NCBI RefSeq assembly: GCF_000013445.1
Contig: NC_007796.1
Location: 3,136,936 to 3,200,935 of the forward strand
From: Methanospirillum hungatei JF-1
GTDB taxonomy: Archaea > Halobacteriota > Methanomicrobia > Methanomicrobiales > Methanospirillaceae
Reading direction: 5' to 3'
Length of the DNA stretch: 64,000 nt
The first letter of the stretch is position 1. Each line of letters starts with the position of its first letter. This document shows positions 1 to 64,000 of this stretch, one piece after another. A model generated the notes under the pieces. The model saw only the letters and a list, made by a program, of their open reading frames with translations. It had not been told where the DNA came from and searched no databases. A program made the position numbers and the translations under genes.

Positions 1-1
1 G

Positions 2-988
2 CAGGTAATGCGGCATCTGGCACATCTGAGTGTGCCGATCATGATCGTACGGCAGACCGAGCAACTTGGCACAGCCCATGCACTCCTCTGTGCACGTGAC
101 CGGATCGCTGGAGACGTTCTTGTTCTCCCCGGAGACAATTACATCGATCCTGACTCCATCAGGGATATCGCCAGGATAAAAAACTCCCTGTTATACACTA
201 CACACCGTCAGCCATCAAACTTCGGGGTTGTCACCATTGAGGATGATGCGGTTTCCAGTATCACAGAAAAACCGGTTCTTGCAAGTAGGATGACGGTCAG
301 TTGCGGAGTATACCATCTGGGATCTGAGCTCCTCGCCAGAATAACCACTCAAAGTCTCAGTGAGGCAATCGATGAAGAAATCAGACGGGATACCAGGATT
401 GCTGCAGTAAAAGCTCATTCCTGGCAGGATGCCATCTACCCCTGGGACCTCCTTGTCATGAATGATCGTCTCCTACCTTTTATATATCAGGAAAAATCGG
501 GAATTATCAGCTCATCAGTCAACATGCAGGGAAAGGTCTCCATTGGATCCGGAACCAAAATTGGTCCTGGAACCGTGATAACCGGACCGGTAATCATCGG
601 AGAGGACTGCACCATCGGACCGCATGTTGTCATTGAACCGGGGACCAGTATCGGATCCCGGGTGAAGATCGAACCATTCACTGTCATTCGGAGATCTATC
701 CTCATGGATGATGTGGTTATCGCATCTCATAGCAGCATTTCAGGATCGGTCATCGGAGAGGGATGCACTCTTGGAGAGTATACATCTGCCATATATGCCA
801 GGGGGTTTATTCCATCAGAAGACTCTGCGATCCGTGCTGGATGCGGAGTCATCATGGGGAATGGTGTCTTTTGCAAACCCTCAGTCATGTTTGAGAATAC
901 TATCGTCGGCAATGAGGTGACCATTGAGGGACGAACAGATCTCAGATTCTCCTGTACCCGGATTCCGGATAAAACCCGGGTGATATAG
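2..988 (+). CDS. GlmU-like sugar-1-phosphate nucleotidylyltransferase/acyltransferase (5' end missing)
   Basis: Likely makes an activated amino sugar (UDP-GlcNAc type) by nucleotidyl transfer, with an acyltransferase domain. The reading frame is open to the left edge. The N-terminal nucleotide-binding Gly-rich loop of the family is absent, so the gene starts outside the window and the first in-window Met (position 8) is probably internal. Visible are the second half of the nucleotidyltransferase fold (GTAHAL near the start, then PGDNYI) and, from about nt 520, a left-handed beta helix of hexapeptide repeats (IGSGTKIGPGTVI, IGEDCTIGPHVVIEPG, IGSRVKIEP). The stop is one base before the glmS start, so the two are surely cotranscribed. 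Together they supply amino sugar for the glycan genes downstream. The exact sugar cannot be read from the sequence. Confidence 0.85.
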   Translation, partial: QVMRHLAHLSVPIMIVRQTEQLGTAHALLCARDRIAGDVLVLPGDNYIDPDSIRDIARIKNSLLYTTHRQPSNFGVVTIEDDAVSSITEKPVLASRMTVSCGVYHLGSELLARITTQSLSEAIDEEIRRDTRIAAVKAHSWQDAIYPWDLLVMNDRLLPFIYQEKSGIISSSVNMQGKVSIGSGTKIGPGTVITGPVIIGEDCTIGPHVVIEPGTSIGSRVKIEPFTVIRRSILMDDVVIASHSSISGSVIGEGCTLGEYTSAIYARGFIPSEDSAIRAGCGVIMGNGVFCKPSVMFENTIVGNEVTIEGRTDLRFSCTRIPDKTRVI

Positions 989-989
989 G

Positions 990-2729
990 ATGTGTGGCAT
1001 TGTCGGATATGCCGGTTATCGGCGTGCTGCCCCAATCCTGCTCCAGGGTCTTCGAAGGCTGGAGTATCGGGGATATGACTCTTATGGGATAGCAACCCTT
1101 GCATCTGAGGTATGTGTCCACAAAAAGGCCGGAAAAGTCTCTGACCTTCCTGATTCACAGGGCATGTTGCAGGGAACTATCGGAATTGGTCATACCAGAT
1201 GGGCAACTCATGGTATTCCTTCAGATGTCAATGCACATCCACACCAGGACTGTACCGATAAGATTGCGGTTGTTCATAACGGAATAATTGAGAATTATGC
1301 ACATTTGAAACGTGAGCTTATTGGAAGAGGGCATACCTTCCGCTCAGAGACCGATACCGAAGTGATTGCACACCTGATTGAGGAGGCATATGCAGGTGAT
1401 CTGCTTGAAGCGGTCAGAATAACCCTCCCACTCCTGACCGGATCCTATGCATTACTGATTATATCAGCAGGTGAAGACCGGCTTATAGCTGCACGAAACC
1501 AGAGCCCCCTGGTTCTTGGTATTGGGGATGGTGAGATATTTGCTGCATCGGATATCACACCGCTTCTTGAGTATACCTCAAGGATCATTTACCTTGATGA
1601 TGGTGATATTGCAGAACTCAAACCAGATTCATATTCGGTTTACTTTGGGGATAGTCCTGCAGAACGTGAGATCAAAGAGATCACCTGGACTCCAGACACG
1701 GTGCAGAAAGGCGGGTTTGCCCACTACATGCTCAAGGAGATCTTTGAACAGCCGGATGCCATCCACCGGGCGGTTCACGCCGTTTCTGAAGAGACACTGC
1801 CATCTTCCCTACGTCAGGCATCCTCTATTACTGTTGTGGCATGCGGGAGCTCGTATCATGCCGGGATGATATTCCGGTACCTCATTGAACCGGTATGCGG
1901 CATCCCGGTCAGGCTGGAGCTGGGTTCTGAATATAAGTATACCCCGGTCCCGTTCAGTGATGTGATCATCGGTATATCACAGAGTGGTGAAACCGCAGAT
2001 ACACTTTCAGCAATTCGAAAAGGAATCTGCAATAATGTGAAAACTGTTGCGATAACCAACGTTCTGAATAGTTCTATCACCCGGAGTGCTCATGACACTA
2101 TTCTGATGCATGCCGGCCCTGAGATCAGTGTTGCTGCATCAAAATCATTCATCGCCCAGGTAGGAGTTCTTATGCAGATTGTGAATATCCTCTCCGGGGG
2201 ACGATGTCATGATATTCTTGACCATGCCAGGTATGCACTTGAGCAGGTTCTCCTGACCGATCTGACTGAGGCAGTAGATCTCTGCAGTAAGGCGCAGCAT
2301 CTCTTTTATGTAGGACGGGGGGTATTTTATCCGGTCATGATGGAAGGGGCACTGAAGATGAAGGAAATTTCCTATATCCATGCCGAGGCGTATGCTGCCG
2401 GAGAACTCAAACACGGCCCGTTCGCTCTCTTATCCCCCGATACTCCGGTAATCGCCATATGCACCCCCGGTCCTGCATACGAAGTCATGCTTGGGAATAT
2501 GAAAGAGATGAAGGCCAGGGGGACTCCCATTGTTGCATTTGGAAATGAAGACGACGGGGATGTCAGCGATATTGCAGATGTGGTAATCCCGCTTCCAAAA
2601 GCACATATGTGGACCCAGGTTCTAACATCTACTGTGCTCTTACAACTCCTTGCGTATCATACCGCAAACCGGCTGGGCAGAGAGATTGATATGCCCAGAA
2701 ATCTTGCAAAGAGTGTTACCGTAGAATGA
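990..2729 (+). CDS. glmS: glutamine--fructose-6-phosphate aminotransferase (isomerizing)
   Basis: Makes glucosamine-6-phosphate from fructose-6-phosphate and glutamine, the first step to UDP-GlcNAc. The protein of 579 residues begins MCGIVGY, so Cys2 is the N-terminal nucleophile of the glutaminase (Ntn) domain after Met removal. The glutaminase half covers about 1-220. Two SIS sugar-isomerase domains follow, with ACGSSYHAG and SQSGETADT in the first. The C-terminus LAKSVTVE is the family signature tail. It starts one base after the stop of the GlmU-like gene, and its stop overlaps the next start (ATGA). Length is close to the usual 600. The family is unambiguous. Confidence 0.97.
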   Translation: MCGIVGYAGYRRAAPILLQGLRRLEYRGYDSYGIATLASEVCVHKKAGKVSDLPDSQGMLQGTIGIGHTRWATHGIPSDVNAHPHQDCTDKIAVVHNGIIENYAHLKRELIGRGHTFRSETDTEVIAHLIEEAYAGDLLEAVRITLPLLTGSYALLIISAGEDRLIAARNQSPLVLGIGDGEIFAASDITPLLEYTSRIIYLDDGDIAELKPDSYSVYFGDSPAEREIKEITWTPDTVQKGGFAHYMLKEIFEQPDAIHRAVHAVSEETLPSSLRQASSITVVACGSSYHAGMIFRYLIEPVCGIPVRLELGSEYKYTPVPFSDVIIGISQSGETADTLSAIRKGICNNVKTVAITNVLNSSITRSAHDTILMHAGPEISVAASKSFIAQVGVLMQIVNILSGGRCHDILDHARYALEQVLLTDLTEAVDLCSKAQHLFYVGRGVFYPVMMEGALKMKEISYIHAEAYAAGELKHGPFALLSPDTPVIAICTPGPAYEVMLGNMKEMKARGTPIVAFGNEDDGDVSDIADVVIPLPKAHMWTQVLTSTVLLQLLAYHTANRLGREIDMPRNLAKSVTVE

Positions 2730-3892
2730 GAAAAAACACTCACCCTATTATTTCTGTTGTTGGCCCGTCGACCAGATTTCTATCAGGTATCAGTTATTAT
2801 ACCATCAGACTCTGTAATGCCCTGTCTGAAAAAAGTGCAGTCCATGCAGTACTATTTCGGAATATGCTCCCAAAACGGCTTTTTCCGGGATGGAAGCGGG
2901 TGGGTGTCACTACCAGCTCAGTCGGCTTTTCAGATACAATAGATGTCGCTGAAGTTCTTGACTGGTATAATCCCTTTTCATGGGCAACAGGGGCTCAGAG
3001 GATCAGGAGATCGGATGTGGTCATCCTTGAATGGTGGACATCCAGTGTCATGCACATGTTCCTTGCCCTGCTCCTGCTCTCCGGCAGGAAAGCCAGGATA
3101 ATCATTGAGTTTCATGAAGTAGTAGATCCCCTGGAGTACGCCATCCTTCCGCTCCGGATGTACGCAAAGGTGATGGGCAGGATCATCCGGCGAAACGCTT
3201 CCCGGTTTATTGTTCACTCAGAGCATGACCGGGAGCTGATTGCATCCCAATACCGGATAGATCCATCCCGGATTACTGTAATTCCTCATGGACTCTATGA
3301 CCAGTATCCGATTCTGAGTAAAGAAGAGAGTAAATTACAGCTCGGAATCGGGGGAAACTTTGTCCTTTTATTCTTCGGTCTGCTCAGGCCATACAAGGGT
3401 GTATCCCATCTTATTCAGGCATTTGAAAAACTCCCTTCTTATCTTCTTGAGGAGACCGTCCTTGTTATTGCCGGAGAGGCCTGGGAAGACCAGGAGTCTC
3501 TTAATCGTATCAAAGAATCACCAGTCTCTGACAGGATAATTCTTGAAAACCGGTATATTTCAGATGAGGATATTCCAGTGTTTTTTTCTGCCGCAGATCT
3601 CCTGGTGCTTCCCTATACCCGTGCCTCCCAGAGCGGGGTAGCCCATATCGGCATTGCATACGGTCTTCCCATACTGGCGACACAGGTGGGAGGACTTGTT
3701 GAAAGCCTTGGATCCTATGCAGGGACCAGATTTGTCAGGCCTGGTGATAATGACGGGCTTGCTGATACAATAAAAGATCTGATACTCCACAAAAGTCAGG
3801 ATCGGTACGATCCCCCTGAAGAGATGAGATGGAACAGGATTGCAGAGAGGTATTTGAACGAGATAGTCAATCCCGTTCAGGAGAAGATATGA
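2726..3892 (+). CDS. glycosyltransferase, GT4 type
   Basis: A 388-residue GT-B fold glycosyltransferase, expected to move a sugar from a nucleotide donor to a lipid- or glycan-linked acceptor at the inner face of the membrane. The C-terminal Rossmann half is recognisable: GLLRPYKGVSHLIQAF around residues 218-233, and an acidic/Gly-rich donor-site region near IAYGLPILATQVGG. The N-terminal half is more divergent. The start overlaps glmS by 4 bases (ATGA), and the stop overlaps the next glycosyltransferase in the same way. The donor and acceptor sugars are not predictable. Context (glmS, SDR, AglB) suggests assembly of the N-glycan or another surface glycan. Confidence 0.88.
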   Translation: MRKNTHPIISVVGPSTRFLSGISYYTIRLCNALSEKSAVHAVLFRNMLPKRLFPGWKRVGVTTSSVGFSDTIDVAEVLDWYNPFSWATGAQRIRRSDVVILEWWTSSVMHMFLALLLLSGRKARIIIEFHEVVDPLEYAILPLRMYAKVMGRIIRRNASRFIVHSEHDRELIASQYRIDPSRITVIPHGLYDQYPILSKEESKLQLGIGGNFVLLFFGLLRPYKGVSHLIQAFEKLPSYLLEETVLVIAGEAWEDQESLNRIKESPVSDRIILENRYISDEDIPVFFSAADLLVLPYTRASQSGVAHIGIAYGLPILATQVGGLVESLGSYAGTRFVRPGDNDGLADTIKDLILHKSQDRYDPPEEMRWNRIAERYLNEIVNPVQEKI

Positions 3893-5007
3893 GAATTGCA
3901 ATCCTTTCCTGCATGGATTTTAAAATTCCTGGCGGTGCAGAGCGGTTTTTTATTGATATGGCACGGGCATTGGATGCAACCATCGTCTGCTTGTCGGTAA
4001 GTGATGATTTGCGCACCATGTATCCCGATGCTGAACAGGTCAGTTTCTTTCCGCTTCATAAAACACTTCCTGACGAGCCTCTTCGCCAGATAGCAGGAAT
4101 GAGATTATTTAAAAAACTCAGCCTGGATTATGACTTTTATATCGCCACCGATGATATGTCTCTCCGGTTTCTGTCAGAGAAGATCCCACATGCGTACATG
4201 ATGCTGACGCCGCGACGGGCATTGTATGATATGTATTATCCTACCCTGGCATCAAAGCCAGTCGGGAAACGGCAATTGTTCATGATTATTCTCTGCTTTT
4301 TCCGGTTCCTTGACCGAAGGTTTGTCAAAAAGCATGTCAGATGTATTGCAGGTATCTCCCATACCGTCAGAACAAGGATCTGGAAGGCTTATCAAAAACC
4401 TGCAACGGTCATCTACCCGCCCATACATCTGGAAAAATATCAGAATCTGGGATATGATGATTACTGGCTTTCGGTCAGCAGGATTGATAAATGGAAGAGG
4501 ATTGACCTTCAGATTGCGGCATTTCGCCTTCTTCCGGATAAAAAACTTGTGATCGCAGGAAAGATATATCCGGAATTTGAACATCTTGTTCATGGAGCCC
4601 CGCAAAATGTCACTTTTCTTGGCCCGGTGCCCGATGAGGAACTCCTGACCCTGTATGGCAGATGCAGAGGGTTTCTCACAACCGCTATTGATGAGGATTA
4701 CGGACTTACCCCACTTGAAGCAATGGCCTGTGAAAAAGCGGTGGTTGCTGTGTGTGAAGGTGGGTACCAGGAGACCGTTGCACATGGATATACCGGTTTT
4801 CTGGTTGCCCCACATGCTGCGGATATTGCGAAGGCCATCAGGAATGTGGATACTGATCCCTCCCGGTTCGGACATGAGGCACGAAAGAGAGCAGAACTTT
4901 TTGATTACAAGATATTTAAGGAACAAATTAAAATGTATGTGCATACCTGCTTTGAGGAATATACATCAGAAAAAGACCAGGGATCCATGGGGAGTACTAC
5001 TGAATGA
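3889..5007 (+). CDS. glycosyltransferase, GT4 type (mannosyltransferase-like)
   Basis: Second GT4 enzyme of the operon, 372 residues. The N-terminus MRIAILSCMDFKIPGGAER is the usual GT-B start. The donor-site motif EDYGLTPLEAMACEKAVVA is of the ExxGxxxxE type, in a form common in mannosyl- and rhamnosyltransferases. A longer frame opens at 3829, but the ATG at 3889 has a GGAGAAG ribosome site just before it and gives the 4-base ATGA overlap used throughout this operon, so I chose it. The sugar specificity is inference only. Confidence 0.88.
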   Translation: MRIAILSCMDFKIPGGAERFFIDMARALDATIVCLSVSDDLRTMYPDAEQVSFFPLHKTLPDEPLRQIAGMRLFKKLSLDYDFYIATDDMSLRFLSEKIPHAYMMLTPRRALYDMYYPTLASKPVGKRQLFMIILCFFRFLDRRFVKKHVRCIAGISHTVRTRIWKAYQKPATVIYPPIHLEKYQNLGYDDYWLSVSRIDKWKRIDLQIAAFRLLPDKKLVIAGKIYPEFEHLVHGAPQNVTFLGPVPDEELLTLYGRCRGFLTTAIDEDYGLTPLEAMACEKAVVAVCEGGYQETVAHGYTGFLVAPHAADIAKAIRNVDTDPSRFGHEARKRAELFDYKIFKEQIKMYVHTCFEEYTSEKDQGSMGSTTE

Positions 5008-6257
5008 ATTGGAATGATAAAAATGTCCTGATCACCGGTGTCAGTGGATTTGCCGGTTCATATCTTGCCCGGGATCTTCTGGATAAAGGGGCTCGGGTCT
5101 ATGGCATGGTGCGAAGGCGGTCAGATGGCACTATACCAAAGAATGTGTCACAAAAGAAGATCGAACGGGCAATTACCTACGTGGAAGCAGGTCTTGAAGA
5201 CCTGACCGGTATTGCAAATGCGATTGATAGTGCAGAACCTGATTACATCTTTCATCTGGCCGCCCAGTCATTTGTCCCGAGATCCTTCTCCCATCCCCTT
5301 GAGACAGCCCAGATAAACGGACTTGGAACAAACAATCTGCTTGAAGCAGTCAGGATGAAAGGAGCAGACCCGGTGCTGGTCTTTGCGGGAACCAGTGAAG
5401 AATACGGGCTTGTTATCAGCTCTGATGAGCAGTATACCAGACTGAAAGAGAAATACGGGAATATCTTCCCTGAACCGGATACGATCCCAGAACTCCCGAT
5501 ACATGAAAATAACCCGCTCAGACCCATGTCTCCGTATGCAGTCTCCAAGGTATATGGGGATTATCTCTTCAGGAATTATTTTTACACCTATGGCCTGAAA
5601 GGAATTGTATCACGGGCATTTAATCATGAAGGGGCCGGGAGGGGAATCCAGTTCGTCACCTCGGTCATAACCAGCCAGGTCAGTCATTTCAGGTGCAATG
5701 AGGCGGATAAAATCACCATCGGGAATGTGAATGCATTTCGTGACTGGTCACATATTGATGACATCGTGCATGGTTATGAGCTCCTTGCCATGAAAGGAAA
5801 ACCCGGGGATGTCTATAATCAGGGATCAAACAGAACCACATCAGTTCTCAGCTACATACTCCACAGCATTGAGGCATGTGGTATGCCGGTCAAGGAGATC
5901 TGCACAACCAGAACCGGAAAGTGTCTGAAAGATCCCCTGGAGCCTGACAATGAGGCACTGTTTGGTGCATATTTTGAGAAATCAAAAGTTGACCGGATGA
6001 TACTTGACGGCACTCTGGATTTCGGACCACAGGATGGTGGGATTCTTGTCAGGACAGCTGAAAAGACAATCCCTATTGAATTTGACTTGGAGCGGTTCAG
6101 ACCATCTGATGTCCCAATTTTGTTTGCTGATATCAGAAAGATCAAACAATTAGGATACGAAGTAAGGTACCAGATCAGAGACATTGTACAGGATCAGATG
6201 AATTTCTATATGGACCCGGAGAACAGATGTAGTATTCATACGATTGAACGAGCGTGA
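5004..6257 (+). CDS. NAD(P)-dependent sugar epimerase/dehydratase (GDP-mannose 4,6-dehydratase-like SDR)
   Basis: Extended short-chain dehydrogenase acting on a nucleotide sugar. The NAD-binding loop TGVSGFAGSYL (residues 10-20) and the catalytic YxxxK in YAVSKVYGDYLFRN are present. RDWSHIDDIVHGYELL and GDVYNQGSNRTTSV match the GDP-mannose 4,6-dehydratase branch. At 417 residues it is 50-70 longer than typical members; the extra sequence lies in the C-terminal substrate domain (about 310-390). The start overlaps the preceding glycosyltransferase (ATGA). The product is probably a 4-keto-6-deoxy or epimerised sugar for the glycan finished by AglB, but the reaction type is not fixed by motifs. 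Confidence 0.85.
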   Translation: MNWNDKNVLITGVSGFAGSYLARDLLDKGARVYGMVRRRSDGTIPKNVSQKKIERAITYVEAGLEDLTGIANAIDSAEPDYIFHLAAQSFVPRSFSHPLETAQINGLGTNNLLEAVRMKGADPVLVFAGTSEEYGLVISSDEQYTRLKEKYGNIFPEPDTIPELPIHENNPLRPMSPYAVSKVYGDYLFRNYFYTYGLKGIVSRAFNHEGAGRGIQFVTSVITSQVSHFRCNEADKITIGNVNAFRDWSHIDDIVHGYELLAMKGKPGDVYNQGSNRTTSVLSYILHSIEACGMPVKEICTTRTGKCLKDPLEPDNEALFGAYFEKSKVDRMILDGTLDFGPQDGGILVRTAEKTIPIEFDLERFRPSDVPILFADIRKIKQLGYEVRYQIRDIVQDQMNFYMDPENRCSIHTIERA

Positions 6258-6261
6258 TGAG

Positions 6262-8826
6262 ATGGAATATTCAAGATATCTAAAACCCTTTACTCTCATA
6301 TTAGGAGCAATTGTTCTCCTCATTACTTTTTTTTCATTTATTATCAGAACTCTTCCTGCATACTCAGGAACTACCGATGTGCTGATGTTTGTCGGAATGG
6401 ATGATCCGACCTATCAGTTGCGCAGGATTGAACAGATTATCGCAAACTATCCAAATGTTGCCTGGTTTGATCCGATGACCTACTTCCCCATCGGGCAGCC
6501 CATGCATTGGGGACCGCTCTTCCCCTTTCTCGGGGCCACTATCTGTCTGATCACCGGGGCTGCCACCAGAACAGAGATCATCTCTGTTTCACTCTTCCTT
6601 CCCTGTGTGATGGCAGCACTCATGGTCCCGGTCATCTATCTCCTGGTCAGCAGGGTAGCTGACTGGAAAGCCGGCCTTGCAGCGGCATTTTTCATCGCAA
6701 TTGTGCCAGGGCAGTTCTTCTTCAGATCCTTTTACGGGTACCTGGATCATCATGCAGGAGAAGTCTTTTTTAGCACACTCTTTTGTCTGTGTTATCTTAC
6801 TGCACTCGTTTACAGCAGGAAGCATCCGGTCGATCTCAAAGATAAGGAGACTTGGAAGATTCCCATATTCCTTGGAATTTTATGTGGGATCACCTATGTC
6901 CTTGGACTTGCCCTGATGCCAACCATGTTATTGTTCGCCCTTATCGTCGGGATCTTCACCCCGGTCTGGTTTATTATCCAGCGATATATCGGGCATCTGG
7001 GAGCATCGGCACTGGTCATTAATTCGGTAACGTTCCTCGTCGCAATCATCGGTTTTTTCTTCATCGGTGTGCATTCAGAAGGAGGGCTCAATTATTACAC
7101 CATCGGGCATCCTATAGCCTATACTCTCCTGATTCTGGCAAATGTTCTCCTCTTTGGATTTTCTTATCAGCTTCGGGACAAGCCCTACTGGTATTATGTC
7201 GGAGCCATTATCGGAGTAACTATTCTTGGTATTATTGCCCTTGCAGTCATCCTTCCTGACCTTTTTGCATACATGATGGCAAATGCCAATGCATTCTTTG
7301 GTTCTGATGATATTCACTGGAAGACTATTCAGGAAGCACGACCCTGGAGCTTTGATGATGCGTGGAGGACATTCCAGTACAGTCTTCTTCTCTTCGGTGC
7401 AGGAGCTGCGGTTCTCCTGTATCGGATCAGAAAAGAACTCTGCCCGTCCCATGCGTTTACTCTCATCTGGGCGGTCGTGATCTTTTACGCAACCTGTCAG
7501 CATATCAGATATGAGTACTACCTGGCAGTACCGGTTGCCATATTGGCAGGAATTGCCGTAGGATTTGCTCTTGATATCATACGGCTTCCCTTCGGACAAA
7601 AACCTGAAATCTCGCCAATGGATGAGGACCATCAGTCAGGTAAGAAAAAAGCAGGGAAAAGCCATGACGTATCACGAGGGAGATCCGGCCACCCAGCAGG
7701 ATCAGTGAAAGCCGGATCTTACTTATTCCTGGCGATTATTCTCATTCTGGCTCTCCTATTCTCATATCAGGCACTGGGCCGGGATCTCATGATGGGGGCG
7801 TACAACCTGAACCCGGACTGGAGAGAAGCGACTGAATGGATGAACAAGAACACCCCTGATCCCGGGGTTGATTATTTTGCAATGTATGATGAGAAGAATT
7901 TCACCTATCCGGATAGTGCCTACGGGGTCATGTCATGGTGGGATTATGGACACATGATAACATTCCTTGGAAAACGAATGCCCAATGCAAATCCCTTCCA
8001 GTACGGGGTGAACGGGCCGAATGGATCTGCCAGATTCTTTATGACGAAGAACGAGAGTGAGGCAGATCAGATACTTGCCAATCTGAAGACAAAATATGTC
8101 ATCACCGATTATGAGATGGATACCGGGAAATTCTGGGCCATGTCTACCTGGGATGATCCGGAAGTCGGTGTCTATCCCTACCAGCGGACCTTTATCTTCC
8201 CAAGTCCGGATGATCCAAAATCGGGAGTCAACTATCCGCTGCTCACCAATGAGTACTACCAGACGATGATCTCCCGTCTCCATAACTTTGACGGGACATA
8301 TACCGAACCTGGTAATGTATACTTCCTGCGGTATATGAAACCCTCGGCTACGGGCCTGAATGCACCGGTTGTCGTTGATGGAGGGCAGACGAACTATTCA
8401 GCAGGAAAAGCCCTTGTGAACTCATTTAATGCACAGGAAAATCCTCAATACGATGTCATCCTGGCCAACTTCGGATACACGGATCCGGTCGAGCCAGTCC
8501 CAGCACTCAGTCATTACCGGCTCATCTTTGAGTCAAGTACCAGGACTACTCCTGCAGATATGCATGATCTACGGTATGTGAAAATTTTCGAGCATGTGAA
8601 AGGGGCACAGATACCTGGTGAGGGCATGCTGGAATTACCGGTTAAGACGAACACCGGGCGGGAATTTATCTATCGGACACAGAGTATCAATGGTACCTTT
8701 ACTGTCCCATATCCGACAGAGACAACCGTTGGTGCGGTTACAATCCCAGGAAAGTACCGCAACACCAAAAACGGAGCTGAATACCAGGTCACTGAAAAAC
8801 AGGTAATTGAGGGGCAGAGCATTTAA
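6262..8826 (+). CDS. aglB: dolichyl-phosphooligosaccharide-protein glycotransferase (Stt3/AglB)
   Basis: Membrane enzyme that moves the finished glycan from dolichyl (di)phosphate to Asn in N-X-S/T sites on the outer face. About 854 residues. The N-terminal part has many membrane segments and the acidic motif GMDDPTYQLRR in the first external loop. FYGYLDHH around residue 160 is a second acidic motif. The WWDYG active-site signature begins at W559, followed by a soluble C-terminal domain. A TTG start at 6244 would overlap the SDR gene; the ATG at 6262, four bases after that stop, is preferred. A charged, Lys-rich stretch (about nt 7608-7715) separates two membrane segments and is unusual. It closes the glycan operon. 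Confidence 0.95.
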   Translation: MEYSRYLKPFTLILGAIVLLITFFSFIIRTLPAYSGTTDVLMFVGMDDPTYQLRRIEQIIANYPNVAWFDPMTYFPIGQPMHWGPLFPFLGATICLITGAATRTEIISVSLFLPCVMAALMVPVIYLLVSRVADWKAGLAAAFFIAIVPGQFFFRSFYGYLDHHAGEVFFSTLFCLCYLTALVYSRKHPVDLKDKETWKIPIFLGILCGITYVLGLALMPTMLLFALIVGIFTPVWFIIQRYIGHLGASALVINSVTFLVAIIGFFFIGVHSEGGLNYYTIGHPIAYTLLILANVLLFGFSYQLRDKPYWYYVGAIIGVTILGIIALAVILPDLFAYMMANANAFFGSDDIHWKTIQEARPWSFDDAWRTFQYSLLLFGAGAAVLLYRIRKELCPSHAFTLIWAVVIFYATCQHIRYEYYLAVPVAILAGIAVGFALDIIRLPFGQKPEISPMDEDHQSGKKKAGKSHDVSRGRSGHPAGSVKAGSYLFLAIILILALLFSYQALGRDLMMGAYNLNPDWREATEWMNKNTPDPGVDYFAMYDEKNFTYPDSAYGVMSWWDYGHMITFLGKRMPNANPFQYGVNGPNGSARFFMTKNESEADQILANLKTKYVITDYEMDTGKFWAMSTWDDPEVGVYPYQRTFIFPSPDDPKSGVNYPLLTNEYYQTMISRLHNFDGTYTEPGNVYFLRYMKPSATGLNAPVVVDGGQTNYSAGKALVNSFNAQENPQYDVILANFGYTDPVEPVPALSHYRLIFESSTRTTPADMHDLRYVKIFEHVKGAQIPGEGMLELPVKTNTGREFIYRTQSINGTFTVPYPTETTVGAVTIPGKYRNTKNGAEYQVTEKQVIEGQSI

Positions 8827-8850
8827 TATATGCAGAGGAATAGGGAGAGT

Positions 8851-9144
8851 ATGAATCCTGAGATACTGGAGGCCGGAGTGTTTGTGCGGTATCCTCGCAC
8901 CGGAACCTCCGGAACGATCACACGGCTGGTTGACAAGAACGGGAGACATTTTGCTGAACTGGATTCAACCGGCCTGTTATACCGGCTTGACCAGTTGATT
9001 CCTGCTGAATCTGTCCAGAAGAATGAGCGTGAAATTGACCGCGATGAACAGCTTGCACGGCTGGAACAGGAAAGAAGTCAGGTTGAGAAAGAAGCAATGG
9101 AAGAACCACCAAACCTGGATGGTGCCTGCGCCGGAGCAGGATAA
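8851..9144 (+). CDS. DUF2098 family protein
   Basis: A 97-residue soluble protein resembling the methanogen-restricted DUF2098 family, whose function is unknown. The core is ILEAGVFVRYPRTGTSGT through ELDSTGLLYRLDQLIP, a small beta-rich fold by appearance. The C-terminal third is a charged helix (Glu, Arg, Gln). An ATG at 8830 is in frame, but the one at 8851 follows a GGGAG ribosome site at good spacing. It lies 24 bases after aglB and ahead of the translation genes, so it may belong to either block. Confidence 0.75.
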   Translation: MNPEILEAGVFVRYPRTGTSGTITRLVDKNGRHFAELDSTGLLYRLDQLIPAESVQKNEREIDRDEQLARLEQERSQVEKEAMEEPPNLDGACAGAG

Positions 9145-9149
9145 TACAG

Positions 9150-9266
9150 GTGGATGTACACCGGTTTCAGGTGTATATGAACATGATGGGGAACGCACCT
9201 GTTCCTGCTATCTGCGGTTATGGCTATAAGTATGATCCGATGGAAATACGTAAGGAGGTTGAATAG
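9150..9266 (+). CDS. possible small ORF, 38 residues
   Basis: Between the DUF2098 gene and aIF2-gamma there is a complete small frame with GTG start (9150) and TAG stop (9264-9266). The stop lies inside the ribosome-site region of the aIF2-gamma gene and ends 3 bases before its GTG. Its sequence contains APVPAICGYGYKYDPMEIRK, which does not look like random translation. An in-frame ATG at 9177 preceded by GGTG could be the real start. No family is recognised. It could also be untranslated leader. Confidence 0.35.
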   Translation: MDVHRFQVYMNMMGNAPVPAICGYGYKYDPMEIRKEVE

Positions 9267-9272
9267 CTGGTG
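9252..9272 (+). promoter_or_regulatory. strong ribosome binding site deciding the GTG start of aIF2-gamma
   Basis: AAGGAGGTTGA lies about 10 bases before the GTG at 9270, the only good start. The site overlaps the stop region of the possible small ORF, which would couple the two. Confidence 0.7.
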
Positions 9273-10505
9273 CCAGAAGAACTGATTCCAAATACAAATA
9301 TTGGTGTGGTCGGTCATGTTGACCATGGCAAGACCACACTGGTAAATACCCTCACCGGCGTCTGGACTGACAGACATAGTGAGGAGATGAAACGGGGCAT
9401 ATCTATCAGACTTGGATATGCAGATGCTGTCTTTTACCGTTGCAGAAAATGCCGCGGACCTGAGGGATTGACAACAACCCCGGTCTGCACGAGATGTGAC
9501 AGTGAGACAGAACCTATTCGTGCTGTTTCTTTTGTGGATGCACCCGGACACGAGACGCTGATGGCAACCATGCTCTCAGGCTCTGCCCTGATGGACGGTG
9601 CCATGCTGGTGATTTCAGCAGCTGACCGGTGCCCGCAGCCCCAGACAAAAGAACACCTTATGGCTCTTGAACTGGTCGGGATTAAAAAAATTGTCATCGT
9701 CCAGAATAAGATCGATGTGGTCTCCCATAAGGAAGCAATCAGGAATTATGAGGAGATTAAGGCTTTTGTCAAGGGAACGATAGCGGAGAATGCACCAATC
9801 ATACCGGTATCAGCACAAAAAAATATCAATATCTGGGCACTGATTCAGGCTCTTGACGAAGTCATTCCAGAACCATCACGCCATCCGGAGGCTGATCCGG
9901 TCATGCTCATCGCCCGTTCATTTGATGTGAACCGGCCAGGATGCAGCTGGAAAGATGTCAAAGGCGGTGTTGTCGGTGGTTCGCTTATCAGGGGTCTTAT
10001 TGAGGATGGTGCCGAGATTGAGATCCGGCCGGGTATCCAGAACCAGGTGGAGAACAAGACCAAGTGGGAGCCTATCATCACCAAGGTGACAGAGATTCAT
10101 AAAGGACAGAAGAAAGTCCATGTTGCAACTCCCGGAGGTCTCCTTGCCATCGGGACAAAACTCGACCCCGCGATTACCAAAAGCGATATGCTTGCCGGGC
10201 AGGTCCTAGGTCATGTCGGAAAACTCCCGCCGGTCTGGGAGAAGATGTGGTTCTCAGTGAAACTTATGGAGCGGGTTGTCGGCTCAAATAGTGAGGTTTC
10301 CATTGAACCACTCAAACAGCGCGAGCCTTTGATGCTCTCTGTCGGGACTGCCGTAACAGTCGGTCTGGTGAGCAATACCCGGAAAGATGCAGCAGAAGTC
10401 GTTCTTAAACGTCCGGTCTGTGCCAGCATCGGGTCACCTATCGCTATCAGCAGGCAGGTTGGTGGAAGGTGGCGACTGATCGGGATGGGAACGCTGATCG
10501 AGTGA
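9270..10505 (+). CDS. eif2g: translation initiation factor aIF2 subunit gamma
   Basis: GTP-binding core subunit of the archaeal initiation factor that brings Met-tRNAi to the small ribosomal subunit. 411 residues, GTG start with a strong ribosome site. The P-loop GHVDHGKT is at 15-22, the switch region [12 protein letters not shown] follows, and there is a zinc knuckle with Cys58, Cys61, Cys73 and Cys76, then DAPGHE and NKID (G3 and G4). The C-terminal beta-barrel domains are complete. Length is typical. It heads the conserved archaeal order aIF2-gamma, PIN protein, Rpo7, Spt4, DUF359, S24e, S27ae, Kae1. Confidence 0.97.
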
Positions 10506-10879
10506 CCATCCTTATCGACACCAATGCCTTTCTTATGGCATCACAATTTAAGATAGACCTCCTTGATGAACTGAAATGGATGCTCGGCTCGGTCAGAATA
10601 ATTGTGCCGGAGATCGTGATCAGGGAACTTGAGGGACTGGCAAGGGGAAAAGGGAAACATGCAGCATCGGCACGTCTTGGACTCCTGTTCGCACAGAAAT
10701 GTGAGATCATCGCATCATCAGGACAAGGCACTCCGGACGAACAGATACTGATGAGTGCGATGGATCTCCAGTGTGGTGTGGTTACCAATGACCGGAGACT
10801 TCGTGATCAGGTTCTTGATGTCGGCCTCCCTGTTGTCAGTCTTGCAGGAAAACAGAAATTAGAGTTGATTCGGAGATAA
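10502..10879 (+). CDS. PIN-domain protein, Fcf1/COG1412-like
   Basis: A 125-residue single PIN domain, a metal-dependent RNase fold. The acidic site is visible as LIDTNAFLM near the N-terminus, [11 protein letters not shown], and TPDEQIL ... [11 protein letters not shown]. The archaeal group next to aIF2-gamma is related to eukaryotic Fcf1/Utp24, which cleaves pre-rRNA, so a role in rRNA processing is inferred. A GTG start at 10469 is possible. The GTG at 10502 gives a 4-base GTGA overlap with the aIF2-gamma stop and starts directly at the PIN beta strand, so I prefer it. No antitoxin gene is adjacent, which argues against a VapC toxin. Confidence 0.82.
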
Positions 10880-10883
10880 GAGA

Positions 10884-11456
10884 ATGTATTACCGGTTGGA
10901 ACTGATTGACAAGGTGCGTGTTCCTCCTCACCGGCTTGGGGAGGATCTCACAACGGTCATTCTGGATGTGCTGCAGGAGCAGCTGGAAGGAAGTATCGAC
11001 AAGGAGATCGGGATTTTTATCGCCGTTACCAAGGTTCTCCGGATTGGAGAAGGGGAGATGGTCCCCGGTGACGGTGCGGTCTACTATGATGTAGACTTTG
11101 AAGGTCTGGCTCTTCGTCTTTCTCTTCAGGAGATTATTGAAGGGATTGTTGTAGAAACCACCAGTTTTGGTGCGTTTGTCAGTCTTGGACCGATTGATGC
11201 GATGCTTCACGTGAGTCAGATATCTGATGAATACATCAGTTATGATGAGAAGAACTCGCAGCTGATCTGTCAGGATTCAGGTCGTCATCTTGGTGTCGGG
11301 TCTCTTGTCAGGGCACGGGTTGTTACTCTGAGTCTCAACGAACGTGAACCTCGTGAAAGCAAAATTGGTCTTACCATGCGACAGGCTGGTCTTGGGAACC
11401 TAGTCTGGCTTGAAGAAGACATGAAGAACGAACAGAAAGAGAAGAGTGCGGTTTAA
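10884..11456 (+). CDS. rpoE1: DNA-directed RNA polymerase subunit Rpo7 (E')
   Basis: Stalk subunit of archaeal RNA polymerase, which with Rpo4 binds emerging RNA and aids open-complex formation. 190 residues. The N-terminal RNP-like domain begins MYYRLELIDKVRVPP. The C-terminal S1/OB fold carries GIVVETTSFGAFVSLGPID. A charged tail ends the protein. It starts 4 bases after the PIN gene stop and is followed 2 bases later by spt4, the standard archaeal pairing. Confidence 0.96.
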   Translation: MYYRLELIDKVRVPPHRLGEDLTTVILDVLQEQLEGSIDKEIGIFIAVTKVLRIGEGEMVPGDGAVYYDVDFEGLALRLSLQEIIEGIVVETTSFGAFVSLGPIDAMLHVSQISDEYISYDEKNSQLICQDSGRHLGVGSLVRARVVTLSLNEREPRESKIGLTMRQAGLGNLVWLEEDMKNEQKEKSAV

Positions 11457-11458
11457 AC

Positions 11459-11662
11459 ATGGCTAGCGCAAAGAAGAAACAACATATGGTCTGTCGTGAC
11501 TGTCACCGGGTTGTTGAAGGGACATCCTGCTCCATCTGTGGGACCTCCAATCTTACCGCAGACTGGACCGGATACCTGGTCATCATCGATCCGGAGCATA
11601 GCGAAGTAGCCCGCCGGATGAATATCACCCTCCCCGGAAGATATGCCCTTAAGGTCCGTTGA
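11459..11662 (+). CDS. spt4: transcription elongation factor Spt4 (RpoE'')
   Basis: Small zinc protein (67 residues) that pairs with Spt5 to clamp RNA polymerase on DNA and raise processivity. The zinc site is Cys12-x2-Cys15 and Cys24-x2-Cys27. The remainder, ADWTGYLVIIDPEHSEVA, is the Spt4 signature strand. Directly behind rpo7; its stop overlaps the next start by one base (TGATG). Confidence 0.95.
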   Translation: MASAKKKQHMVCRDCHRVVEGTSCSICGTSNLTADWTGYLVIIDPEHSEVARRMNITLPGRYALKVR

Positions 11663-12180
11663 TGCGAATTCTTCCTGCCCGGCACCGTCAGTTATTTAAA
11701 GAACCATTTGGCACCCTTTTTCACTCTTTTGAGGAAGTTCTCAAATTTTTACCAGGAAAAACCGTATTTAGTGTTGGTGATGTTGTCACCGCAAATCTGC
11801 TCAGGGCTGGCCGGCCTCCAGAGGTTGCCATTGTAGACGGGCATACCATGCGTCAGCCATATCCGGGAGTGAACATCCCTGAGTATCATCAGCTGCTGGT
11901 AAAAAATCCGGCTGGCGGTCTTACCGAAGACCTGATTGATGCAACACAGATAGCAGCATCTCGTCAGGGGACGGTTATTCAGGTTGAAGGAGAAGAGGAT
12001 CTGGCTGTTGTTCCGCTGGCAATGCACGCGCCTCTGGGAACTGTCATTCTCTATGGTCAGCCTGGAGAAGGAGTCGTTTTGCTCTCAATTACTCCGGCAA
12101 TGAAGAAAAGGGCAGAAGAGCTGTTCACCTGTTTTGAAGAGGTCAGCACCCCGACAGCGCGCGAGGTATTTAACATCTGA
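11662..12180 (+). CDS. GTP-dependent dephospho-CoA kinase (DUF359)
   Basis: The archaeal DUF359 family phosphorylates dephospho-CoA with GTP in the last step of coenzyme A synthesis (shown for a Thermococcus member). 172 residues. The family core is seen in KTVFSVGDVVTANLL, VAIVDGHTMRQP and VKNPAGGLTEDL. The ATG at 11662 overlaps the spt4 stop (TGATG); a TTG one codon earlier is the alternative. Its place between spt4 and S24e is conserved in euryarchaea. Confidence 0.9.
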   Translation: MRILPARHRQLFKEPFGTLFHSFEEVLKFLPGKTVFSVGDVVTANLLRAGRPPEVAIVDGHTMRQPYPGVNIPEYHQLLVKNPAGGLTEDLIDATQIAASRQGTVIQVEGEEDLAVVPLAMHAPLGTVILYGQPGEGVVLLSITPAMKKRAEELFTCFEEVSTPTAREVFNI

Positions 12181-12203
12181 CAGGCAACCTAATACGGATC
12201 TCT

Positions 12204-12542
12204 ATGGAGATTACGATTACTTCACAAACAGAGAATGTTCTGTTAAACCGGAAAGAGATCGGGTTTAGCATCACATTTACCGGAGCAACCCCGTCACGCA
12301 AGATGGTCCATGCGAAACTTGCAGCAATGCTCAGCGCACCAAAGGATCAGCTGGTGATCGGATCCCTTCACAACCGTTTCGGATTAACTGAAATAACAGG
12401 CGACGCACGGGTGTACACCTCTGCTGAATACCTGAAGAAGATCGAACCGGAGTATATCCGAAAGCGGGGTATGGCCGGAGAAGAAGAAGGCAACGCAGAT
12501 GCTCAGGATGCACCGTCCGGTGACGCTGCGGAGGCATCTTAA
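12204..12542 (+). CDS. rps24e: ribosomal protein S24e
   Basis: Small-subunit protein shared by archaea and eukaryotes. 112 residues; MEITITSQTENVLLNRKEI and TPSRKMVHAKLAA are family hallmarks. An acidic Ala/Glu/Asp-rich tail of about 25 residues follows the conserved domain and varies between species. It is followed 15 bases later by S27ae. Confidence 0.96.
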   Translation: MEITITSQTENVLLNRKEIGFSITFTGATPSRKMVHAKLAAMLSAPKDQLVIGSLHNRFGLTEITGDARVYTSAEYLKKIEPEYIRKRGMAGEEEGNADAQDAPSGDAAEAS

Positions 12543-12557
12543 GGGGGACGATGAAAT

Positions 12558-12746
12558 ATGGCAGCAAAAAAAGCAAAAAAATCAGAGAAGGCCGCAGTCA
12601 AGCGGTCAGCCTATTTCAAGGTTGAAGGAAAGAATGCAGTTCCTCAACGCAGGTACTGTCCCCGCTGTGGTCCGGGCGTTTTCATGGGTGAACACAAAGA
12701 TCGTGTTACCTGTGGAAAGTGTGGATACACTGAGTTCAAGAAGTAA
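12558..12746 (+). CDS. rps27ae: ribosomal protein S27ae
   Basis: 62-residue zinc-ribbon small-subunit protein. A Lys-rich N-terminus leads to YCPRCG and TCGKCGY, the four Cys ligands. In eukaryotes the same protein is made as a ubiquitin fusion; here it stands alone. Five bases separate it from kae1. Confidence 0.97.
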
Positions 12747-12751
12747 CCCTG

Positions 12752-14314
12752 ATGAAGATCGGACCTGTACTGGGGATCGAGGGTACAGCCTGGAACCTCA
12801 GTGCTGCTCTTTTTGATGATGACCTGATTAAACTGGTCTCACATCCCTACAAACCTGTGCAGGGCGGTATACACCCGCGTGAAGCAGCCCAGCATCATGC
12901 ATCCGTCATTACCAGTGTCATTGAAGAGGTCCTGAAAGGAAATCCGACTCCGGTAGCCGTGGCTTTTTCTCAGGGTCCTGGTCTTGGTCCATGCCTTCGG
13001 ATTGTCGGGACCGCGGCTCGGGCACTTGCACTATCCTTTGATGTTCCACTCATCGGCGTCAATCATTGTGTAGCCCATGTTGAGATTGGAAGATTTGCAT
13101 CAGGATTTGACGATCCGGTCGTCCTGTATGCAAGCGGGGCAAATACCCAGGTGTTGGGATACCTGCAGGGCAGATACCGGATATTTGGAGAAACTCTTGA
13201 TATCGGAATTGGGAATGCCATTGACAAGTTTGCACGAAGTAAGGGGCTTCCCCATCCTGGCGGACCGGAAATAGAACGGATTGCAAAAAACGGTTCATAC
13301 ATCCCTCTGCCATATACCGTCAAGGGCATGGATCTTGCCTTCTCTGGTCTTGTGAGTGCCGCAAAAGATGCATCAGCCCCCCTTGAGGATGTCTGTTACA
13401 GTCTCCAGGAGACAGCCTTTGCCATGTGTACAGAGGTCACAGAGCGCGCATTGTCACAGACCGGAAAAGAACAACTGATCCTCGTCGGAGGTGTCGGGAT
13501 GAACAAGCGTCTGCAGGAGATGCTCTCCTGTATGTGCGAAGACCGTGATGCAGCGTTCTCAGTCCCGAACCCCCAGTACCTCGGGGATAATGGTGCCATG
13601 ATCGCGTATACGGGGAGGGTCATGCTTGAGTCAGGATCAGTTCTGCCGGTTGAGGAGTCACGGGTGAATCCCTCATACCGTGCAGACCAGGTCCTGGTCA
13701 CCTGGAGAGAGGAACCTTCTGGTTCTGAACGGCATCCGGATGCATATAGTGCACGGGGCGCAGAGGCCATCGTCCGGTTCTGTGATGGAGCAGCATCCAA
13801 GATCCGGGTATCAAAGCGATACCGGCATCCCGAACTAGACCGTCGACTTATTGCAGAACGAACCAGGGCTGAAGCACGACTTATCGCTGAGGCACGAAAA
13901 GCCGGGGTCAGGACTCCGATCATCAGAGAGATAACTCAGGATACCATTATCATGGAACATATCGACGGGGTGAAACTCAAAGAATGCCTCTCACCAGAGC
14001 TCCTTGAGGAGACCGGACGGATGGTCGGGAAACTTCATGCAGCACAGATTGTGCATGGAGACCTGACAACCTGCAATTTCCTTGTACATGACGGCAAGAC
14101 CTGGCTTATAGATTTTGGTCTTGCCGGAACCTCATCTGATATAGAGCATCGCGGTGTGGATATTCATGTCCTCTTCCAGGTCCTTGAGAGCACATCTAAA
14201 GATTCAGACATTCTGAAAGAGGCGTTCATCCAGGGATATCGGGAGAAGATGCCTCTGGCGGATGAGATACTGAACCGGGAGCATGAGATTGAACTGCGGG
14301 GAAGATACCTGTGA
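12752..14314 (+). CDS. kae1-bud32: KEOPS Kae1-Bud32 fusion (tRNA t6A synthesis)
   Basis: A two-domain protein of 520 residues. Residues 1-325 are Kae1, which transfers threonylcarbamoyl to A37 of ANN-decoding tRNAs; the metal-binding pair is His105 and His109 in NHCVAHVEIG. From about 335 the protein is Bud32, a small atypical kinase/ATPase (MEHIDGVKL, HGDLTTCNF catalytic loop, IDFGLA). The fused form is common in euryarchaea and keeps the two subunits at 1:1. The stop overlaps the next GTG start by 4 bases. Length and motifs are normal for the fusion. Confidence 0.96.
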   Translation: MKIGPVLGIEGTAWNLSAALFDDDLIKLVSHPYKPVQGGIHPREAAQHHASVITSVIEEVLKGNPTPVAVAFSQGPGLGPCLRIVGTAARALALSFDVPLIGVNHCVAHVEIGRFASGFDDPVVLYASGANTQVLGYLQGRYRIFGETLDIGIGNAIDKFARSKGLPHPGGPEIERIAKNGSYIPLPYTVKGMDLAFSGLVSAAKDASAPLEDVCYSLQETAFAMCTEVTERALSQTGKEQLILVGGVGMNKRLQEMLSCMCEDRDAAFSVPNPQYLGDNGAMIAYTGRVMLESGSVLPVEESRVNPSYRADQVLVTWREEPSGSERHPDAYSARGAEAIVRFCDGAASKIRVSKRYRHPELDRRLIAERTRAEARLIAEARKAGVRTPIIREITQDTIIMEHIDGVKLKECLSPELLEETGRMVGKLHAAQIVHGDLTTCNFLVHDGKTWLIDFGLAGTSSDIEHRGVDIHVLFQVLESTSKDSDILKEAFIQGYREKMPLADEILNREHEIELRGRYL

Positions 14315-14856
14315 GAATTACGTTTGTTACCAGCAATGAACACAAGGCACGGGAAGCTGCAGGAATCCTTGCAGGTCTTGCCGAGATAGAACATGTCCCC
14401 CTGGAGATTCCGGAGCTCAGGTATGAATCGGTGGCAGAGATTGCAGCGGGAAAAGCAGCGTATGCCTACTCGGTCCTGCAGCGGCCGGTCATCACCGACG
14501 ACACCGGACTCTTTATCCATGCACTCAATGGATTTCCCGGGACCTGTGCTGCCTATGTCCAGAAGACCATCGGGAATACCGGGATCCTGGCCCTCATGGC
14601 AGGATATGCAAACCGTTCCGCTACATTTGAGACAGGGATAGCCTATCATGACGGGGATTGCCAGAGATCATTCACCGGGGCTATCAAAGGAACTATCGTC
14701 CTTCCCCGGGGATGTGGAGGATTCGGATACGACCCAGTCTTTGAAGTAGATGGAAAAACCCTGGCAGAGATGACAGAAGAAGAGAAGAACCGGATCTCTC
14801 ATCGGGCTATCGGACTGCATGCATTGCGAAGATGGCTTGCTGAAGAGAAGCAGTAA
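14311..14856 (+). CDS. XTP/dITP diphosphatase (RdgB/HAM1)
   Basis: House-cleaning pyrophosphatase that removes deaminated purine nucleotides (XTP, ITP). 181 residues with GTG start overlapping the Kae1-Bud32 stop (GTGA). The N-terminus ITFVTSNEHKAREA is the family signature, followed by VITDDTGLFIHALNGFPG and GGFGYDPVFEVDGKT. All expected blocks are present. Confidence 0.95.
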   Translation: MRITFVTSNEHKAREAAGILAGLAEIEHVPLEIPELRYESVAEIAAGKAAYAYSVLQRPVITDDTGLFIHALNGFPGTCAAYVQKTIGNTGILALMAGYANRSATFETGIAYHDGDCQRSFTGAIKGTIVLPRGCGGFGYDPVFEVDGKTLAEMTEEEKNRISHRAIGLHALRRWLAEEKQ

Positions 14857-14887
14857 GACATAACCCTTATGTGAGGATACAACCCTG

Positions 14888-14895
14888 TATATAAG
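14888..14895 (+). promoter_or_regulatory. TATA-like box before the L40e gene
   Basis: TATATAAG about 25-30 bases before the L40e ATG (14919), with GGAG between them. This suggests a promoter giving a very short leader. Confidence 0.5.
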
Positions 14896-14918
14896 ACAGA
14901 TATTTACGGAGATATCAT

Positions 14919-15065
14919 ATGGCACGTTTTCCTGAGGCAGAAGCACGGCTTCTTAATGTTAAGATTTGTATGCACTGCAATGCCCGTAACCCGGTCAGGG
15001 CAGTCAGCTGTAGAAAGTGCGGGTATGTACACCTGCGTCCAAAGAACAAGGATCGGAAAGCCTGA
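14919..15065 (+). CDS. rpl40e: ribosomal protein L40e
   Basis: A 48-residue zinc protein of the large subunit, short enough to be missed by length cut-offs. It begins [13 protein letters not shown] and carries CMHCNARNP ... CRKCGY, the four zinc ligands, ending in a basic PKNKDRK tail. GGAG stands 8 bases before the ATG. It follows the pyrophosphatase by 62 bases, with its own TATA-like box. The eukaryotic relative is a ubiquitin fusion; here it is free. Confidence 0.95.
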
Positions 15066-15069
15066 TCAT

Positions 15070-15720
15070 TCAGGCTGAATAAAACGTTACTTTTTTTCCT
15101 TTTGCACTATATTCTCCCTTGAAGGTCTCAATATTCCGTTTATACCCGATCCTGTCTGTAATTCCTATTCTGCGAAGTTCTTCTCTGACACGCATCACAT
15201 CCGCTTCATCTTCCCAGTCCGCAGTATAGACATAGATGACTTTCCGATCATCACGGGCATCCGGATCTGGTTTTGCCGTCGACACTTTTGCAGAAATGCC
15301 TAAAGTTCCTTCCCATGTCCGGTCACGGATCTGACGCCAGATATCATCCACCTGATCAGGCGGGAGAAATACCAGCCATTTTCCGGCCTTTTCAATGTCC
15401 GCAGCCCGACCATCGACATGAGGCGAATCCTGTTCAATCCACCTTGCCTGATATGTCTTGCTTGGAATGACGCCTTCCCCTTCACGAATCATCCGGTATA
15501 TCTCTTCAGGAGATTGAAACTGGCTGATGAGCAGATCGTATACTTCCGGATAAACGGTAGAGAATTCGGTAAATATTTCATGGAACAGTTCTTCGAAAGG
15601 CTCACCGCTCTCTACGATGAGAGAAAGGGATTTTTTACGCATATGCAGCTGGCTTCTGAAAAAGAACTCAAAAATGGCATATGCGCTGTCCGAGAGTTCA
15701 ACCGTATCAGCTGCGTCCAT
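15070..15720 (-). CDS. DUF1917/Bles03-like protein (putative phosphothreonine-lyase-like fold)
   Basis: 216-residue soluble protein. The C-terminal half (from about KAGKWLVFLPPDQVDDIW, then GTLGISAKVSTAK and VIYVYTADWEDEADVMRVR) resembles the DUF1917/Bles03 family, which some databases liken to phosphothreonine lyases; no activity is established. The N-terminal 90 residues are acidic and not recognised. The gene converges on L40e with 4 bases between stops and has no obvious operon partner. The family call is from memory of its motifs and is moderate. Confidence 0.55.
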   Translation of the reverse strand: MDAADTVELSDSAYAIFEFFFRSQLHMRKKSLSLIVESGEPFEELFHEIFTEFSTVYPEVYDLLISQFQSPEEIYRMIREGEGVIPSKTYQARWIEQDSPHVDGRAADIEKAGKWLVFLPPDQVDDIWRQIRDRTWEGTLGISAKVSTAKPDPDARDDRKVIYVYTADWEDEADVMRVREELRRIGITDRIGYKRNIETFKGEYSAKGKKVTFYSA

Positions 15721-15765
15721 ACTCAGGAATAATGCCTGACGGGAAAAAATAGATATTGGTTTTAT

Positions 15766-16239
15766 CTAAAACAGGGTGCTGTTCGGATACAACATGATAA
15801 GGCCGCGCCATGCTTCTTCAGCAGCATCTTCATCAGCATCAGCCTGTGCTTTCAGGGAGTTGCGGGTATCTTTATTATGTGTCGCAAGTCCGCTGCTTTT
15901 CCCAAGTTCTTCATTTGCTTCACTACTGGATACCAGGTAAAAGAGCAGCTTGGTGACATTGAATGCAACCGGATAAAATTCAGGACTGACTTTCATCGCA
16001 GTTGCAGAGTAATAAGCTGACTGGACATCGATCCGTTCACTGCTGTTCAGATTCCGGTCACTGAGACCGGTGATTACCGGTGTTACGAGGATCAGGAACT
16101 TTTCATCATCATATGGCTCTGAAGTACCAATTTTTGGGATCATGGTCATGGTGGTCGGTTCGGTTGCCGCATAACAAAACCCGCATGATGCGATGACTGC
16201 CAGGATCAGAAATACAATCTTCCACTGTTTTCGTATCAT
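15766..16239 (-). CDS. predicted secreted protein of unknown function
   Basis: 157 residues from the ATG at 16239. The first 26 residues are a signal peptide (basic start MIRKQWK, hydrophobic core, then CGFCYA before the likely cleavage). The mature part is soluble-looking and acidic and ends in hydrophobic RGLIMLYP. An upstream frame to 16347 adds a sequence without signal-peptide character and overlaps the MFS gene, so it was not used. No family is recognised. It lies on the same strand as the MFS gene, 52 bases after that stop, and may be cotranscribed. Confidence 0.6.
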   Translation of the reverse strand: MIRKQWKIVFLILAVIASCGFCYAATEPTTMTMIPKIGTSEPYDDEKFLILVTPVITGLSDRNLNSSERIDVQSAYYSATAMKVSPEFYPVAFNVTKLLFYLVSSSEANEELGKSSGLATHNKDTRNSLKAQADADEDAAEEAWRGLIMLYPNSTLF

Positions 16240-16291
16240 ATATATCACATGATTGTCTGTGTCCCCATGGGAAATAGTACCCCGTGTCCAG

Positions 16292-17479
16292 TTACCTCCT
16301 TTGTGATGGAAAAAAAGAAGCCTTTGAGAGAAATACCGGGGTGACAACGAGGACTATTACGGCAGACAAATAAAAAACTGAACTAATCCCGGTCTGGTCC
16401 ATGAATAATCCGCAGACAACGGGAGATATGATCATACCCATGCTCATGACCATGTTTATCGTTCCCATCGCTGCCCCCTGCCCCACGTCCCTGCCGGCTA
16501 TGGTGACCAGGGCATACATGGCCGGGACTGATATACCTCCTCCGATCCCCATGAGGAGGGCAAAGAAGAGATATGACCAGAGGCCTTCAAAGCCAGGTAC
16601 CAGAGCCAGTGCAACGGTTACCGTAAGACACCCTGTTGCAATGAGCAGATATTTATCAAACCGATCTGCAAGCCTTCCGCATACTCTCTGCAAAAGGGCA
16701 GTTGACAGAACTGATACCGATATTACAAGGCCGGTCTCTCCTGCAGAGAGGTTCCCGACATGGGCGGCAATGACGGGGAGAAAGACCATAAATGTTCCAT
16801 TTGCAAATGCATTCATCATTTGATATAATAATGGAATGCGAAGCCCTGGATGAATGAGCAGATGAAGTATCGAACTCTGTTCTTTTCGCGACCCCTGATA
16901 CCCGGGGAGGAAGAAGATGCAGGTAAGCAGTGCCACCCCGGTTAGCGCCCCCATACAAATAAATGCTGTATCCATGCCGGCAATATCGGTTACAATGCCC
17001 CCAAGAAAAGGCCCCAGACCCATGCCCAGAAAGAGTGAACTGGTAAACGTCCCAAGATACCGTCCTTCCATTCCGGGTGGAGCGATATCACCGATATATG
17101 CCATTGCTATGGGGAACACCATGGCTGATGCAATCCCCTGAAGAAACCGGATACCGGATAGCTCAAGCACTGATCCAGCCGGGACATAGAGGAGAGAAAA
17201 AATCGCATAGAGGAGCAGACCGATTATGATGAACTGACGTCTGCCACAGATATCGGAGTATCTTCCGAAGAATGGCATGGCGAAAGCCCGCGATAATGCA
17301 AACGAGGAGAAAATCATTCCGATCCCAAATCCGGAAGCACCAAGGGTTTCGGCAAAACGGGGAAGAAGCGGTATGACAATACCAATCCCAAGCATGGTAG
17401 AAAAAACGGCCACATAGAGTGATATGAATAATAACCGGCGATCCGTTTCGGTAATGAGAACTGGATCACTCGCAGGCAT
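16292..17479 (-). CDS. MFS transporter, drug-efflux type
   Basis: 395 residues with about 12 membrane segments. The loop 2-3 motif GRYSDICGRRQ is the MFS A-motif, and GMGLGPFLGG in the fifth segment resembles the antiporter C-motif of proton-linked efflux pumps. This suggests proton-coupled export of an organic compound; the substrate is unknown. It is transcribed away from the HAD gene. Confidence 0.88.
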   Translation of the reverse strand: MPASDPVLITETDRRLLFISLYVAVFSTMLGIGIVIPLLPRFAETLGASGFGIGMIFSSFALSRAFAMPFFGRYSDICGRRQFIIIGLLLYAIFSLLYVPAGSVLELSGIRFLQGIASAMVFPIAMAYIGDIAPPGMEGRYLGTFTSSLFLGMGLGPFLGGIVTDIAGMDTAFICMGALTGVALLTCIFFLPGYQGSRKEQSSILHLLIHPGLRIPLLYQMMNAFANGTFMVFLPVIAAHVGNLSAGETGLVISVSVLSTALLQRVCGRLADRFDKYLLIATGCLTVTVALALVPGFEGLWSYLFFALLMGIGGGISVPAMYALVTIAGRDVGQGAAMGTINMVMSMGMIISPVVCGLFMDQTGISSVFYLSAVIVLVVTPVFLSKASFFPSQRR

Positions 17480-17588
17480 ACCGTATTATTACATCTGATT
17501 CCATAAGAGAGACCCTTCCACCACGATACAGCACTATGAGATCGCTTATCATCTCCTGAGACTGATATCCTGATAGATACAACGCAGC

Positions 17589-18284
17589 ATGGCAGGTACA
17601 GATATTCGCCAGGGGTGTGGAAACCGGTTTCTCGGAATTCTGGTAGACCTGGATAACACCCTGTATGACTTTGGATATGCAAAGGAAGAGGCATGCAGGA
17701 GAGTCGTTCAGGCTATCGGAGTTGGAACAGCAGATGACTTAGTACGGACTTTTTTGTTCTCTCCCTATGGTGTTGAGAGCCCGAAAGCCATTCAGTCATT
17801 TTTATCTGAACAGGGAATCACCGATGCAGATGTGTTCATGCGTGCAGTTCAGGTGTACACGAAGACAAAAATCGAAGCGATTGAAGCGTACCCCGGAGTA
17901 TATGAAACATTATTGAAGATTCACACGGCAGGGATGAAGATCGGAGCAGTTACCAATGCAAGCCATGAGCATGCAACAGAGCGGCTCATCCATATCCAGA
18001 CCGCTGATCTTTTCGACTGCCTGGTCACTCCTGATACGGCAGGGATGAAAAAACCTGACCCGGCAATGTTTCTCCATGCTGCAGAACTTCTGAAGATTCA
18101 GCCCCACCAGATATGTGCAATCGGCGATAATCTGATCAATGATATCAGACCGGCAAAAGAAGCGGGAATGTGCACCATTCATGCAGAATATGGAAATCGG
18201 TTGCCACCGGAGTATTCAGAAGGAATTATTGCCGATTTTTCAATCAGTTCCTTTTCAGATATACTTCCGATCCTGGGACTTTAG
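17589..18284 (+). CDS. HAD-superfamily hydrolase
   Basis: 231-residue soluble phosphatase-type HAD protein. Motif I is VDLDNTLYD with catalytic Asp20 and Asp22, motif II TNASHEH, motif III KKPDPAMF, and motif IV GDNLINDI. The helical cap lies between motifs I and II. The family acts on small phosphorylated metabolites (sugar phosphates, phosphoglycolate, nucleotides), and the substrate is not predictable. It converges with the HTH-PAS gene, 2 bases between stops. Confidence 0.88.
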   Translation: MAGTDIRQGCGNRFLGILVDLDNTLYDFGYAKEEACRRVVQAIGVGTADDLVRTFLFSPYGVESPKAIQSFLSEQGITDADVFMRAVQVYTKTKIEAIEAYPGVYETLLKIHTAGMKIGAVTNASHEHATERLIHIQTADLFDCLVTPDTAGMKKPDPAMFLHAAELLKIQPHQICAIGDNLINDIRPAKEAGMCTIHAEYGNRLPPEYSEGIIADFSISSFSDILPILGL

Positions 18285-18286
18285 AT

Positions 18287-20410
18287 TCAGCCGACTGTCT
18301 TTCCGACAACCGATTCTACCGCACGTTTCCAGTTTGTCATATCCTTGATTGTCTGAATATACCCGATTACTCTTCCGGAGGTATCCGTAATAGGAGAGGC
18401 TTTTGCCCAGACATATGTCCCTTTTCCTTCATGAAATCCCGGAACAAACGCTTCGGTGTAAAAACTGTTCCCTACCCGTGAGACCTGTGGATAAATCTGG
18501 ATCAACTCTTTTGGTGATAAGTCAAAGAGGTCAACCAGGATGGGGAGAGATGGATTTGAGTTCCTGATTACCTCCTGATACTTGAGTGAACCGATCATCT
18601 CATGTTTGTTCAGACCAGTAAGGATCTCCATCGCTTCATTCCAGGCAACAACCATACGGTCACGGGATATAATGAAGGTGGGGTCACCCATCTGATCTAC
18701 TGTCCCTTCCAGCTGCTCAACCATGAGTGCAAGGGACTCTTCCATGGTCCGCTGACTGGTAATGTCAAGAGCCGATATGAGAGTGCACAGGTGAACTCCG
18801 GTTTTATCAAATACCCGTGAAAGGTGGACCTGTATCACAAGCGAGGAACCATCTTCCCCTGTATCAGAAAAAACCCGGGTAAAATTTCCTTTTTCATTAA
18901 GTGCAGCCCTGATATCCGGAATAGAACTGATGATCTGGGGATAGTAACTTAAACTCCACTCAATGGATCTTCCGACCATAGTTCCATCCGGGACACGGGA
19001 GAAGATCCGCTTGAAGGAAGGATTGGCATACATTACCACATCATCCGGCGTAATGATAGCCATACCCTCATAAGAATGTGCGATTGCAGTATCCTTAATC
19101 TCAAGTTCCCGGACCATCCTGACCCAGTGGGTGACGTCATACAGGTAGGCAATCAGACAGATGGGATTTCGATCAGGGCCAGTGACCCCTGATATGGTTA
19201 CTGAGAGGTTTATCTGGGATCCATCACGGCGGACCCCGTCTACTTCATATACATACCCTGATCGATCCTCGTGCAACAGGTTTTGAGATAGAAATGAGGC
19301 AGAAGAGACATCGATATCTTTGGCAAAGTGCTTAAAAGGCAGTCCAATAACCTCATCTGGAGAATGATACCCCCATAGTTCCAGAAATGCCCTGTTTACA
19401 TAGGTGATAGACCCTTCCATAGAGAGGAGTGCAATGGGAACGATAGAAGAGTCCATGGCATGACTTTTAATTAATAACTCCCGTTCGGCATTCTTTCGTT
19501 CGGTGATGTCCCTGCCAACTCCCTGGTACTCAAGAATGCCCCCGTTATCATCAGCCAGCATCCGTGACACCCAGTGATACCACCTGGACCGCCCGGAAGG
19601 AAGTTTGAATTCAAATTCTGATTGAAAAACCGGGGACAAGGGGGAACAACTCTGCATACCTTCTTTTATCTGCCGGGAAGCATCCGGATGCATGAATTCA
19701 AATAAGGAGTGTTGCAGTGCTTCTGTATGATTCATCTGAAAAAGTCTGCAAAATGCCCCATTCGCAAATGAAATGACACCGTCCCGGTTGTACCGGCAGA
19801 TGAGTTCGGTCTGGTCTTCAACAATTCCACGATATCTGGCTTCACTGATACGAAGCCGCTCCTCCATCTCAGTCTCAAGGGTGACATCTTCCACGATAAT
19901 GGTAAGGCCGGAGCGTCCGTCGTCAAAAACGGTTTTAATATATTTTACTTTAAAGAACCGCCTCCAGTCATACTTGGTGAAGGTGACAACAGCGGTATGC
20001 TCTGTCTCTAAATCTGAATCAAAATAGGTGTCAAAATGAAATGCTCGTAAAATTTCCTGTGGAAGCATCAGATATGACGTGCCAGTAATTGTTGTAACAT
20101 CCTGGTCAAACATTCTGCAAAACCGCTCGTTAACCTGGATTATCCTACCATCACTTGAAATGACGAGAATTCCTTCTTTGGTAAAGCCCAGAAGACTGGA
20201 GATGGGAACCCGTTGTGAGAGATAAAATACCTTGGCAGCCCCCATCTGCTGCATCTCAACCGTTCCGGAAATCTGAAGTATCTCCAGATATTTCGCAACA
20301 GAATTCCGGTTACATTTCAGACGCTGGGAAATTTCCGAAATTGTGAGCCCTCTGGGGTAAATCTTGAGTAAACCGCGGATACGGTTCAGAAATTCCCCAT
20401 CCTCAACCAT
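18287..20410 (-). CDS. HTH-PAS multi-sensor protein
   Basis: 707 residues, no membrane segment. The N-terminal 65 residues form a winged-helix-like DNA-binding domain (GLTISEISQRLKCNRNSVAKYL). Then come about five PAS domains, starting near residues 75, 190, 315, 437 and 565. There is no histidine-kinase, GGDEF or other C-terminal output, so the HTH is the likely output and the protein a one-component cytoplasmic regulator. The ligands or cofactors of the PAS domains are unknown. It is divergent from the sensor-kinase gene across an AT-rich 236-base region, which it may control. Confidence 0.8.
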   Translation of the reverse strand: MVEDGEFLNRIRGLLKIYPRGLTISEISQRLKCNRNSVAKYLEILQISGTVEMQQMGAAKVFYLSQRVPISSLLGFTKEGILVISSDGRIIQVNERFCRMFDQDVTTITGTSYLMLPQEILRAFHFDTYFDSDLETEHTAVVTFTKYDWRRFFKVKYIKTVFDDGRSGLTIIVEDVTLETEMEERLRISEARYRGIVEDQTELICRYNRDGVISFANGAFCRLFQMNHTEALQHSLFEFMHPDASRQIKEGMQSCSPLSPVFQSEFEFKLPSGRSRWYHWVSRMLADDNGGILEYQGVGRDITERKNAERELLIKSHAMDSSIVPIALLSMEGSITYVNRAFLELWGYHSPDEVIGLPFKHFAKDIDVSSASFLSQNLLHEDRSGYVYEVDGVRRDGSQINLSVTISGVTGPDRNPICLIAYLYDVTHWVRMVRELEIKDTAIAHSYEGMAIITPDDVVMYANPSFKRIFSRVPDGTMVGRSIEWSLSYYPQIISSIPDIRAALNEKGNFTRVFSDTGEDGSSLVIQVHLSRVFDKTGVHLCTLISALDITSQRTMEESLALMVEQLEGTVDQMGDPTFIISRDRMVVAWNEAMEILTGLNKHEMIGSLKYQEVIRNSNPSLPILVDLFDLSPKELIQIYPQVSRVGNSFYTEAFVPGFHEGKGTYVWAKASPITDTSGRVIGYIQTIKDMTNWKRAVESVVGKTVG

Positions 20411-20646
20411 AGATACATTTCCTCAATTTCTCCCTATTAAACATATGCCATGCATCCCTGCAAGCATCTTTTTTTAAAATTGAAGAGAGGGAGATAATAT
20501 TTTGTTAATATTACAAAAAATTGCCAATTATAGAATGGGATAAATGAAAAAATCAAACCAAAACATGTATCAGCTATTCAATGAATTCTAACATATCGGT
20601 TCGTGTCCTACTCAAAGATGAATCCAGATAATAAAAGAGAAGACAG
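20411..20646. promoter_or_regulatory. divergent AT-rich control region between HTH-PAS and sensor-kinase genes
   Basis: Much more AT-rich than its surroundings. It contains an inverted repeat at 20500-20518 (TTTTG ... CAAAA around TAATATTA) and a repeated TAATATT at 20494-20500 and 20506-20512. These are possible TATA elements or a binding site for the divergently encoded HTH-PAS protein. Confidence 0.5.
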
Positions 20647-23439
20647 ATGTCCATGCGTCAGAAGTTTCCGATGAGCGGTGGTTCCCTTATCAGTCGTTTC
20701 ATGGTAATACTACTGATTATTTTAATCCTGTCCATCCTCTCGATAACAACACTCTGGTATATTGATACACGAACCCAGATTGAATCACGCTTCACGCTCC
20801 AGCAAAACCATTCTGAACAGATTCTTCGGCAATCGGTCATATGGATCGACGGGGGCATTCGCCTGTATGAGTACTCATTTGAACCAGGGATGAAAGAAGC
20901 GATGGATATGTACCTGGCAGCGTATAATGAATCAGGTGGTGATATCACAAAGATAGACCTCCCTTCTTTGAAAACACACCTGAATGAAACGATAGGAGGT
21001 ACATGGGATCTTTATATTATCGATGCTGAGGGCACCGTCGTTCATACGACCTATACTCCTGACCTCTTTTTAAATTTTTGTAATTATCCTTCTTTTTATA
21101 AAACACTCACCCGAATCAGGGAAGAGGGAGCTTATGTCATTGACAGAACAGTAAAGGGATTTGTCAAAGGGTCCCCAAATCGGAAATTTGCATATCAGGG
21201 GACACCTGATAAAAAATATGTGCTTGAAATAAGCAGAAATTTTCAAACATTTATACCAAAAGAGACTGAGACATCATATGCCGAGTTAGTAAAAAATCTT
21301 CCCAGACTGAATCCAAATATCGTCTCTATTGAACTTTTCAACACACAGGGAGAGATTGTAACCAGATGGAGTGCAGATTCCGGCTATGGAAATTACTCTC
21401 CGCATATCCAGGAAAAAGTCATCAGGGTACTATCTGAAAAAAAGAGTCATTATTATCACGAACCTGATCTGAAACAGGCCATTTCAATAATATATCTCTC
21501 TATCCAGGATACCAGGTACCCCTCATCACCGATGATGAATCTTGTCGGACGGATAGTCTATTCAACCCAGGAGATCGAGGAAAAAATTCTTGAAATTTCA
21601 ATAATATACATAGCCGCCCTCCTTTTTACCCTTCTTATCGCAGGTCTCACGGTATGGAAGACATCCCGATACTTTTCATACCCGGTGAAAGGGCTTATTC
21701 AGGATTTAAATCAGATTGCAGACGGAGACCTGAACCATCAGATCAGAGATACCGGCATTCTGGAACTAAAACAGATTGAAGGAGCCATCAACAGGCTGGT
21801 ATCAAACCTGAAAGAGATGATCAGGACGATACAAACCCAGGAGGAACAGGTTAAAAACGAACTCTCAAACAGGATCCAGGCAGAAGAAAATATCAGGAAC
21901 CTCTTACAGGAAGTTCAGCAGAAAGAACTCCAGATCCAGAAGAGTGAAGAGAGGTACCGGAGTGTTGTTGAGACACAAAATGAGTTCATATGCAGGTTTA
22001 CTCCGGATGGGACACATATCTTCGTGAATGATGCATATTGCAGATTTTTTGGAAAAAGTTGCGATGAAATACTTGGAACAAAATTCTCTCCGGAAATTCC
22101 GGAAGATGAAAGGATCCAGTTGAAAAACCATCTCGCAGGGCTTACCAGGCAGCATCCGACAGACCTGAATGAACATCATATCATCCTCCCAAATGGAGAG
22201 AGAAGATATATCCAATGGATAGACCAGGCAATTTTTTCAGAAACTGGTGAAATAACCGAATACCAGTCTGTAGGTCGTGACCTGACAGAAGTGAAAGAAC
22301 TTGAGAAAAGTCTCCATGCATCTGATTCTTTGTACCGGGAGACGGTCAATGCAATGGATGACGGGGTTTTTGTCACCGACAGTACACACTCCATCCTGAT
22401 CTGGAATGGATGGAAACTGGGCAAACAGGCGAAGTTACTCAAAGAGCATAAACACCTGGAAGGAAAAAAACTCTTTTCTATTCTTACTTATCTGACCGAA
22501 AAAGATTATCTTGAATATGATGGTGTCTTTTCATCAGGGAAGATTGCAGTATATGAGACAATCATAGAAAAGGAACGACCAATCTACCTCGAAACCAAAA
22601 TTATTCCAATTATTACCGACGATCAGGTAACTACAGTTGTCACCCTCATTCGGGATATCACCCTTCGGAAAGAATCTGAAAAAGCACTTCATAAATTGAA
22701 CCTGGACCTTGAGGAGATTATCAGGAAAAGAACCGAGGATCTGCAGTCGTCGCTTGATGAACTGGACGCATTTGCATACAGCGTGTCTCATGATCTGCGG
22801 GGGCCCGTTCGTGCAATAGACGGATTTTCTCATCTCCTGCTCTTGAAAGCGGGGGATATCCTGGATGAAGAGAACAAGCACCTGATCTCCAGGATCCGCG
22901 AGAGTGTCACAACCATGGATAGACTCATCCAGGATCTGCTCAGGTTTTCGCGGACAGCACGCCAGCCATTGCAGGTAATTGACATAGAGATGGGCGGGCT
23001 GGTGCGAGGGGTAATCACGGAACTGACCAGTCAGCCTGAAACCAGAAATATTTCAGTCCATATAAAAGACATGCGCTCTTCTAAAGGCGATCCCGGCCTT
23101 ATCAGACAGGTTTGGTATAATCTGATATCAAACAGTATAAAATTCACTTTGCCGGATACTGTCCCTGATATTACGATTGGTTCATATGAGAAAGAAAGTG
23201 AAATAATTTATTATATCAAAGACAATGGCATCGGATTTGATATGCAGTACGCAGATAAAGTCTTTGAAGTTTTTTCAAGACTTGCTCCATCTCCGAATGC
23301 TGAAGGCACTGGTGTGGGCCTTGCACTGGTAAAGAGGATCATCCTCAGGCACCATGGAAGGATCTGGGTACAATCTGGAAAGGGCAGGGGAACAACGTTT
23401 TATTTTACTGTGCAGGGGAGAGATGGAAGCGAAAGGTGA
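20647..23439 (+). CDS. membrane PAS sensor histidine kinase
   Basis: 930 residues. First membrane segment about 15-37, an extracellular sensing domain of about 280 residues (Cache-like by layout, not proven), second segment about 316-338, HAMP about 340-395, coiled coil to 435, then two PAS domains (437-550, 560-680). The HisKA domain has phospho-acceptor His715 in SVSHDLRGPVRA. The HATPase shows NLISNSIKF (N box), DNGIGFD (G1) and GTGVGLALVKRI (G2). It should sense an external cue and pass phosphate to the receiver protein encoded directly after it. Its 3' end overlaps that gene. Confidence 0.93.
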   Translation: MSMRQKFPMSGGSLISRFMVILLIILILSILSITTLWYIDTRTQIESRFTLQQNHSEQILRQSVIWIDGGIRLYEYSFEPGMKEAMDMYLAAYNESGGDITKIDLPSLKTHLNETIGGTWDLYIIDAEGTVVHTTYTPDLFLNFCNYPSFYKTLTRIREEGAYVIDRTVKGFVKGSPNRKFAYQGTPDKKYVLEISRNFQTFIPKETETSYAELVKNLPRLNPNIVSIELFNTQGEIVTRWSADSGYGNYSPHIQEKVIRVLSEKKSHYYHEPDLKQAISIIYLSIQDTRYPSSPMMNLVGRIVYSTQEIEEKILEISIIYIAALLFTLLIAGLTVWKTSRYFSYPVKGLIQDLNQIADGDLNHQIRDTGILELKQIEGAINRLVSNLKEMIRTIQTQEEQVKNELSNRIQAEENIRNLLQEVQQKELQIQKSEERYRSVVETQNEFICRFTPDGTHIFVNDAYCRFFGKSCDEILGTKFSPEIPEDERIQLKNHLAGLTRQHPTDLNEHHIILPNGERRYIQWIDQAIFSETGEITEYQSVGRDLTEVKELEKSLHASDSLYRETVNAMDDGVFVTDSTHSILIWNGWKLGKQAKLLKEHKHLEGKKLFSILTYLTEKDYLEYDGVFSSGKIAVYETIIEKERPIYLETKIIPIITDDQVTTVVTLIRDITLRKESEKALHKLNLDLEEIIRKRTEDLQSSLDELDAFAYSVSHDLRGPVRAIDGFSHLLLLKAGDILDEENKHLISRIRESVTTMDRLIQDLLRFSRTARQPLQVIDIEMGGLVRGVITELTSQPETRNISVHIKDMRSSKGDPGLIRQVWYNLISNSIKFTLPDTVPDITIGSYEKESEIIYYIKDNGIGFDMQYADKVFEVFSRLAPSPNAEGTGVGLALVKRIILRHHGRIWVQSGKGRGTTFYFTVQGRDGSER

Positions 23440-23887
23440 AAGGAGACTTGAGATACTTCTCATTGAAGATAACCAGAATGATGTTGAATTATTTCTGAAT
23501 GTGGTTGACTGGATTAATATGGGAGACCAGGTCAGAGTTTTTCTTGATGGTAGAGAGGCACTTGATTTCCTGCATGGAAAAGGATCATATAAAGAAGCTC
23601 CGGGTTCACTTCCATCAGTGGTCTTCATTGACCTGAAAATGCCCCTTATCAGTGGTCATGAAGTCCTGAAAGCCATCAGAAAAGACAAACGAACAAAAAC
23701 ACTTCCAATCGTCGTCTTTACCTCATCTGATCAGGAAGCAGATATCGGAGAGACATACAAATCAGGAGTGAACAGTTATGTTGTCAAACCGGTTCAGTTC
23801 GAGAAATACGCTGAGACCATCAGGGACCTGATAAATTACTGGAGAAATGTTAATACACCACCAGGTTCGTTCAGGCATGATGCATAA
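23423..23887 (+). CDS. single-domain response regulator
   Basis: 154 residues, one receiver domain without output domain. The acidic pocket is IEDNQND, phospho-acceptor Asp70 in VVFIDLKMP, FTSSDQ the conserved Thr/Ser, and VVKPVQF the conserved Lys. The start at 23423 overlaps the sensor-kinase gene by 17 bases, giving coupled translation; a GGGGAG lies just before it, at short spacing. It probably accepts phosphate from that kinase and acts by protein contact. It looks like the Rcp1-type family seen after phytochrome-like kinases. Confidence 0.9.
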   Translation: MEAKGERRLEILLIEDNQNDVELFLNVVDWINMGDQVRVFLDGREALDFLHGKGSYKEAPGSLPSVVFIDLKMPLISGHEVLKAIRKDKRTKTLPIVVFTSSDQEADIGETYKSGVNSYVVKPVQFEKYAETIRDLINYWRNVNTPPGSFRHDA

Positions 23888-23903
23888 TCTGTCACTTTAA
23901 GGA

Positions 23904-24446
23904 CTATTCTTTTCTTATCACTTCAAACCGGATCTTTCCCTCCTCAATAATCCGTGCGACGGACCGTTCCCGTGGGGAAAGAGATCCTGACCCGGTTTTC
24001 ACTTCAACGATGACGATCTCTTTCAGGCATCCTTCTGACAGACCATCAAAGACGATAAAATCCACTGGTGATCCCAAAAAACGGGCATCAGACGGATGAT
24101 ACGAAAACTCAGAGAACCAGGGGATCAGATGCTCGGTGATCTTTCCCCTGATAACCGAGTGGGATCGTCGGATCGCATCCTGACGAATCTTCTGCTCTTC
24201 CCATCTTTGCCAATCCCTGTACCTCGCCTCTGCCTGCACATCTGCCCGTGCATCCGCCTCTTCCTGTATCCAGGTCTTCCACCTTGCATACTCATCTCTT
24301 TTCCATGACTCAAAGAGCATACGGGCACGCTTGTCTGCTCTTCTCCAGATATGAACGATGATTAGGAGCAATGCAATGATGAGCAGGAGGAAAATGAGTG
24401 TGACATCAAAAGACAAGGGTAAAAGAGTGACCGGATTTATATCCAT
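23904..24446 (-). CDS. membrane-anchored nuclease, Holliday-junction-resolvase-related (COG4741-like)
   Basis: 180 residues. A single N-terminal membrane segment (about 14-32, VTLIFLLLIIALLLIIV) is followed by a charged Trp/Arg/Glu-rich helix (35-95) and a C-terminal domain with GSPVDFIVFDGL and IVIVEVKTGSGSLSPRER, the D...ExK nuclease core with its typical flanks. This matches the predicted secreted endonucleases distantly related to archaeal Hjc. Substrate and cell side are unknown. It follows the second receiver gene on the same strand by 17 bases. Confidence 0.75.
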   Translation of the reverse strand: MDINPVTLLPLSFDVTLIFLLLIIALLLIIVHIWRRADKRARMLFESWKRDEYARWKTWIQEEADARADVQAEARYRDWQRWEEQKIRQDAIRRSHSVIRGKITEHLIPWFSEFSYHPSDARFLGSPVDFIVFDGLSEGCLKEIVIVEVKTGSGSLSPRERSVARIIEEGKIRFEVIRKE

Positions 24447-24463
24447 GGTATCATTGAACAGTA

Positions 24464-24844
24464 TTATGAAGACAATACCGATTTTATGGCCTGATCCAGT
24501 CCGACTTTATTGTATGGTTTTGCAAGGACACCTGAGAAGCCATAATCTGCATACGAGATTATTGCCGGGTCTGAGAGATCACCACTAGACACCAGCACTT
24601 TCACGTCAGGATCTGATTCCCGAATGATGGATATCACTTCGCGGCCACCCATGCCACCAGGTATGGTGAGATCAAGGATGATCACATCATAGGGGTTCCC
24701 GTTCTCACGGCCTTTTTTATATTCAGCCAAAGCCTCTTCCCCGGTGACTGCAATTGTGGGATCATACCCCAGTTTTTTCAGGAGGATTCCGGTGATTTCA
24801 CAGATTGCCGGTTCATCATCCATGAGAAGAATGCGATACGCCAT
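24464..24844 (-). CDS. single-domain response regulator (CheY-like)
   Basis: 126-residue receiver domain. LMDDEPAIC holds the acidic pair, Asp58 in VIILDLTIPGG is the phospho-acceptor, followed by VLVSSGD and LAKPYN. No output domain. It is divergent from the radical SAM gene and upstream of the anchored nuclease on the same strand. Receiver domains with ILDLTIPGGMGG are frequent as C-terminal or solo partners of hybrid kinases; the partner is not known here. Confidence 0.9.
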   Translation of the reverse strand: MAYRILLMDDEPAICEITGILLKKLGYDPTIAVTGEEALAEYKKGRENGNPYDVIILDLTIPGGMGGREVISIIRESDPDVKVLVSSGDLSDPAIISYADYGFSGVLAKPYNKVGLDQAIKSVLSS

Positions 24845-24919
24845 AAATCAGAATACTCAATGGTATGGACATCTGGTTATAAGACATTTATGTGTTGATA
24901 TACTGGATTCATCAGATTC

Positions 24920-26071
24920 ATGCATCATCAGAATGAACTTATACTGGTTTTTGTGTATTTTCATCTTTACATAACTGATTCCTGTAACCTTGTCTGCCAG
25001 TACTGTCGGGGAAAAATATTTGATACCCCCGAGACGGACTGCGGCGAAATTGCCATAGATGAATCGATTCCTGCTGAAGTGACCTTTCATCTTCCCGATC
25101 TCTACCGGTTTCTCGGAGACGATCCTGATGCAGTCCTGACCTTTATCGGGGGAGAACCGACATTACGCCCCGGCCTCATTCAGACCATCATGGAAGAGGC
25201 GCCGGTATCACGATTCATGATCCAGACAAATGGCACACTTCTTCACCGACTTTCTCCTGAAATTGTCAACCGGTTTGATACCATCCTCATCTCCATCGAC
25301 GGGGATAAGAAAACCACCGATGAAGGGAGGGGTGAAGGCACATATGACCGGGTCATGGAAAATATTCACCACATCATCGCGGGTGGATTTAGAAATGAAC
25401 TCATAGCCCGGATGACCGTGACCGAACGGACAGATATCAGGTCTGCGGTCCGATATCTTGCGCATAATCCGCATTACTCATTCTCTTCGATTCATTGGCA
25501 GATAGATGCAAACTTCTGGAATGACTATTCACTCAGAACCTTTCAGACCTGGGCAAGAGATTCATATATTCCCGGCATTCATCAGCTTGTTCAGGACTGG
25601 CTTTCTCGTATCAAAGAGACCGGAGAGGTTCCAAAGTGGTATCCATTCATTGATCCGCTTGAAGACCTGCTCCATGGCCGGCCCAGCAGGTTACGATGTG
25701 GATCGGGGTATGCAAATTACACTATTCTGACAGACGGACATATCGCACCATGCCCAATCATGGTCGGGATGAAAGACTTTTATGCAGGTACCATAACGAC
25801 CGCATCTCCGAACGCTCTGCCGATCATACCAGTCACGGGTGCCTGTGAGACCTGTGAGATTCGTGATTTTTGTGGAGGAAGGTGTCTCTATTCGGCTATT
25901 GTAAAACCCTGGCCTAAAGAGGGTGCTGATCTCGTGTGCGAGACAGTACGGGGATTATATGATGCGATCACCGGTATCGTGCCGGTAATTCGTGAGATGA
26001 TAAGCCGGGGTGAGATCAGCATTGGAGCCTTCGCTCATGAAAAGTATAATGGATGCGAGATTATCCCCTGA
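24920..26071 (+). CDS. radical SAM protein with SPASM-type C-terminus (peptide-modifying, AF1577-like)
   Basis: 383 residues. The SAM-binding 4Fe-4S cluster motif is Cys22-x3-Cys26-x2-Cys29 (DSCNLVCQYC), followed by IGGEPTLRP and FMIQTNGTLL. The C-terminal third has a Cys cluster (RLRCGSG, APCPIM, ACETCEIRDFCGGRCLY) typical of SPASM/twitch auxiliary clusters. The overall pattern fits the archaeal AF1577/Mhun_1560-type families predicted to modify peptides; no substrate is proven. A GTG at 24953 would give a more typical family N-terminus. No precursor-like small ORF is evident beside it. Confidence 0.82.
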   Translation: MHHQNELILVFVYFHLYITDSCNLVCQYCRGKIFDTPETDCGEIAIDESIPAEVTFHLPDLYRFLGDDPDAVLTFIGGEPTLRPGLIQTIMEEAPVSRFMIQTNGTLLHRLSPEIVNRFDTILISIDGDKKTTDEGRGEGTYDRVMENIHHIIAGGFRNELIARMTVTERTDIRSAVRYLAHNPHYSFSSIHWQIDANFWNDYSLRTFQTWARDSYIPGIHQLVQDWLSRIKETGEVPKWYPFIDPLEDLLHGRPSRLRCGSGYANYTILTDGHIAPCPIMVGMKDFYAGTITTASPNALPIIPVTGACETCEIRDFCGGRCLYSAIVKPWPKEGADLVCETVRGLYDAITGIVPVIREMISRGEISIGAFAHEKYNGCEIIP

Positions 26072-26134
26072 AAAGCGCATCCCCTCTTTCATGAAACCAT
26101 ACCTTATGACCAATAAATCCAAAAGGTGTAGGGT

Positions 26135-26992
26135 ATGAACATATCAGTCCTTGCCAGCGGGAGCAAGGGCAACTGTGTATATATTGAAGGGACGTCCGGG
26201 GCTCTTATCATCGATGCCGGACGATCTGCACGCGAGATCCTGGGCACAAAAGACCGGAAGGGACGGCTTTTTGAGGCAGGAGGAAACCGCGACCTTATCG
26301 AAGGGATACTCATCACCCATGAACATGGGGACCATGTAAAAGGACTGGGCCCTCTTGGAAACGCTCTGAAAGTGTCGGCATATGGGACGAGCGGGACCCT
26401 TGATGTAACTAACCGGATGATACAGACAAAGAAAAATTTCACCTTTCAATCGGTCCATCCGGGTGATCCCTTCTCCATCGGTGATTTTACCGTAACAGCT
26501 TTTTCAGTTTCGCATGACGCAACCGATCCGGTCGGATACCTTATTGAAGAAGGGGGGTTGCGGATCTGCTACTGCACTGATACCGGAGTTGTCACGTCTG
26601 GCATGATGGAGATGATAAAAAAATCTGACGGCGTGATCCTTGAGTCAAATCATTGTCCGCAGATGCTCAAAGACGGACCATACCCGGCTTTTCTCAAACG
26701 CAGAATTGCATCTTCACGGGGGCATCTCTCAAATGAGGATGCAGGAATGGTCCTTGCAGAAATTTCCCGGTCTATCCATTGTGCCATCCTTGCCCACCTA
26801 TCAGAGGAGAATAACGAACCTGGTCTTGCCATCAGAAAGGCTCATGAAGCATTAGGGCTTGCAGCAGATGATGTGGATCTCTTTGCTGCATCATCAATTG
26901 ATACCAAGACGCGACCCCCACACCGAAAACCCAAACAGCAGTGCAGAAGGCAATGCCTGGATGACTGCTGGAAGATAACTATCTCCCTGTAA
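26135..26992 (+). CDS. MBL-fold metal-dependent hydrolase (YycJ/WalJ-like)
   Basis: 285 residues. The N-terminus ISVLASGSKGNCVYIE is the YycJ-type start, and the zinc motif THEHGDH gives His62, His64, Asp66 and His67. SVSHDATDPVGYLIE, CYCTDTGVV and ILESNHCP complete the metal ligands. Likely a phosphodiesterase on nucleic acid or nucleotides (family knowledge). The last 30 residues are basic and Cys-rich (KQQCRRQCLDDCWK), unlike the usual end, and may reflect a frameshift. It lies 12 bases before DNA ligase, so probably one transcript. Confidence 0.88.
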   Translation: MNISVLASGSKGNCVYIEGTSGALIIDAGRSAREILGTKDRKGRLFEAGGNRDLIEGILITHEHGDHVKGLGPLGNALKVSAYGTSGTLDVTNRMIQTKKNFTFQSVHPGDPFSIGDFTVTAFSVSHDATDPVGYLIEEGGLRICYCTDTGVVTSGMMEMIKKSDGVILESNHCPQMLKDGPYPAFLKRRIASSRGHLSNEDAGMVLAEISRSIHCAILAHLSEENNEPGLAIRKAHEALGLAADDVDLFAASSIDTKTRPPHRKPKQQCRRQCLDDCWKITISL

Positions 26993-27004
26993 CTGACATG
27001 AACC

Positions 27005-28648
27005 ATGATATTTCTTGAATTTGCAGAATTGTGTTCCAGGCTTGAGAAAATATCAGGAAGACTGGAGACCATCTCCATTCTGGCAGAGACGATATCATCT
27101 CTCTCTGATGATGATCTTCCTCATTTCTGCCGCCTTATTCTGGGAAAACCCTTTCCGGAATGGAGTGGGAAAAAGCTCGGTGTCGGTCCGAATCTCCTGT
27201 ATGAAGCTGTTGCCTATGTTACCGGCAGAAAACGTGAGGAAGTCATTGACCGTCTGAGCCGGGTCGGGGATGCCGGTGCTGCGGTTGAAGAACTCCTCTC
27301 CCAGAAATCACAGACATCTTTTTTCACCGTTGAACTGACTCTTGCTGACATTATGGCTGCCCTTATCGAGATATCCGGAATGGAGGGCGGACGATCCCAG
27401 AAAGAAAAGGTCCGGGTTATCCAGCGAATACTCTCCAGTGCCTCACCTCTTGAGGGGCATTACATCACTGCAATTCTCCTCGAAGATTTTCGGATTGGGG
27501 TCGGTGAAGGAAACCTTCGGGATGCCATCGCTCAGGCCTTCTCAGTCGACCCGAACCTTGTTGAGTATGCGAATCAGGTCAGAAATGACATGGGAGAAGT
27601 CGCGGTGCTGGCACGAAAGGGAGAAGAAGCTCTCCGCTCAGTCCGGCTGGTTCCGTTCCATCCGGTCAGGATGATGCTTGCACGGCAGGGAACAATATCA
27701 GGTGTCCTAAAAGAAGGAGATCCGGTTGCGGTTGAGTTCAAGTATGATGGGGCGAGGTTTCAGTTCCACAAGCAGAACAAAACCTGCAGGATGTACTCCC
27801 GCCGGCTTGAAGAGGTCACCAATGCGATGCCTGATGTTGTTGCACTCCTTGACGAGGCTCTTCCTGATGACATTATTGTGGATGGAGAGGTTATTGCAGT
27901 TCAGGGCGGCCACCCAATGCCATTTCAGACCGTTCTCCGGAGGTTTCGAAGAAAGCACAATGTAGCCGAGGCAGCGGATGCTATCACGATGATCCCAAAC
28001 CTCTTTGACATCCTCTACTACAATCAGGAGATGCTTATTGATCTGCCATTTCGCGAGAGACGGAATATACTGACACAGGTTGCATCCAGGTATGTAACCC
28101 CTCAGCTCGTATCGGATGATGAGACAGAGATAGAGGCATACTACCACACCGCCCTTGATGCTGGTCATGAGGGAGTCATGCTGAAATTACAGGGGTCACG
28201 GTACACACCCGGTGTCAGGGGAAAAGACTGGGTGAAGATAAAACCGGAGGCCGATACCCTGGACCTTGTGGTAACCGGTGCAGAGTGGGGTGAAGGGAAA
28301 CGTGCTCATGTTTTTGGATCTTTTTTACTTTCAGTCAGAGATGATGACAGACTGGTTCCTATAAGCCGGGTTGCCACCGGGTTTTCAGACGAACAACTGA
28401 TCTGGTTGTTTGACACCCTGCAGGATGATATTATCAGGAAAGATGGGAAAATGGTTTATTTTGAACCCAGGCTGGTCTTTGAGATCGGGTATTCGGAGAT
28501 TCAGAAAAGTCCCAATTACGAGGGAGGGTATGCTCTCCGGTTTCCCCGGTTTATTGAGGTACGAGAAGATAAAGACCTGAAAGAAGCAAATACGGCAGAA
28601 GATGTCGAGGAGAGATATATACAGACACACAGTTCTCTAAATACATGA
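27005..28648 (+). CDS. lig: ATP-dependent DNA ligase
   Basis: Seals nicks in Okazaki fragment joining and repair. 547 residues. N-terminal DNA-binding domain to about 210, then the adenylation domain with the nucleotidyl-accepting Lys246 in FKYDGARFQFH, IVDGEVIA, and the OB domain with VKIKPEADTLDLVVTGAEWG (motif V region). Length matches archaeal LigI-type enzymes. It follows the MBL gene by 12 bases. Confidence 0.96.
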   Translation: MIFLEFAELCSRLEKISGRLETISILAETISSLSDDDLPHFCRLILGKPFPEWSGKKLGVGPNLLYEAVAYVTGRKREEVIDRLSRVGDAGAAVEELLSQKSQTSFFTVELTLADIMAALIEISGMEGGRSQKEKVRVIQRILSSASPLEGHYITAILLEDFRIGVGEGNLRDAIAQAFSVDPNLVEYANQVRNDMGEVAVLARKGEEALRSVRLVPFHPVRMMLARQGTISGVLKEGDPVAVEFKYDGARFQFHKQNKTCRMYSRRLEEVTNAMPDVVALLDEALPDDIIVDGEVIAVQGGHPMPFQTVLRRFRRKHNVAEAADAITMIPNLFDILYYNQEMLIDLPFRERRNILTQVASRYVTPQLVSDDETEIEAYYHTALDAGHEGVMLKLQGSRYTPGVRGKDWVKIKPEADTLDLVVTGAEWGEGKRAHVFGSFLLSVRDDDRLVPISRVATGFSDEQLIWLFDTLQDDIIRKDGKMVYFEPRLVFEIGYSEIQKSPNYEGGYALRFPRFIEVREDKDLKEANTAEDVEERYIQTHSSLNT

Positions 28649-28699
28649 TAAATTCATAATTCTGAAGATAATTCGTTGATTTTGGCAAAAAAGAGAGAG

Positions 28700-28760
28700 A
28701 AATCTTTTTCTGAATTTCATTTTCTCCGTTTAAAACTTTTCATTTACCAAATAGATTTAT
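28700..28760 (+). terminator. T-rich stretch after DNA ligase
   Basis: Repeated T runs (CTTTTTCTG, CATTTTCTC, ACTTTTCATTTACC) 50-110 bases after the ligase stop, as in archaeal intrinsic termination. The same stretch holds AT-rich promoter-like sequence for speD. Confidence 0.4.
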
Positions 28761-28789
28761 CTTTTCAGGTATCGCATTCTTATACCCAC

Positions 28790-28808
28790 GGTCTCTCATG
28801 AAGAGACC
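28790..28808 (+). promoter_or_regulatory. perfect hairpin in the speD leader
   Basis: GGTCTCT-CATGA-AGAGACC: a 7-bp stem with a 5-base loop ending 29 bases before the speD ATG and 15 before its AGGAGGG ribosome site. It would sit near the 5' end of the mRNA if the AT-rich stretch at about 28750-28765 is the TATA region. Control by polyamines or SAM is only a guess. Confidence 0.45.
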
Positions 28809-28837
28809 ACCCTACAACCTTACAGGAGGGATGGCGA

Positions 28838-29236
28838 ATGAATGGACTACATCTAATTGCTGATATGTACCGCTGCACCTGCACTGCTGATCTACTGTGT
28901 GACCAGAGCAAGTTAGAGAAACTCTGTGTGGATGCATGTATGAACGCTGGTCTTACCCCGCTTGGAACATATTTCCACCAGTTTATGGATGAAAACGGAA
29001 ATAAAGCAGGAGTCACGGGAAACGTGGTTTTGGCAGAGTCACATCTCGCCATCCACACCTGGCCGGAAAATAACGGGGTGACCCTTGACGTCTATGTCTG
29101 TAACTACAGCAGGGATAACAGTGATCGGGCCAGACAGACCTTTCAGGAAGTAACATCTGCCCTTGCCCCCGAAGAGATGGCAAGCCATGAAGTCATCAGA
29201 GGAGAGATCAACGCTGCCAGAGCTGCAGCAATCTGA
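28838..29236 (+). CDS. speD: S-adenosylmethionine decarboxylase proenzyme
   Basis: Pyruvoyl enzyme that makes decarboxylated SAM, the aminopropyl donor for spermidine. 132 residues. The self-processing site is LAESHLAIHTWPE, cut between Glu67 and Ser68 to form the pyruvoyl group. LDVYVCNYS matches the small bacterial/archaeal class. AGGAGGG stands 7 bases before the ATG. An out-of-frame ATG directly after the ribosome site (28831) opens a 10-codon frame overlapping the start. speE follows after 5 bases. Confidence 0.95.
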   Translation: MNGLHLIADMYRCTCTADLLCDQSKLEKLCVDACMNAGLTPLGTYFHQFMDENGNKAGVTGNVVLAESHLAIHTWPENNGVTLDVYVCNYSRDNSDRARQTFQEVTSALAPEEMASHEVIRGEINAARAAAI

Positions 29237-29241
29237 AATCC

Positions 29242-30120
29242 ATGGATACATCTCTTTTTTCAGACCTGCTCTGTGAATCACTGAATGATAACAGCGGGTT
29301 TTTCTTTAAAAAGGGAAGACTGCTGGAGCAGGGTGAAACGCCCTTTCAAGTCTATGAGGTCTGGGATACTCCGGAGCTTGGAAAACTCTTCCGGCTGGAC
29401 GGATATTTCATGACATCAGAGAGGGATGAGTTCTTTTACCATGAGAATATGATTCATCCCGCCCTCGTCTCTCATCCTGAACCAGAGACCGTCCTCATCA
29501 TCGGTGGCGGGGATGGCGGATCAGCTGACGAGGTATTCAAGCACCCGTCGGTGAAACGGATCGTTCTTGTCGAACTGGACAAAGCGGTTATTGACCTTTC
29601 ACGCAAGTACTTTGAATCGGTACACCATGGATCTCTTGATGATCCCCGGATGGAGATTCTCATTGAAGACGGGCTGAAATATGTCAGGGAGATCGGACCA
29701 GGAAAAGAAGAAAAGTTTGATCTGATCGTTCTGGACCTGACCGATCCCCTGGGTCCGGCTGCCGAGCTCTATTCACCACGATTTATGGCAGAGTGTAAGG
29801 CACTTCTGAATGAGGGAGGTATGTTTGTCCTCCACATCGGACCGCCTGTCTATGCACCGCAGCGGGTATCCGGGCTTATGAAAAACCTTACCAGTGTCTT
29901 TCACATCGTGGCCCCATACTTTGTGTATATTCCGCTCTATGGAAGCCTCTGGGGTATGGCCTGTGCATCTGATACCAGAGATCCCAGACAGACGAACAAA
30001 GCGAGGGTAGATGAGATTATCAGGGAACGTTCACTACCAAATCTTCAGTATTATAACGGGGCTACTCATGAAGCAGGATTTGCCCTGCCTGAGTATCTGA
30101 AAAAAATACTTTCCTCGTAA
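29242..30120 (+). CDS. speE: spermidine synthase (polyamine aminopropyltransferase)
   Basis: Transfers the aminopropyl group of decarboxylated SAM to putrescine or a similar amine. 292 residues. An N-terminal beta domain, then the SAM-type fold with LIIGGGDGGSADEV (cofactor loop), VELDKAVIDLSRKYF and LIVLDLTDPLGPA (catalytic Asp region). Cotranscribed with speD. The product is the substrate of the deoxyhypusine synthase encoded at 43707-44675. Confidence 0.95.
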   Translation: MDTSLFSDLLCESLNDNSGFFFKKGRLLEQGETPFQVYEVWDTPELGKLFRLDGYFMTSERDEFFYHENMIHPALVSHPEPETVLIIGGGDGGSADEVFKHPSVKRIVLVELDKAVIDLSRKYFESVHHGSLDDPRMEILIEDGLKYVREIGPGKEEKFDLIVLDLTDPLGPAAELYSPRFMAECKALLNEGGMFVLHIGPPVYAPQRVSGLMKNLTSVFHIVAPYFVYIPLYGSLWGMACASDTRDPRQTNKARVDEIIRERSLPNLQYYNGATHEAGFALPEYLKKILSS

Positions 30121-30132
30121 ATTTTTAAAAAG
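30118..30132. terminator. bidirectional T/A tract between convergent genes
   Basis: AATTTTTAAAAAG lies between the convergent stops of speE and GluRS, giving a T run on either strand. Confidence 0.4.
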
Positions 30133-31818
30133 TCAGCGGTGGGTAAAGTATGCCACCGCAGGATTGCCGGCTGCATCAATACGTGCAAACCCAACCCGCT
30201 CAAACTGGACAATTCTATCCTGTGTTGTGACTGCTTCAGGCTCACATACCCCACTGACATCCCCATCAGGAGTTTTCAGGGTGCAGGGGTTTGCATGGTT
30301 TTCCGGAAGCCACTGGATGATCGGGGCTTTTTTACTTCTGGCTTCCTGCAGATCATCACCGGCATACTCCCCCCGGATAATATCACCTTCATAGAGCACT
30401 TTGATATTGAAGAGATCCTTGAGCCTGATATATGCTGCACCAGATTCAAGTTCAGCCTTTGGCAGGTAGAGACTTCCGGCAAAGGGAATCTCACGGTATC
30501 CCCTCGATTCATCTCCCGGATATCTCATTGCTTTTGCCACAACCGGGTCACTTCCGGATACGGGAACCAGAACCGGATCAGGAACAAAGAAGAACCGGTC
30601 AGCCTGACTGTCAATGATCTCTTTATTCTTTGCGTAGAGGTTTTCCCATGAGAACTGGATATCAGTCTCCCCGATACCGATCTCAACAACCGCATTCCGA
30701 ACAGCCTGTGGCTGAATACCCCGGCGTGCCATGGCACGAAGTGTTCCAAGCCTGACATCGTCCCATCCGGAATACTCACCTGACTGGATTCCGGCCCGCA
30801 TCTGGGAGGTTGAGAGGACCACGCCTTCTATACCCATCCGGCCGTAATGCCGGTATACCGGAGTCTCCCAGCCCATATACCTGAAGATGAACTCCTGCCG
30901 TTTTGTATTGGCAATATGATCCTTCCCCCTGATAACATGAGTCATGCCTAGGAGGTGATCATCTACCGCCACGGAGAGGTTCATGAGCGGGTATACGATA
31001 GCATCAACCCGCTGGTGAGGAGTGGACGTGAGAACCCGGAATAGCGGATAATCACGCATGGCCGGGTCAGGATGAGAGAGGTCGGTCTTTAACCTGACCC
31101 CAACCTCTCCCTCGGTAAATGCCCCGTCAAGCATCTGGTCAAAGAGGTCCAGTGCTTCTTCAGGGGACTGACTCCGGCATGGACAGGCGGTCTTGTGCAT
31201 CTTGAGATCCTTAAACTTCTCATTGTCACACCGGCAGACATAGGCATGACCTTTCTGAATAAGCTCCTTTCCGACCTCATAATATTTTGAAAACCGGTCT
31301 GACTGGAAGATGGTTTCGGCGATGGAAAGACCCATCCATGCGATATCCTCCCTGACCATATCATAGGCATCGGGATCTACCCGTTTTGGATCGGTGTCCT
31401 CTATCCGGAGGATATACTTCCCGCCATACCGCCGGATATACTCATCATTGAGAAATGCTGCCCGTGCATGTCCAAGATGAAGCGGCCCTGAGGGATTGGG
31501 AGCAAACCGCATCACAACCCCCCCTTCAGCCTTTGGAAGATCTGGAAGACCGATCTTCTTCTTCTCCTTCTTTTCAAAGAGGGAGGCATACTGGTCAGGA
31601 GCAATGGTTTTCAGCTTCTCTTCCCGATCTTCGGCAGATAACGAAGAAACCTCTTCCAGAACTGATCCCAGTAATCCTTTTATCTCACCGGCCTTTGAAC
31701 GAAGTTCCGGATGAGTTCCAAGAATGGCACCCATCACTGCCCCTGCAGCCGGCACACTCTTATGTTTCACTGCATTGGAGAGAGCAGCGATGAGCAATAC
31801 AGAACGCACGTCGTCCAT
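30133..31818 (-). CDS. gltX: glutamate--tRNA ligase (archaeal type)
   Basis: 561 residues. The class I HIGH motif is HLGH (114-117) in PSGPLHLGHARAAFL, with RIEDTDPKR. The second class I signature, usually KMSKS-like LSTSK in archaeal GluRS, reads VVLSTSQM here, with Gln in place of the Lys. The C-terminal domain is the beta-barrel GlnRS type. It charges tRNA-Glu and, if non-discriminating, tRNA-Gln too (no GlnRS is expected in this group). Last gene of the superoperon; the start overlaps the prenyl synthase stop by one base. Confidence 0.95.
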   Translation of the reverse strand: MDDVRSVLLIAALSNAVKHKSVPAAGAVMGAILGTHPELRSKAGEIKGLLGSVLEEVSSLSAEDREEKLKTIAPDQYASLFEKKEKKKIGLPDLPKAEGGVVMRFAPNPSGPLHLGHARAAFLNDEYIRRYGGKYILRIEDTDPKRVDPDAYDMVREDIAWMGLSIAETIFQSDRFSKYYEVGKELIQKGHAYVCRCDNEKFKDLKMHKTACPCRSQSPEEALDLFDQMLDGAFTEGEVGVRLKTDLSHPDPAMRDYPLFRVLTSTPHQRVDAIVYPLMNLSVAVDDHLLGMTHVIRGKDHIANTKRQEFIFRYMGWETPVYRHYGRMGIEGVVLSTSQMRAGIQSGEYSGWDDVRLGTLRAMARRGIQPQAVRNAVVEIGIGETDIQFSWENLYAKNKEIIDSQADRFFFVPDPVLVPVSGSDPVVAKAMRYPGDESRGYREIPFAGSLYLPKAELESGAAYIRLKDLFNIKVLYEGDIIRGEYAGDDLQEARSKKAPIIQWLPENHANPCTLKTPDGDVSGVCEPEAVTTQDRIVQFERVGFARIDAAGNPAVAYFTHR

Positions 31819-32780
31819 CAGTAGTCCCTTTTGATAAAGTACCAGGCAAGATCAGCAAGCAGTTTCTTTTCGGTTGTATCAGGAAGGACAGAAAGACCAT
31901 TGATTGCAGAACTGATCATATCATTCGCTTCCTGCTCTACGGAGTGGATCACCCCTTTTTCATTCAGCAGGGCAATGAGGGATACGATATCATCTTTGCT
32001 CAGCGAGCGACGCCAAGGTTTGAGATCAATCCCCTTCTCGCGTGCAGTAATGGCAATCAGAGTCTGTTTTCCCTCCCTGATGTCTGAGGCCTGATCCTTT
32101 CCTGACTTTTCAGAGGAGGCGAGGAGATCGATGAGATCATCCTGAATCTGGAAGGCTGCACCGATTTTGCACCCGTAGGTATAGAGTGCATCAACCTGTG
32201 CTTCCGAACCCCCTGCAAGAAGAGAACCAATAGCTGCTGCAGCACCATAGAGCACGCCCGTCTTCTTGGTGATCATGTCCAGGTACTCATCTCGGGTCAC
32301 ATCTTCCCGCTCTTCAAAAGACATATCCTGCTGCTGGCCTTCGCATATCTCCTCACAGGTTCTTGCAAGAAGAGATATCGCCCGGACCTTTGCACCTTCC
32401 GGAGCTTCAGCATTACAAATTAGGAAGAATGCTCGGGCATAGAGAACATCTCCAGCAAGTATTGCAGCAGGCTCACCCCAAAGAGTATGTACAGTCTTCT
32501 GACCACGCCGGTACACATCCTTGTCCATGATGTCATCATGAATCAGCGTGAAGTTATGAGTCACCTCAAGGGCGAGGCCGGCTTGCATTATCTTCTGTGA
32601 TGCCCCGGGAGTTACGGCATCTGCTGCCAGTTTGAATAATGCCGGACGGAGACGTTTTCCTCCGGCGAATAACAGGTGATTTGCTGCCCTGGAGAGGGCA
32701 GTTTTCGGATCTCCATAACAATCCTGCAGGAGAGAATTGACCTCGTCTGCTGTTTTTTTCAGGTATGTCTCAAGCTCCAT
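31818..32780 (-). CDS. idsA: polyprenyl diphosphate synthase (GGPP/FPP synthase)
   Basis: Condenses IPP with allylic diphosphates to make C15/C20 chains for archaeal ether lipids. 320 residues. First Asp-rich motif DDIMD at 82-86 after FTLIH, second DDLID at 214-218 after FQIQ, and GGKRLRPAL near the start. The residues before the first motif (Leu/Asn-Phe-Thr) suggest a medium-to-long product; exact length is uncertain. It sits with IDI-2, IPK and mevalonate kinase in one operon. Confidence 0.92.
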   Translation of the reverse strand: MELETYLKKTADEVNSLLQDCYGDPKTALSRAANHLLFAGGKRLRPALFKLAADAVTPGASQKIMQAGLALEVTHNFTLIHDDIMDKDVYRRGQKTVHTLWGEPAAILAGDVLYARAFFLICNAEAPEGAKVRAISLLARTCEEICEGQQQDMSFEEREDVTRDEYLDMITKKTGVLYGAAAAIGSLLAGGSEAQVDALYTYGCKIGAAFQIQDDLIDLLASSEKSGKDQASDIREGKQTLIAITAREKGIDLKPWRRSLSKDDIVSLIALLNEKGVIHSVEQEANDMISSAINGLSVLPDTTEKKLLADLAWYFIKRDY

Positions 32781-32794
32781 ACGTAATCTGTTCC

Positions 32795-34132
32795 TTATGC
32801 CAGTTTCTGTCTCTGACCGTTTGCCATCAGGAAGAAATCCTTGTTCAGGGTGTACCCAAGTTCGGTTGCAAGCCCCAGATACTCTGAGGTAAGATCAATC
32901 CCACCATGAGCTGATATAATAAATTGCGGGTTTAAGAGATGTACCATCTCATAATGATCCTCGCAGTATGCATGACCGCTCACGTGAAGTTCATCAAATA
33001 TCCTCGCACCCTGTGATTTTAACATAGTAAACATCCGGTACCGCTGGGCACGATTCATATCATTCGGGATCAGCTGGGCACTGATCATCACCTTATCACC
33101 CCGTTCTATCTTATACGGAGTGTCATTCTGGGCTATCCTCGTTAGAATTGAACCAGGTTCTCCCTGGTGACCGGTAACGATCGGTACATACTGTTCCTTA
33201 CCTGATTTAATCAGCCGTCGTAGTGTTCGCTCAACCACCCGGCGGTTTCCGAATACACTGGTGGTATCAGGGAACCTGACCATCTTCATCTGTTCTGCGG
33301 TGACACAGTACCGTTCCATGGAACGTCCAAGGAGCAGGGGCTTACGCCCAATCTCATGTGCACATTCAGCTATGGTCTTTACCCGTGCGATATGTGATGC
33401 AAATGTACTGACGATGATCGCGTTCTTGTCATCTTCATAACTGGTGATAACGTCACGGACCATGTTTTTGGCGATCTGCTCACTCGGACACCTGCCTTTC
33501 TTGTTCACGTTGGTGGACTCGGTGATCAGACAGAGCACCCCTTCTTTCCCAATCTTTTTGAGTTTGGCAAAGTCCGGTGGTTCCCCGAGTACAGGATTCC
33601 GGTCAAGTTTAAAGTCCAGTGCATAGACGATAGCCCCTTTTGGTGTATACAGGGCGACCGTTGCCGTATCGATAATACTGTGCTGTGTGCGGACAAATTC
33701 CATTCCCAGAGTATTTGAGATATTGTATCGTTGTCCACATTTCAGTGCAATCAGTTTGTTATTGACTCCGAATTTCTTTTCACCCTCTATCTGCTGCTTT
33801 ACCAATTCAATGGTATATGGAGTCCCGATAATAGGAGCATTGTACCGGTGAACCAGTTTTGGTACTGCCCCAATATGGTCAAGATGACCATGGGAGAGGA
33901 TAACGGCCTTGACCGTCCCTTCAAGCTGGTTCATGACGGTATCATCAGGTATTACACCCATCTGGATAAGGTCCAGTGAATGGGTATTTTCCATCTCTAT
34001 ATCGGGATACATCATCAGGGAATCAAGCCTGATCCCCATATCAAATATTACTATCTCCTTTCCGCAGCGGACGGCGGTCATATTTCGCCCAAACTCATTA
34101 TACCCGCCCACTGCAAGGATCTCAATGTCCAA
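32795..34132 (-). CDS. rnj: ribonuclease J (beta-CASP MBL RNase)
   Basis: 445 residues, MBL domain with LSHGHLDHIGAVP metal site, then beta-CASP motifs (VSTFASHIARV, VTGHQGEPGS, HVSGHAY) and a late ISAHGG. Archaeal RNase J is a 5'-3' exoribonuclease in mRNA turnover and rRNA maturation. The start lies 11 bases inside the IDI-2 gene. The presence among isoprenoid genes is conserved in related methanogens (from general knowledge) and has no clear functional reason. Confidence 0.94.
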   Translation of the reverse strand: MDIEILAVGGYNEFGRNMTAVRCGKEIVIFDMGIRLDSLMMYPDIEMENTHSLDLIQMGVIPDDTVMNQLEGTVKAVILSHGHLDHIGAVPKLVHRYNAPIIGTPYTIELVKQQIEGEKKFGVNNKLIALKCGQRYNISNTLGMEFVRTQHSIIDTATVALYTPKGAIVYALDFKLDRNPVLGEPPDFAKLKKIGKEGVLCLITESTNVNKKGRCPSEQIAKNMVRDVITSYEDDKNAIIVSTFASHIARVKTIAECAHEIGRKPLLLGRSMERYCVTAEQMKMVRFPDTTSVFGNRRVVERTLRRLIKSGKEQYVPIVTGHQGEPGSILTRIAQNDTPYKIERGDKVMISAQLIPNDMNRAQRYRMFTMLKSQGARIFDELHVSGHAYCEDHYEMVHLLNPQFIISAHGGIDLTSEYLGLATELGYTLNKDFFLMANGQRQKLA

Positions 34133-35213
34133 TTCTGTCTCCTCCTGGAAGATTTTCTATCATTTCCCGTGTCTTACCGGTGAGATACCACCGGGCCTGT
34201 GGTAACTCGGATATTCGGGTTTTTCCGGTAAGGAACATACTTATCCGGAGTTCCTGGTGAATGGTCCGGATAGTTTCCCGTAATACATCAGGGCCTTCGC
34301 AGGCGGGTTTTAAGAGTGGAAGTGCCATTCCGGCAAGATGGGCACCCATTACCAGTGCCTTCGTGATATCTATTCCGGATCGAATCCCCCCGCTTGCTAT
34401 AACCGGTCCCCCGCACCGGGTTGTTTCATACAGGCTCACTACAGTCGGAAGACCCCACTCTCCAAACCGCTCGCCTAATCCCTTCAGGTGCAGATCTTCT
34501 TTACCGGCAACACTCCCCGACCGGTGGCTTTCAATGAGAGCCCATGATGAGCCTCCATATCCACCAATATCCACACATGCTGCTCCTGCACCAAAGCACC
34601 GGATCCCGGTTTCATATGAAATGCCCGAACCGGTCTCCTTTACTATTACCGGAACCTTCAGGTCCCTGCAGAGTTCACGAAGAGCGGCATAACATCCGCC
34701 TGCATCATGATCTCCCTCCGGCTGAATTGCTTCCTGAAGGAAGTTGAGATGAATTGCCAGGGCATCTGCATCTATCATCTCAACCGCACGTTCTGCCCAC
34801 TCAATGCCATGATCCCTGAGCTGCACAATGCCCAGGTTCCCGACAATAAACGTATCGGGTGCTTTTTCCCTGACGATAGAGAACGTATCGGCCAGCTCGG
34901 GATTTTCTATTGCAGCCCGCTGGGATCCGACACCAATACCAAGGTCAAATTCACCGGCTATCTCTCCAAGAACCGCATTGACATCTTTTGTCTCCGGATG
35001 TCCGCCGGTCATGGCAGATATAAACAGGGGAGAACCCAGATTATGCCCTAAAAACCGGGTCTCAAGTGACAGACGGTCCATATCACAGTCGGGGAGTGCT
35101 TCATGGACTAGCCTGATATCATCAAAGCCGGTGCTGCCGGATTCAATATGTTCATCAAGACAGATACGAAGGTGATCAAGTTTTCGGGAGGAGGTAAATT
35201 CCCTGCGGTTCAT
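34122..35213 (-). CDS. fni: isopentenyl-diphosphate delta-isomerase, type 2 (FMN)
   Basis: Interconverts IPP and DMAPP using reduced FMN. 363 residues, TIM barrel. Landmarks are SRKLDHLRICLDEHIE near the start, ISAMTGGHPE, GIGVGSQRAAIENPEL, and VIASGGIRSGIDITKAL near the phosphate site. The start overlaps the IPK stop by 4 bases; the end overlaps RNase J by 11. Confidence 0.95.
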   Translation of the reverse strand: MNRREFTSSRKLDHLRICLDEHIESGSTGFDDIRLVHEALPDCDMDRLSLETRFLGHNLGSPLFISAMTGGHPETKDVNAVLGEIAGEFDLGIGVGSQRAAIENPELADTFSIVREKAPDTFIVGNLGIVQLRDHGIEWAERAVEMIDADALAIHLNFLQEAIQPEGDHDAGGCYAALRELCRDLKVPVIVKETGSGISYETGIRCFGAGAACVDIGGYGGSSWALIESHRSGSVAGKEDLHLKGLGERFGEWGLPTVVSLYETTRCGGPVIASGGIRSGIDITKALVMGAHLAGMALPLLKPACEGPDVLRETIRTIHQELRISMFLTGKTRISELPQARWYLTGKTREMIENLPGGDRIGH

Positions 35214-35980
35214 GCTCCCTCCGGCAGGATCCTGGTGCCCCCATGATCTGCCCCGCTTAAAAAATCCTGAAGTCGTGAGATATGGAATATGTCAGATTCA
35301 ATACCAATATCTGCAAGACGAAGGAGTTCTGAAATTTTTCCCTGCATTCCTCCGGTAACGTCAACCGAACCGGAGCCTTCAATCCTTATGGTATGCGCCA
35401 TTGTCCGGCGCAGTTCCCTCACAACTGATCCATCAGCATCCAGAAGACCGGGAACATCGGTTGCAAGCCCGATGCGTTTCATACCCAGCTTCTGTGCCAA
35501 TACCCTGACCAGTTGATCACCGGAAACAATACATGCCCCTTTCTCGGTATCCATGACCACATCTCCATGCAAAACCGGTACGATACCAAGATCGATCATG
35601 AGATGAAGATGTGTCAGGCAGTAACCGGAGAGTTCTCCTCCGGATGCGACCATGCCTTCAAGCGGATGGACACTAACGGCTTCTATTCCTTCAGCACGCA
35701 AGGTTCGGACAACCAGTTCATTCAGGGCAGATACCGCTTGATGTGTCGCATAAATTCCTTCCCGATTCTCTCGAGAGACACCACTCTGGATATGATACTG
35801 CCTGGCCTGTGGATGCCCGCATGATCCGGCACCATGAATGAGAAGAAGAGGAATATCTGCATACTCTTTCAGAGCCCGTGCTACCTCTTGCAGGACACTC
35901 TCACGAATAACTCCTGCATCACCCCGTTCCTTATCGGTGATAACACTTCCGCCAAGTTTTAAAATGATTCGATCAGGCAT
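35210..35980 (-). CDS. ipk: isopentenyl phosphate kinase
   Basis: Phosphorylates isopentenyl phosphate to IPP, the step that marks the archaeal (modified) mevalonate pathway. 256 residues of the amino-acid-kinase fold: KLGGSVITDKE at the start, HGAGSCGHPQARQY with the substrate-binding His, VLHGDVVMD and VTGGMQGKI. The start lies 8 bases inside the mevalonate kinase gene, so translation is coupled. Confidence 0.94.
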   Translation of the reverse strand: MPDRIILKLGGSVITDKERGDAGVIRESVLQEVARALKEYADIPLLLIHGAGSCGHPQARQYHIQSGVSRENREGIYATHQAVSALNELVVRTLRAEGIEAVSVHPLEGMVASGGELSGYCLTHLHLMIDLGIVPVLHGDVVMDTEKGACIVSGDQLVRVLAQKLGMKRIGLATDVPGLLDADGSVVRELRRTMAHTIRIEGSGSVDVTGGMQGKISELLRLADIGIESDIFHISRLQDFLSGADHGGTRILPEGA

Positions 35981-36842
35981 CCCGCTCCTTTCTCAGTCCT
36001 TCAGTATCAATGCAGGTGATAATTGCCCTGCCATCAAACACCTCAATGGCTCCTGCTATTCTGGCCCTGATATTTTTGGGTGCCAGAGCGACCATACATC
36101 CCCCACCCCCGGCACCCGTTATCTTTGCACCAAACGCACCAGTTGAACGTGCCGCAAGAACCAGTCGGGAGAGTTGAGGATGGCCCACACCCAGCATCTC
36201 AAGCAGGCAGTGATTCATATCCATGAGTTTTCCAAGGTATGCCGGTTCGTCAAGATGCTTCATGGCATCCATGACGATCGCTTCGATCGAGTCCAGAACC
36301 GGGTTGATGATCGCCGGGTGTTTCGATTTCATTTCTGCAACCTTTTCAACCATTCTGCTGGTAGAATGCGAGATCTGGCTGTTTCCTATTACCAGGTGAT
36401 AGTTCTGGGGAGCCAGGCGCTTTCTCGTTCCTTCTTTGATGAGAAACATGCCGCCGTACGTTGAGACGGTCGTATCAGTTGCACTTGCCCGGCCTTTCTG
36501 GACTTTTTTCTCTATCTTCCAGGCAAGTTCGGCTATCTGTTCCTTACTTCGCCCCATATCAAATTCATCATTAATTGCTGCGAGTGTTGCCACCGTCACT
36601 GCAGCTGATGAACCAAGGCCTGAAGAACTCGGAAGTTGTGAATTGATATACACACTACCCTTCACACCAAACTCTCGAAAGCACTGATCAATATAGGGTG
36701 ATTTCGCGTGATGTGGATGACTTGTTTTTCTGACGGTAACATATACCCGTGGTCTTATTGCAAGTGCTATCCCTGGCTTCTCATAGAGAACAGCATGTTC
36801 CCCAAATAAGAATACTTTTCCGGGTGCACTCCACGTTGCCAC
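35973..36842 (-). CDS. mvk: mevalonate kinase
   Basis: Phosphorylates mevalonate. 289 residues of the GHMP family: GKVFLFGEHAVLYEKP, the ATP loop PSSSGLGSSAAVTVA, and KITGAGGGGCMVAL at the C-terminus. GTG start with a one-base overlap with the MEMO gene stop (TAGTG). Together with IPK and IDI-2 this gives the lower part of the archaeal isoprenoid route. Confidence 0.95.
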   Translation of the reverse strand: MATWSAPGKVFLFGEHAVLYEKPGIALAIRPRVYVTVRKTSHPHHAKSPYIDQCFREFGVKGSVYINSQLPSSSGLGSSAAVTVATLAAINDEFDMGRSKEQIAELAWKIEKKVQKGRASATDTTVSTYGGMFLIKEGTRKRLAPQNYHLVIGNSQISHSTSRMVEKVAEMKSKHPAIINPVLDSIEAIVMDAMKHLDEPAYLGKLMDMNHCLLEMLGVGHPQLSRLVLAARSTGAFGAKITGAGGGGCMVALAPKNIRARIAGAIEVFDGRAIITCIDTEGLRKERDA

Positions 36843-37636
36843 TATCGCACCGCCAATGCCGCATAGCCTACGACCTGGTCATAATCACCACTTGTCTCTC
36901 CTGAAGTGGTATATTCGAGCAGATCGCACCGGGTCTTCCCCCGGGTCCTGAGTACTTCCATCATGCATCCTATAGGACCATATCCACAGGCCGTGATGTT
37001 ATGTGACTGTATTCTGGAAAAAAATTCAGGGACATTCATCTGTAAAAGTGCCTCTATCGCATAGTGATCATCGCGGTATGCCTTTTCGGCAGAGACATAA
37101 TGAGAGAAGTCACTTGATGCCACAATTTTTACCGGTTTTTGATATTTTTCCAGAGCGGTAATGATTATTGACGATATCCGATGAACTTCCTGTAAGGTCT
37201 GATGACCCATCATGAGCGGAACAATTCTGGACCTTGGAAACCTGTACTGGATAAACGGCATCTGCACTTCCAGGGAGTTCTCAGAGCCATAACTCATCGC
37301 CCGTTCATCAACCGGGAGATGAATACAGGATCCAAGCTCGATATCCGGCTCAAGCATCCCAAGCGGGGTTTCCCAGGGAACCTGTGAGATACAGGTGGGA
37401 AAACCCCGGTGACTGGGACCTATGACCAGAAATGTTCCGTCAAACTTCTCATCAAATGCAGCAAATGCCTTCGCTGCAGTTTTTCCGGAGTATACATACC
37501 CTGCATGAGGGGATACCACCCCTGCTGCATCGCCGGAAGATGTCACATTTCGAAAGAGTTCAGACAGGAGTTGTCTGAGACGTCCGGGTTCACCAGGATA
37601 GAACATCCCGGCGACTGTACTAGCCCTGCTCTTCAT
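36842..37636 (-). CDS. MEMO1-family protein (AmmeMemoRadiSam system protein B)
   Basis: 264 residues, related to extradiol dioxygenases and human MEMO1. Conserved blocks are RASTVAGMFYPG, VSPHAGYVYSGKTAAKAF, GPSHRGFP and ASSDFSHY, which include the metal-site His residues. The biochemical role is unsettled in archaea. AMMECR1 and radical SAM partners sometimes occur beside it but are not next to it here. It sits between S2 and mevalonate kinase, an order shared by related methanogens. Confidence 0.92.
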   Translation of the reverse strand: MKSRASTVAGMFYPGEPGRLRQLLSELFRNVTSSGDAAGVVSPHAGYVYSGKTAAKAFAAFDEKFDGTFLVIGPSHRGFPTCISQVPWETPLGMLEPDIELGSCIHLPVDERAMSYGSENSLEVQMPFIQYRFPRSRIVPLMMGHQTLQEVHRISSIIITALEKYQKPVKIVASSDFSHYVSAEKAYRDDHYAIEALLQMNVPEFFSRIQSHNITACGYGPIGCMMEVLRTRGKTRCDLLEYTTSGETSGDYDQVVGYAALAVR

Positions 37637-37700
37637 GGACGAGGGATTGATCCCGGTTACGTTTCAGGATATCGGTTCCTGATGATCCCTGACGGAGGTA

Positions 37701-38309
37701 TCACATCTCGGTTTCGAAGTCTTCAGGGGTCAGGGAGGTGTTGTATCCCTTATGACGGAGGAACTCCTTGGTCAGGAGGAAGTAAATCATGGAGAGTGCT
37801 TTGCGCCCCTTGTTATTGGTCGGGACGACGACATCCACAAGACTTGTCATATTGTTGGTATCACAAAGGGCCACTACAGGAATGCTGACCTGAATGGCTT
37901 CCCTGATAACCTGCAGGTCACTGACCGGGTCAGTTACGACGACAACATCAGGTTCTGCATAGCGTGGAAGCAGCGGGTTTGTCAGAGTTCCAGGAATATA
38001 TCTGCCGATGATCGGGGTTGCACCTATGGAATCTGCAAACCGGCGTGCCGGGTACTGGCCGTACTGACGTGAGGTGACAACCAGAATTTTTGCCGGATCA
38101 TACTGGGAAAGGAACTTCGCGGCAAGTTTAATCCGCTCGTCGGTCTCCCGGATATCCAGAATGTATAATCCATCTCCGCGGACGCGGTAGATGAAGTTCT
38201 TCATGTCGCTGCTCTTCTGCTGGGTTCCGATGTGGACACCTGCTGCAAGATACTCTTCAACTGAAACAAGAGGTTCGTTCAGTTCAATCTCCATTTCATT
38301 TCCGTTCAT
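37701..38309 (-). CDS. rps2: ribosomal protein S2
   Basis: 202 residues. [31 protein letters not shown] and [12 protein letters not shown] are family blocks. A GTG/ATG further upstream (38324) is possible, but the ATG at 38309 has GAGGAGA at good spacing. It overlaps the enolase stop by 14 bases, so the two are coupled. The C-terminus is short, as usual in archaea. Confidence 0.96.
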
Positions 38310-39504
38310 AGATACTCTCCTCAATCCGTATGAGTTCGTTTAATTTGGCTGTCCGCTCCCCGCCGACAACCCCCGTTTTTATGAATATACACTGAAATGC
38401 GCATCCAAGATGAGCAATGGTTGTGTCTTCAGTCTCACCAGACCGGTGACTTATAACTGTTTCCATTCCATGACGCTTTGCAAGGTGAATAGCTTCATGG
38501 GTATCAGTAAGAGTCCCTATCTGATTTGGCTTGATAAGCACACAATTGGCACTCCCATGAGAGATACCTTCCTGGATACGTTTTGTGTTTGTTACAAAGA
38601 GGTCATCCCCGCAGATAAGACACCGGTTTCCTGCCTCCCTGTTCAGGGCAGCAAATCCTTCGTAATCTTCCTCATACAGGGGATCCTCCACATAGATCAG
38701 ATCAAATTCATCGATCAGGTCTGCAATATATGTAACCTGATCTTCAGGTGATCTGACGGTCCCGTCCCGGTACCGGTACATTCCGGATTCAGGATCATAG
38801 AGCTGACTGGCTGCTGCATCAATCCCCGGACTTATCTCAAATCCTGTTTCATCAGAAACCAGGGATATTGCCTCTGCCAGAATCCTGAACGCTTCAGGAT
38901 CAGAGATCGGGGGAGCCCATGCCCCTTCATCCCCTTTTCCTGCGCGTATTCCACGTTTTTTCAGCAGGTCATATACGGTTTTATGAACCTGCGCATTTGC
39001 GAAGATACCATCACGAACACGCTCACAGCCGGTTGGGACGACAAGAAATTCCTGGAACTGTGTGGCATGGGATGCATGAGCACCGCCTCCGATGATATTG
39101 CCAAGCGGCCGCGGGGCAGAGTCCACAAATATTCCGCCAATATGCTGCCAGAGCGGAATATTCGTTGCATCTGCTGCTGCTTTTGCCATGGCAAGAGAGA
39201 GGGCAACTGCGACATTTGCTCCGATTCCGGAGAAATTATCAGTCCCGTCGATCTCATGGAGCAGGGAATCGACACCGATCTGATCTGACGAATCAATGCC
39301 GATAAGATGGGGAATTACCTGCCCTTGTGCATCAGCTATAGCAAGAAGCGGATCCCGTACTGCAGCTTCGTGTATGCCGGTACTTGCACCGCCCGGCGCT
39401 GCCGCTCTCCCAAATCCGTGTTCAGTTCTGACCTCAGCTTCAACCGTCTTTCTTCCTCTGGAATCGAGGATGGTTCGCAGAGTTATTGCGCGCGTGATGG
39501 TCAT
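38296..39504 (-). CDS. eno: enolase
   Basis: Interconverts 2-phosphoglycerate and PEP, used for gluconeogenesis in methanogens. 402 residues. [26 protein letters not shown] (Ser loop), and the metal ligands in [10 protein letters not shown] and [27 protein letters not shown] is the family signature. Slightly short of the common 410-430. Placed between rpoK and S2, a typical archaeal arrangement. Confidence 0.97.
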
Positions 39505-39512
39505 CCGATTAC

Positions 39513-39680
39513 CTATCTCCGTTTCACTGTTATCGGAATAACCTCACGGTCGAATTCCTCCATCGCTATCTCAAGTGGATCAATACTTGAGGTGGCAATG
39601 AGGATCGGGGCACCCATAGATATCTGAAGTGCCCGGGCGCCGACAATCCGCGCCTTCTCATAGCGAGTATAAGTTTGCAT
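39513..39680 (-). CDS. rpoK: DNA-directed RNA polymerase subunit Rpo6 (K)
   Basis: Archaeal counterpart of omega/Rpb6, 55 residues from the ATG at 39680, which follows GAGGAG at good spacing. [19 protein letters not shown] and [20 protein letters not shown] are the family blocks. The longer frame to 39710 adds ten unsupported residues. It lies 33 bases after the tRNA-Pro gene. Confidence 0.96.
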
Positions 39681-39713
39681 GCGTAACTCCTCAAAAATCC
39701 GTTGGCACAAGAA

Positions 39714-39788
39714 TGGGGTCGCTGAGATTCGAACTCAGGTCAGAGCGTCCCGAACGCCCTAGGATGGTCCAGGCTACCCTACGACCCC
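39714..39788 (-). tRNA. tRNA-Pro (anticodon CGG)
   Basis: 75 bases. The acceptor stem GGGGTCG pairs with CGACCCC, discriminator A. The anticodon stem GGGCG/CGCTC encloses loop TTCGGGA with anticodon CGG, and the T-arm is CTGAGTTCGAATCTCAG. CCA is not encoded. Its first base directly follows the rpoN stop codon, so it must be cut out of the operon transcript. Confidence 0.95.
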
Positions 39789-39977
39789 TCATTGGTATGG
39801 GTTAAGTTCGTCAATAATCTCCTTGTGCGTGAGTAACATACGCCGGCAACAATACCGATCCATTCCGAGATCGTCGAGGATCCTTTTTGGATCCTCGCTC
39901 GCATCCCGACGGCGTTTAAATTCCTCGTATGCAGTGGAGATTACCTTTCCGCAGGTGAAACAGCGAACCGGTATCAT
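39789..39977 (-). CDS. rpoN: DNA-directed RNA polymerase subunit Rpo10 (N)
   Basis: 62-residue zinc subunit, counterpart of Rpb10. [13 protein letters not shown] and [11 protein letters not shown] give the C-x2-C and CC ligands of the zinc-bundle. The stop codon abuts tRNA-Pro with no base between them. It follows S9 by 40 bases. Confidence 0.97.
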
Positions 39978-40017
39978 CTGGTTGCTCCACTAATGTTATA
40001 GCTCATACTAATAAAGC

Positions 40018-40416
40018 TCACCGGTATGACTTCTGGAATTTCTTCCGTGCCCCACGACCATGTGGCTTCTTTGCTTCTTTCTGACGTGAGTCATTCACGA
40101 GCAGACTGCGATCATACACGTGATATACGTCTTTCATACGGGGATCATTATGCCACTTGACAATTCCCCTGGCCAGGGCTGTACGTGCAGCTTCTGCCTG
40201 CCCCATGATACCTCCGCCGGCCACCTTGATGGAGACATCCACTCCCTCCAGCACACCTGGAAGCAGCTGGAGTGGTTCGGATATCTTCATTCTGGCAAGC
40301 TCGGTGGAGAACACATCAAGCAGCAGGGAGTTGATACGAACTACCCCTTTACCAGGCCGGAATGTTGCCCGTGCAACCGCGGTTTTTCTCTTTCCACTGG
40401 TATTGATTATTCTCAT
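40018..40416 (-). CDS. rps9: ribosomal protein S9
   Basis: 132 residues with INTSGKRKTAVARAT at the start, GGGIMGQAEAARTALARGI, and the basic tail ending KKFQKSYR that reaches the P-site tRNA. Order L18e-L13-S9-Rpo10-Rpo6 is the common archaeal one. Confidence 0.97.
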   Translation of the reverse strand: MRIINTSGKRKTAVARATFRPGKGVVRINSLLLDVFSTELARMKISEPLQLLPGVLEGVDVSIKVAGGGIMGQAEAARTALARGIVKWHNDPRMKDVYHVYDRSLLVNDSRQKEAKKPHGRGARKKFQKSYR

Positions 40417-40430
40417 CAGAGGTCACCTGA

Positions 40431-40853
40431 TCAGTATTTTGCTCCAAGGAACGTGCTGACTGCACCAAGTGTCACATGTGACGGGTTACCCAGCCGCTTC
40501 TTGCTTGCATCCTCAATCGTTTCAAATGGCTGTCCGGATAACTCATCCGGGACACCAACATAGATTCTGATCCGCTTCATGGCCTCAATTCCCCGCTCAC
40601 GCTTATAGGGAATCATACCACGAATGGTACGTTTCAGAATATGGTCCGGTCTTCGTGGGAAAAACGGACCACCTTCGCGAGAACCGCGCTGGCGTTTCTG
40701 CTTGTAGTTGCCAAGAACCCGTGCACGGTTTCCTGATATCACTGCCTTTTCAGCATTAACCACTGCTATCTCTTCACCTGCAAGGGCACGCTTTGCAACA
40801 TTGCTGGCAAGTCTTCCGAGAAGCAGGCCATCACCGTCAATTACTACTACCAT
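40431..40853 (-). CDS. rpl13: ribosomal protein L13
   Basis: 140 residues. [21 protein letters not shown] and [13 protein letters not shown] are family signatures, as is [18 protein letters not shown]. Nine bases after L18e and 14 before S9. Confidence 0.97.
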
Positions 40854-40862
40854 GATATCTAC

Positions 40863-41228
40863 CTACCTCAGTATCCTTGTCCTGCTTCCCTTCGGGTTCT
40901 GGGAGAGCAGCTGTTCAATGCTGATGCACTGCCCCTTTGCCTCAGTGATCTTGCTTACTGCAGCATCTGAAAAGCTCAGTGCAGCAACTGTCACGCCTGC
41001 CTCTACAACTCCGCTCCCAAGCACCTTACCCGGAACAATCAGGGTCTCCCCTTCCTGTGCATACCGGTTAATCTTGCTGACGTTTACTTCCGCGTAGTTC
41101 TTCCGCGACTTCTCAAGCCTGGATGCGATATCGCTCCAGATCTCAACTTCGTTCTCACGCGACGTCTGCTTCAGGAGTCTGATGAGTTCGGCAAGGCGCG
41201 GATTGGACTTATCATTCCTTCTGGTCAT
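40863..41228 (-). CDS. rpl18e: ribosomal protein L18e
   Basis: 121 residues, the archaeal/eukaryotic L18e related to bacterial L15. TRRNDKSNPRLAELIRLLK, VNVSKINRYAQEGETLIVPG and VLGSGVVEAGVTVAALSF are diagnostic. Follows rpoD by 6 bases. Confidence 0.96.
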   Translation of the reverse strand: MTRRNDKSNPRLAELIRLLKQTSRENEVEIWSDIASRLEKSRKNYAEVNVSKINRYAQEGETLIVPGKVLGSGVVEAGVTVAALSFSDAAVSKITEAKGQCISIEQLLSQNPKGSRTRILR

Positions 41229-41234
41229 GCTCCG

Positions 41235-42053
41235 TTACCCTCTAATTTCACTCAAAGCCTCGTGTAATTCATCTGACTGTTTTTTCAGAAACAGCAGTCC
41301 ATGCTTGATAATTCTGACCGTTGGTAATGATCCGGCACTCTCTACGGTGAAGAGGAATCTCCGGTCATCCATTCCGATATGAATAGCCGGTTCATCCCCG
41401 ATACCGCTGTTCAGACATGCCTGCTCACACAGCCGGCACAAAGAACATGATTCAAGACCGCCATCCTTTACCCCGACAGCAGAACCCTTCACTTCCAGAA
41501 TCTCCTTTGGGCAGACTTCGACACACAGACCACATCCATCACACCGCTCGTCGTGGGTGATGATGGGATAGTTCTTGTAACCGCATACCGTCGTCGGGGA
41601 CCATTTTGCATGTTCCATTCCCCGCTCCATGTATGCCTGTGCCTCGATCACAACCTTCTGGTTCTTCTCAAGTTTTACGATGGGAATATTGTCTTCTGCC
41701 GGTCTTACCACTGCATCCTGAGAGATAAGATCACCTGACATCACAACACCCGGACCTTCAACACTCATGGTGAGCGTGACCGTGCATCGTGGACAGCCGG
41801 CTCCATTACAGGAACACTGGCTGCGGGGGACAAAACTGTCAGGATCAGTGACCAGCGGGATAAGACCCAGCCGGTGAGTCAGAATTTCGTCGAAGAGAGC
41901 ACTGGTATTGTCGTAAATCTTGACATCCTCAATTGCAAAGGTCATAACTTCGCTGACCATTGCACGGCGGAGTGCATTTGCAAACGCGATTGGGGCATCA
42001 CTGAGAACAAACGACGCAGCGTTCTCTTCAAGACTGCTGAATTCGATCTTCAT
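41235..42053 (-). CDS. rpoD: DNA-directed RNA polymerase subunit Rpo3 (D) with 4Fe-4S domain
   Basis: Archaeal alpha-I-like assembly subunit, 272 residues. RRAMVSEVMTFAIEDV is the dimerisation region. A zinc-like cluster uses Cys80, Cys82, Cys87 and Cys90. The inserted ferredoxin-like domain has two full four-Cys sets, 171/174/177/181 and 203/206/209/213, so it may hold two 4Fe-4S clusters. The iron-sulfur domain is known from several archaea and may tie polymerase assembly to redox state. It overlaps the S11 stop by one base. Confidence 0.96.
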   Translation of the reverse strand: MKIEFSSLEENAASFVLSDAPIAFANALRRAMVSEVMTFAIEDVKIYDNTSALFDEILTHRLGLIPLVTDPDSFVPRSQCSCNGAGCPRCTVTLTMSVEGPGVVMSGDLISQDAVVRPAEDNIPIVKLEKNQKVVIEAQAYMERGMEHAKWSPTTVCGYKNYPIITHDERCDGCGLCVEVCPKEILEVKGSAVGVKDGGLESCSLCRLCEQACLNSGIGDEPAIHIGMDDRRFLFTVESAGSLPTVRIIKHGLLFLKKQSDELHEALSEIRG

Positions 42054-42448
42054 CAGACTCTACGACCCCTTCTCCCGCCTTTTGGCCTGATTGAGTCGTG
42101 TGGTACCGGAGTTACATCTTCGATAAGTCCGATACGCATCCCTGCACGGGCAAGTGCACGAATTGCTGCCTGGGCACCTGGTCCGGGAGAACGCTGTTTT
42201 CCACGACCCGGGGCACGGACCTTCACATGAAGACCTACAATTCCTTTTTCTCGTGCTGCCTGGGCAACATTACCGGCCATCTGCATTGCTGCATATGGAG
42301 AACTCTCGTTCCGGTCCTGCTTGACGACCATACCACCTGAACTCTTGGTAATGGTCTCAGCACCGGTCAGATCTGTTACCGTGATGATGGTATTATTAAA
42401 TGATGCGTAGATATGAGCGACGCCCCATTTTTCCTTCCCTTCACTCAT
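42053..42448 (-). CDS. rps11: ribosomal protein S11
   Basis: 131 residues. [31 protein letters not shown]-like helix [11 protein letters not shown] and [14 protein letters not shown] identify the family. The C-terminus [11 protein letters not shown] is typical. Between S4 and rpoD. Confidence 0.97.
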
Positions 42449-42450
42449 GA

Positions 42451-42996
42451 TTATCTCCCAACCTTTGCAATCCGCTGGCGTTCTGAGTGAATATCACTGA
42501 CCAGTGGTGAAGACCCGGCGTATGAGATCTCTTCCTGTTCCTTTGCACTTACCGTGTATCCTGGAATGGTAACACGGCGTCCACCTATTGCAATATGTCC
42601 ATGAGTAATGAACTGGCGTGCCTGCTTTGGTGAACGTGCAAATCCACGTCGGTAGACCTGAGTCTGAAGTCTCCGGTCAAGCTGCTGCTCCACCTTGAGT
42701 GCAAGCACATCATCAATATCTGCATTCTCTGAAAGCATTCCGGAACGCTGCAGAGATCCGATCAGTTCATCCTTCTTCCGTTCAACACGTGCCTGTTCTG
42801 AACCGGTAGACTGCAGAGCAATGATTTCACGAGCTGCTTTGCGGTACTTCCGGAGTGCACCCTTGGCAATCCAGACTTCCCGCTTGTTTCTGAGACCATA
42901 CTCAATAACAAGGCGGGTCTCTTCCTCAATACGGGAGAGTTCGAACGGACGCTTGGGTGTCTGGTACTGTTTGTGATTTTTACCTGGATAGCCCAT
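42451..42996 (-). CDS. rps4: ribosomal protein S4
   Basis: 181 residues, archaeal form. [19 protein letters not shown] at the start and the S4 RNA-binding domain [20 protein letters not shown] near 130-150. Starts 12 bases after S13 and stops 2 bases before S11. Confidence 0.97.
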
Positions 42997-43008
42997 GTTT
43001 CATCCCGC

Positions 43009-43464
43009 CTAGGCTTTCTTTCTCTTCACACCGACGATAAGGCCGGTTCTTCCGGTAGACTTGGTACGCTGACCACGGACTTTCTGGCCGGTCTCATGTC
43101 TGATGCCGCGGTATGCACGGATCTTCTTGAGCAGGTTGATGTCATCATCAACAGTCATCGTGACATCTGCTCCGAGCAGATGACGCTTGACACCGGTATA
43201 GACGTCCTTGGGGCGGTTACTCATCCAGACTGGAATCCGGTCGGCATAATTACTGACAACTTCACGGATCCGGTCAACAGATGCTTCATCAAGTTTACCC
43301 ATCAATACGTTCTTTTCAACACCTGCAGTTTCAGCAATGAACTTGGCAGTATGTCGTCCGACCCCTTTGATACCGGTCAGGGAAATAAGAACGGGCTTCG
43401 TCCCGTCAAGGTCGGTATTATGAACCCTGACAAAGTAGTTTATCTCCTGGTCATCCTGAGCCAT
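43009..43464 (-). CDS. rps13: ribosomal protein S13
   Basis: 151 residues from the ATG at 43464, which follows [38 protein letters not shown] and [19 protein letters not shown] are diagnostic. A GTG four codons upstream is less likely because it lies in the ribosome site. First protein gene of the superoperon, 36 bases after tRNA-Ser. Confidence 0.96.
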
Positions 43465-43500
43465 GCAATGCCTCACTTCAGGGAATTGCCTGCGTGTCAG

Positions 43501-43584
43501 CGTTGAGGGAGGGATTTGAACCCCCGAGTCCCAAGGGACACAGGGTTAGCAACCCTGCGCCATACCTGGCTTGGCTACCTCAAC
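43501..43584 (-). tRNA. tRNA-Ser (anticodon GCT)
   Basis: 84 bases, class II with a long variable arm (TGTCCCTTGGGACTC). The acceptor stem GTTGAGG pairs with CCTCAAC, discriminator G. The anticodon stem CAGGG/CCCTG holds loop TTGCTAA, anticodon GCT. CCA is not encoded. It lies 36 bases before S13 on the same strand and is probably cotranscribed. Confidence 0.96.
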
Positions 43585-43666
43585 ATGCAAAATCGCATCA
43601 TATCGACACTCGCAACAGAATCTCTGCTGCTACAGGAATTGTGCTTACTAATGTGGATGGGAATGA

Positions 43667-43674
43667 GATATAAG
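43667..43674 (-). promoter_or_regulatory. TATA-like box for tRNA-Ser and the superoperon
   Basis: On the minus strand CCTTATATC lies about 85 bases before tRNA-Ser in the 122-base gap after deoxyhypusine synthase. A weaker ATATGAT nearer the tRNA is an alternative. Confidence 0.35.
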
Positions 43675-43706
43675 GGTTATGATTCCTGACTCTCATTCCC
43701 ATCGAA

Positions 43707-44675
43707 TCATGGATGCCCTGATCGGCGGATCCCGGCGGCAAGAAGGGCTGATGTGACAAGCGGAAGGGCGATGGTTGCATCACAAAAGCACTGAACTTTC
43801 CTGCAGGTACATGACTCCTTTCCCCATGATACAGCCTCTTCAAAGGTACAGCCGGAAAGTCCTCCATAATGTGGCGTATCTGTTGTATACTGGATCGCAT
43901 AATCATGTCCCCCGCACTCGTGATCATGAATGGACGCAATAACCTGCGTCTGCTGGATGAAGTTTTTCGGAACCCCCCCGCCGACATAAATGACACCAGT
44001 CTTCTGTGCCTTTTCAACATATCCGGTCAGCTGATCTGTATCAGCCAGCTGGTCAATCATGACCAGATGGCCTCCTCTTCGTGCCATGACAAGAGCAATA
44101 CCAATAGACGAGTCACACAAGGCAGGGATGAATATGGGGATATTCAGACGGGCTGCCGTGGCAGTAATTGATCTTCCGGATGGATACTCGTGTGAAAGCC
44201 ATACCCCGAGCTTCCTGATAAAATCTGCAGATGAGCCAGAAAACCCCACAAGTCCCTCTGCAAATTCTGCAATTTTTGCATCAACACCCCTGAACTGATC
44301 CTCATATGCAAAAACATCATAAATCCGGTCAATGCCCTGTCTGAAAAGGTCCTGGTCATCCACCATATGATGCCCGAGATAATGCCTGATCCCTGCATGC
44401 TCACAGATATCGTGAAAAATATTTGCTCCGGTAGAGACCAGCACATCAATAAACCGGTTTTCAAGCAGGGTTATCAGACATTCCTGCATACCCGCAGGGA
44501 CCATGGCACCTGACAGGCCGGCAAATATGGTAACATCCGGATCCTCTATCATCTGACTCCATACCGCAACCGATTCACCAAGTTTCCGCCCCTGAAACCC
44601 AGTCATACTCATCTGTTTCAGGAGAGAATCAACCCGGGTTTCCGGCTTTACCGGCTGCATGGGGTGAAGATTCAT
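43707..44675 (-). CDS. dys: deoxyhypusine synthase
   Basis: Transfers the aminobutyl group of spermidine to a Lys of aIF5A, the first step of hypusine formation. 322 residues. FAGLSGAMVPAGM, STGANIFHDICEH and the active-site region EEAVSWGKES with Lys286 as the likely imine-forming residue. The C-terminus is Cys-rich (CTCRKVQCFC), unusual but after the active site. SpeD and SpeE at 28838-30120 supply the spermidine. Confidence 0.94.
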   Translation of the reverse strand: MNLHPMQPVKPETRVDSLLKQMSMTGFQGRKLGESVAVWSQMIEDPDVTIFAGLSGAMVPAGMQECLITLLENRFIDVLVSTGANIFHDICEHAGIRHYLGHHMVDDQDLFRQGIDRIYDVFAYEDQFRGVDAKIAEFAEGLVGFSGSSADFIRKLGVWLSHEYPSGRSITATAARLNIPIFIPALCDSSIGIALVMARRGGHLVMIDQLADTDQLTGYVEKAQKTGVIYVGGGVPKNFIQQTQVIASIHDHECGGHDYAIQYTTDTPHYGGLSGCTFEEAVSWGKESCTCRKVQCFCDATIALPLVTSALLAAGIRRSGHP

Positions 44676-44848
44676 ACCAGCGGATTCGCTCTGCAGGTAT
44701 TTGGAAATATCGAAAAAGATTAAATAAAATAATGCAAACTTTCAGAGATCATTCAGAACGTTTACTTATTACTATGAAGTGCGTTTTATGTGCACGCCTT
44801 GGAATATCTTCTTTTCATTTCGACTATTCCAAGACGTTACACAAAGCA
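44676..44848 (-). promoter_or_regulatory. spacer between CBS operon and deoxyhypusine synthase with inverted repeat
   Basis: A perfect 9-bp inverted repeat, CTTGGAATA (44798-44806) and TATTCCAAG (44825-44833), lies 16 bases after the last CBS stop. No T run follows the stem, so it is not a classical terminator. AT-rich TTATTTTATTTAATC nearer the deoxyhypusine synthase start is its likely promoter. Confidence 0.5.
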
Positions 44849-45628
44849 CTATAACGCCCGGATAAGGGATTCCCGGGTAACGATTCCGATAACTTTCCCA
44901 TTATCTGTGACAGGGATGCTGCTTATGTTCTTTGAAAGCATCTTTGACACAACTTCCGGGATCGTTGCACTCTTTTCAACACTCATAACCGGAGAACTCA
45001 TAATATCCCTGACCAGAATATTACGTATCTGATGTTCCTGGTGCCGGTCATCAACTGCTTCACGGAATTTGGTAAGAGCAACAGCAACATCGGTCTCAGA
45101 GACCAGTCCTGCGATCTTGTTGTCAGCCATGACAATGTATCTGGCAATCTTCTCATCAACCATCTTCCGGCGGAGATGAACCATCCGTTCTCCGGCCTCA
45201 ATTACATGGTGAGGCTCAGTGACCGAGGAGAGGTCTCCTTCTGGGACCATCTTAGCGAGTAAGTCTCCATATGCCACCTGTCCGACAATCTTGTTGTCTT
45301 CATTGTACACAACAGCCAGTTTTGCCTGGTTCTGAAGAAGCGGAATCAGGACGTCGATCTCCTGGTCCTCATATACAATGGTAAATTCGGTGTCAATGGT
45401 ATTGGAGACGTGGATCGCGGTTGGTGCAACTTCAGAGCTGTGTCTGGCACCAAGTTTTTCAACTATCTTCTGACGGGATACTGTCCCGACCACTTCATCG
45501 TGGTGAAGTACCACGAGGGGATCAAGTCCGGTATCAAGCATTTTATCCAGGGCATCGGTGACCGGAGCAGACTTTGCTACCGTAACCGGTTTTGCCATCA
45601 CGTCTCGTACAAGTATGGTATTGGTCAT
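44849..45628 (-). CDS. CBS-domain protein
   Basis: 259 residues made almost wholly of CBS repeats (about four, or two Bateman modules): VRDVMAKPVTVAKSAPVTD at the start and VRDIMSSPVMSVEKSATIPE near 200. No catalytic or DNA-binding domain. CBS pairs bind adenine nucleotides or SAM and act as energy sensors in other proteins. The start overlaps the previous gene (ATGA). Last of three tightly linked CBS genes. Confidence 0.9.
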   Translation of the reverse strand: MTNTILVRDVMAKPVTVAKSAPVTDALDKMLDTGLDPLVVLHHDEVVGTVSRQKIVEKLGARHSSEVAPTAIHVSNTIDTEFTIVYEDQEIDVLIPLLQNQAKLAVVYNEDNKIVGQVAYGDLLAKMVPEGDLSSVTEPHHVIEAGERMVHLRRKMVDEKIARYIVMADNKIAGLVSETDVAVALTKFREAVDDRHQEHQIRNILVRDIMSSPVMSVEKSATIPEVVSKMLSKNISSIPVTDNGKVIGIVTRESLIRAL

Positions 45629-46383
45629 TGAACCACTTCCCGTATTATGTCATCTCTGGTAATTATTCCTTTTATGCCGTTCCCGCCAGAGATTATCACA
45701 CTCTGACAGGCAGTCTCTAACATGACCGCCACGGCTTCTCTGGTTCTCGCTGTCTCAGGAAGAGACGGGATTATCGGCCTCATCATCCCTGCTGCGGTAC
45801 CAGACCCCGCATTTTCAGGGTTATCTACATAAAAGGCAAGATCACTTTCGGTAATAATCCCGACCGCTCCTCCATCATCAACAACGATTACTGCCCCTGC
45901 TCCTTTTTTCATGAGATCAACCACATGCACCGGGGAGTGTTCCGGGGTGACCATTGCAGGTTCATGCATTATCTCATGGACCGGAATATCCAGTTGTGCG
46001 ACCAGATGTGAGCGCAAAATGTCAGTCCTGGTCAGAATGCCCAGAACCATCCCCTGATCAATAACCGGTGCTCCCGAGATCTCATGACTGACCAGGAGGA
46101 GGAGCGCATCACGGATGCTGCTATCTGGGGATAAACTCACCAGATCAGTACTCATCACCTGACTCAGGGGGGCACTGTCCATCTTCCGATACCGCCAGTC
46201 TGGATCATTCTTCCGCAGACGAAACCCGATATCCTTCTTTGTGATGATTCCTCGTGCGCGACCTTCATCAACAACAAGAACCCTGGATATCTTATGCCTG
46301 AGCATCAGATTTCGTGCATGTGAGACGGTATCACCCGGCTTTGCGGCATGGACCGGTGTAGACATCAGATCTGAAACCAGCAT
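45625..46383 (-). CDS. CBS-domain protein
   Basis: 252 residues, about four CBS repeats: VSDLMSTPVHAAKPGDTVS, PLSQVMSTDLVSLSPDSS, VHEIMHEPAMVTPEHSPVH and a divergent fourth around MMRPIIPSLPETARTRE. Start chosen at the ATG 46383, 7 bases after AGGAG; a GTG one codon earlier is possible. Stand-alone sensor or adaptor by appearance. Confidence 0.9.
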   Translation of the reverse strand: MLVSDLMSTPVHAAKPGDTVSHARNLMLRHKISRVLVVDEGRARGIITKKDIGFRLRKNDPDWRYRKMDSAPLSQVMSTDLVSLSPDSSIRDALLLLVSHEISGAPVIDQGMVLGILTRTDILRSHLVAQLDIPVHEIMHEPAMVTPEHSPVHVVDLMKKGAGAVIVVDDGGAVGIITESDLAFYVDNPENAGSGTAAGMMRPIIPSLPETARTREAVAVMLETACQSVIISGGNGIKGIITRDDIIREVVQ

Positions 46384-46386
46384 CAC

Positions 46387-47262
46387 TTATCTCCTGTCAC
46401 CATTCACCGGTGAGAACGCCCTGACCAGATCAAACTCTGTGACCAGACCCACCAGTCTGCTTTGATCTATCACTGGCAGAGCACCGACCTTCTTTGCCAT
46501 CATGGCTCGTGCTGCATCGGTCACGGTTGCATCAGGATCGGTTGTGAACAGGTTCCCGCTTAACAGATCACGGACCGGGATGTTCATGACCTCTGCGACA
46601 TCCCCGGTGACCAGTTTTTCAAAAACTCGTCCGGTCCCGATGTACCGCACGATGTCGGTTGCAGTGATTATCCCGAATAACACATCATTTTTCACAATGG
46701 GCAGACGTCTGAACTGGTGTTCTGTCATTACCTTGGTAACAGTCGAGAGCGGACAGTCCGGCTGTTGAACCAGGAGAGAGCGGGTCATAACGCTCTCAAC
46801 CGGAGTAGCGGCATGTGACCGGCACAGGATCTTCAGTACGTCCCGCTCGGTGACGATGCCATTGAGCACCCCATATTCATCAACAATCGGAATGCCTCCA
46901 ATACGATCACGAAGAATGATATCAAGTGCTTCATTCAGCGTTGCATCAGGATGGAGGGTTCTGACATCAGTCTTCATGATCTTGCTGACACTTTCATTGA
47001 TTGCTGCGAGGAAATTCCCATCATGCTTGACATTGATGAGATTGAAGAGCTCACCACCGCCAAGAAAATCAATGACATCCCGTGCAGTAATAATTCCTTT
47101 CAGCCGATGAGTCCCCGGGTCTACTATAGGCAGTCTGCGAAATCCCCATTGGGTAAGGGTTTCAATTGCTCCAAAGATCCGCATGGTAGGCGGGGCTGAG
47201 ATCACTTTCGAGGTAGCTATCGAAAGAACGGTCCTGTTGTCATGGTCATGATGTGAATTCAT
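46387..47262 (-). CDS. CBS-domain protein
   Basis: 291 residues, about four CBS repeats: ATSKVISAPPTMRIFG, VSKIMKTDVRTLHPDATLN, VESVMTRSLLVQQPDCPLS and VRDLLSGNLFTTDPDATVT. An N-terminal HDHDNR stretch could bind metal but is too short to call. First of the three-gene CBS operon, with a possible leader hairpin upstream. Confidence 0.9.
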   Translation of the reverse strand: MNSHHDHDNRTVLSIATSKVISAPPTMRIFGAIETLTQWGFRRLPIVDPGTHRLKGIITARDVIDFLGGGELFNLINVKHDGNFLAAINESVSKIMKTDVRTLHPDATLNEALDIILRDRIGGIPIVDEYGVLNGIVTERDVLKILCRSHAATPVESVMTRSLLVQQPDCPLSTVTKVMTEHQFRRLPIVKNDVLFGIITATDIVRYIGTGRVFEKLVTGDVAEVMNIPVRDLLSGNLFTTDPDATVTDAARAMMAKKVGALPVIDQSRLVGLVTEFDLVRAFSPVNGDRR

Positions 47263-47300
47263 GAGATACCAGCCTTACGGTTACACAGTAAATACGTCCG

Positions 47301-47343
47301 GACATTCTGCCGGGAATGAACGATCAGAAAGCCGGCAGATGTC
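47301..47343 (-). promoter_or_regulatory. long inverted repeat in the CBS operon leader/promoter
   Basis: GACAT-t-CTGCCGG (47301-47313) pairs with CCGGCAGATGTC (47332-47343): 12 bp with one bulged base and an 18-base loop. It ends about 40 bases before the first CBS start. It could be an mRNA leader hairpin or a dyad operator at the transcription start. Confidence 0.6.
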
Positions 47344-47358
47344 AGGATTCAGGTCAAA

Positions 47359-47380
47359 AATTTATACCTCCGGGTTTATA
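47359..47380 (-). promoter_or_regulatory. two TATA-like boxes for the CBS operon
   Basis: On the minus strand TATAAATT (47359-47366) and TATAAAC (47374-47380). Starts about 25 bases downstream would fall inside or just before the inverted repeat at 47301-47343. Confidence 0.45.
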
Positions 47381-47474
47381 GGTGCCCGGATTCTCAAACA
47401 TTCGGATGAGATTGGAATGTGCCCGATACAGGAACATACAGCTTCTGGCAGAAGACCCTGTCAGCTGCTGTACA

Positions 47475-48041
47475 TTACAACCGGTCGTCTTCCATACAGT
47501 TCGGACAGATGAGGGAACCGTCTATACTGGTCAGTTCATCTGACATCTGGCCGCATCTGCTACACATCCCTGAACTAATGTCGTCAGCACGATTAATTAC
47601 CACGAGTTCGCCCATTAGTTCATTAATCTCGGTACTCACTGCAACGATATCCCGGACACTCACAATACCGATCACAACACCTTTGTCATTGATGATTGGC
47701 AGTCTTCTGACCCGGTTTCGGATCATCAGGTGAGCGGCATCCTCAACGGTTTTATCTGTACCAATTGTGATCAGGGGTGAAGTCATGATCTCACTGACAT
47801 GGACTTCACTCGGGCGCAGATCCCGGGCGACAACCTTGCAGTTTATATCCTGCTCGGTAACTATCCCCACGGCAACGCCATCCCGAAGGACAATACAACT
47901 GCCTGATGGATCCTTGCTGCACATTTTCCGTGCTGCATGCGCTACCGTTGCATGATAATCAATAGTCTTGGGGTTCGTTCGCATTATTTCCCGCACTGGG
48001 ACCTTGGTCTCGAGCTGGATCGTGTCACTGTTGTAGCTCAT
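47475..48041 (-). CDS. CBS-domain protein with C-terminal zinc ribbon
   Basis: 188 residues. Two CBS repeats (VREIMRTNPKTIDYHATVA, VSEIMTSPLITIGTDKTVE) are followed by a short zinc ribbon with CSRCGQM and CPNC. The ribbon suggests contact with nucleic acid or protein. Start chosen at ATG 48041, 5 bases after GGTGA; a GTG at 48050 is the alternative. It is upstream of the CBS operon on the same strand, with a 212-base gap. Confidence 0.88.
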   Translation of the reverse strand: MSYNSDTIQLETKVPVREIMRTNPKTIDYHATVAHAARKMCSKDPSGSCIVLRDGVAVGIVTEQDINCKVVARDLRPSEVHVSEIMTSPLITIGTDKTVEDAAHLMIRNRVRRLPIINDKGVVIGIVSVRDIVAVSTEINELMGELVVINRADDISSGMCSRCGQMSDELTSIDGSLICPNCMEDDRL

Positions 48042-48256
48042 TACTGTCACCTCTCGGTTTCCCGGGCAGATGCATTGCTCTGATACTTATCGGGATCGGG
48101 TATTAATCCATCGCTCCGGTGACCGGTATGTCAAATATGAAGATCCGAGACAGGTGGGATGACAACAATAATAATACTCCCTGATCATAACCATGTAGAC
48201 AGGCAGGCTTTTCACAGGCCTGATTTCAAAAAAACAAGCCCAGGGACGTAACCACA
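48042..48256. promoter_or_regulatory. divergent spacer between zinc-ribbon CBS gene and the GTPase gene
   Basis: 215 bases with no gene seen. On the minus side GGATTAATACC and on the plus side ACAATAATAATAC are AT-rich and could be promoters. An imperfect repeat of CAGGC (CAGGCAGGC ... CAGGCCTG) is near 48196-48220. Confidence 0.4.
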
Positions 48257-48886
48257 ATGGGAATAAGCCAGACTCTCTCGCGAATCCTTTCAAATCTTTT
48301 CCAGAACAAGACCGCCCGTATAGGTATTTATGGCCCTCCAAATGCAGGGAAAACCACCCTTGCAAACAGGATCGCTGAAGACTGGTCAGGCACGGTATCC
48401 GGAACAGCCAGTGAGGTGCCACATGAGACCAGACGGGCAGTCAGGACAGGAAATATCACCATCACAGGCTCAAACGGCCGGTCTATCACGATTGATATCG
48501 TCGATACACCCGGTGTTACCACCAGGGTTGATTATAAGGAGTTTATCGAGTACGGCATTGAGCGGGAGGATGCCATCACCCGTGCACGCGAGGCTACCGA
48601 AGGCGTCGCAGAGGCCATGCACTGGCTTCGTGAAGATATTGACGGGGTTATTTACATGATTGACGCGACCTTGGACCCGTTTGCACAGGTAAATATCATG
48701 ATGATCGGGATTATTGAAAGCAGAAAACTGCCGGTGATCATTGCAGCAAACAAGATTGACCTTCCTGATGCGGCACCCCACCGGATACGCACGGCCTTCC
48801 CCCAGCACCCCGTCATACCGGTTTCGTGTCTTGATGGTACCCAGATTGAAAATCTCTATGAAGAAATGGTCCGGCATTTCAGGTGA
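48257..48886 (+). CDS. Era-like small GTPase (ArvA/OapA-like)
   Basis: 209 residues. A short amphipathic N-terminus (MGISQTLSRILSNLF) could touch membrane. The G domain has P-loop GPPNAGKTT (26-34), DTPGV with Asp83 (G3), and AANKIDLP (G4). It is the first of three genes with DUF2073 and DUF2072 zinc-ribbon proteins, a set conserved in euryarchaea. In haloarchaea a small GTPase of this kind (ArvA/OapA) was reported to drive extracellular vesicle formation. That role here is inference from synteny and family. Confidence 0.82.
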   Translation: MGISQTLSRILSNLFQNKTARIGIYGPPNAGKTTLANRIAEDWSGTVSGTASEVPHETRRAVRTGNITITGSNGRSITIDIVDTPGVTTRVDYKEFIEYGIEREDAITRAREATEGVAEAMHWLREDIDGVIYMIDATLDPFAQVNIMMIGIIESRKLPVIIAANKIDLPDAAPHRIRTAFPQHPVIPVSCLDGTQIENLYEEMVRHFR

Positions 48887-48891
48887 AAAAC

Positions 48892-49254
48892 ATGCAGGGT
48901 GTACGAATAGATCTCATATCAGAAGAACGGCTCGCACAGATGCCTTCAATGGAAAAGATACGACTTATCCTGGATAATGTCCGTGATGGCACCATCGTCA
49001 TTCTTGAAAGCGGCCTCACACCCGATGAACAATCCGTACTTATTGAGATGACCATGCAGGAGATTCTGCCTGACCGGTTTTCAGGAATTGAGATTGAGAC
49101 CTATCCTTCCAAGCAGCGATCCGCAGGTGTGTTCTCCAGGTTTATCAGGGGAGATGAAGAGAACCGGAGACTTACCGTTATCGGTCCTGCAAATCAACTC
49201 AAGATGATACGAAAAGATCGTGGTCTTATCAGCGCCTGGATATCAGGGAGGTGA
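48892..49254 (+). CDS. DUF2073 protein (ArvB/OapB-like)
   Basis: 120 residues, soluble. QGVRIDLISEERLAQMPSMEKI and TIVILESGLTPDEQSVLIEMTM are the family blocks. Function unknown except as partner of the small GTPase. The ATG at 48892 stands 6 bases after AGGTGA, which itself overlaps the stop of the GTPase gene; a GTG at 48883 is possible. Three bases before the next gene. Confidence 0.82.
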   Translation: MQGVRIDLISEERLAQMPSMEKIRLILDNVRDGTIVILESGLTPDEQSVLIEMTMQEILPDRFSGIEIETYPSKQRSAGVFSRFIRGDEENRRLTVIGPANQLKMIRKDRGLISAWISGR

Positions 49255-49257
49255 ACC

Positions 49258-49641
49258 ATGCCTCATCGCTGCGCCGGATGCAAGACCCTGTTTCCTGATG
49301 CACGCCACCTCAGGGACGGCTGCCCGGTATGTGGCTGTGGCAAGTTTGTCTTTGAGACCGGCAGAAAGAGAGCACAAAAAAATGAACCCCTGCAAAACCA
49401 TGCACCTGAAACACCGGCTCCTGCACCTGTAACCACGACCAGAGAGCACACAGACGTTGAACTAGAAGAACCGAAGCAGGATTCTGATTCCATTGAAAGT
49501 ATCAGAATTCTCGAACCCGGCAGATATGACCTGAACCTGTCCAGACTGATCGAAACTGATGACCGGGTCGTACGGGTTGGATCCGAAGATACGTACCATC
49601 TTGATTTACACTCGATGATACGGCAGAAAAAGAAAAAATAA
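49258..49641 (+). CDS. DUF2072 zinc-ribbon protein (ArvC/OapC-like)
   Basis: 127 residues. N-terminal zinc ribbon HRCAGCKTLF ... GCPVCGCGKF, a Pro/Thr/Glu-rich linker (about 45-80), then a short conserved C-terminal part (SIRILEPGRYDLNLSRLIE ... YHLDLHSMI) ending in Lys-rich RQKKKK. It has a GGGAGGTGA ribosome site. Third member of the GTPase set; the basic tail may bind nucleic acid or lipid head groups. Confidence 0.82.
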   Translation: MPHRCAGCKTLFPDARHLRDGCPVCGCGKFVFETGRKRAQKNEPLQNHAPETPAPAPVTTTREHTDVELEEPKQDSDSIESIRILEPGRYDLNLSRLIETDDRVVRVGSEDTYHLDLHSMIRQKKKK

Positions 49642-49654
49642 CTTCTTTTGCTGT

Positions 49655-49960
49655 TTAAGAGATATTATCCACGGTGTATCCCTTTGTAGCAAGAAGATCG
49701 ATAACCCGATCACGGTGGTTACCCTGTAATTCTATGGAGTTGCCTTTCACAGTACCGCCACAGGCAAGTTTACTTTTCATAAACTTTGAAAGGTCTTCAA
49801 GGTCAATGTCAGTCGGATCCAGCCCCTCAATGACTGTGACTTCTTTTCCATACCGACGTTTATTGACTTTCACATTAATTCGCTGCTGTTCCTTTGCAAC
49901 TTCTTCACAGATACAGAGTTCTTTTGGTAGCCCACATATGGAGCAGATACCACCATTCAT
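49655..49960 (-). CDS. sui1: translation initiation factor aIF1 (SUI1)
   Basis: 101 residues. A Cys-rich start (Cys6, Cys9, Cys16, Cys18) typical of archaeal SUI1, then [17 protein letters not shown] and [21 protein letters not shown]. Acts on start-codon selection on the small subunit. It converges with the zinc-ribbon gene and is divergent from the cobyric acid synthase gene. Confidence 0.95.
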
Positions 49961-50057
49961 TACTTATTCCATCTCATGTTTTACTATTAAATGCTTATCA
50001 TAAAATATCCCGATATAAACCGGTTTTTTCTCATCCATGGATGGAGGCGGTTGTTGC

Positions 50058-50066
50058 ATTATATTA
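50058..50066 (+). promoter_or_regulatory. TATA-like box of the cobyric acid synthase gene
   Basis: ATTATATTA centred about 30 bases before the ATG (50093) and no ribosome site between, so the transcript is probably leaderless. Confidence 0.5.
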
Positions 50067-50092
50067 TCTTCATCCATCCTACCTGAGCATAT

Positions 50093-51529
50093 ATGTCTGT
50101 CATGGTCCTGGGGACCGCTTCACATGTAGGGAAAAGTACGATGGTAGCCGGTCTGTGCCGGATCCTCCGACGCCGGGGGATTTCAAATGCCCCATTTAAA
50201 TCACAAAACATGAGTCTGAACTCCTGGGTAACGGAGGATGGGGGCGAGATCGGGATAGCACAGGCGATGCAGGCACATGCGGCAGGCATTCCACCCTGTG
50301 TGGAGATGAACCCGATCCTCCTCAAACCAAAAGGGGATCAGACATCGCAGATAGTGCTGCTTGGCAGACCTCACCATGATGTACATGCCTGCGACTACTA
50401 CAAAGTGACCGACAACCTGCTGACCATTGCATTAGAGGCGGCAGGAAAACTCATGAGTCGGTACGGGGCGCTCGTCGTTGAGGGAGCAGGAGGCGCTGCT
50501 GAAGTAAATCTCTTTGACCGTGACATCGCAAATATCGGTCTTGCCCGGGCACTCAAATTCCCGATTATCCTTGTCGCTGATATTGAACGGGGAGGTGTGT
50601 TTGCACAGGTGTATGGAACGATCTCCCTTCTTCCGGACGATATCCGCCCGCTGGTAAAGGCAGTTATTGTCAATAAGTTCAGGGGAGATCCTGCCCTTTT
50701 CTCAGATGGGATGAGAATCCTTGAGGAAATTACCGGCGTTCCTGCAATCGGTCTTGTTCCAGTGACCGATGTGGATATCCCAAGTGAAGACTCGCTCTCA
50801 TTGCAGGATAAAAAAACCAAAAGTGCTCCTGTTGAGATTGCGGTCATCCATCTGCCCCGGATATCCAACTTCACCGACTATGAGGTACTTGAGCGGTATG
50901 CATCGGTCAGGTATGTAAAACCGGGAACTCCGCTCTCCGGGTTTGATGCCATCATTCTGCCTGGAACAAAAAACACCATCGAGGACCTGGAAGAGGTGAT
51001 TGCATCCGGAACAGGTGAGGAGATTAAAAAGGCCAGGACTCAGGGAGTTCCGATCATCGGTATCTGTGGCGGGTACCAGATGCTCTGTGAAGAGATTCTT
51101 GATTCGGGTATTGAGTCAAAAGAGGGGACGTTTCATGGCCTGGGCCTTATCCCCTGCAGGACGACATTTTCCGGGTATGAGAAGACGACGGTGCAGGTGA
51201 CCCGTACGTCATCCGGTCACGGGCCGTTTCTGGAGAAGATTGCGTCCGTATCAGGGTATGAGATCCACATGGGAACCACCTGCCGGGGAGATATCAGGGA
51301 AGCATTTTCAGGAGAAGGAGTTGTCAGTGAAGACGGGTTGCTTATCGGGACGTATATGCATGGGCTTTTCACCTCACCACATGTCGCTGCTGCATTTGTC
51401 ACCTTCCTCTGCGACCGCAAGGGACTCACATGGACCCCGCCAGCGCAGGACAAGGATCCGTTTGATACCCTCGCAGATCACATCGAGGCTCATGTCAGGA
51501 TAGAAGAGATACTTCCCTTTTTTAACTGA
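50093..51529 (+). CDS. cobQ: cobyric acid synthase (adenosylcobyrinic acid a,c-diamide amidase)
   Basis: Glutamine-dependent amidation of four side chains of the corrin ring, part of B12/cobamide synthesis needed for methyltransferases in methanogens. 478 residues. N-terminal dethiobiotin-synthetase-like P-loop [38 protein letters not shown]-terminal class I amidotransferase with nucleophile Cys in [11 protein letters not shown] and a late HMG/MHG pair. Length is normal. The 3' end overlaps the convergent small gene by 8 bases. Confidence 0.95.
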
Positions 51530-51782
51530 TAATATTCATGATGCTTCGAAAACCCTCGGATCCTGCATCATCACAGACCACGCTGGTGACCGTTTTCAGG
51601 TCAACCTCAACAGTTCCCCGGTTCATGGTGCAAAAGGCACGAGCGGGGGATGGGACTTCTCTTCCGGGGATACCAAACCGTACCGAGTGAACGCAAAACC
51701 GGCACTTCTCAACATCTTCCCGTTTATCTGGAAGGCAGGCCACCGTTCCCTTCTCAACCGGGAGGGTTCGTATCGCTCTCAT
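51522..51782 (-). CDS. small Cys-rich protein of unknown function
   Basis: 86 residues. Five Cys, including an [10 protein letters not shown] pair and AFCTMNR, suggest a zinc or iron site. The rest is not recognised. Its start overlaps the stop of the coiled-coil gene by 4 bases (ATGA), which strongly supports it as a real gene. It converges on cobQ with an 8-base overlap. Confidence 0.6.
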
Positions 51783-53068
51783 GACTCTTCACCAGGGAGC
51801 ATCAAATCCATCTCTTCTTCGGTGAATTCAGAGAATTTTTTCCTGAGCTCTTCCAGGATCGATCTCTGTTTTTCTTTCAGGGAGGAGAGACGCTCTTTTC
51901 TCTTCTCCTCTTCCTGGTTCAGTTCATCAATCCTCTTTTCTGCTTCCGTAATAGTCTGGGTGATATGATTTTTCTGTTCAAGGAGAACGTTCCCTTCAAG
52001 ATCCTGTTTCTTTCTTTTCAGATCTTCTGAAAGTGTGTGCAGACTTATGGATATCTCACCGAATTTTTTTGTATACTCTTCAGCGTTCGTAAAAAGATGT
52101 TTCTCAAACGAGTTCTTTGCCTGTACGATTCCTGACTCAAACAGAGTAAAGAGGGGCTTTGCCGTCAGGGATATCAGCCGTGCAATCTCATCGTCATCGC
52201 GCCGGGGTGATGATGCAGCCTGGATGAGATCCTCCATGTTCTTCTCATCCACCGGTTTTGCCTGTTCCTGGAAGGCTTTGACTCCCCGTTTCCACACCGG
52301 AAGAGCAACTCGGATCTGGGACTCCCATGTTTCCCTGGCTTTTTCCAACTGCTCCCTGATCTGTCCGGTCTCCTCTTCAAGGCGCAGATATGAGGCATAG
52401 GAATCTGAAGCAAGCAGACGTTCCAGCTCTGAACCCGCCTTCTGGAGATCTGTCTTCAATTCAGATAACCGTGCTTCAAATTTTTTCTCTTCTGCACCTG
52501 CCTGCGCCTCCTCTTCTATCAGGGCATCCCGGTTGTGGAGAAGGGCACGCATTTCTGCAATGTGCATGAGCCGTTCTCGCGAAATCCGTATGATCTCGGT
52601 CATCCGGTTCAGTTCATGGCCCATATGGTCCAACGTTTGTTTAAAGACCTTGACTTCATCCGGATAGAGATGGTGGAGATACCTGCCCGGCCCCCGGTAC
52701 GCCTTGAAACACCCGTTGATAAGTCCGGCGACTTCCCGGTAAAAGACCTCATCATCCTCGGAGAACTCCCCCTCAAGTTCAGCCTCTATCTTTTTACAGA
52801 ACTGGGGGAGTGCATGACGGTTGACCTGTTCCACCTTGTGGTGATGTGGCTCGTCTGATGATTCTTCACCAAACTCTGTCAGAAGCTGGTGAAGATCCTG
52901 TTCAAGTTTCAGTAATCGTTCACGTGAACTCGTGGATGCGGCATTCCGACGGGAGATACAGCCCGCTTCCATCTCATCAAGCCAGGCAGGGAGATCTTCA
53001 AGTGATATCGCTGATCTTGGTGCTTTTTCAGATGTTTTGCTGAATATTTTTTTTATTGATTCAAACAT
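51779..53068 (-). CDS. coiled-coil protein of unknown function
   Basis: 429 residues, no membrane segment or known domain recognised. A long Glu/Lys/Arg-rich coiled coil spans most of the second half (about 185-260 and 340-420) with heptad-like Leu spacing. The first 130 residues are acidic. It lies 11 bases after nadM on the same strand and overlaps the Cys-rich small gene, so the four genes larB-nadM-this-small form one transcript. It might be a scaffold; nothing else can be said. Confidence 0.75.
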   Translation of the reverse strand: MFESIKKIFSKTSEKAPRSAISLEDLPAWLDEMEAGCISRRNAASTSSRERLLKLEQDLHQLLTEFGEESSDEPHHHKVEQVNRHALPQFCKKIEAELEGEFSEDDEVFYREVAGLINGCFKAYRGPGRYLHHLYPDEVKVFKQTLDHMGHELNRMTEIIRISRERLMHIAEMRALLHNRDALIEEEAQAGAEEKKFEARLSELKTDLQKAGSELERLLASDSYASYLRLEEETGQIREQLEKARETWESQIRVALPVWKRGVKAFQEQAKPVDEKNMEDLIQAASSPRRDDDEIARLISLTAKPLFTLFESGIVQAKNSFEKHLFTNAEEYTKKFGEISISLHTLSEDLKRKKQDLEGNVLLEQKNHITQTITEAEKRIDELNQEEEKRKERLSSLKEKQRSILEELRKKFSEFTEEEMDLMLPGEES

Positions 53069-53079
53069 AACCCATCTCC

Positions 53080-53604
53080 TTATCGTCCGGGGCAGTCCCC
53101 GTCATCCTGGTTCAGTGCCCTGATACGTGATATTCCGTCTATCTCCTGAATCACCCTGACAACGGCAGGAGGAACAAAATCCTCCCAGGGCTTGTCACAG
53201 GCAATCAGGTCCCTGATCTTCGTTCCTGATAATGTCGCCCGCTCATACATGGCAGGGCTGAGGACCTCAATCCCGGCCTCGTGAAAGAGCCGGATAACAA
53301 GCGGATTTCCTGAGTAGATCCGGTGGAATGGTGGCGTCATGGCACGGACATGTGACACCCATAATACATTGCGGTTTATATCCTCAAGCGGGATGACATA
53401 CAGGGGTTTGTGCAGGTCCTGCAGGGCACCGGTGATCATAAGCACCCGTTCTCCGGCGGTAAAGGGATCTGCAGGCTCATGGCTCATCTGGGCACTGCCA
53501 ATACCGATGATGAGTTCATCCGCTTCTTGTGCGATCTGGTTTATCACATAATGATGCCCGTTGTGATACGGCTGAAACCTGCCTATATACAGCGCCCGGA
53601 TCAT
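53080..53604 (-). CDS. nadM: nicotinamide-nucleotide adenylyltransferase
   Basis: 174 residues, archaeal NMN adenylyltransferase. The HxGH-type motif is [16 protein letters not shown], and [12 protein letters not shown] near the end is the second nucleotidyltransferase signature (ISSTxIR-like). Makes NAD from NMN and ATP (or NaAD from NaMN). The start overlaps the larB stop by 4 bases. Confidence 0.95.
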
Positions 53605-54377
53605 GATCCCGCCACCAGGTTTGCGATCATCGCAGCAGAGGCTCCGGCGACAAACCCTGCATCAATATTTACCACCGTCAGGACCGAACAGGACTGGAGC
53701 ATGCTGGCTAGGGCAGCCTGACCTGCGCCCATGTACCCGTACCCGGTTGAGACCGGCACCCCGATGACCGGGCGATCCACAAGACCGGCCACCACAGATG
53801 GCAGGGTTCCTTCCCTTCCCGCTGCAACGACGAAGGCATGACACCCCTCCATCTCCCGGATGACGGGGAAGAGACGATGAATGCCGGCAACACCGACATC
53901 ATATGCCCTTCGAACTTCACACCCCATCTCTTCGGCTATTATCCTGGCCTCCTCGGCAACCCGTATATCTGACGTGCCGGCGGTGATGATCCCGACAACT
54001 CCCCCGGTCTTCGGAGCTGGTGTCCCCTTCGCCAGGACCAGAACGCGCCCTTCATCCGACCATGCAGATGATATATCCTCACTCCGTGCCCATTCCATGA
54101 GTGAGACGGCAGTTTCAGGGTCAAGACGGGATATGATACATCTTCCGGCGGATGTGACATAACGTTCAATAATCGAACGGAGATGAGCTGGCTCTTTTCC
54201 TTCTGCAAGGATCACTTCAGGGATACCGCACCGGGCCTTCCTGGACATGTCAAGGCATGCCACCGAGCCGACCGGTAGAACTGATTCAGCACATATCTGT
54301 GCCAGCGCCTCGTCTGGACTCAATGTGTGGTCATATGCCGCCTGCAGAATATGTTTCAGATCCGGTCCTTTCTCCAT
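53601..54377 (-). CDS. larB: nickel-pincer-cofactor synthesis protein LarB (AIR-carboxylase fold)
   Basis: 258 residues from the ATG at 54377. LarB carboxylates the pyridinium ring of nicotinic acid adenine dinucleotide and releases AMP in the first step of nickel-pincer nucleotide synthesis. The PurE-like core is [36 protein letters not shown] and [14 protein letters not shown]. An upstream frame to 54575 adds unlikely N-terminal sequence. LarC and LarE are not in the window. The partner nadM forms the NaAD/NAD pool. Confidence 0.85.
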
Positions 54378-54426
54378 ATGGAATAAGTACGATATGCAAG
54401 AAACAGTACATAATAGGTTCATTGCG
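54378..54426. promoter_or_regulatory. compact divergent promoter region of larB and the small membrane protein gene
   Basis: Only 49 bases. GTACATAATAGG (about 54401-54412) reads as a TATA-like element on both strands. Neither start has a clear ribosome site, so leaderless transcripts are likely. Confidence 0.4.
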
Positions 54427-54744
54427 ATGAGTATTCTCTTTCTGATATCAGTCTTTGGTGTGCTTGTCTGCATCTTCCTCTGGCTGCGTGATATCCGGAT
54501 CTGGGCACGGTCCCTGCTTCCCGGGTACAGGAAAGCCTCAATACACGGAGTATACCAGACTGCGCTTGCAACCACTGGTGCAGGTATCGTTTACCTGTGG
54601 CCGGAGGTCTCCATCCTGGGGACCGGGGTTGTCCTGCTTGGACTGTACCTTCAGGGAAAAGAGGAGAGAGAGAAGATCTGGACAGACGAACCGGCAATAA
54701 CCAGGTTCTTCGGGAGTGTTCCCCGGAATAATACCAGAAGGTAA
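54427..54744 (+). CDS. small membrane protein of unknown function
   Basis: 105 residues with an N-terminal membrane segment (about 2-20), one or two more segments (about 44-62, 64-80) and a charged tail. A cytosolic loop LRDIRIWARSLLPGYRKAS is basic. No family recognised. An ATG at 54394 would lengthen it by 11 residues. It ends 5 bases before HisRS and may be cotranscribed with it. Confidence 0.55.
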   Translation: MSILFLISVFGVLVCIFLWLRDIRIWARSLLPGYRKASIHGVYQTALATTGAGIVYLWPEVSILGTGVVLLGLYLQGKEEREKIWTDEPAITRFFGSVPRNNTRR

Positions 54745-54748
54745 CATC

Positions 54749-55975
54749 ATGATTCAAAAACCACGCGGGACACGGGATATGCTCCCTGATGAGATGGAGC
54801 GGCGTCGTGAGATAGAAGCACGGATGCGGGCACGGGCACGACTCTATGGTTTTCGGGAGATAGCAACCCCGGTATTTGAAGAACTGGAGCTCTTCACCAT
54901 CCGGTCAGGAGAGGGGATCATCAATGAGATGTACGTGTTTGAGGACAAGGGTGGCAGGTCGCTTGCACTCAGGCCGGAACTGACCGCACCGGTTCTCCGG
55001 ATGTATGTTGAAGAGGGGAGATCGCTCAACAAACCCGTCAAATGGTGCTATTTTGCCGACTGTTTCAGATATGAGCGACCACAAAAGGGAAGATACCGCC
55101 AGTTCTGGCAGTTCGGGGCAGAACTTATCGGGGCAGACTCTGCCATGGGGGATGCGGAGGTTATCACACTCGGATATGACCTTCTCAGGACGGCAGGAGT
55201 AACGTTTGTCCTCCGCATCGGCCATCTCTCCTTCATGCGTACCCTCCTTGCAGATCTTGCCGATGGAGATAAAAAGAAGATCCGGGCATTTCTTGACAAG
55301 CGTGAGGAAGAAGCCGCAATAACATACCTCCGCGATATCGGACGGGACGACCTGTGTGATCCCCTCATCCGGCTGTGTGGTGCCCGGACGCTTGAAGATG
55401 TTTTTGCAATCATTGGAGAGATTCCGGAGGCTGCACGGGTTCGGGAGATGTTTGCCATCCTCGACGCATCGGGTATCCCGTACGAGATAAACCCGGCGAT
55501 TGCACGGGGTCTTGATTATTACACCGGAGTGGTCTTTGAATGCTTTGCCGAGGGGCTGGGTGCCGAAAACCAGATCCTTGGTGGTGGTGCATACCGTCTT
55601 GCCCATCTCTTTGGTGGAGAAGATACTCCATCGGCCGGATTTGCCATCGGTTTTGACCGGGTAATGGTTGCCCTTGGTGAAGCGAGCTGGGTCCCCTGGC
55701 AGCCACAGGTGATGATCATAACCACGAACGAAGGACGGGACTATGCTCTCACCATTGCCGGGCAGTTCAGGATGAATGGCATCATCACCGAGACTGACCT
55801 GATGGACCGGAGCTTCTCAGCTCAGATGAAGGCTGCAGGGAAGAGTGCAGACTATGCGGTCATCATCGGAAAGGATGAGGTTGAAACCGGGACCATTACC
55901 CTTAAAGACCTGAAGGCCGGAACCCAGGAGAAGATCACAGCTGATGAGGCAATACAGAAACTGACATCCGCTTAA
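54749..55975 (+). CDS. hisS: histidine--tRNA ligase
   Basis: Class II synthetase, 408 residues. [15 protein letters not shown] at the start, motif 2 region [19 protein letters not shown], the His signature [11 protein letters not shown], and motif 3 [14 protein letters not shown]-terminal anticodon-binding domain is complete. The ATG at 54749 follows GAAGGT; an upstream start at 54716 lies in the membrane-protein gene. Confidence 0.96.
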
Positions 55976-55976
55976 T

Positions 55977-57797
55977 ATGGCATCACCAAAACCTGCTCAT
56001 GCAGATGACCTTGCGAAACAACAGCGTAGCATAAGTGTTGCCGAATTTTTTGAGAAGAACAAACATCTTCTCGGTTTTGACTCCCCGACCCGTGGCATTG
56101 TCACGACGGTGAAAGAAGCGATTGATAATGCACTTGATGCCTGTGAAGAGGCCGGAGTCCTTCCTGATATCTATCTTGGCATCTTCCAGATGGAGGGTGA
56201 TATCTTCAAGGTTGTCGTGGAGGACAACGGACCGGGTATCGTTCCGGAGAATATTCCCTATGTCTTTGGAAAACTCCTCTATGGTTCACGGTTTCACCAG
56301 ATCAGGCAGTCACGTGGACAGCAGGGTATCGGGATATCCGCCGCCGTCCTCTATGCCCAACTGACAAGTGGCAGACCAACCCTTGTCATCTCCCGGTGCG
56401 GATCTGATCGTCCGGCGTTCCGGTTCCTGGTCCAGATCAAAACCGAGACAAATGAACCGGAGATCCTGAAACGGGAAGAGACCACCTGGGACCGGGTGCA
56501 CGGGACCAGAATAGAGATAGAGTTTAAAAGCTCCCTCACCGCCAGGAAGAGGTTGATCGAATACCTGCGATATACTTCGGTGGTCAACCCCCATGCCCGT
56601 ATCAGGGTGGAGATAGATGGAGAAGCAATCCTCTTTGACCGGGCCAGTGACGAACCGATCATCCCTCCGCAGGCCATACTCCCCCATCCGCACGGGGTGG
56701 AACTTGGAGAACTCAAACGTATTGCAGCCGGTTCCAAAGAGCCACTTGAACCATTTCTCATCAATAGTTTCTCCAGAGTCGGTCAGAAGACTGCTCATGA
56801 GATCATCCAGCTGGCAGGGCTGAAAGAGACGACGAAAGCCAATAAACTGGATGCCGATGGTCTTGCACGTCTGCAGTCAGCAATGCAGCAGGTAAAAGTC
56901 CCGCCCCCGCCTGCAAACCAGTGTCTCTCACCAATCGGGGAAGTTCTTATCAGGCAGGGTCTTGAAAAAGAGTTCCAGTTTGACTTCTGTTCTGCACGGA
57001 CACGACCGGCAAGCGTATACCATGGTCACCCGTTCATCGTCGAGGCTGCCCTTGGATATGGAGGTAAACTGGACGCTGAAGGAAATGCCCGGATCATGCG
57101 GTTTGCAAACCGGGTTCCCCTTATGTACCAGCAGGGTGCCTGCGCCATCACCGGATGCATCAGTGCGGTAAACTGGCGGACCTATAATATCAGCCAGTCA
57201 GGGCTCCCAACCGGGCCGGTCCTTATCCTGGTTCATGTTGCCTCAACCAATGTTCCCTTTACCAGTGAAAGTAAGGATGCCATAGCGTCCATACCGGAGA
57301 TTGAACGGGAGATTACCCTTGCACTGCAAGAACTCGGGCGGGATCTCAAGACCTTCCTCTCACGAAGGGACAAAAGCAGGCTCTCAGAAGAGCGTGCCCG
57401 GGCAATCTGTGCCATCATACCCGAGATTGCAACAAAGGTTGCTGAGACCATCGAAAAGCCGGTCCCTGATATCACCCCGATTGAAGGTCAGATCATGCGA
57501 CGGCTGGTTACAAAGAAATGGACCGATAATGGGACCGTGAACGTATCTATTCAGAACTATACCTCCCATGCCCTTGATCTGACCCTCTATCTCATAACCC
57601 CGGATGATGTCAGCACCGCAGATCCCCCTGCTGTCTTTGTTGAAGAGATGGGAACAGATAAGTCCGCGGTCTGGCAGATGCGGCTTGCCGGTGGGGAAAA
57701 CTGGCAGCTCAGGTATACCGGGACCGGAAATGGCATGATTGACATCAGGGGTGTTGATGAAAAGAAGAAAGTGGTGGTAGATCTTGACCGGTCATAA
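55977..57797 (+). CDS. top6B: DNA topoisomerase VI subunit B
   Basis: ATPase subunit of the type IIB topoisomerase that relaxes and decatenates DNA. 606 residues. GHKL fold with [12 protein letters not shown] (N box), VVEDNGPGI and [15 protein letters not shown]; the small H2TH domain lies near 240-300 and the transducer domain after it. Starts one base after the HisRS stop and overlaps Top6A by 14 bases. Confidence 0.97.
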
Positions 57798-58884
57798 GGA
57801 GAGCATCAGGGAGCATACCCTCAAACGACTACTTGCCATCCCGGAAAAGTGGTACGAGCAGATGACCAGGGGCGAACTCCCCTCCATCACCATGCCGACC
57901 CGGACAAAACGAAACATCGCCTATGATGAAGAGGCCGAGGTATGGAAGTACGGCGACCGGGAACGGCTTCGGGAGGCTGGAACAGAGAAGAGTGCCCTAC
58001 ACATCCTCAAGATGGCATATGTCATCTGGTTTTTAAAACATCAGATAACAGAAAACCGGTCATCAACACTCAGAGAGTTATATTACATATCAGAAGGCTG
58101 GAAGCGGGCAAAGTTTGCTGCACAAAACGACTCAAATCTGTTGGTGGAAGACCTTGAGATCCTGACCGATGTCCAGCGTGAGCACTTTCACCTGCGCCCT
58201 GAAGAGGACGGTGCAAGTATCTTTGGTCCGCTCAGAATCCGGGAAGACACAAGACGAGGCACCAGAGAACTGCACTGCCAGGATGATATCGGAGAGTCAG
58301 GATACCAGATACCGACCAATGTTGATTCCCTCGAATTTGTCGAGCATGATGCACAGATGGTTATAGCCATCGAGACCGGTGGTATGTATGCCCGTCTCAT
58401 CGAGAACGGATTTGACGAGAAGTACCAGGCCATCCTTGTACACCTGAAAGGACAACCGGCACGATCAACCCGGAGAGTCCTCAACCGGCTGGCCAGTGAG
58501 TTTCAGCTTCCGGTCACAGTATTTACCGATGGTGATCCCTGGTCATACCGAATCTTTGCAAGTGTTGCCTATGGGGCGATTAAAAGTGCTCATATATCAG
58601 AGATTCTCGTCACCCCGTCCGCCCGGTTCATCGGGGTGCAGCCATCAGATATCAGGGATTATGACCTTCCGTCAGACTTGCTGACCGAGCAGGATATCGC
58701 AGCACTCAAAGCCGAATTAACCGATCCCCGGTTTGCAGGTGACTATTGGAAAGAACAAATAAACCTTCAGCTTGCATTAAACCTGAAGTCAGAGCAGCAA
58801 GCATTTGCAGCACGGGGCCTTGATTTTGTGACGGATGAATACCTGCCGGCAAGACTATCTGACATGGGTGTATTACGGAAATAA
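57784..58884 (+). CDS. top6A: DNA topoisomerase VI subunit A
   Basis: DNA-cutting subunit, related to Spo11. 366 residues. The catalytic Tyr lies in [11 protein letters not shown] (Tyr100/Tyr101). The Toprim domain has [14 protein letters not shown] and [13 protein letters not shown] for Mg ions. TTG start at 57784, within the 3' end of top6B; no later Met fits before the conserved N-terminal part, so the TTG is likely genuine and coupled. Confidence 0.95.
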
Positions 58885-58926
58885 TCCGCTACAATCACTA
58901 TCACTATATCCTTTTTCCTCCTGATC

Positions 58927-59757
58927 ATGAGTATGGATGCTTTCTCACTCCCCGCGATAATGCTCCCCCTTCTCATCAACGCTAGTATCCTGCTAATCAC
59001 CCTCCTCTATGGATGCCGGGAGGATATCAGAGAGCGGGCAGTTCCGGTGGTGATGTGGTACCCGGCGGCTGCTGTTGGTACATTGATGCTGATATGGTTC
59101 TGGTACTCGGTCATTACATCAGGTGATCTCCCCTATATGATGCCGCTTATTCCCCTGATCCTCTTCTTTGTCATCGCATTCTATCTCTTTACGAGATTTC
59201 ATCTCATGGGGATGGCAGATACCAAGGCACTCATCCTGATCACGGTCCTGGTCCCCTGTTTCCCGTTCGTTCCCCTCACCGGCTATCCGCTCTTTGGTTT
59301 TCCCCCCTATGTCTTCTTTCCCTTCACTGTACTCTTTAATGCCGTCGTCCTGAACCTGCTTTTGCCGGTGGCCTTCTTCATTTCAAACCTCATAAAAGGG
59401 AACAAAGCCCCCCTTCCCTACCTCTTCCTGGGTTACCCGGTCAAAGGTGAGACCATAGCAGATGAGTTCGGCATCGTCATGGAACACTTTGAAGAGACGG
59501 ACGGAACTCTTCAGCGGTCATTCATTCCGGTCAGAGCAGCAATCAAAGACATGTTGGCCGGAGGAAAGCGGGTGTATACAAAATCCCTTAAAGAAAACCC
59601 AACTCAATACCGGAAAGAACTCGATCTCTATAAGAAAGCCGGGACCGTGTGGATCAGTTATGGAGTTCCGTTCCTCATTCCCATCACTGCAGGGTTTCTC
59701 ACCGCGATGATCTTTGGTGACTTTTTAATGGCTCTCCTCACCCTGATCGCGTCGTAG
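58927..59757 (+). CDS. A24-family prepilin/preflagellin peptidase
   Basis: 276 residues, membrane aspartic protease that removes the signal from archaellin/pilin precursors. The two catalytic Asp are Asp33 (GCREDIRERAVP) and Asp98 (LMGMADTKAL), with the spacing seen in archaeal FlaK/PibD enzymes. About six membrane segments. A cytosolic domain of about 80 residues (roughly 160-245) sits before the last segments, longer than the minimal enzymes. It is isolated, with no pilin gene beside it. Confidence 0.85.
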   Translation: MSMDAFSLPAIMLPLLINASILLITLLYGCREDIRERAVPVVMWYPAAAVGTLMLIWFWYSVITSGDLPYMMPLIPLILFFVIAFYLFTRFHLMGMADTKALILITVLVPCFPFVPLTGYPLFGFPPYVFFPFTVLFNAVVLNLLLPVAFFISNLIKGNKAPLPYLFLGYPVKGETIADEFGIVMEHFEETDGTLQRSFIPVRAAIKDMLAGGKRVYTKSLKENPTQYRKELDLYKKAGTVWISYGVPFLIPITAGFLTAMIFGDFLMALLTLIAS

Positions 59758-59920
59758 GATACCTAAAAAACCACATTTATAAAGACTTGGGCAGCCTTTT
59801 CATGATATCACTGATCTGATGATTCCCATCACCAGAAAAGAGATATCAGATCGCGTTTTTGAGCCAGATAAGGTATATAATAAAAGGAATGAATGACCAA
59901 TTATAACCCGGTGAAAATAT
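59758..59920. promoter_or_regulatory. spacer before the PIN-ATPase gene
   Basis: 163 bases, AT-rich, with CACATTTATAAAGAC (near 59772) as a TATA-like element and AAGGTATATAATAAAAG (59871-59887) closer to the start. No ORF seen. Confidence 0.45.
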
Positions 59921-61888
59921 TTGAAAATAGTTCCTGATACCAGCGTCGTCATAGACGGACGCATCACCAATCTAATTGATACCGGAGAATATAACGGAGC
60001 CCATATAATAATACCGGAAGCAGTCGTTGCTGAACTTGAGGCCCAGGCAAACCAGGGAAGAGAAATAGGTTTCTCGGGCCTGACAGAACTTCAGGAGCTC
60101 TGCAAACTTGCCGAACAGGGGATAATATCGATAGAATTTGTTGGTGTCCGCCCCACCCTTGAGCAGGTAAAACTTGCCAGCGGCGGTGAAATTGATGCAC
60201 TTATCCGGAAAGTTGCCATCGATTACGGAGCCAGGTTTATCACGAGTGATGTAGTCCAGTCTGAGGTCGCAAAGGCAAAAGGCATTGATGTACTGTATCT
60301 CAAGCCACAGGTGGAAGACTTTACTCCGCTTGCCATAGACCAGTTTTTTGATGAACATACCATCGCCGTTTACCTGAAAGAACGGGCAAAGCCGGTTGCA
60401 CGAAAAGGAACCATCCAGAAGACCGAGACGATGACCCTGCGTGACCAGCTCTGCACGGAGTACGAACTGCGAATGATCGCCCAGGAGATCCTTGAACGGG
60501 CAAAACGTGACCCGGACGGATTTATCGAGATTGAAAAGCGGGGAGTTACGGTTGTCCAGATAGGATCCATGCGGATATCAATTACCAGACGTCCCTTCTC
60601 TGACGGGATGGAGATTACCGCAGTCAGGCCGATCGTTGACCTCTCACTGGATGATTATTCCGAAGCAGATCTCATAAAGCAGATGCTTCGGGGAGAAAAG
60701 CCGGGGATTCTTATCACCGGACCACCAGGATGTGGAAAGACCACCCTTGCCCAGGCTATTGCAACCTACCTCTGTGATGAAGGGGTTATCATCAAAACCA
60801 TGGAACAGCCACGGGAGATGCTTGTTCCAGACCAGATCACCCAGTATACTGCCCTTGACGGGAGTATGGCCAATACCGCGGACGTACTCCTCCTGGTCAG
60901 GCCTGATTTTGTCATCTTTGATGAACTTCGCAGAAACGAGGACTTTGAAGTATTTGCCGACATGCGACTTGCCGGCATCGGAATGATCGGAATCATCCAT
61001 GCCGTGTCACCCCATGAGGCACTCCAGCGATTTGCGGACCGGCTTGACTTCTCTGTCCTTGCACAGATCTTTGGCAGCATGATCTATGTCAGGGATGGGC
61101 AGATACACCAGATCTGCTCAACCGCCTTCTCTATGAAGGTCCCGGAGGGCATTGACTCTGATATGCAGATAAGACCCGTCACGACGGTTTCAGATGTAAA
61201 GACGAACCTTCCAATCTTTGAGATATTCAGATATGGCACGGAGACAATTGTTCTTCCGGTTGAGGAGGGAGAAGAACCAGAAAACTCCGAGAAGTATGTA
61301 CCCCCTGAAGAGACCGTCATGCATGCAGAGCAGCGGGAGGAACCAGTAGAGGAGAAGCCATCTGATGACGAAGAGCCGGACGAGGAAGAGGAGGATACCA
61401 ATGCCTGGTCCATCACCGAACGGGACATCCAGCGGGAGATAGGCCGATACACCGGTGGCGAGGTCACTGTTGAGATGCTCTCTGCTACAAAGGCAGTTGT
61501 CTATATCGATGACCGGGATGTTCCGGCAGCTATAGGAAAAGGCGGAAAGAACATCGCTGCAATCGTCAACAAGGTCGGCGTCGGCATTGACATCAGACCA
61601 TCATCAGAACTTGCAAAGAAAGTAAAGGCCCTCTCACCAGGATCACCAGACCGGGAGGAACTGACCCTTGGTGACGGGCTGCAGGTCAGAATAGACAAAA
61701 AACAACTTTCCATCATCTCTCCGGATAACACCGGGAAGATTGTGGATGTCTTTGCCGGACGGGAGTATCTCTTTACCGCCACGGTGAATGACTCTGGTGA
61801 GATCCACCTGGCGAAAAACAGCACCATCGCCCAGGAGATGCTGCGCAGATATAATGAGGGCGAACCCATCAGGCTCAAAACAGTGTGA
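59921..61888 (+). CDS. PIN-domain ATPase with KH domain
   Basis: 655 residues. N-terminal PIN RNase domain ([29 protein letters not shown]), then a secretion-type ATPase of the VirB11/PilT class with P-loop GPPGCGKTT near 266-274 and DEVR-like [11 protein letters not shown]. After an acidic Glu/Asp linker (about 440-490) comes a KH domain with [15 protein letters not shown]. An archaeal COG1855 protein, probably in RNA handling; its substrate is unknown. TTG start at 59921, 6 bases after GGTGA, since no ATG fits the PIN start. Confidence 0.88.
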
Positions 61889-61896
61889 GGGTGTGA

Positions 61897-64000
61897 ATGA
61901 CGGAAGAGACACAGGCTTTGGAAGCTGCTATTCGGAAACAATGGGACGGGGTGTTTATTGCCACCCCCTCTGAAAAAAAGAAATTCTATCTGACCGTTGC
62001 CTACCCGTACCCGAGTGGGGCCATGCATGTCGGTCATGGCCGGACCTACATCGTTCCTGATGTTGTCGCCCGGTTCTGGCGGATGCGTGGACGGGAGGTC
62101 CTCTATCCGATGGCATTTCATGTCACCGGTGCACCAGTTATCGGCATCTCAAAACGTATTGCCAGGCGTGATGAGAGTGCCATAAAACTGTACCGGGATC
62201 TGTACCGGGTTCCGGAGGATGTCCTTGAAACGTTTACCGACCCGTTAAACATTGTCAACCATTTTTCAAATGAGTATGAACGGGTCATGACCCAGGCAGG
62301 TCTTTCGATCGACTGGTCACGACGGTTTACCACGGTTGAACCCACCTACAGTAAGTTTATCGAATGGCAATGGTACCATCTCCGGGAAGCAGGCCATGTA
62401 AACAAGGGTGCCCATCCGGTCAGGTACTGTCCGCAGTGTGAAAATCCCGTCGGAGACCATGACCTTCTTGAGGGAGACAAGGCTGAGATCCAGAAGTTTA
62501 CCCTCATCATGTTCCAGTACGGGGATGCATTCATCCCCTGTGCAACCCTCAGGCCAGAGACAATCTATGGAGTTACCAATCTCTGGGTCAATCCCACGGT
62601 CGAGTATGTCAGAGCACGGGTTGACGGAAAGGAGTGGATCCTCTCAAGACAGGCGATGGAGAAGATTGCCCTGCAGGATCATGAGGTCGCCGAGATAGGC
62701 ACCATTCCAGGATCTGATCTGGTAGAAAAAAAAGTCAGTCACCCCTTCTGTGGGGAGGTTCCCATCCTTCCCGCAGTCTTTGTTGATCCTGATATGGCAA
62801 CCGGGCTTGTGATGAGTGTTCCGGCTCATGCACCCTATGATTATATCGCTCTTCGGGACCTGCAGCGGAAAGGTCAGTATACTGATATCAAACCGGTCGG
62901 GCTCATCACAGTTGAGGGGTATGGAGAATTTCCCGCGGTAGAAGCAGTCGAAAAGGCTGATATCATCAACCAGGATGATCCAAACCTTGTCGAACTGACC
63001 CAGTCTGTCTATACTGCCGAGCATGCAACCGGAAAGATGTACGAACAGTATGGTGGAAAACCGGTCAAAATAGCCAGAGAGGAGATTGCAGGGGTTCTGA
63101 TCGAGAAGCATCACTCAGGCATTATGTACGAGTTTGACATACGGCCGGTTGTCTGCCGGTGCGGATCACGGGTCTTTGTCAAAGTACTCCATAATCAATG
63201 GTTCCTTGAATACAGTGATGAAGCCTGGAAACAGCAGGTCAAAGACCATCTTGAAAACATGGAGCTCGTCCCCCAGGAGGTCAGGGCAGAGTTTTTCCGG
63301 ACCGTTGACTGGCTCAAGGACTGGGCCTGTTCCCGGCGTATTGGTCTTGGGACAAAGATGCCATGGGATCCCGAGTGGCTTATCGAACCGCTCTCTGACT
63401 CGACCATCTACATGGCCTATTATACCATAGCCTCCAGGATTAAGCACATTGATCCTGCTCTCCTGACACCGGCGGTCTTTGACTACATCTTCCTTGGAAA
63501 AGAGTCTGAAGGACTTCCGGAGCGGGAACGCCTCGATGGTATGAGAAAGGAGTTCCTGTACTGGTACCCGTATGACTTCAGATTCTCTGCAAAAGATCTC
63601 ATCTCAAACCACCTGACCTTCCAGCTCTTCCACCACTGCACGATATTCCCGAAAGAATGTCTCCCCCATGGTATGGTTGTCTTTGGAATGGGCCTCTTAA
63701 ACGGGGCGAAGATGTCCTCGTCCAAGGGGAATGTATACCTGCTTGAGGATGCAATCAATGACTTTGGTGCCGATACCGTCAGGATGTTCCTGATAGGTTC
63801 AGGTGAACCATGGCAGGACTTTGACTGGAGAAATGAACTGGTCTCATCCACGAAGAAACAGATTGAACGGTTCGCACAGACCATCAGGGACGGACTTGCA
63901 GCAGATGGCCCGGAGACGGATATTGACAGGTGGCTTGTCTCCCGGATGCAGAACCATATCTCTTTGGTCACTACAGCGATGGAGAACTTCCAGACCAGGC
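61897..64000 (+). CDS. leuS: leucine--tRNA ligase (3' end beyond the window)
   Basis: Class I synthetase of the archaeal/eukaryotic type. About 701 codons are in the window, and the frame runs off the right edge. The HIGH motif is HVGHG in PYPSGAMHVGHGRTYIV, and KMSKS reads GAKMSSSKGNVYLLE. The CP1 editing insert lies between (about 160-400). GAGGGTGTGA precedes the ATG, which stands 8 bases after the PIN-ATPase stop. Confidence 0.94.
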   Translation, partial: MTEETQALEAAIRKQWDGVFIATPSEKKKFYLTVAYPYPSGAMHVGHGRTYIVPDVVARFWRMRGREVLYPMAFHVTGAPVIGISKRIARRDESAIKLYRDLYRVPEDVLETFTDPLNIVNHFSNEYERVMTQAGLSIDWSRRFTTVEPTYSKFIEWQWYHLREAGHVNKGAHPVRYCPQCENPVGDHDLLEGDKAEIQKFTLIMFQYGDAFIPCATLRPETIYGVTNLWVNPTVEYVRARVDGKEWILSRQAMEKIALQDHEVAEIGTIPGSDLVEKKVSHPFCGEVPILPAVFVDPDMATGLVMSVPAHAPYDYIALRDLQRKGQYTDIKPVGLITVEGYGEFPAVEAVEKADIINQDDPNLVELTQSVYTAEHATGKMYEQYGGKPVKIAREEIAGVLIEKHHSGIMYEFDIRPVVCRCGSRVFVKVLHNQWFLEYSDEAWKQQVKDHLENMELVPQEVRAEFFRTVDWLKDWACSRRIGLGTKMPWDPEWLIEPLSDSTIYMAYYTIASRIKHIDPALLTPAVFDYIFLGKESEGLPERERLDGMRKEFLYWYPYDFRFSAKDLISNHLTFQLFHHCTIFPKECLPHGMVVFGMGLLNGAKMSSSKGNVYLLEDAINDFGADTVRMFLIGSGEPWQDFDWRNELVSSTKKQIERFAQTIRDGLAADGPETDIDRWLVSRMQNHISLVTTAMENFQTR

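Follow-up and report, generated by a model that had tools for sequence, protein, structure and literature searches.

Bacterial mRNAs such as ompA carry stabilising hairpins at their 5′ ends that are under little sequence constraint, and the CBS fold is known to bind adenosine nucleotides. Among methanogens, alternative 5′ UTRs have been described in Methanolobus psychrophilus, including a leader with a stem-loop near its start, where the choice of start site may decide whether the ribosome site is masked (PMC5378194, in the portions available). Archaeal gene clusters of CBS modules (CM-5/4/1/2) are present in various lineages, methanogens included, and CBS modules have been linked to ribosome hibernation, while CM-3 (HhpR), an archaeal CBS-module family, acts as a transcription factor (PMC13324472, 2026); the available portions of that report treat the proteins, and not the leader of the cluster or its control.

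Here we describe a hairpin, H2, that lies in front of three CBS-domain genes, B, C, and D, of Methanospirillum hungatei JF-1. Like the M. psychrophilus example it is a putative stem-loop near the start of a methanogen leader, and the idea of a start-site-read switch considered below is similar, but in M. psychrophilus the start choice was mapped and the masking predicted (PMC5378194, same portions), whereas for H2 the start itself is a prediction and pairing of the hairpin arms with the ribosome-site region is no better than that of shuffled arms. B, C, and D resemble the CM-5/4/1/2 clusters in being consecutive CBS-module genes in a methanogen; the likeness drawn here is through their matches to ribosome entries. 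No published report of the element was found in open-licence papers on Methanospirillum, archaeal leaders, and CBS proteins.

In the window (the whole 64-kb stretch of JF-1 DNA that we analysed), four CBS-domain genes, A to D, are arranged head to tail:

47475..48050, minus strand: CBS gene A, encoding 191 aa with two CBS stretches and what looks by eye like a Cys-rich tail; located upstream of B in the same orientation
46387..47262, minus strand: CBS gene B, encoding 291 aa with four CBS stretches; its best match in the PDB is 9znf chain 5
45625..46386, minus strand: CBS gene C, encoding 253 aa; its best match in the PDB is 9zni chain 6
44849..45628, minus strand: CBS gene D, encoding 259 aa; its best matches in the PDB are chain 7 of 9zni and of 9zng

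A and B are separated by 212 bases, within which H2 lies, and are transcribed in the same direction. The initial annotation had put the repeat at the start of a CBS operon; because of its location between A and B it would mark the start of B-C-D, provided that an internal promoter is used there, and not that of the whole four-gene group. The PDB matches have E values of 1.5e-65 for B (followed by MJ1225 at 9.5e-58), 1.3e-39 for C, and about 9e-32 for D against both of its entries. All three entries (9znf, 9zng, and 9zni) also contain the small-subunit protein uS13 that is the best match of JF-1 uS13, and thus appear to be ribosomes with CBS proteins; from the uS13 match we infer that these ribosomes are archaeal. 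Because the best matches of B, C, and D are three different CBS chains of the ribosome entries, B-C-D probably encodes a set of ribosome-hibernation factors.

H2 is composed of 12 Watson-Crick pairs, one bulged base, and an 18-base loop, exactly as first described, and spans 47301-47343; on the minus (gene) strand, GACA-TCTGCCGG (47343-47332) pairs with CCGGCAGA-A-TGTC (47313-47301). Its parts are:

47332..47343, minus strand: H2 5′ arm (GACATCTGCCGG), identified by the repeat, by folding against shuffles, and by co-variation with the 3′ arm among relatives
47314..47331, minus strand: H2 18-base loop; the near strain G008 differs at 3 loop positions and at none of the 25 arm bases
47301..47313, minus strand: H2 3′ arm (CCGGCAGAATGTC) with one bulged base, identified by the repeat, folding, and covariation

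The 43-mer folds at −18.9 kcal/mol on the minus strand (z −4.9) and at −20.0 kcal/mol on the plus strand (z −5.5), with no equally stable shuffle among 200 in either case; for the whole 80-mer at 47301-47380 the z-score is −3.3 and a single shuffle of 200 is as stable. Hairpins of this class (at least 12 pairs, at most one bulge, and a loop of up to 25) number three in the window, compared with 0, 1, 1, 1, and 1 in five shuffled windows, and 12 in 464 kb of the JF-1 genome (the window plus 20 further stretches), six of them between predicted genes. By strength alone H2 is therefore borderline for a 64-kb window and not decisive, and the case for it as an element is made by its relatives. A chance palindrome kept by common descent and having no function would fit the expectation of about one such hairpin per 64-kb window, as well as its absence from the sister pair of genomes G009 and G010, and we return to this explanation with the comparative evidence.

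Two other origins were considered and rejected. No intrinsic terminator was found in a scan of 47100-47700 and there is no run of T residues after the 3′ arm, so H2 is not a terminator of gene A. A mobile, REP-like, or dispersed palindromic repeat would be expected in many copies, and in the single 3,544,738-base contig that constitutes the JF-1 genome a DNA search, a covariance model, and the exact arm pattern each return one match, with no further copy. Allowing up to three mismatches at the same arm spacing adds one other place, with three mismatches. The covariance model (R1), for which 150 of the 1552 first-look candidates were scored, gave its one match at E ≤ 1; having been built from the same five loci that it finds, it is informative only about further copies within those scored candidates.

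The remainder of the A-B gap contains several other elements:

47437..47474, minus strand: weak hairpin H0, just past the stop codon of A (z −1.8; 10/200 shuffles as good)
47369..47390, minus strand: hairpin H1, TCCGGG-N10-CCCGGA, two bases upstream of the TATA box; weak
47354..47366, minus strand: conserved promoter block TATAAATTTTTGA, including the TATA box at 47366-47361; aligned in relatives
47340 (range about 47340-47335), minus strand: predicted transcription start, the A of a CA step, placed by the spacing of SRP RNA promoters and published spacings
47265..47275, minus strand: block AGGCTGGTATC just before the B start codon, identical in all six species for which a long gap was aligned

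TATAAA occurs at two places on the minus strand, 47366-47361 and 47380-47375, and both of the boxes originally noted thus exist, but only the first is conserved; the second, which is within the loop of H1, reads TATCAA in G008. The promoter block together with two preceding G residues is present just once without mismatch in the JF-1 genome, and each of the four species that have H2 has the CA step 26-27 bases away from the first T of the TATA box. For the position of the start, we note that in SRP RNA genes of the genus the TTTTTATT box ends 19 bases before the modelled first base of the RNA. Promoter elements in M. psychrophilus are about 19-22 bases from the start (PMC5378194, in the portions available), and a general account centres the TATA box at −26/−27 (PMC8553660, likewise in part). 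These spacings place the B-C-D start at about 47340-47335, inside the 5′ arm of H2. The SRP RNA promoter (GGAAGTTTTTATYCC...GCATWAT) is very similar in all 12 genomes of the genus (L046-L057), which makes it a useful ruler; RNase P RNA promoters were dropped for this use, their upstream sequences being too variable.

Were transcription to begin at 47340, the inner 8-9 pairs of H2 could be transcribed but the outer ones could not. For a simple leader hairpin this is the chief obstacle, and on sequence grounds H2 could act as RNA or as DNA. Shuffles that fold as well as H1 number 17 of 500 in JF-1, 18 in G008, 91 in G011, 11 in G005, and none in G001, where H1 has other letters but pairs strongly. 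H1 was set aside as the operator of a regulon, there being one other exact match to its pattern in the JF-1 genome, at 3524233; pairing of the leader with the coding end of gene A was also set aside, as it looked, by eye, like a match to a conserved motif of the protein.

Gene B was found in all 12 genomes of the genus, and the A-B gap is readable in 11 of them; G006 is left out of the gap counts, as its contig ends within B, with no sequence upstream of it and no match to gene A. The search with B gave 30 loci in total, and the gap was examined in 14. H2 is present in five of the 11 genomes: JF-1 itself, the near strain G008, and three further species, G001, G011, and G005. Counted from the first T of the TATA box, the 5′ arm begins at position 21-24 and the dyad is centred at 43.5-45 bases in all five. 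The arm letters, in contrast to the position, change; the 5′ arm is GACA-TCTGCCGG in JF-1, GGACA-CCTGCT in G001, CTGGCATTCATC in G011, and CCTGGCACC in G005, which corresponds to 2/12, 5/12, and 6/12 differences from JF-1 respectively, and the 3′ arms differ at 4/13, 4/13, and 7/13 positions, although the B proteins of G011 and G005 are 88-89% identical to that of JF-1. The distance between the arms ranges from 17 to 29 bases. Between JF-1 and G008 none of the 25 arm bases has changed, against 3 of 18 in the loop and 14 of 169 in the rest of the gap.

Pairing is nonetheless retained. In an unfitted MAFFT alignment of the five rows, 86.2% of cells pair, against a shuffled mean of 75.1% (0/500 shuffles as high), and structures slid from the H2 position pair in 23-51% of cells with covariation scores of 0.09-0.20. 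The initial annotation had asked for covariation across relatives, and this is borne out: the covariation score of H2 is 0.454, which none of 500 shuffles reaches, and 6 of the 13 pairs have two-sided changes, a number reached by 16/500 shuffles. One of the five covariation measures, that of further pair types, is not above shuffles (200/500), and the RNAalifold covariation term is slightly unfavourable (0.12 and 1.84). The alignment comprises five rows, two of them near-identical strains, leaves out the six genomes with no hairpin, and represents about three independent lineages. The outer pairs at columns 24, 26, and 27 (G-C, C-G, and A-U) never vary. In the outer part only one two-sided change is clear, from A-U to G-C, and as it is common to the sisters G011 and G005 it counts as a single event. 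Shuffles as stable as H2 on the gene strand are absent among 500 for G008, G001, and G011, and number 15 for G005, where the fold is weak. The gene strand folds better than its opposite in the three other species (−24.6/−17.0, −25.0/−23.2, and −20.8/−16.7 kcal/mol), as expected if G-U pairs are tolerated in RNA; in JF-1 and G008 the corresponding values are −23.6/−24.7 and −23.2/−24.3 kcal/mol. Pairing thus appears to be kept while both sides change, as is characteristic of a conserved cis-acting RNA hairpin, in a small number of lineages, and H2 is probably a working control element rather than a product of chance. The two-sided changes, the shuffle and slide controls, and the unchanged arms beside a changed loop in G008 all weigh against the chance palindrome introduced above, which we regard as quite improbable.

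The same comparison bears on the suggestion that the site might be a feedback site for the CBS sensors, for example a riboswitch or aptamer for nucleotides or SAM. Its location before genes for CBS proteins is in keeping with such a role, but neither the sequence nor the size of the loop is conserved, the structure is a simple hairpin without conserved internal bases, and Rfam gives no match up to E 10 at 47000-47700. As neither a conserved aptamer nor a known family is evident, and no ligand site is visible, we set the riboswitch aside as highly improbable, and the suggested feedback role is unsupported, although CM-3 (HhpR) provides a precedent for a CBS-module protein that acts on transcription.

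The six remaining genomes with readable gaps have no H2. G009 and G010, whose B proteins are 90% and 85% identical to that of JF-1, have the AAATTTTTGAATTT promoter block at a similar distance from the ATG and no hairpin there. G009 does contain a different inverted repeat across a TATA-like block (L007:1391-1432), with 12-base arms that are 92% complementary and form 11 pairs, 18-19 bases between the arms, and 7/300 shuffles as good. The A-B gaps of G002, G003, G004, and G007 are short and have different possible folds; in these distant members of the genus (L009-L012) the gap is 95-103 bases and can be folded into several helices that are not the same in all, by eye with CCATCC/GGATGG outside and CGGTTT/AAACCG and ACCTG/CAGGT inside. 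The gaps of the sister genera differ; of these, L014 and L015 were folded. In a tree of B the genomes with H2 are compatible with one origin at weak support (57/71), and H2 is thus a feature of the hungatei group.

The strongest hairpin of the window provides a comparison. It has 13 pairs, is located at 43655-43704, and forms an inverted repeat around a TATA-like motif; we tested it in the same way as H2 in the 11 genomes of the genus. Shuffles as good, out of 300, number 0 in JF-1, 18 in G008, 86 in G001, 73 in G011, and 101 in G005, and in G009 the hairpin is not above chance. A hairpin reappears at this site in G010 (3/300) and, on the other strand, in G004 (0/300). The comparison hairpin is thus weakened or lost where H2 is kept, but is not a clean negative, and its presence in G010 suggests that the gaps of the genus may hold more functional repeats than were tested. 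Adjacent to it, on the minus strand at 43585-43654, is a noncoding segment of about 70 bases between the deoxyhypusine synthase gene and tRNA-Ser(GCT), following the TATA-like sequence CTTATAT. All 11 genomes of the genus examined have nearly the same first ~50 bases of this segment (ACATTRGTAAGCACAATTCCTGTAGCARCAG...TCTGTTGCGAGTGTC), and the remainder is common to seven and differs in G002, G003, G004, and G007. Rfam gives nothing here but weak chance-like matches beside the tRNA, and the segment is a candidate small RNA or structured tRNA leader.

Three explanations remain that give H2 a function without a ligand. If a dimeric regulator, possibly of the CBS-module type, were to bind the inverted repeat across the start and block or aid initiation, this would account for the predicted start inside the repeat, the fixed distance of the dyad centre from the TATA box, the three invariant pairs, the close similarity of the G001 5′ arm to that of JF-1, and the repeat over the core promoter of G009. 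The initial annotation offered such an operator at the transcription start as one of two possibilities, and its position is consistent with what we find; it is weakened because the arm letters change between close species, to the extent seen in G011 and G005. The variable distance between the arms also argues against it, as does the failure to find a second site in the JF-1 genome with either the arm pattern or the covariance model (within the candidates scored), and none of the seven neighbouring genes scanned has a Pfam family of a DNA-binding regulator. We consider a DNA operator rather unlikely.

Alternatively, A and B could be co-transcribed, with H0, H1, and H2 in the read-through RNA setting its processing, the protection of the 3′ end of the A message, or the ratio of A to B. 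Every one of the 11 genomes with a readable gap has A and B side by side in one orientation, and an RNA of this kind would contain all of the H2 pairs, the outer ones included. The strong pairing of H1 with other letters in G001 is in keeping with this proposal, as are the different structure that the short-gap distant members can fold and the presence of the G009 repeat elsewhere in the gap. However, read-through needs neither a conserved TATA box between H1 and H2 nor a fixed distance from it to the H2 centre, and H1 of G011 is no better than many shuffles; an intercistronic RNA thus seems somewhat unlikely.

We tentatively favour, at a little short of an even chance, the explanation that H2 is a lineage-specific hairpin at the 5′ end of the mRNA of a B-C-D operon. 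An internal promoter with its TATA box at 47366-47361 would start the B-C-D mRNA some 78 bases ahead of the B start codon, with the first base of the RNA at the beginning of the 5′ arm or a few bases into it, such that the message starts, or almost starts, with a stable hairpin whose shape, not its sequence, is under selection. As an RNA-level cis element, H2 may protect the 5′ end and restrict alternative folds of the leader around AGGCTGGTATC, ahead of the start codon, and could thereby set the message level or the translation of a set of CBS proteins related to ribosome-bound ones. Like the ompA-type hairpins, H2 is stable, predicted to be at or near the 5′ end, and little constrained in sequence; ompA is bacterial, and protection of the mRNA by H2 is putative. 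The drift of the letters together, with no fixed motif over most of the stem, and the tolerance of different inter-arm distances are as such a hairpin would have it, and the possibility of a leader RNA structure raised initially gains from the covariation. It is held back by the predicted start: at least three outer pairs may not be transcribed from this promoter, yet these also are kept. Furthermore, H2 is held by only 5 of 11 genomes and is lacking in G009 and G010 despite the kept promoter block, the G005 fold is weak, the lineages number about three, and of the covariation measures, further pair types do not exceed shuffles and the count of two-sided changes is matched by 16/500 of them.

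A bolder version of the 5′-end hairpin is that H2 is a start-site-read switch of a ribosome-hibernation operon, in which small shifts of the start, or read-through from A, turn the proteins up or down. Transcripts from upstream of, or at, the 5′ arm would form H2 and leave the start-site block largely open, whereas a start a few bases further on would truncate the arm and let the leader fold back onto the block. When leaders are begun later in silico, they do refold over AGGCTGGTATC, with starts 29-33 in JF-1 and 27-33 in G005, but of the starts tried only at 31 in G001 and only at 33 in G011, and in most of the leaders with a full H2 the block is still in a small local helix. When the duplexes of arm and block are compared with those of 1000 shuffled arms in the four species, 383, 682, 134, and 357 are as good for the 3′ arms and 261, 245, 644, and 792 for the 5′ arms. 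Masking of the block by a freed arm was therefore set aside, as it is seen in some truncated leaders but the pairing is no better than that of shuffles, and for this reason the switch is offered only as the boldest reading, and an improbable one.

The relatives, and not the strength of the hairpin, separate a likely element from chance here, as the four that keep H2 have not retained the stronger hairpin at 43655-43704. What is new is the context, in that the likeness of B, C, and D to ribosome-bound CBS chains places H2 before what is probably a ribosome-hibernation operon. As far as the literature covered goes, parts of it in excerpt, gene-level control of the proteins that idle archaeal ribosomes has been little explored; if B-C-D is a ribosome-hibernation set, H2 would be a small, concrete, and testable control site for it in a well-known methanogen.

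Follow-up and report, generated by a model that had tools for sequence, protein, structure and literature searches.

The three genes at positions 48257-49641 (+) of the analyzed window form a tight operon that is, by its sequences, a genuine and unexceptional member of a family that was described recently, the Methanospirillum orthologue of ArvABC. The window is a stretch of 64,000 nucleotides (3,136,936-3,200,935) of the Methanospirillum hungatei JF-1 genome, a single contig of 3,544,738 bases. Two facts are new here and are the most useful outcome of the analysis: an ancestral pairing of arvABC with a cluster of CBS-domain genes that we deduce to be a ribosome-hibernation cluster, and a natural loss of arvB in Methanoregula. 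We hold with moderate confidence that arvABC encodes a vesiculating GTPase system, in which a GTP-switched, membrane-inserting ArvA would be tuned by ArvB and ArvC, and that it is probably used with dormancy.

Table 1. Features of the arvABC locus and its surroundings, in window positions
Feature	Position	Strand	Description
arvA (oapA)	48257..48886	+	ATG start, 209 aa; small single-domain GTPase with a short amphipathic N-terminal helix
arvB (oapB, DUF2073)	48883..49254	+	GTG start overlapping the arvA stop, 123 aa; PF09846
arvC (oapC, DUF2072)	49258..49641	+	ATG start, 127 aa; PF09845
arvC product architecture			Cys4 zinc ribbon at the N-terminus, a variable linker, then a small beta domain at the C-terminus and a tail rich in Lys
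Divergent intergenic region	48051..48256	no strand	206 bases; presumably with the promoters of arvABC and the CBS array
CBS1-ZnR	47475..48050	-	Two CBS domains and a Cys4 ribbon at the C-terminus; conserved in its head-to-head position beside arvA
CBS2	46387..47262	-	Four-CBS; orthologue-level match to CBS chain 9znf_5 (1.5e-65)
CBS3	45625..46386	-	Four-CBS; best match CBS chain 9zni_6 (1.3e-39)
CBS4	44849..45628	-	Four-CBS; best match CBS chains 9zni_7/9zng_7 (9e-32)
Deoxyhypusine synthase gene	43707..44675	-	Adjoins the CBS array
tRNA gene	43501..43584	-	On the CBS-array side
S4-domain protein and RNA polymerase subunit D genes			Beyond the tRNA on the array side
SUI1/aIF1 gene		opposite to arvC	After arvC
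Coiled-coil-like protein	51779..53068	-	429 aa; no Pfam match

The arvA and arvB genes overlap by 4 bases (GTGA), and arvB and arvC are separated by 3. An earlier note on this DNA had described a triad of small GTPase, DUF2073 protein and zinc ribbon and had equated it with ArvABC (OapABC) on the strength of the gene order. The open reading frames lie exactly where that note placed them, and the identity was borne out by the conserved order and by full-length matches in Pfam: ArvB matched PF09846 (OapB) over 104/104 model positions with an E value of 3.6e-45, above the curated cut-off, and ArvC matched PF09845 (OapC) over 133/133 positions with an E value of 4e-35. OapC lies within two genes downstream, as the ArvABC/OapABC set requires, and the four cysteines of its ribbon (5, 8, 22 and 25) are invariant or nearly so. 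ArvA matched PF01926 (1.8e-13), TIGR00231 small_GTP (3.2e-15) and the Arf model PF00025 (3.6e-8) in Pfam/NCBIfam. It gave one match in its own genome, and the triad is single-copy. We regard the membership of the triad in the ArvABC family as settled at the level of sequence.

ArvA orthologues and their surroundings were gathered from close relatives and across the whole phylum. OapB was found in 158 of the 165 good genomes of the phylum. ArvA was located directly upstream of OapB at every OapB locus fetched, and ArvC directly downstream in nearly all loci outside family f8, in which ArvC lies elsewhere in the genome (one genome checked). This gene order is far beyond chance. Identity of the window ArvA to its orthologues across the phylum was 51-94%, the closest named relative found being Methanospirillum stamsii (92%). 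The ArvA tree matched the taxonomy, with the haloarchaeal proteins joining those of Methanomicrobiales (99/99 support); arvABC has been inherited vertically. Six genomes of genus g30 (G061, G070, G079, G088, G096 and G102) were without ArvA and ArvB, and ArvC was also absent from the four of them searched for it, while CBS1-ZnR was kept in five of the six. An incomplete genome of the same genus (G108) carries the whole head-to-head arvABC/CBS locus.

The window ArvA contains the GTPase motifs GPPNAGKTT (P-loop), DTPG (DTPGVTT) and NKID, and in a 54-row alignment GPPxxGKTT, D-x-P-G and NKxD were invariant or nearly so, with D83, P85 and G86 invariant. The catalytic Gln of Arf switch II (DxGGQ/DxxGQ) is absent, with DTPG instead. 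ArvA is therefore not an Arf by definition, and an Arf mechanism is an analogy, on which ArvA may nevertheless work like one. The best-scoring named GTPase models in NCBIfam were Der and Era, of the TrmE-Era-EngA type, and the nearest solved chain was also Der, but the scores fell far below the equivalog cut-offs (Der, 49 bits against 307; Era, 47 against 237; YlqF, 33 against 208), and the HflX cut-off was likewise missed by a wide margin. A search by sequence for solved homologues of ArvA or ArvB found none. Judged by length and motifs, the genome's other PF01926 proteins resemble DRG, a NOG1-like protein, three FeoB, YchF, two dynamin-like proteins, IF5B, EF-1A and EF-2, plus one short unassigned protein. 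In a tree including those that could be placed, the ArvA orthologues split from the DRG, NOG1-like, YchF, FeoB, IF and EF GTPases with 89/93 support and on long branches. Cut-offs and tree together rule out ArvA as a ribosome-assembly GTPase (Era, Der, YlqF or HflX), the placement that the earlier note had named as refuting its vesicle reading.

The amphipathic N-terminus previously proposed for ArvA is supported in the window protein, whose 14-residue hydrophobic moment is 0.67 (z 2.25, p 0.018 against shuffles). Across 55 sequences of the family it is moderate (mean z 1.0, moment peak at 90 degrees per residue), with z above 1.64 in only 14 of the 55 taken singly. The amphipathic stretch comprises the 20-28 residues before the P-loop. 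Methanospirillum has 22 residues ahead of this motif, most others have 26 and the genera without ArvB have 30, and the shifts are mostly by 4 residues, or one helix turn. Methanogen-type helices are mostly strongly basic, and haloarchaeal-type ArvA has 27 or 28 residues before the P-loop and a near-neutral helix.

Divergent from arvABC lies the array of CBS genes, numbered here CBS1-ZnR, CBSx, CBS2, CBS3 and CBS4. In Methanospirillum it is reduced to four genes (44849-48050) by the loss of CBSx, a fourth four-CBS type present in most relatives; tested from locus L087, CBSx best matched chain 9znf_4 (1.3e-36). The four-CBS proteins pair one to one with four different solved CBS chains. Because the entries of the 9znf, 9zni and 9zng chains also share an identical uS15 with 9o17, the 30S of Methanosarcina acetivorans (PMC12605026), we take these chains to be ribosome-bound. 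In a 2026 paper, the CBS modules of a CM-5/4/1/2 cluster are considered likely ribosome-hibernation factors, and CM-1 and CM-5 are reported missing in Methanocorpusculum and Methanomicrobium (PMC13324472). In agreement with this loss pattern, our loci from the two genera were without CBSx and CBS3, and those of Methanocorpusculum (L220-L222, L229, L232 and L235) retained CBS2 and CBS4 only, CBS1-ZnR also being gone. From these matches we deduce that the divergent array is the CM ribosome-hibernation cluster (HibA/Dri-related), from which the Methanospirillum array differs in the missing CBSx, one of four, and in the extra CBS1-ZnR beside arvA. CBSx as an HPF/RaiA-fused HibA was ruled out, as its ORFs carry CBS-like repeats only and leave no room for an HPF domain.

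The pairing of the two gene groups is widespread. In 46 of 47 genomes, which represent 14 families, CBS1-ZnR and OapB are no more than 2.5 kb apart, the exception having the genes on different contigs; in families f8, f9, f12, f22 and f30 they are this close in 0/57 genomes. Array genes were found upstream of arvA in 70 of the 72 named non-haloarchaeal loci; one short contig and one Methanocorpusculum make up the remainder. The named haloarchaeal loci hold the same three genes with Orc1/Cdc6 in the array's place (8/8), the setting to which the Oap proteins owe their name, so that "origin-associated" is a haloarchaeal trait. An origin association of the Methanospirillum operon was rejected, since the genome's sole strong match to Cdc6_C lies 441 kb from it. 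From the orientation of the genes we infer that arvABC and the CBS array may be co-regulated. A shared promoter motif, AAACCTAA, occurred in the divergent region of 5/17 loci, a count reached in 2/200 shuffles, and is weak and suggestive only. The back-to-back arrangement in most relatives suggests that vesicle formation and dormancy are linked. The main text of PMC13324472 does not mention Arv, although its figures or supplements may draw the link, and Mills et al. analyse the genes downstream of arvA (PMC10927574). Our literature search, which covered the running text of papers, found no mention of an arvABC-hibernation link.

Within the window's own family, OapB was absent from 26/26 genomes of genus g5 and 5/5 of genus g12, and present in 38 of the 39 others. 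ArvA was detected in 28 of the 31 genomes of these two genera, and ArvC directly followed ArvA in every case read (loci L103-L107, L181, L188, L195, L200 and L215, among others); named genomes with this arrangement include Methanoregula. Methanoregula and the second genus (g12) have cleanly lost arvB, which constitutes a natural deletion. A diverged, unrecognised ArvB in Methanoregula was ruled out: the gap between arvA and arvC is smaller than about 30 bases, and profile searches of the whole genomes found no hidden copy. The ArvA core is hardly altered in the clade without ArvB, and the handful of sites specific to it (residues 20, 72, 76, 99, 108 and 188 of the window ArvA) is confounded by ancestry. 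Because arvB was lost while arvA and arvC stayed adjacent, ArvB is not essential to the role of ArvA and ArvC there, and Methanoregula offers a natural deletion in which the proposed exchange-factor role of ArvB can be tested.

The predicted structure of ArvB (pLDDT 78, pTM 0.70) gave nothing at an E value of 0.001 or better in a fold search, all matches lying above 0.02. SepF chains recurred among them (3zig, TM 0.55 by target length, E 0.1), as did Alba and IF3-C, also weakly. The model reproduces the published likeness of ArvB to SepF, seen also by Mills et al. (PMC10927574), and this likeness is weak. The ArvC model consists of a confident zinc ribbon and a small beta domain, for which the fold search returned generic zinc ribbons only (E above 0.8) and nothing informative.

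In Haloferax, loss of ArvA is reported to abolish vesicles and its over-expression to raise them 3.5-fold, whereas vesicle numbers fall 3.1-fold without ArvB and rise 1.65-fold without ArvC; the vesicles are enriched in ArvA, carry tRNA and rRNA, and contain FtsZ2 and CetZ proteins (PMC10927574). According to the discoverers of ArvA, no other small GTPase is known to be crucial for making vesicles outside the eukaryotic endomembrane system (PMC10927574). The Haloferax volcanii genes (HVO_3014, 3013 and 3012) come from the three families found here and are arranged identically on one strand, as a single copy; they share the N-terminal amphipathic helix and intact GTPase motifs with those of Methanospirillum. 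The Methanospirillum triad differs in adjoining the CBS array and not Orc1/Cdc6, in an ArvC of 127 aa with a basic tail (228-276 aa and acidic at haloarchaeal-type loci), and in belonging to a sheathed cell. Eukaryotic Arf/Sar proteins are also small GTPases with an N-terminal amphipathic helix and proposed membrane deformation, but they carry DxGGQ in switch II. It is the orthology to Haloferax that makes a vesicle function likely in Methanospirillum. Our literature search found no report of vesicles in Methanospirillum and no test of ArvA outside haloarchaea.

If ArvABC acts in this way, GTP-loaded ArvA would swing out its N-terminal amphipathic helix and embed it in the cytoplasmic membrane's inner leaflet, and clusters of ArvA would bend the membrane into buds. 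To judge from the Haloferax knock-outs, ArvB would promote the active or assembled state of ArvA, and ArvC would restrain it. The divergent orientation with the hibernation cluster suggests that energy limitation or stress would induce or modulate arvABC, and cells silencing their ribosomes would at the same time release membrane and RNA, or reshape the envelope. Vesicles formed inside the sheath would come to lie between the membrane, the sheath and the spacer plugs, or exit at the ends of the filament. Several observations count against the vesicle reading: ArvB can be lost outright, helix amphipathicity is not significant in most single sequences, and retention is near-universal, which exceeds what an optional secretion trait would call for. 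Near-universality and the conserved CBS pairing suggest a wider role coupled to stress or dormancy. The presence of the operon in nearly all of the phylum's methanogens and the stable pairing supply a testable reason for its existence. ArvABC and the CBS proteins might even form one ancestral dormancy programme, in which energy-sensing CBS proteins would silence ribosomes, the divergent GTPase would shed or remodel membrane and perhaps export rRNA and tRNA in vesicles, and CBS1-ZnR would couple both; we consider this wider proposal doubtful but worth entertaining.

The same gene setting can be read in terms of translation. ArvA could be an Era/Der-like TRAFAC GTPase for which ArvB and the zinc ribbon ArvC provide the contact to ribosomes, RNA or hibernation factors, with the Haloferax vesicle phenotype downstream. 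The operon stands head to head with a cluster matching chains solved on ribosomes, and its translational neighbours (deoxyhypusine synthase, tRNA, S4-domain protein, RNA polymerase subunit D and SUI1/aIF1) keep this explanation alive, as do Der and Era as the closest models, the faint IF3-C and Alba matches of ArvB, and the tRNA and rRNA of Haloferax vesicles (PMC10927574). We nevertheless think it unlikely, because the enrichment of ArvA in Haloferax vesicles and the dose-set vesicle number are hard to explain indirectly (PMC10927574), the N-terminal extension of ArvA is an amphipathic helix and not an RNA-binding domain, the Der and Era scores and the ArvB fold matches are poor, and the CBS linkage is missing in haloarchaea and f8, both of which keep arvABC.

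Alternatively, a GTPase with a SepF-like partner might shape or divide the envelope at septa, plugs or the sheath-membrane interface and make no export vesicles. The FtsZ2 and CetZ proteins in Haloferax vesicles (PMC10927574) and the ArvB-SepF resemblance would fit, but that resemblance is not significant, ArvB is without the SepF membrane anchor and is dispensable in Methanoregula, and the available text of the Haloferax study describes no division phenotype (PMC10927574), which makes this quite improbable. We give least credence to the view that the linkage is an inherited accident of gene order without functional meaning, beside an otherwise ordinary ArvABC. The linkage does track family boundaries in an all-or-nothing manner, and is lost in f8, f9, f12, f22, f30 and haloarchaea. 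However, it was kept in 14 families in one orientation while most other neighbours changed, and array gene losses in Methanocorpusculum and Methanospirillum have left arvABC and the array side by side.

An Rfam scan near the locus detected the tRNA only. Elsewhere in the genome (1238584-1242140), two nearby large GTPases (L121 and L122) have GxxxxGKS P-loops and are dynamin-like in appearance, and the genome may thus hold another membrane-remodelling system.
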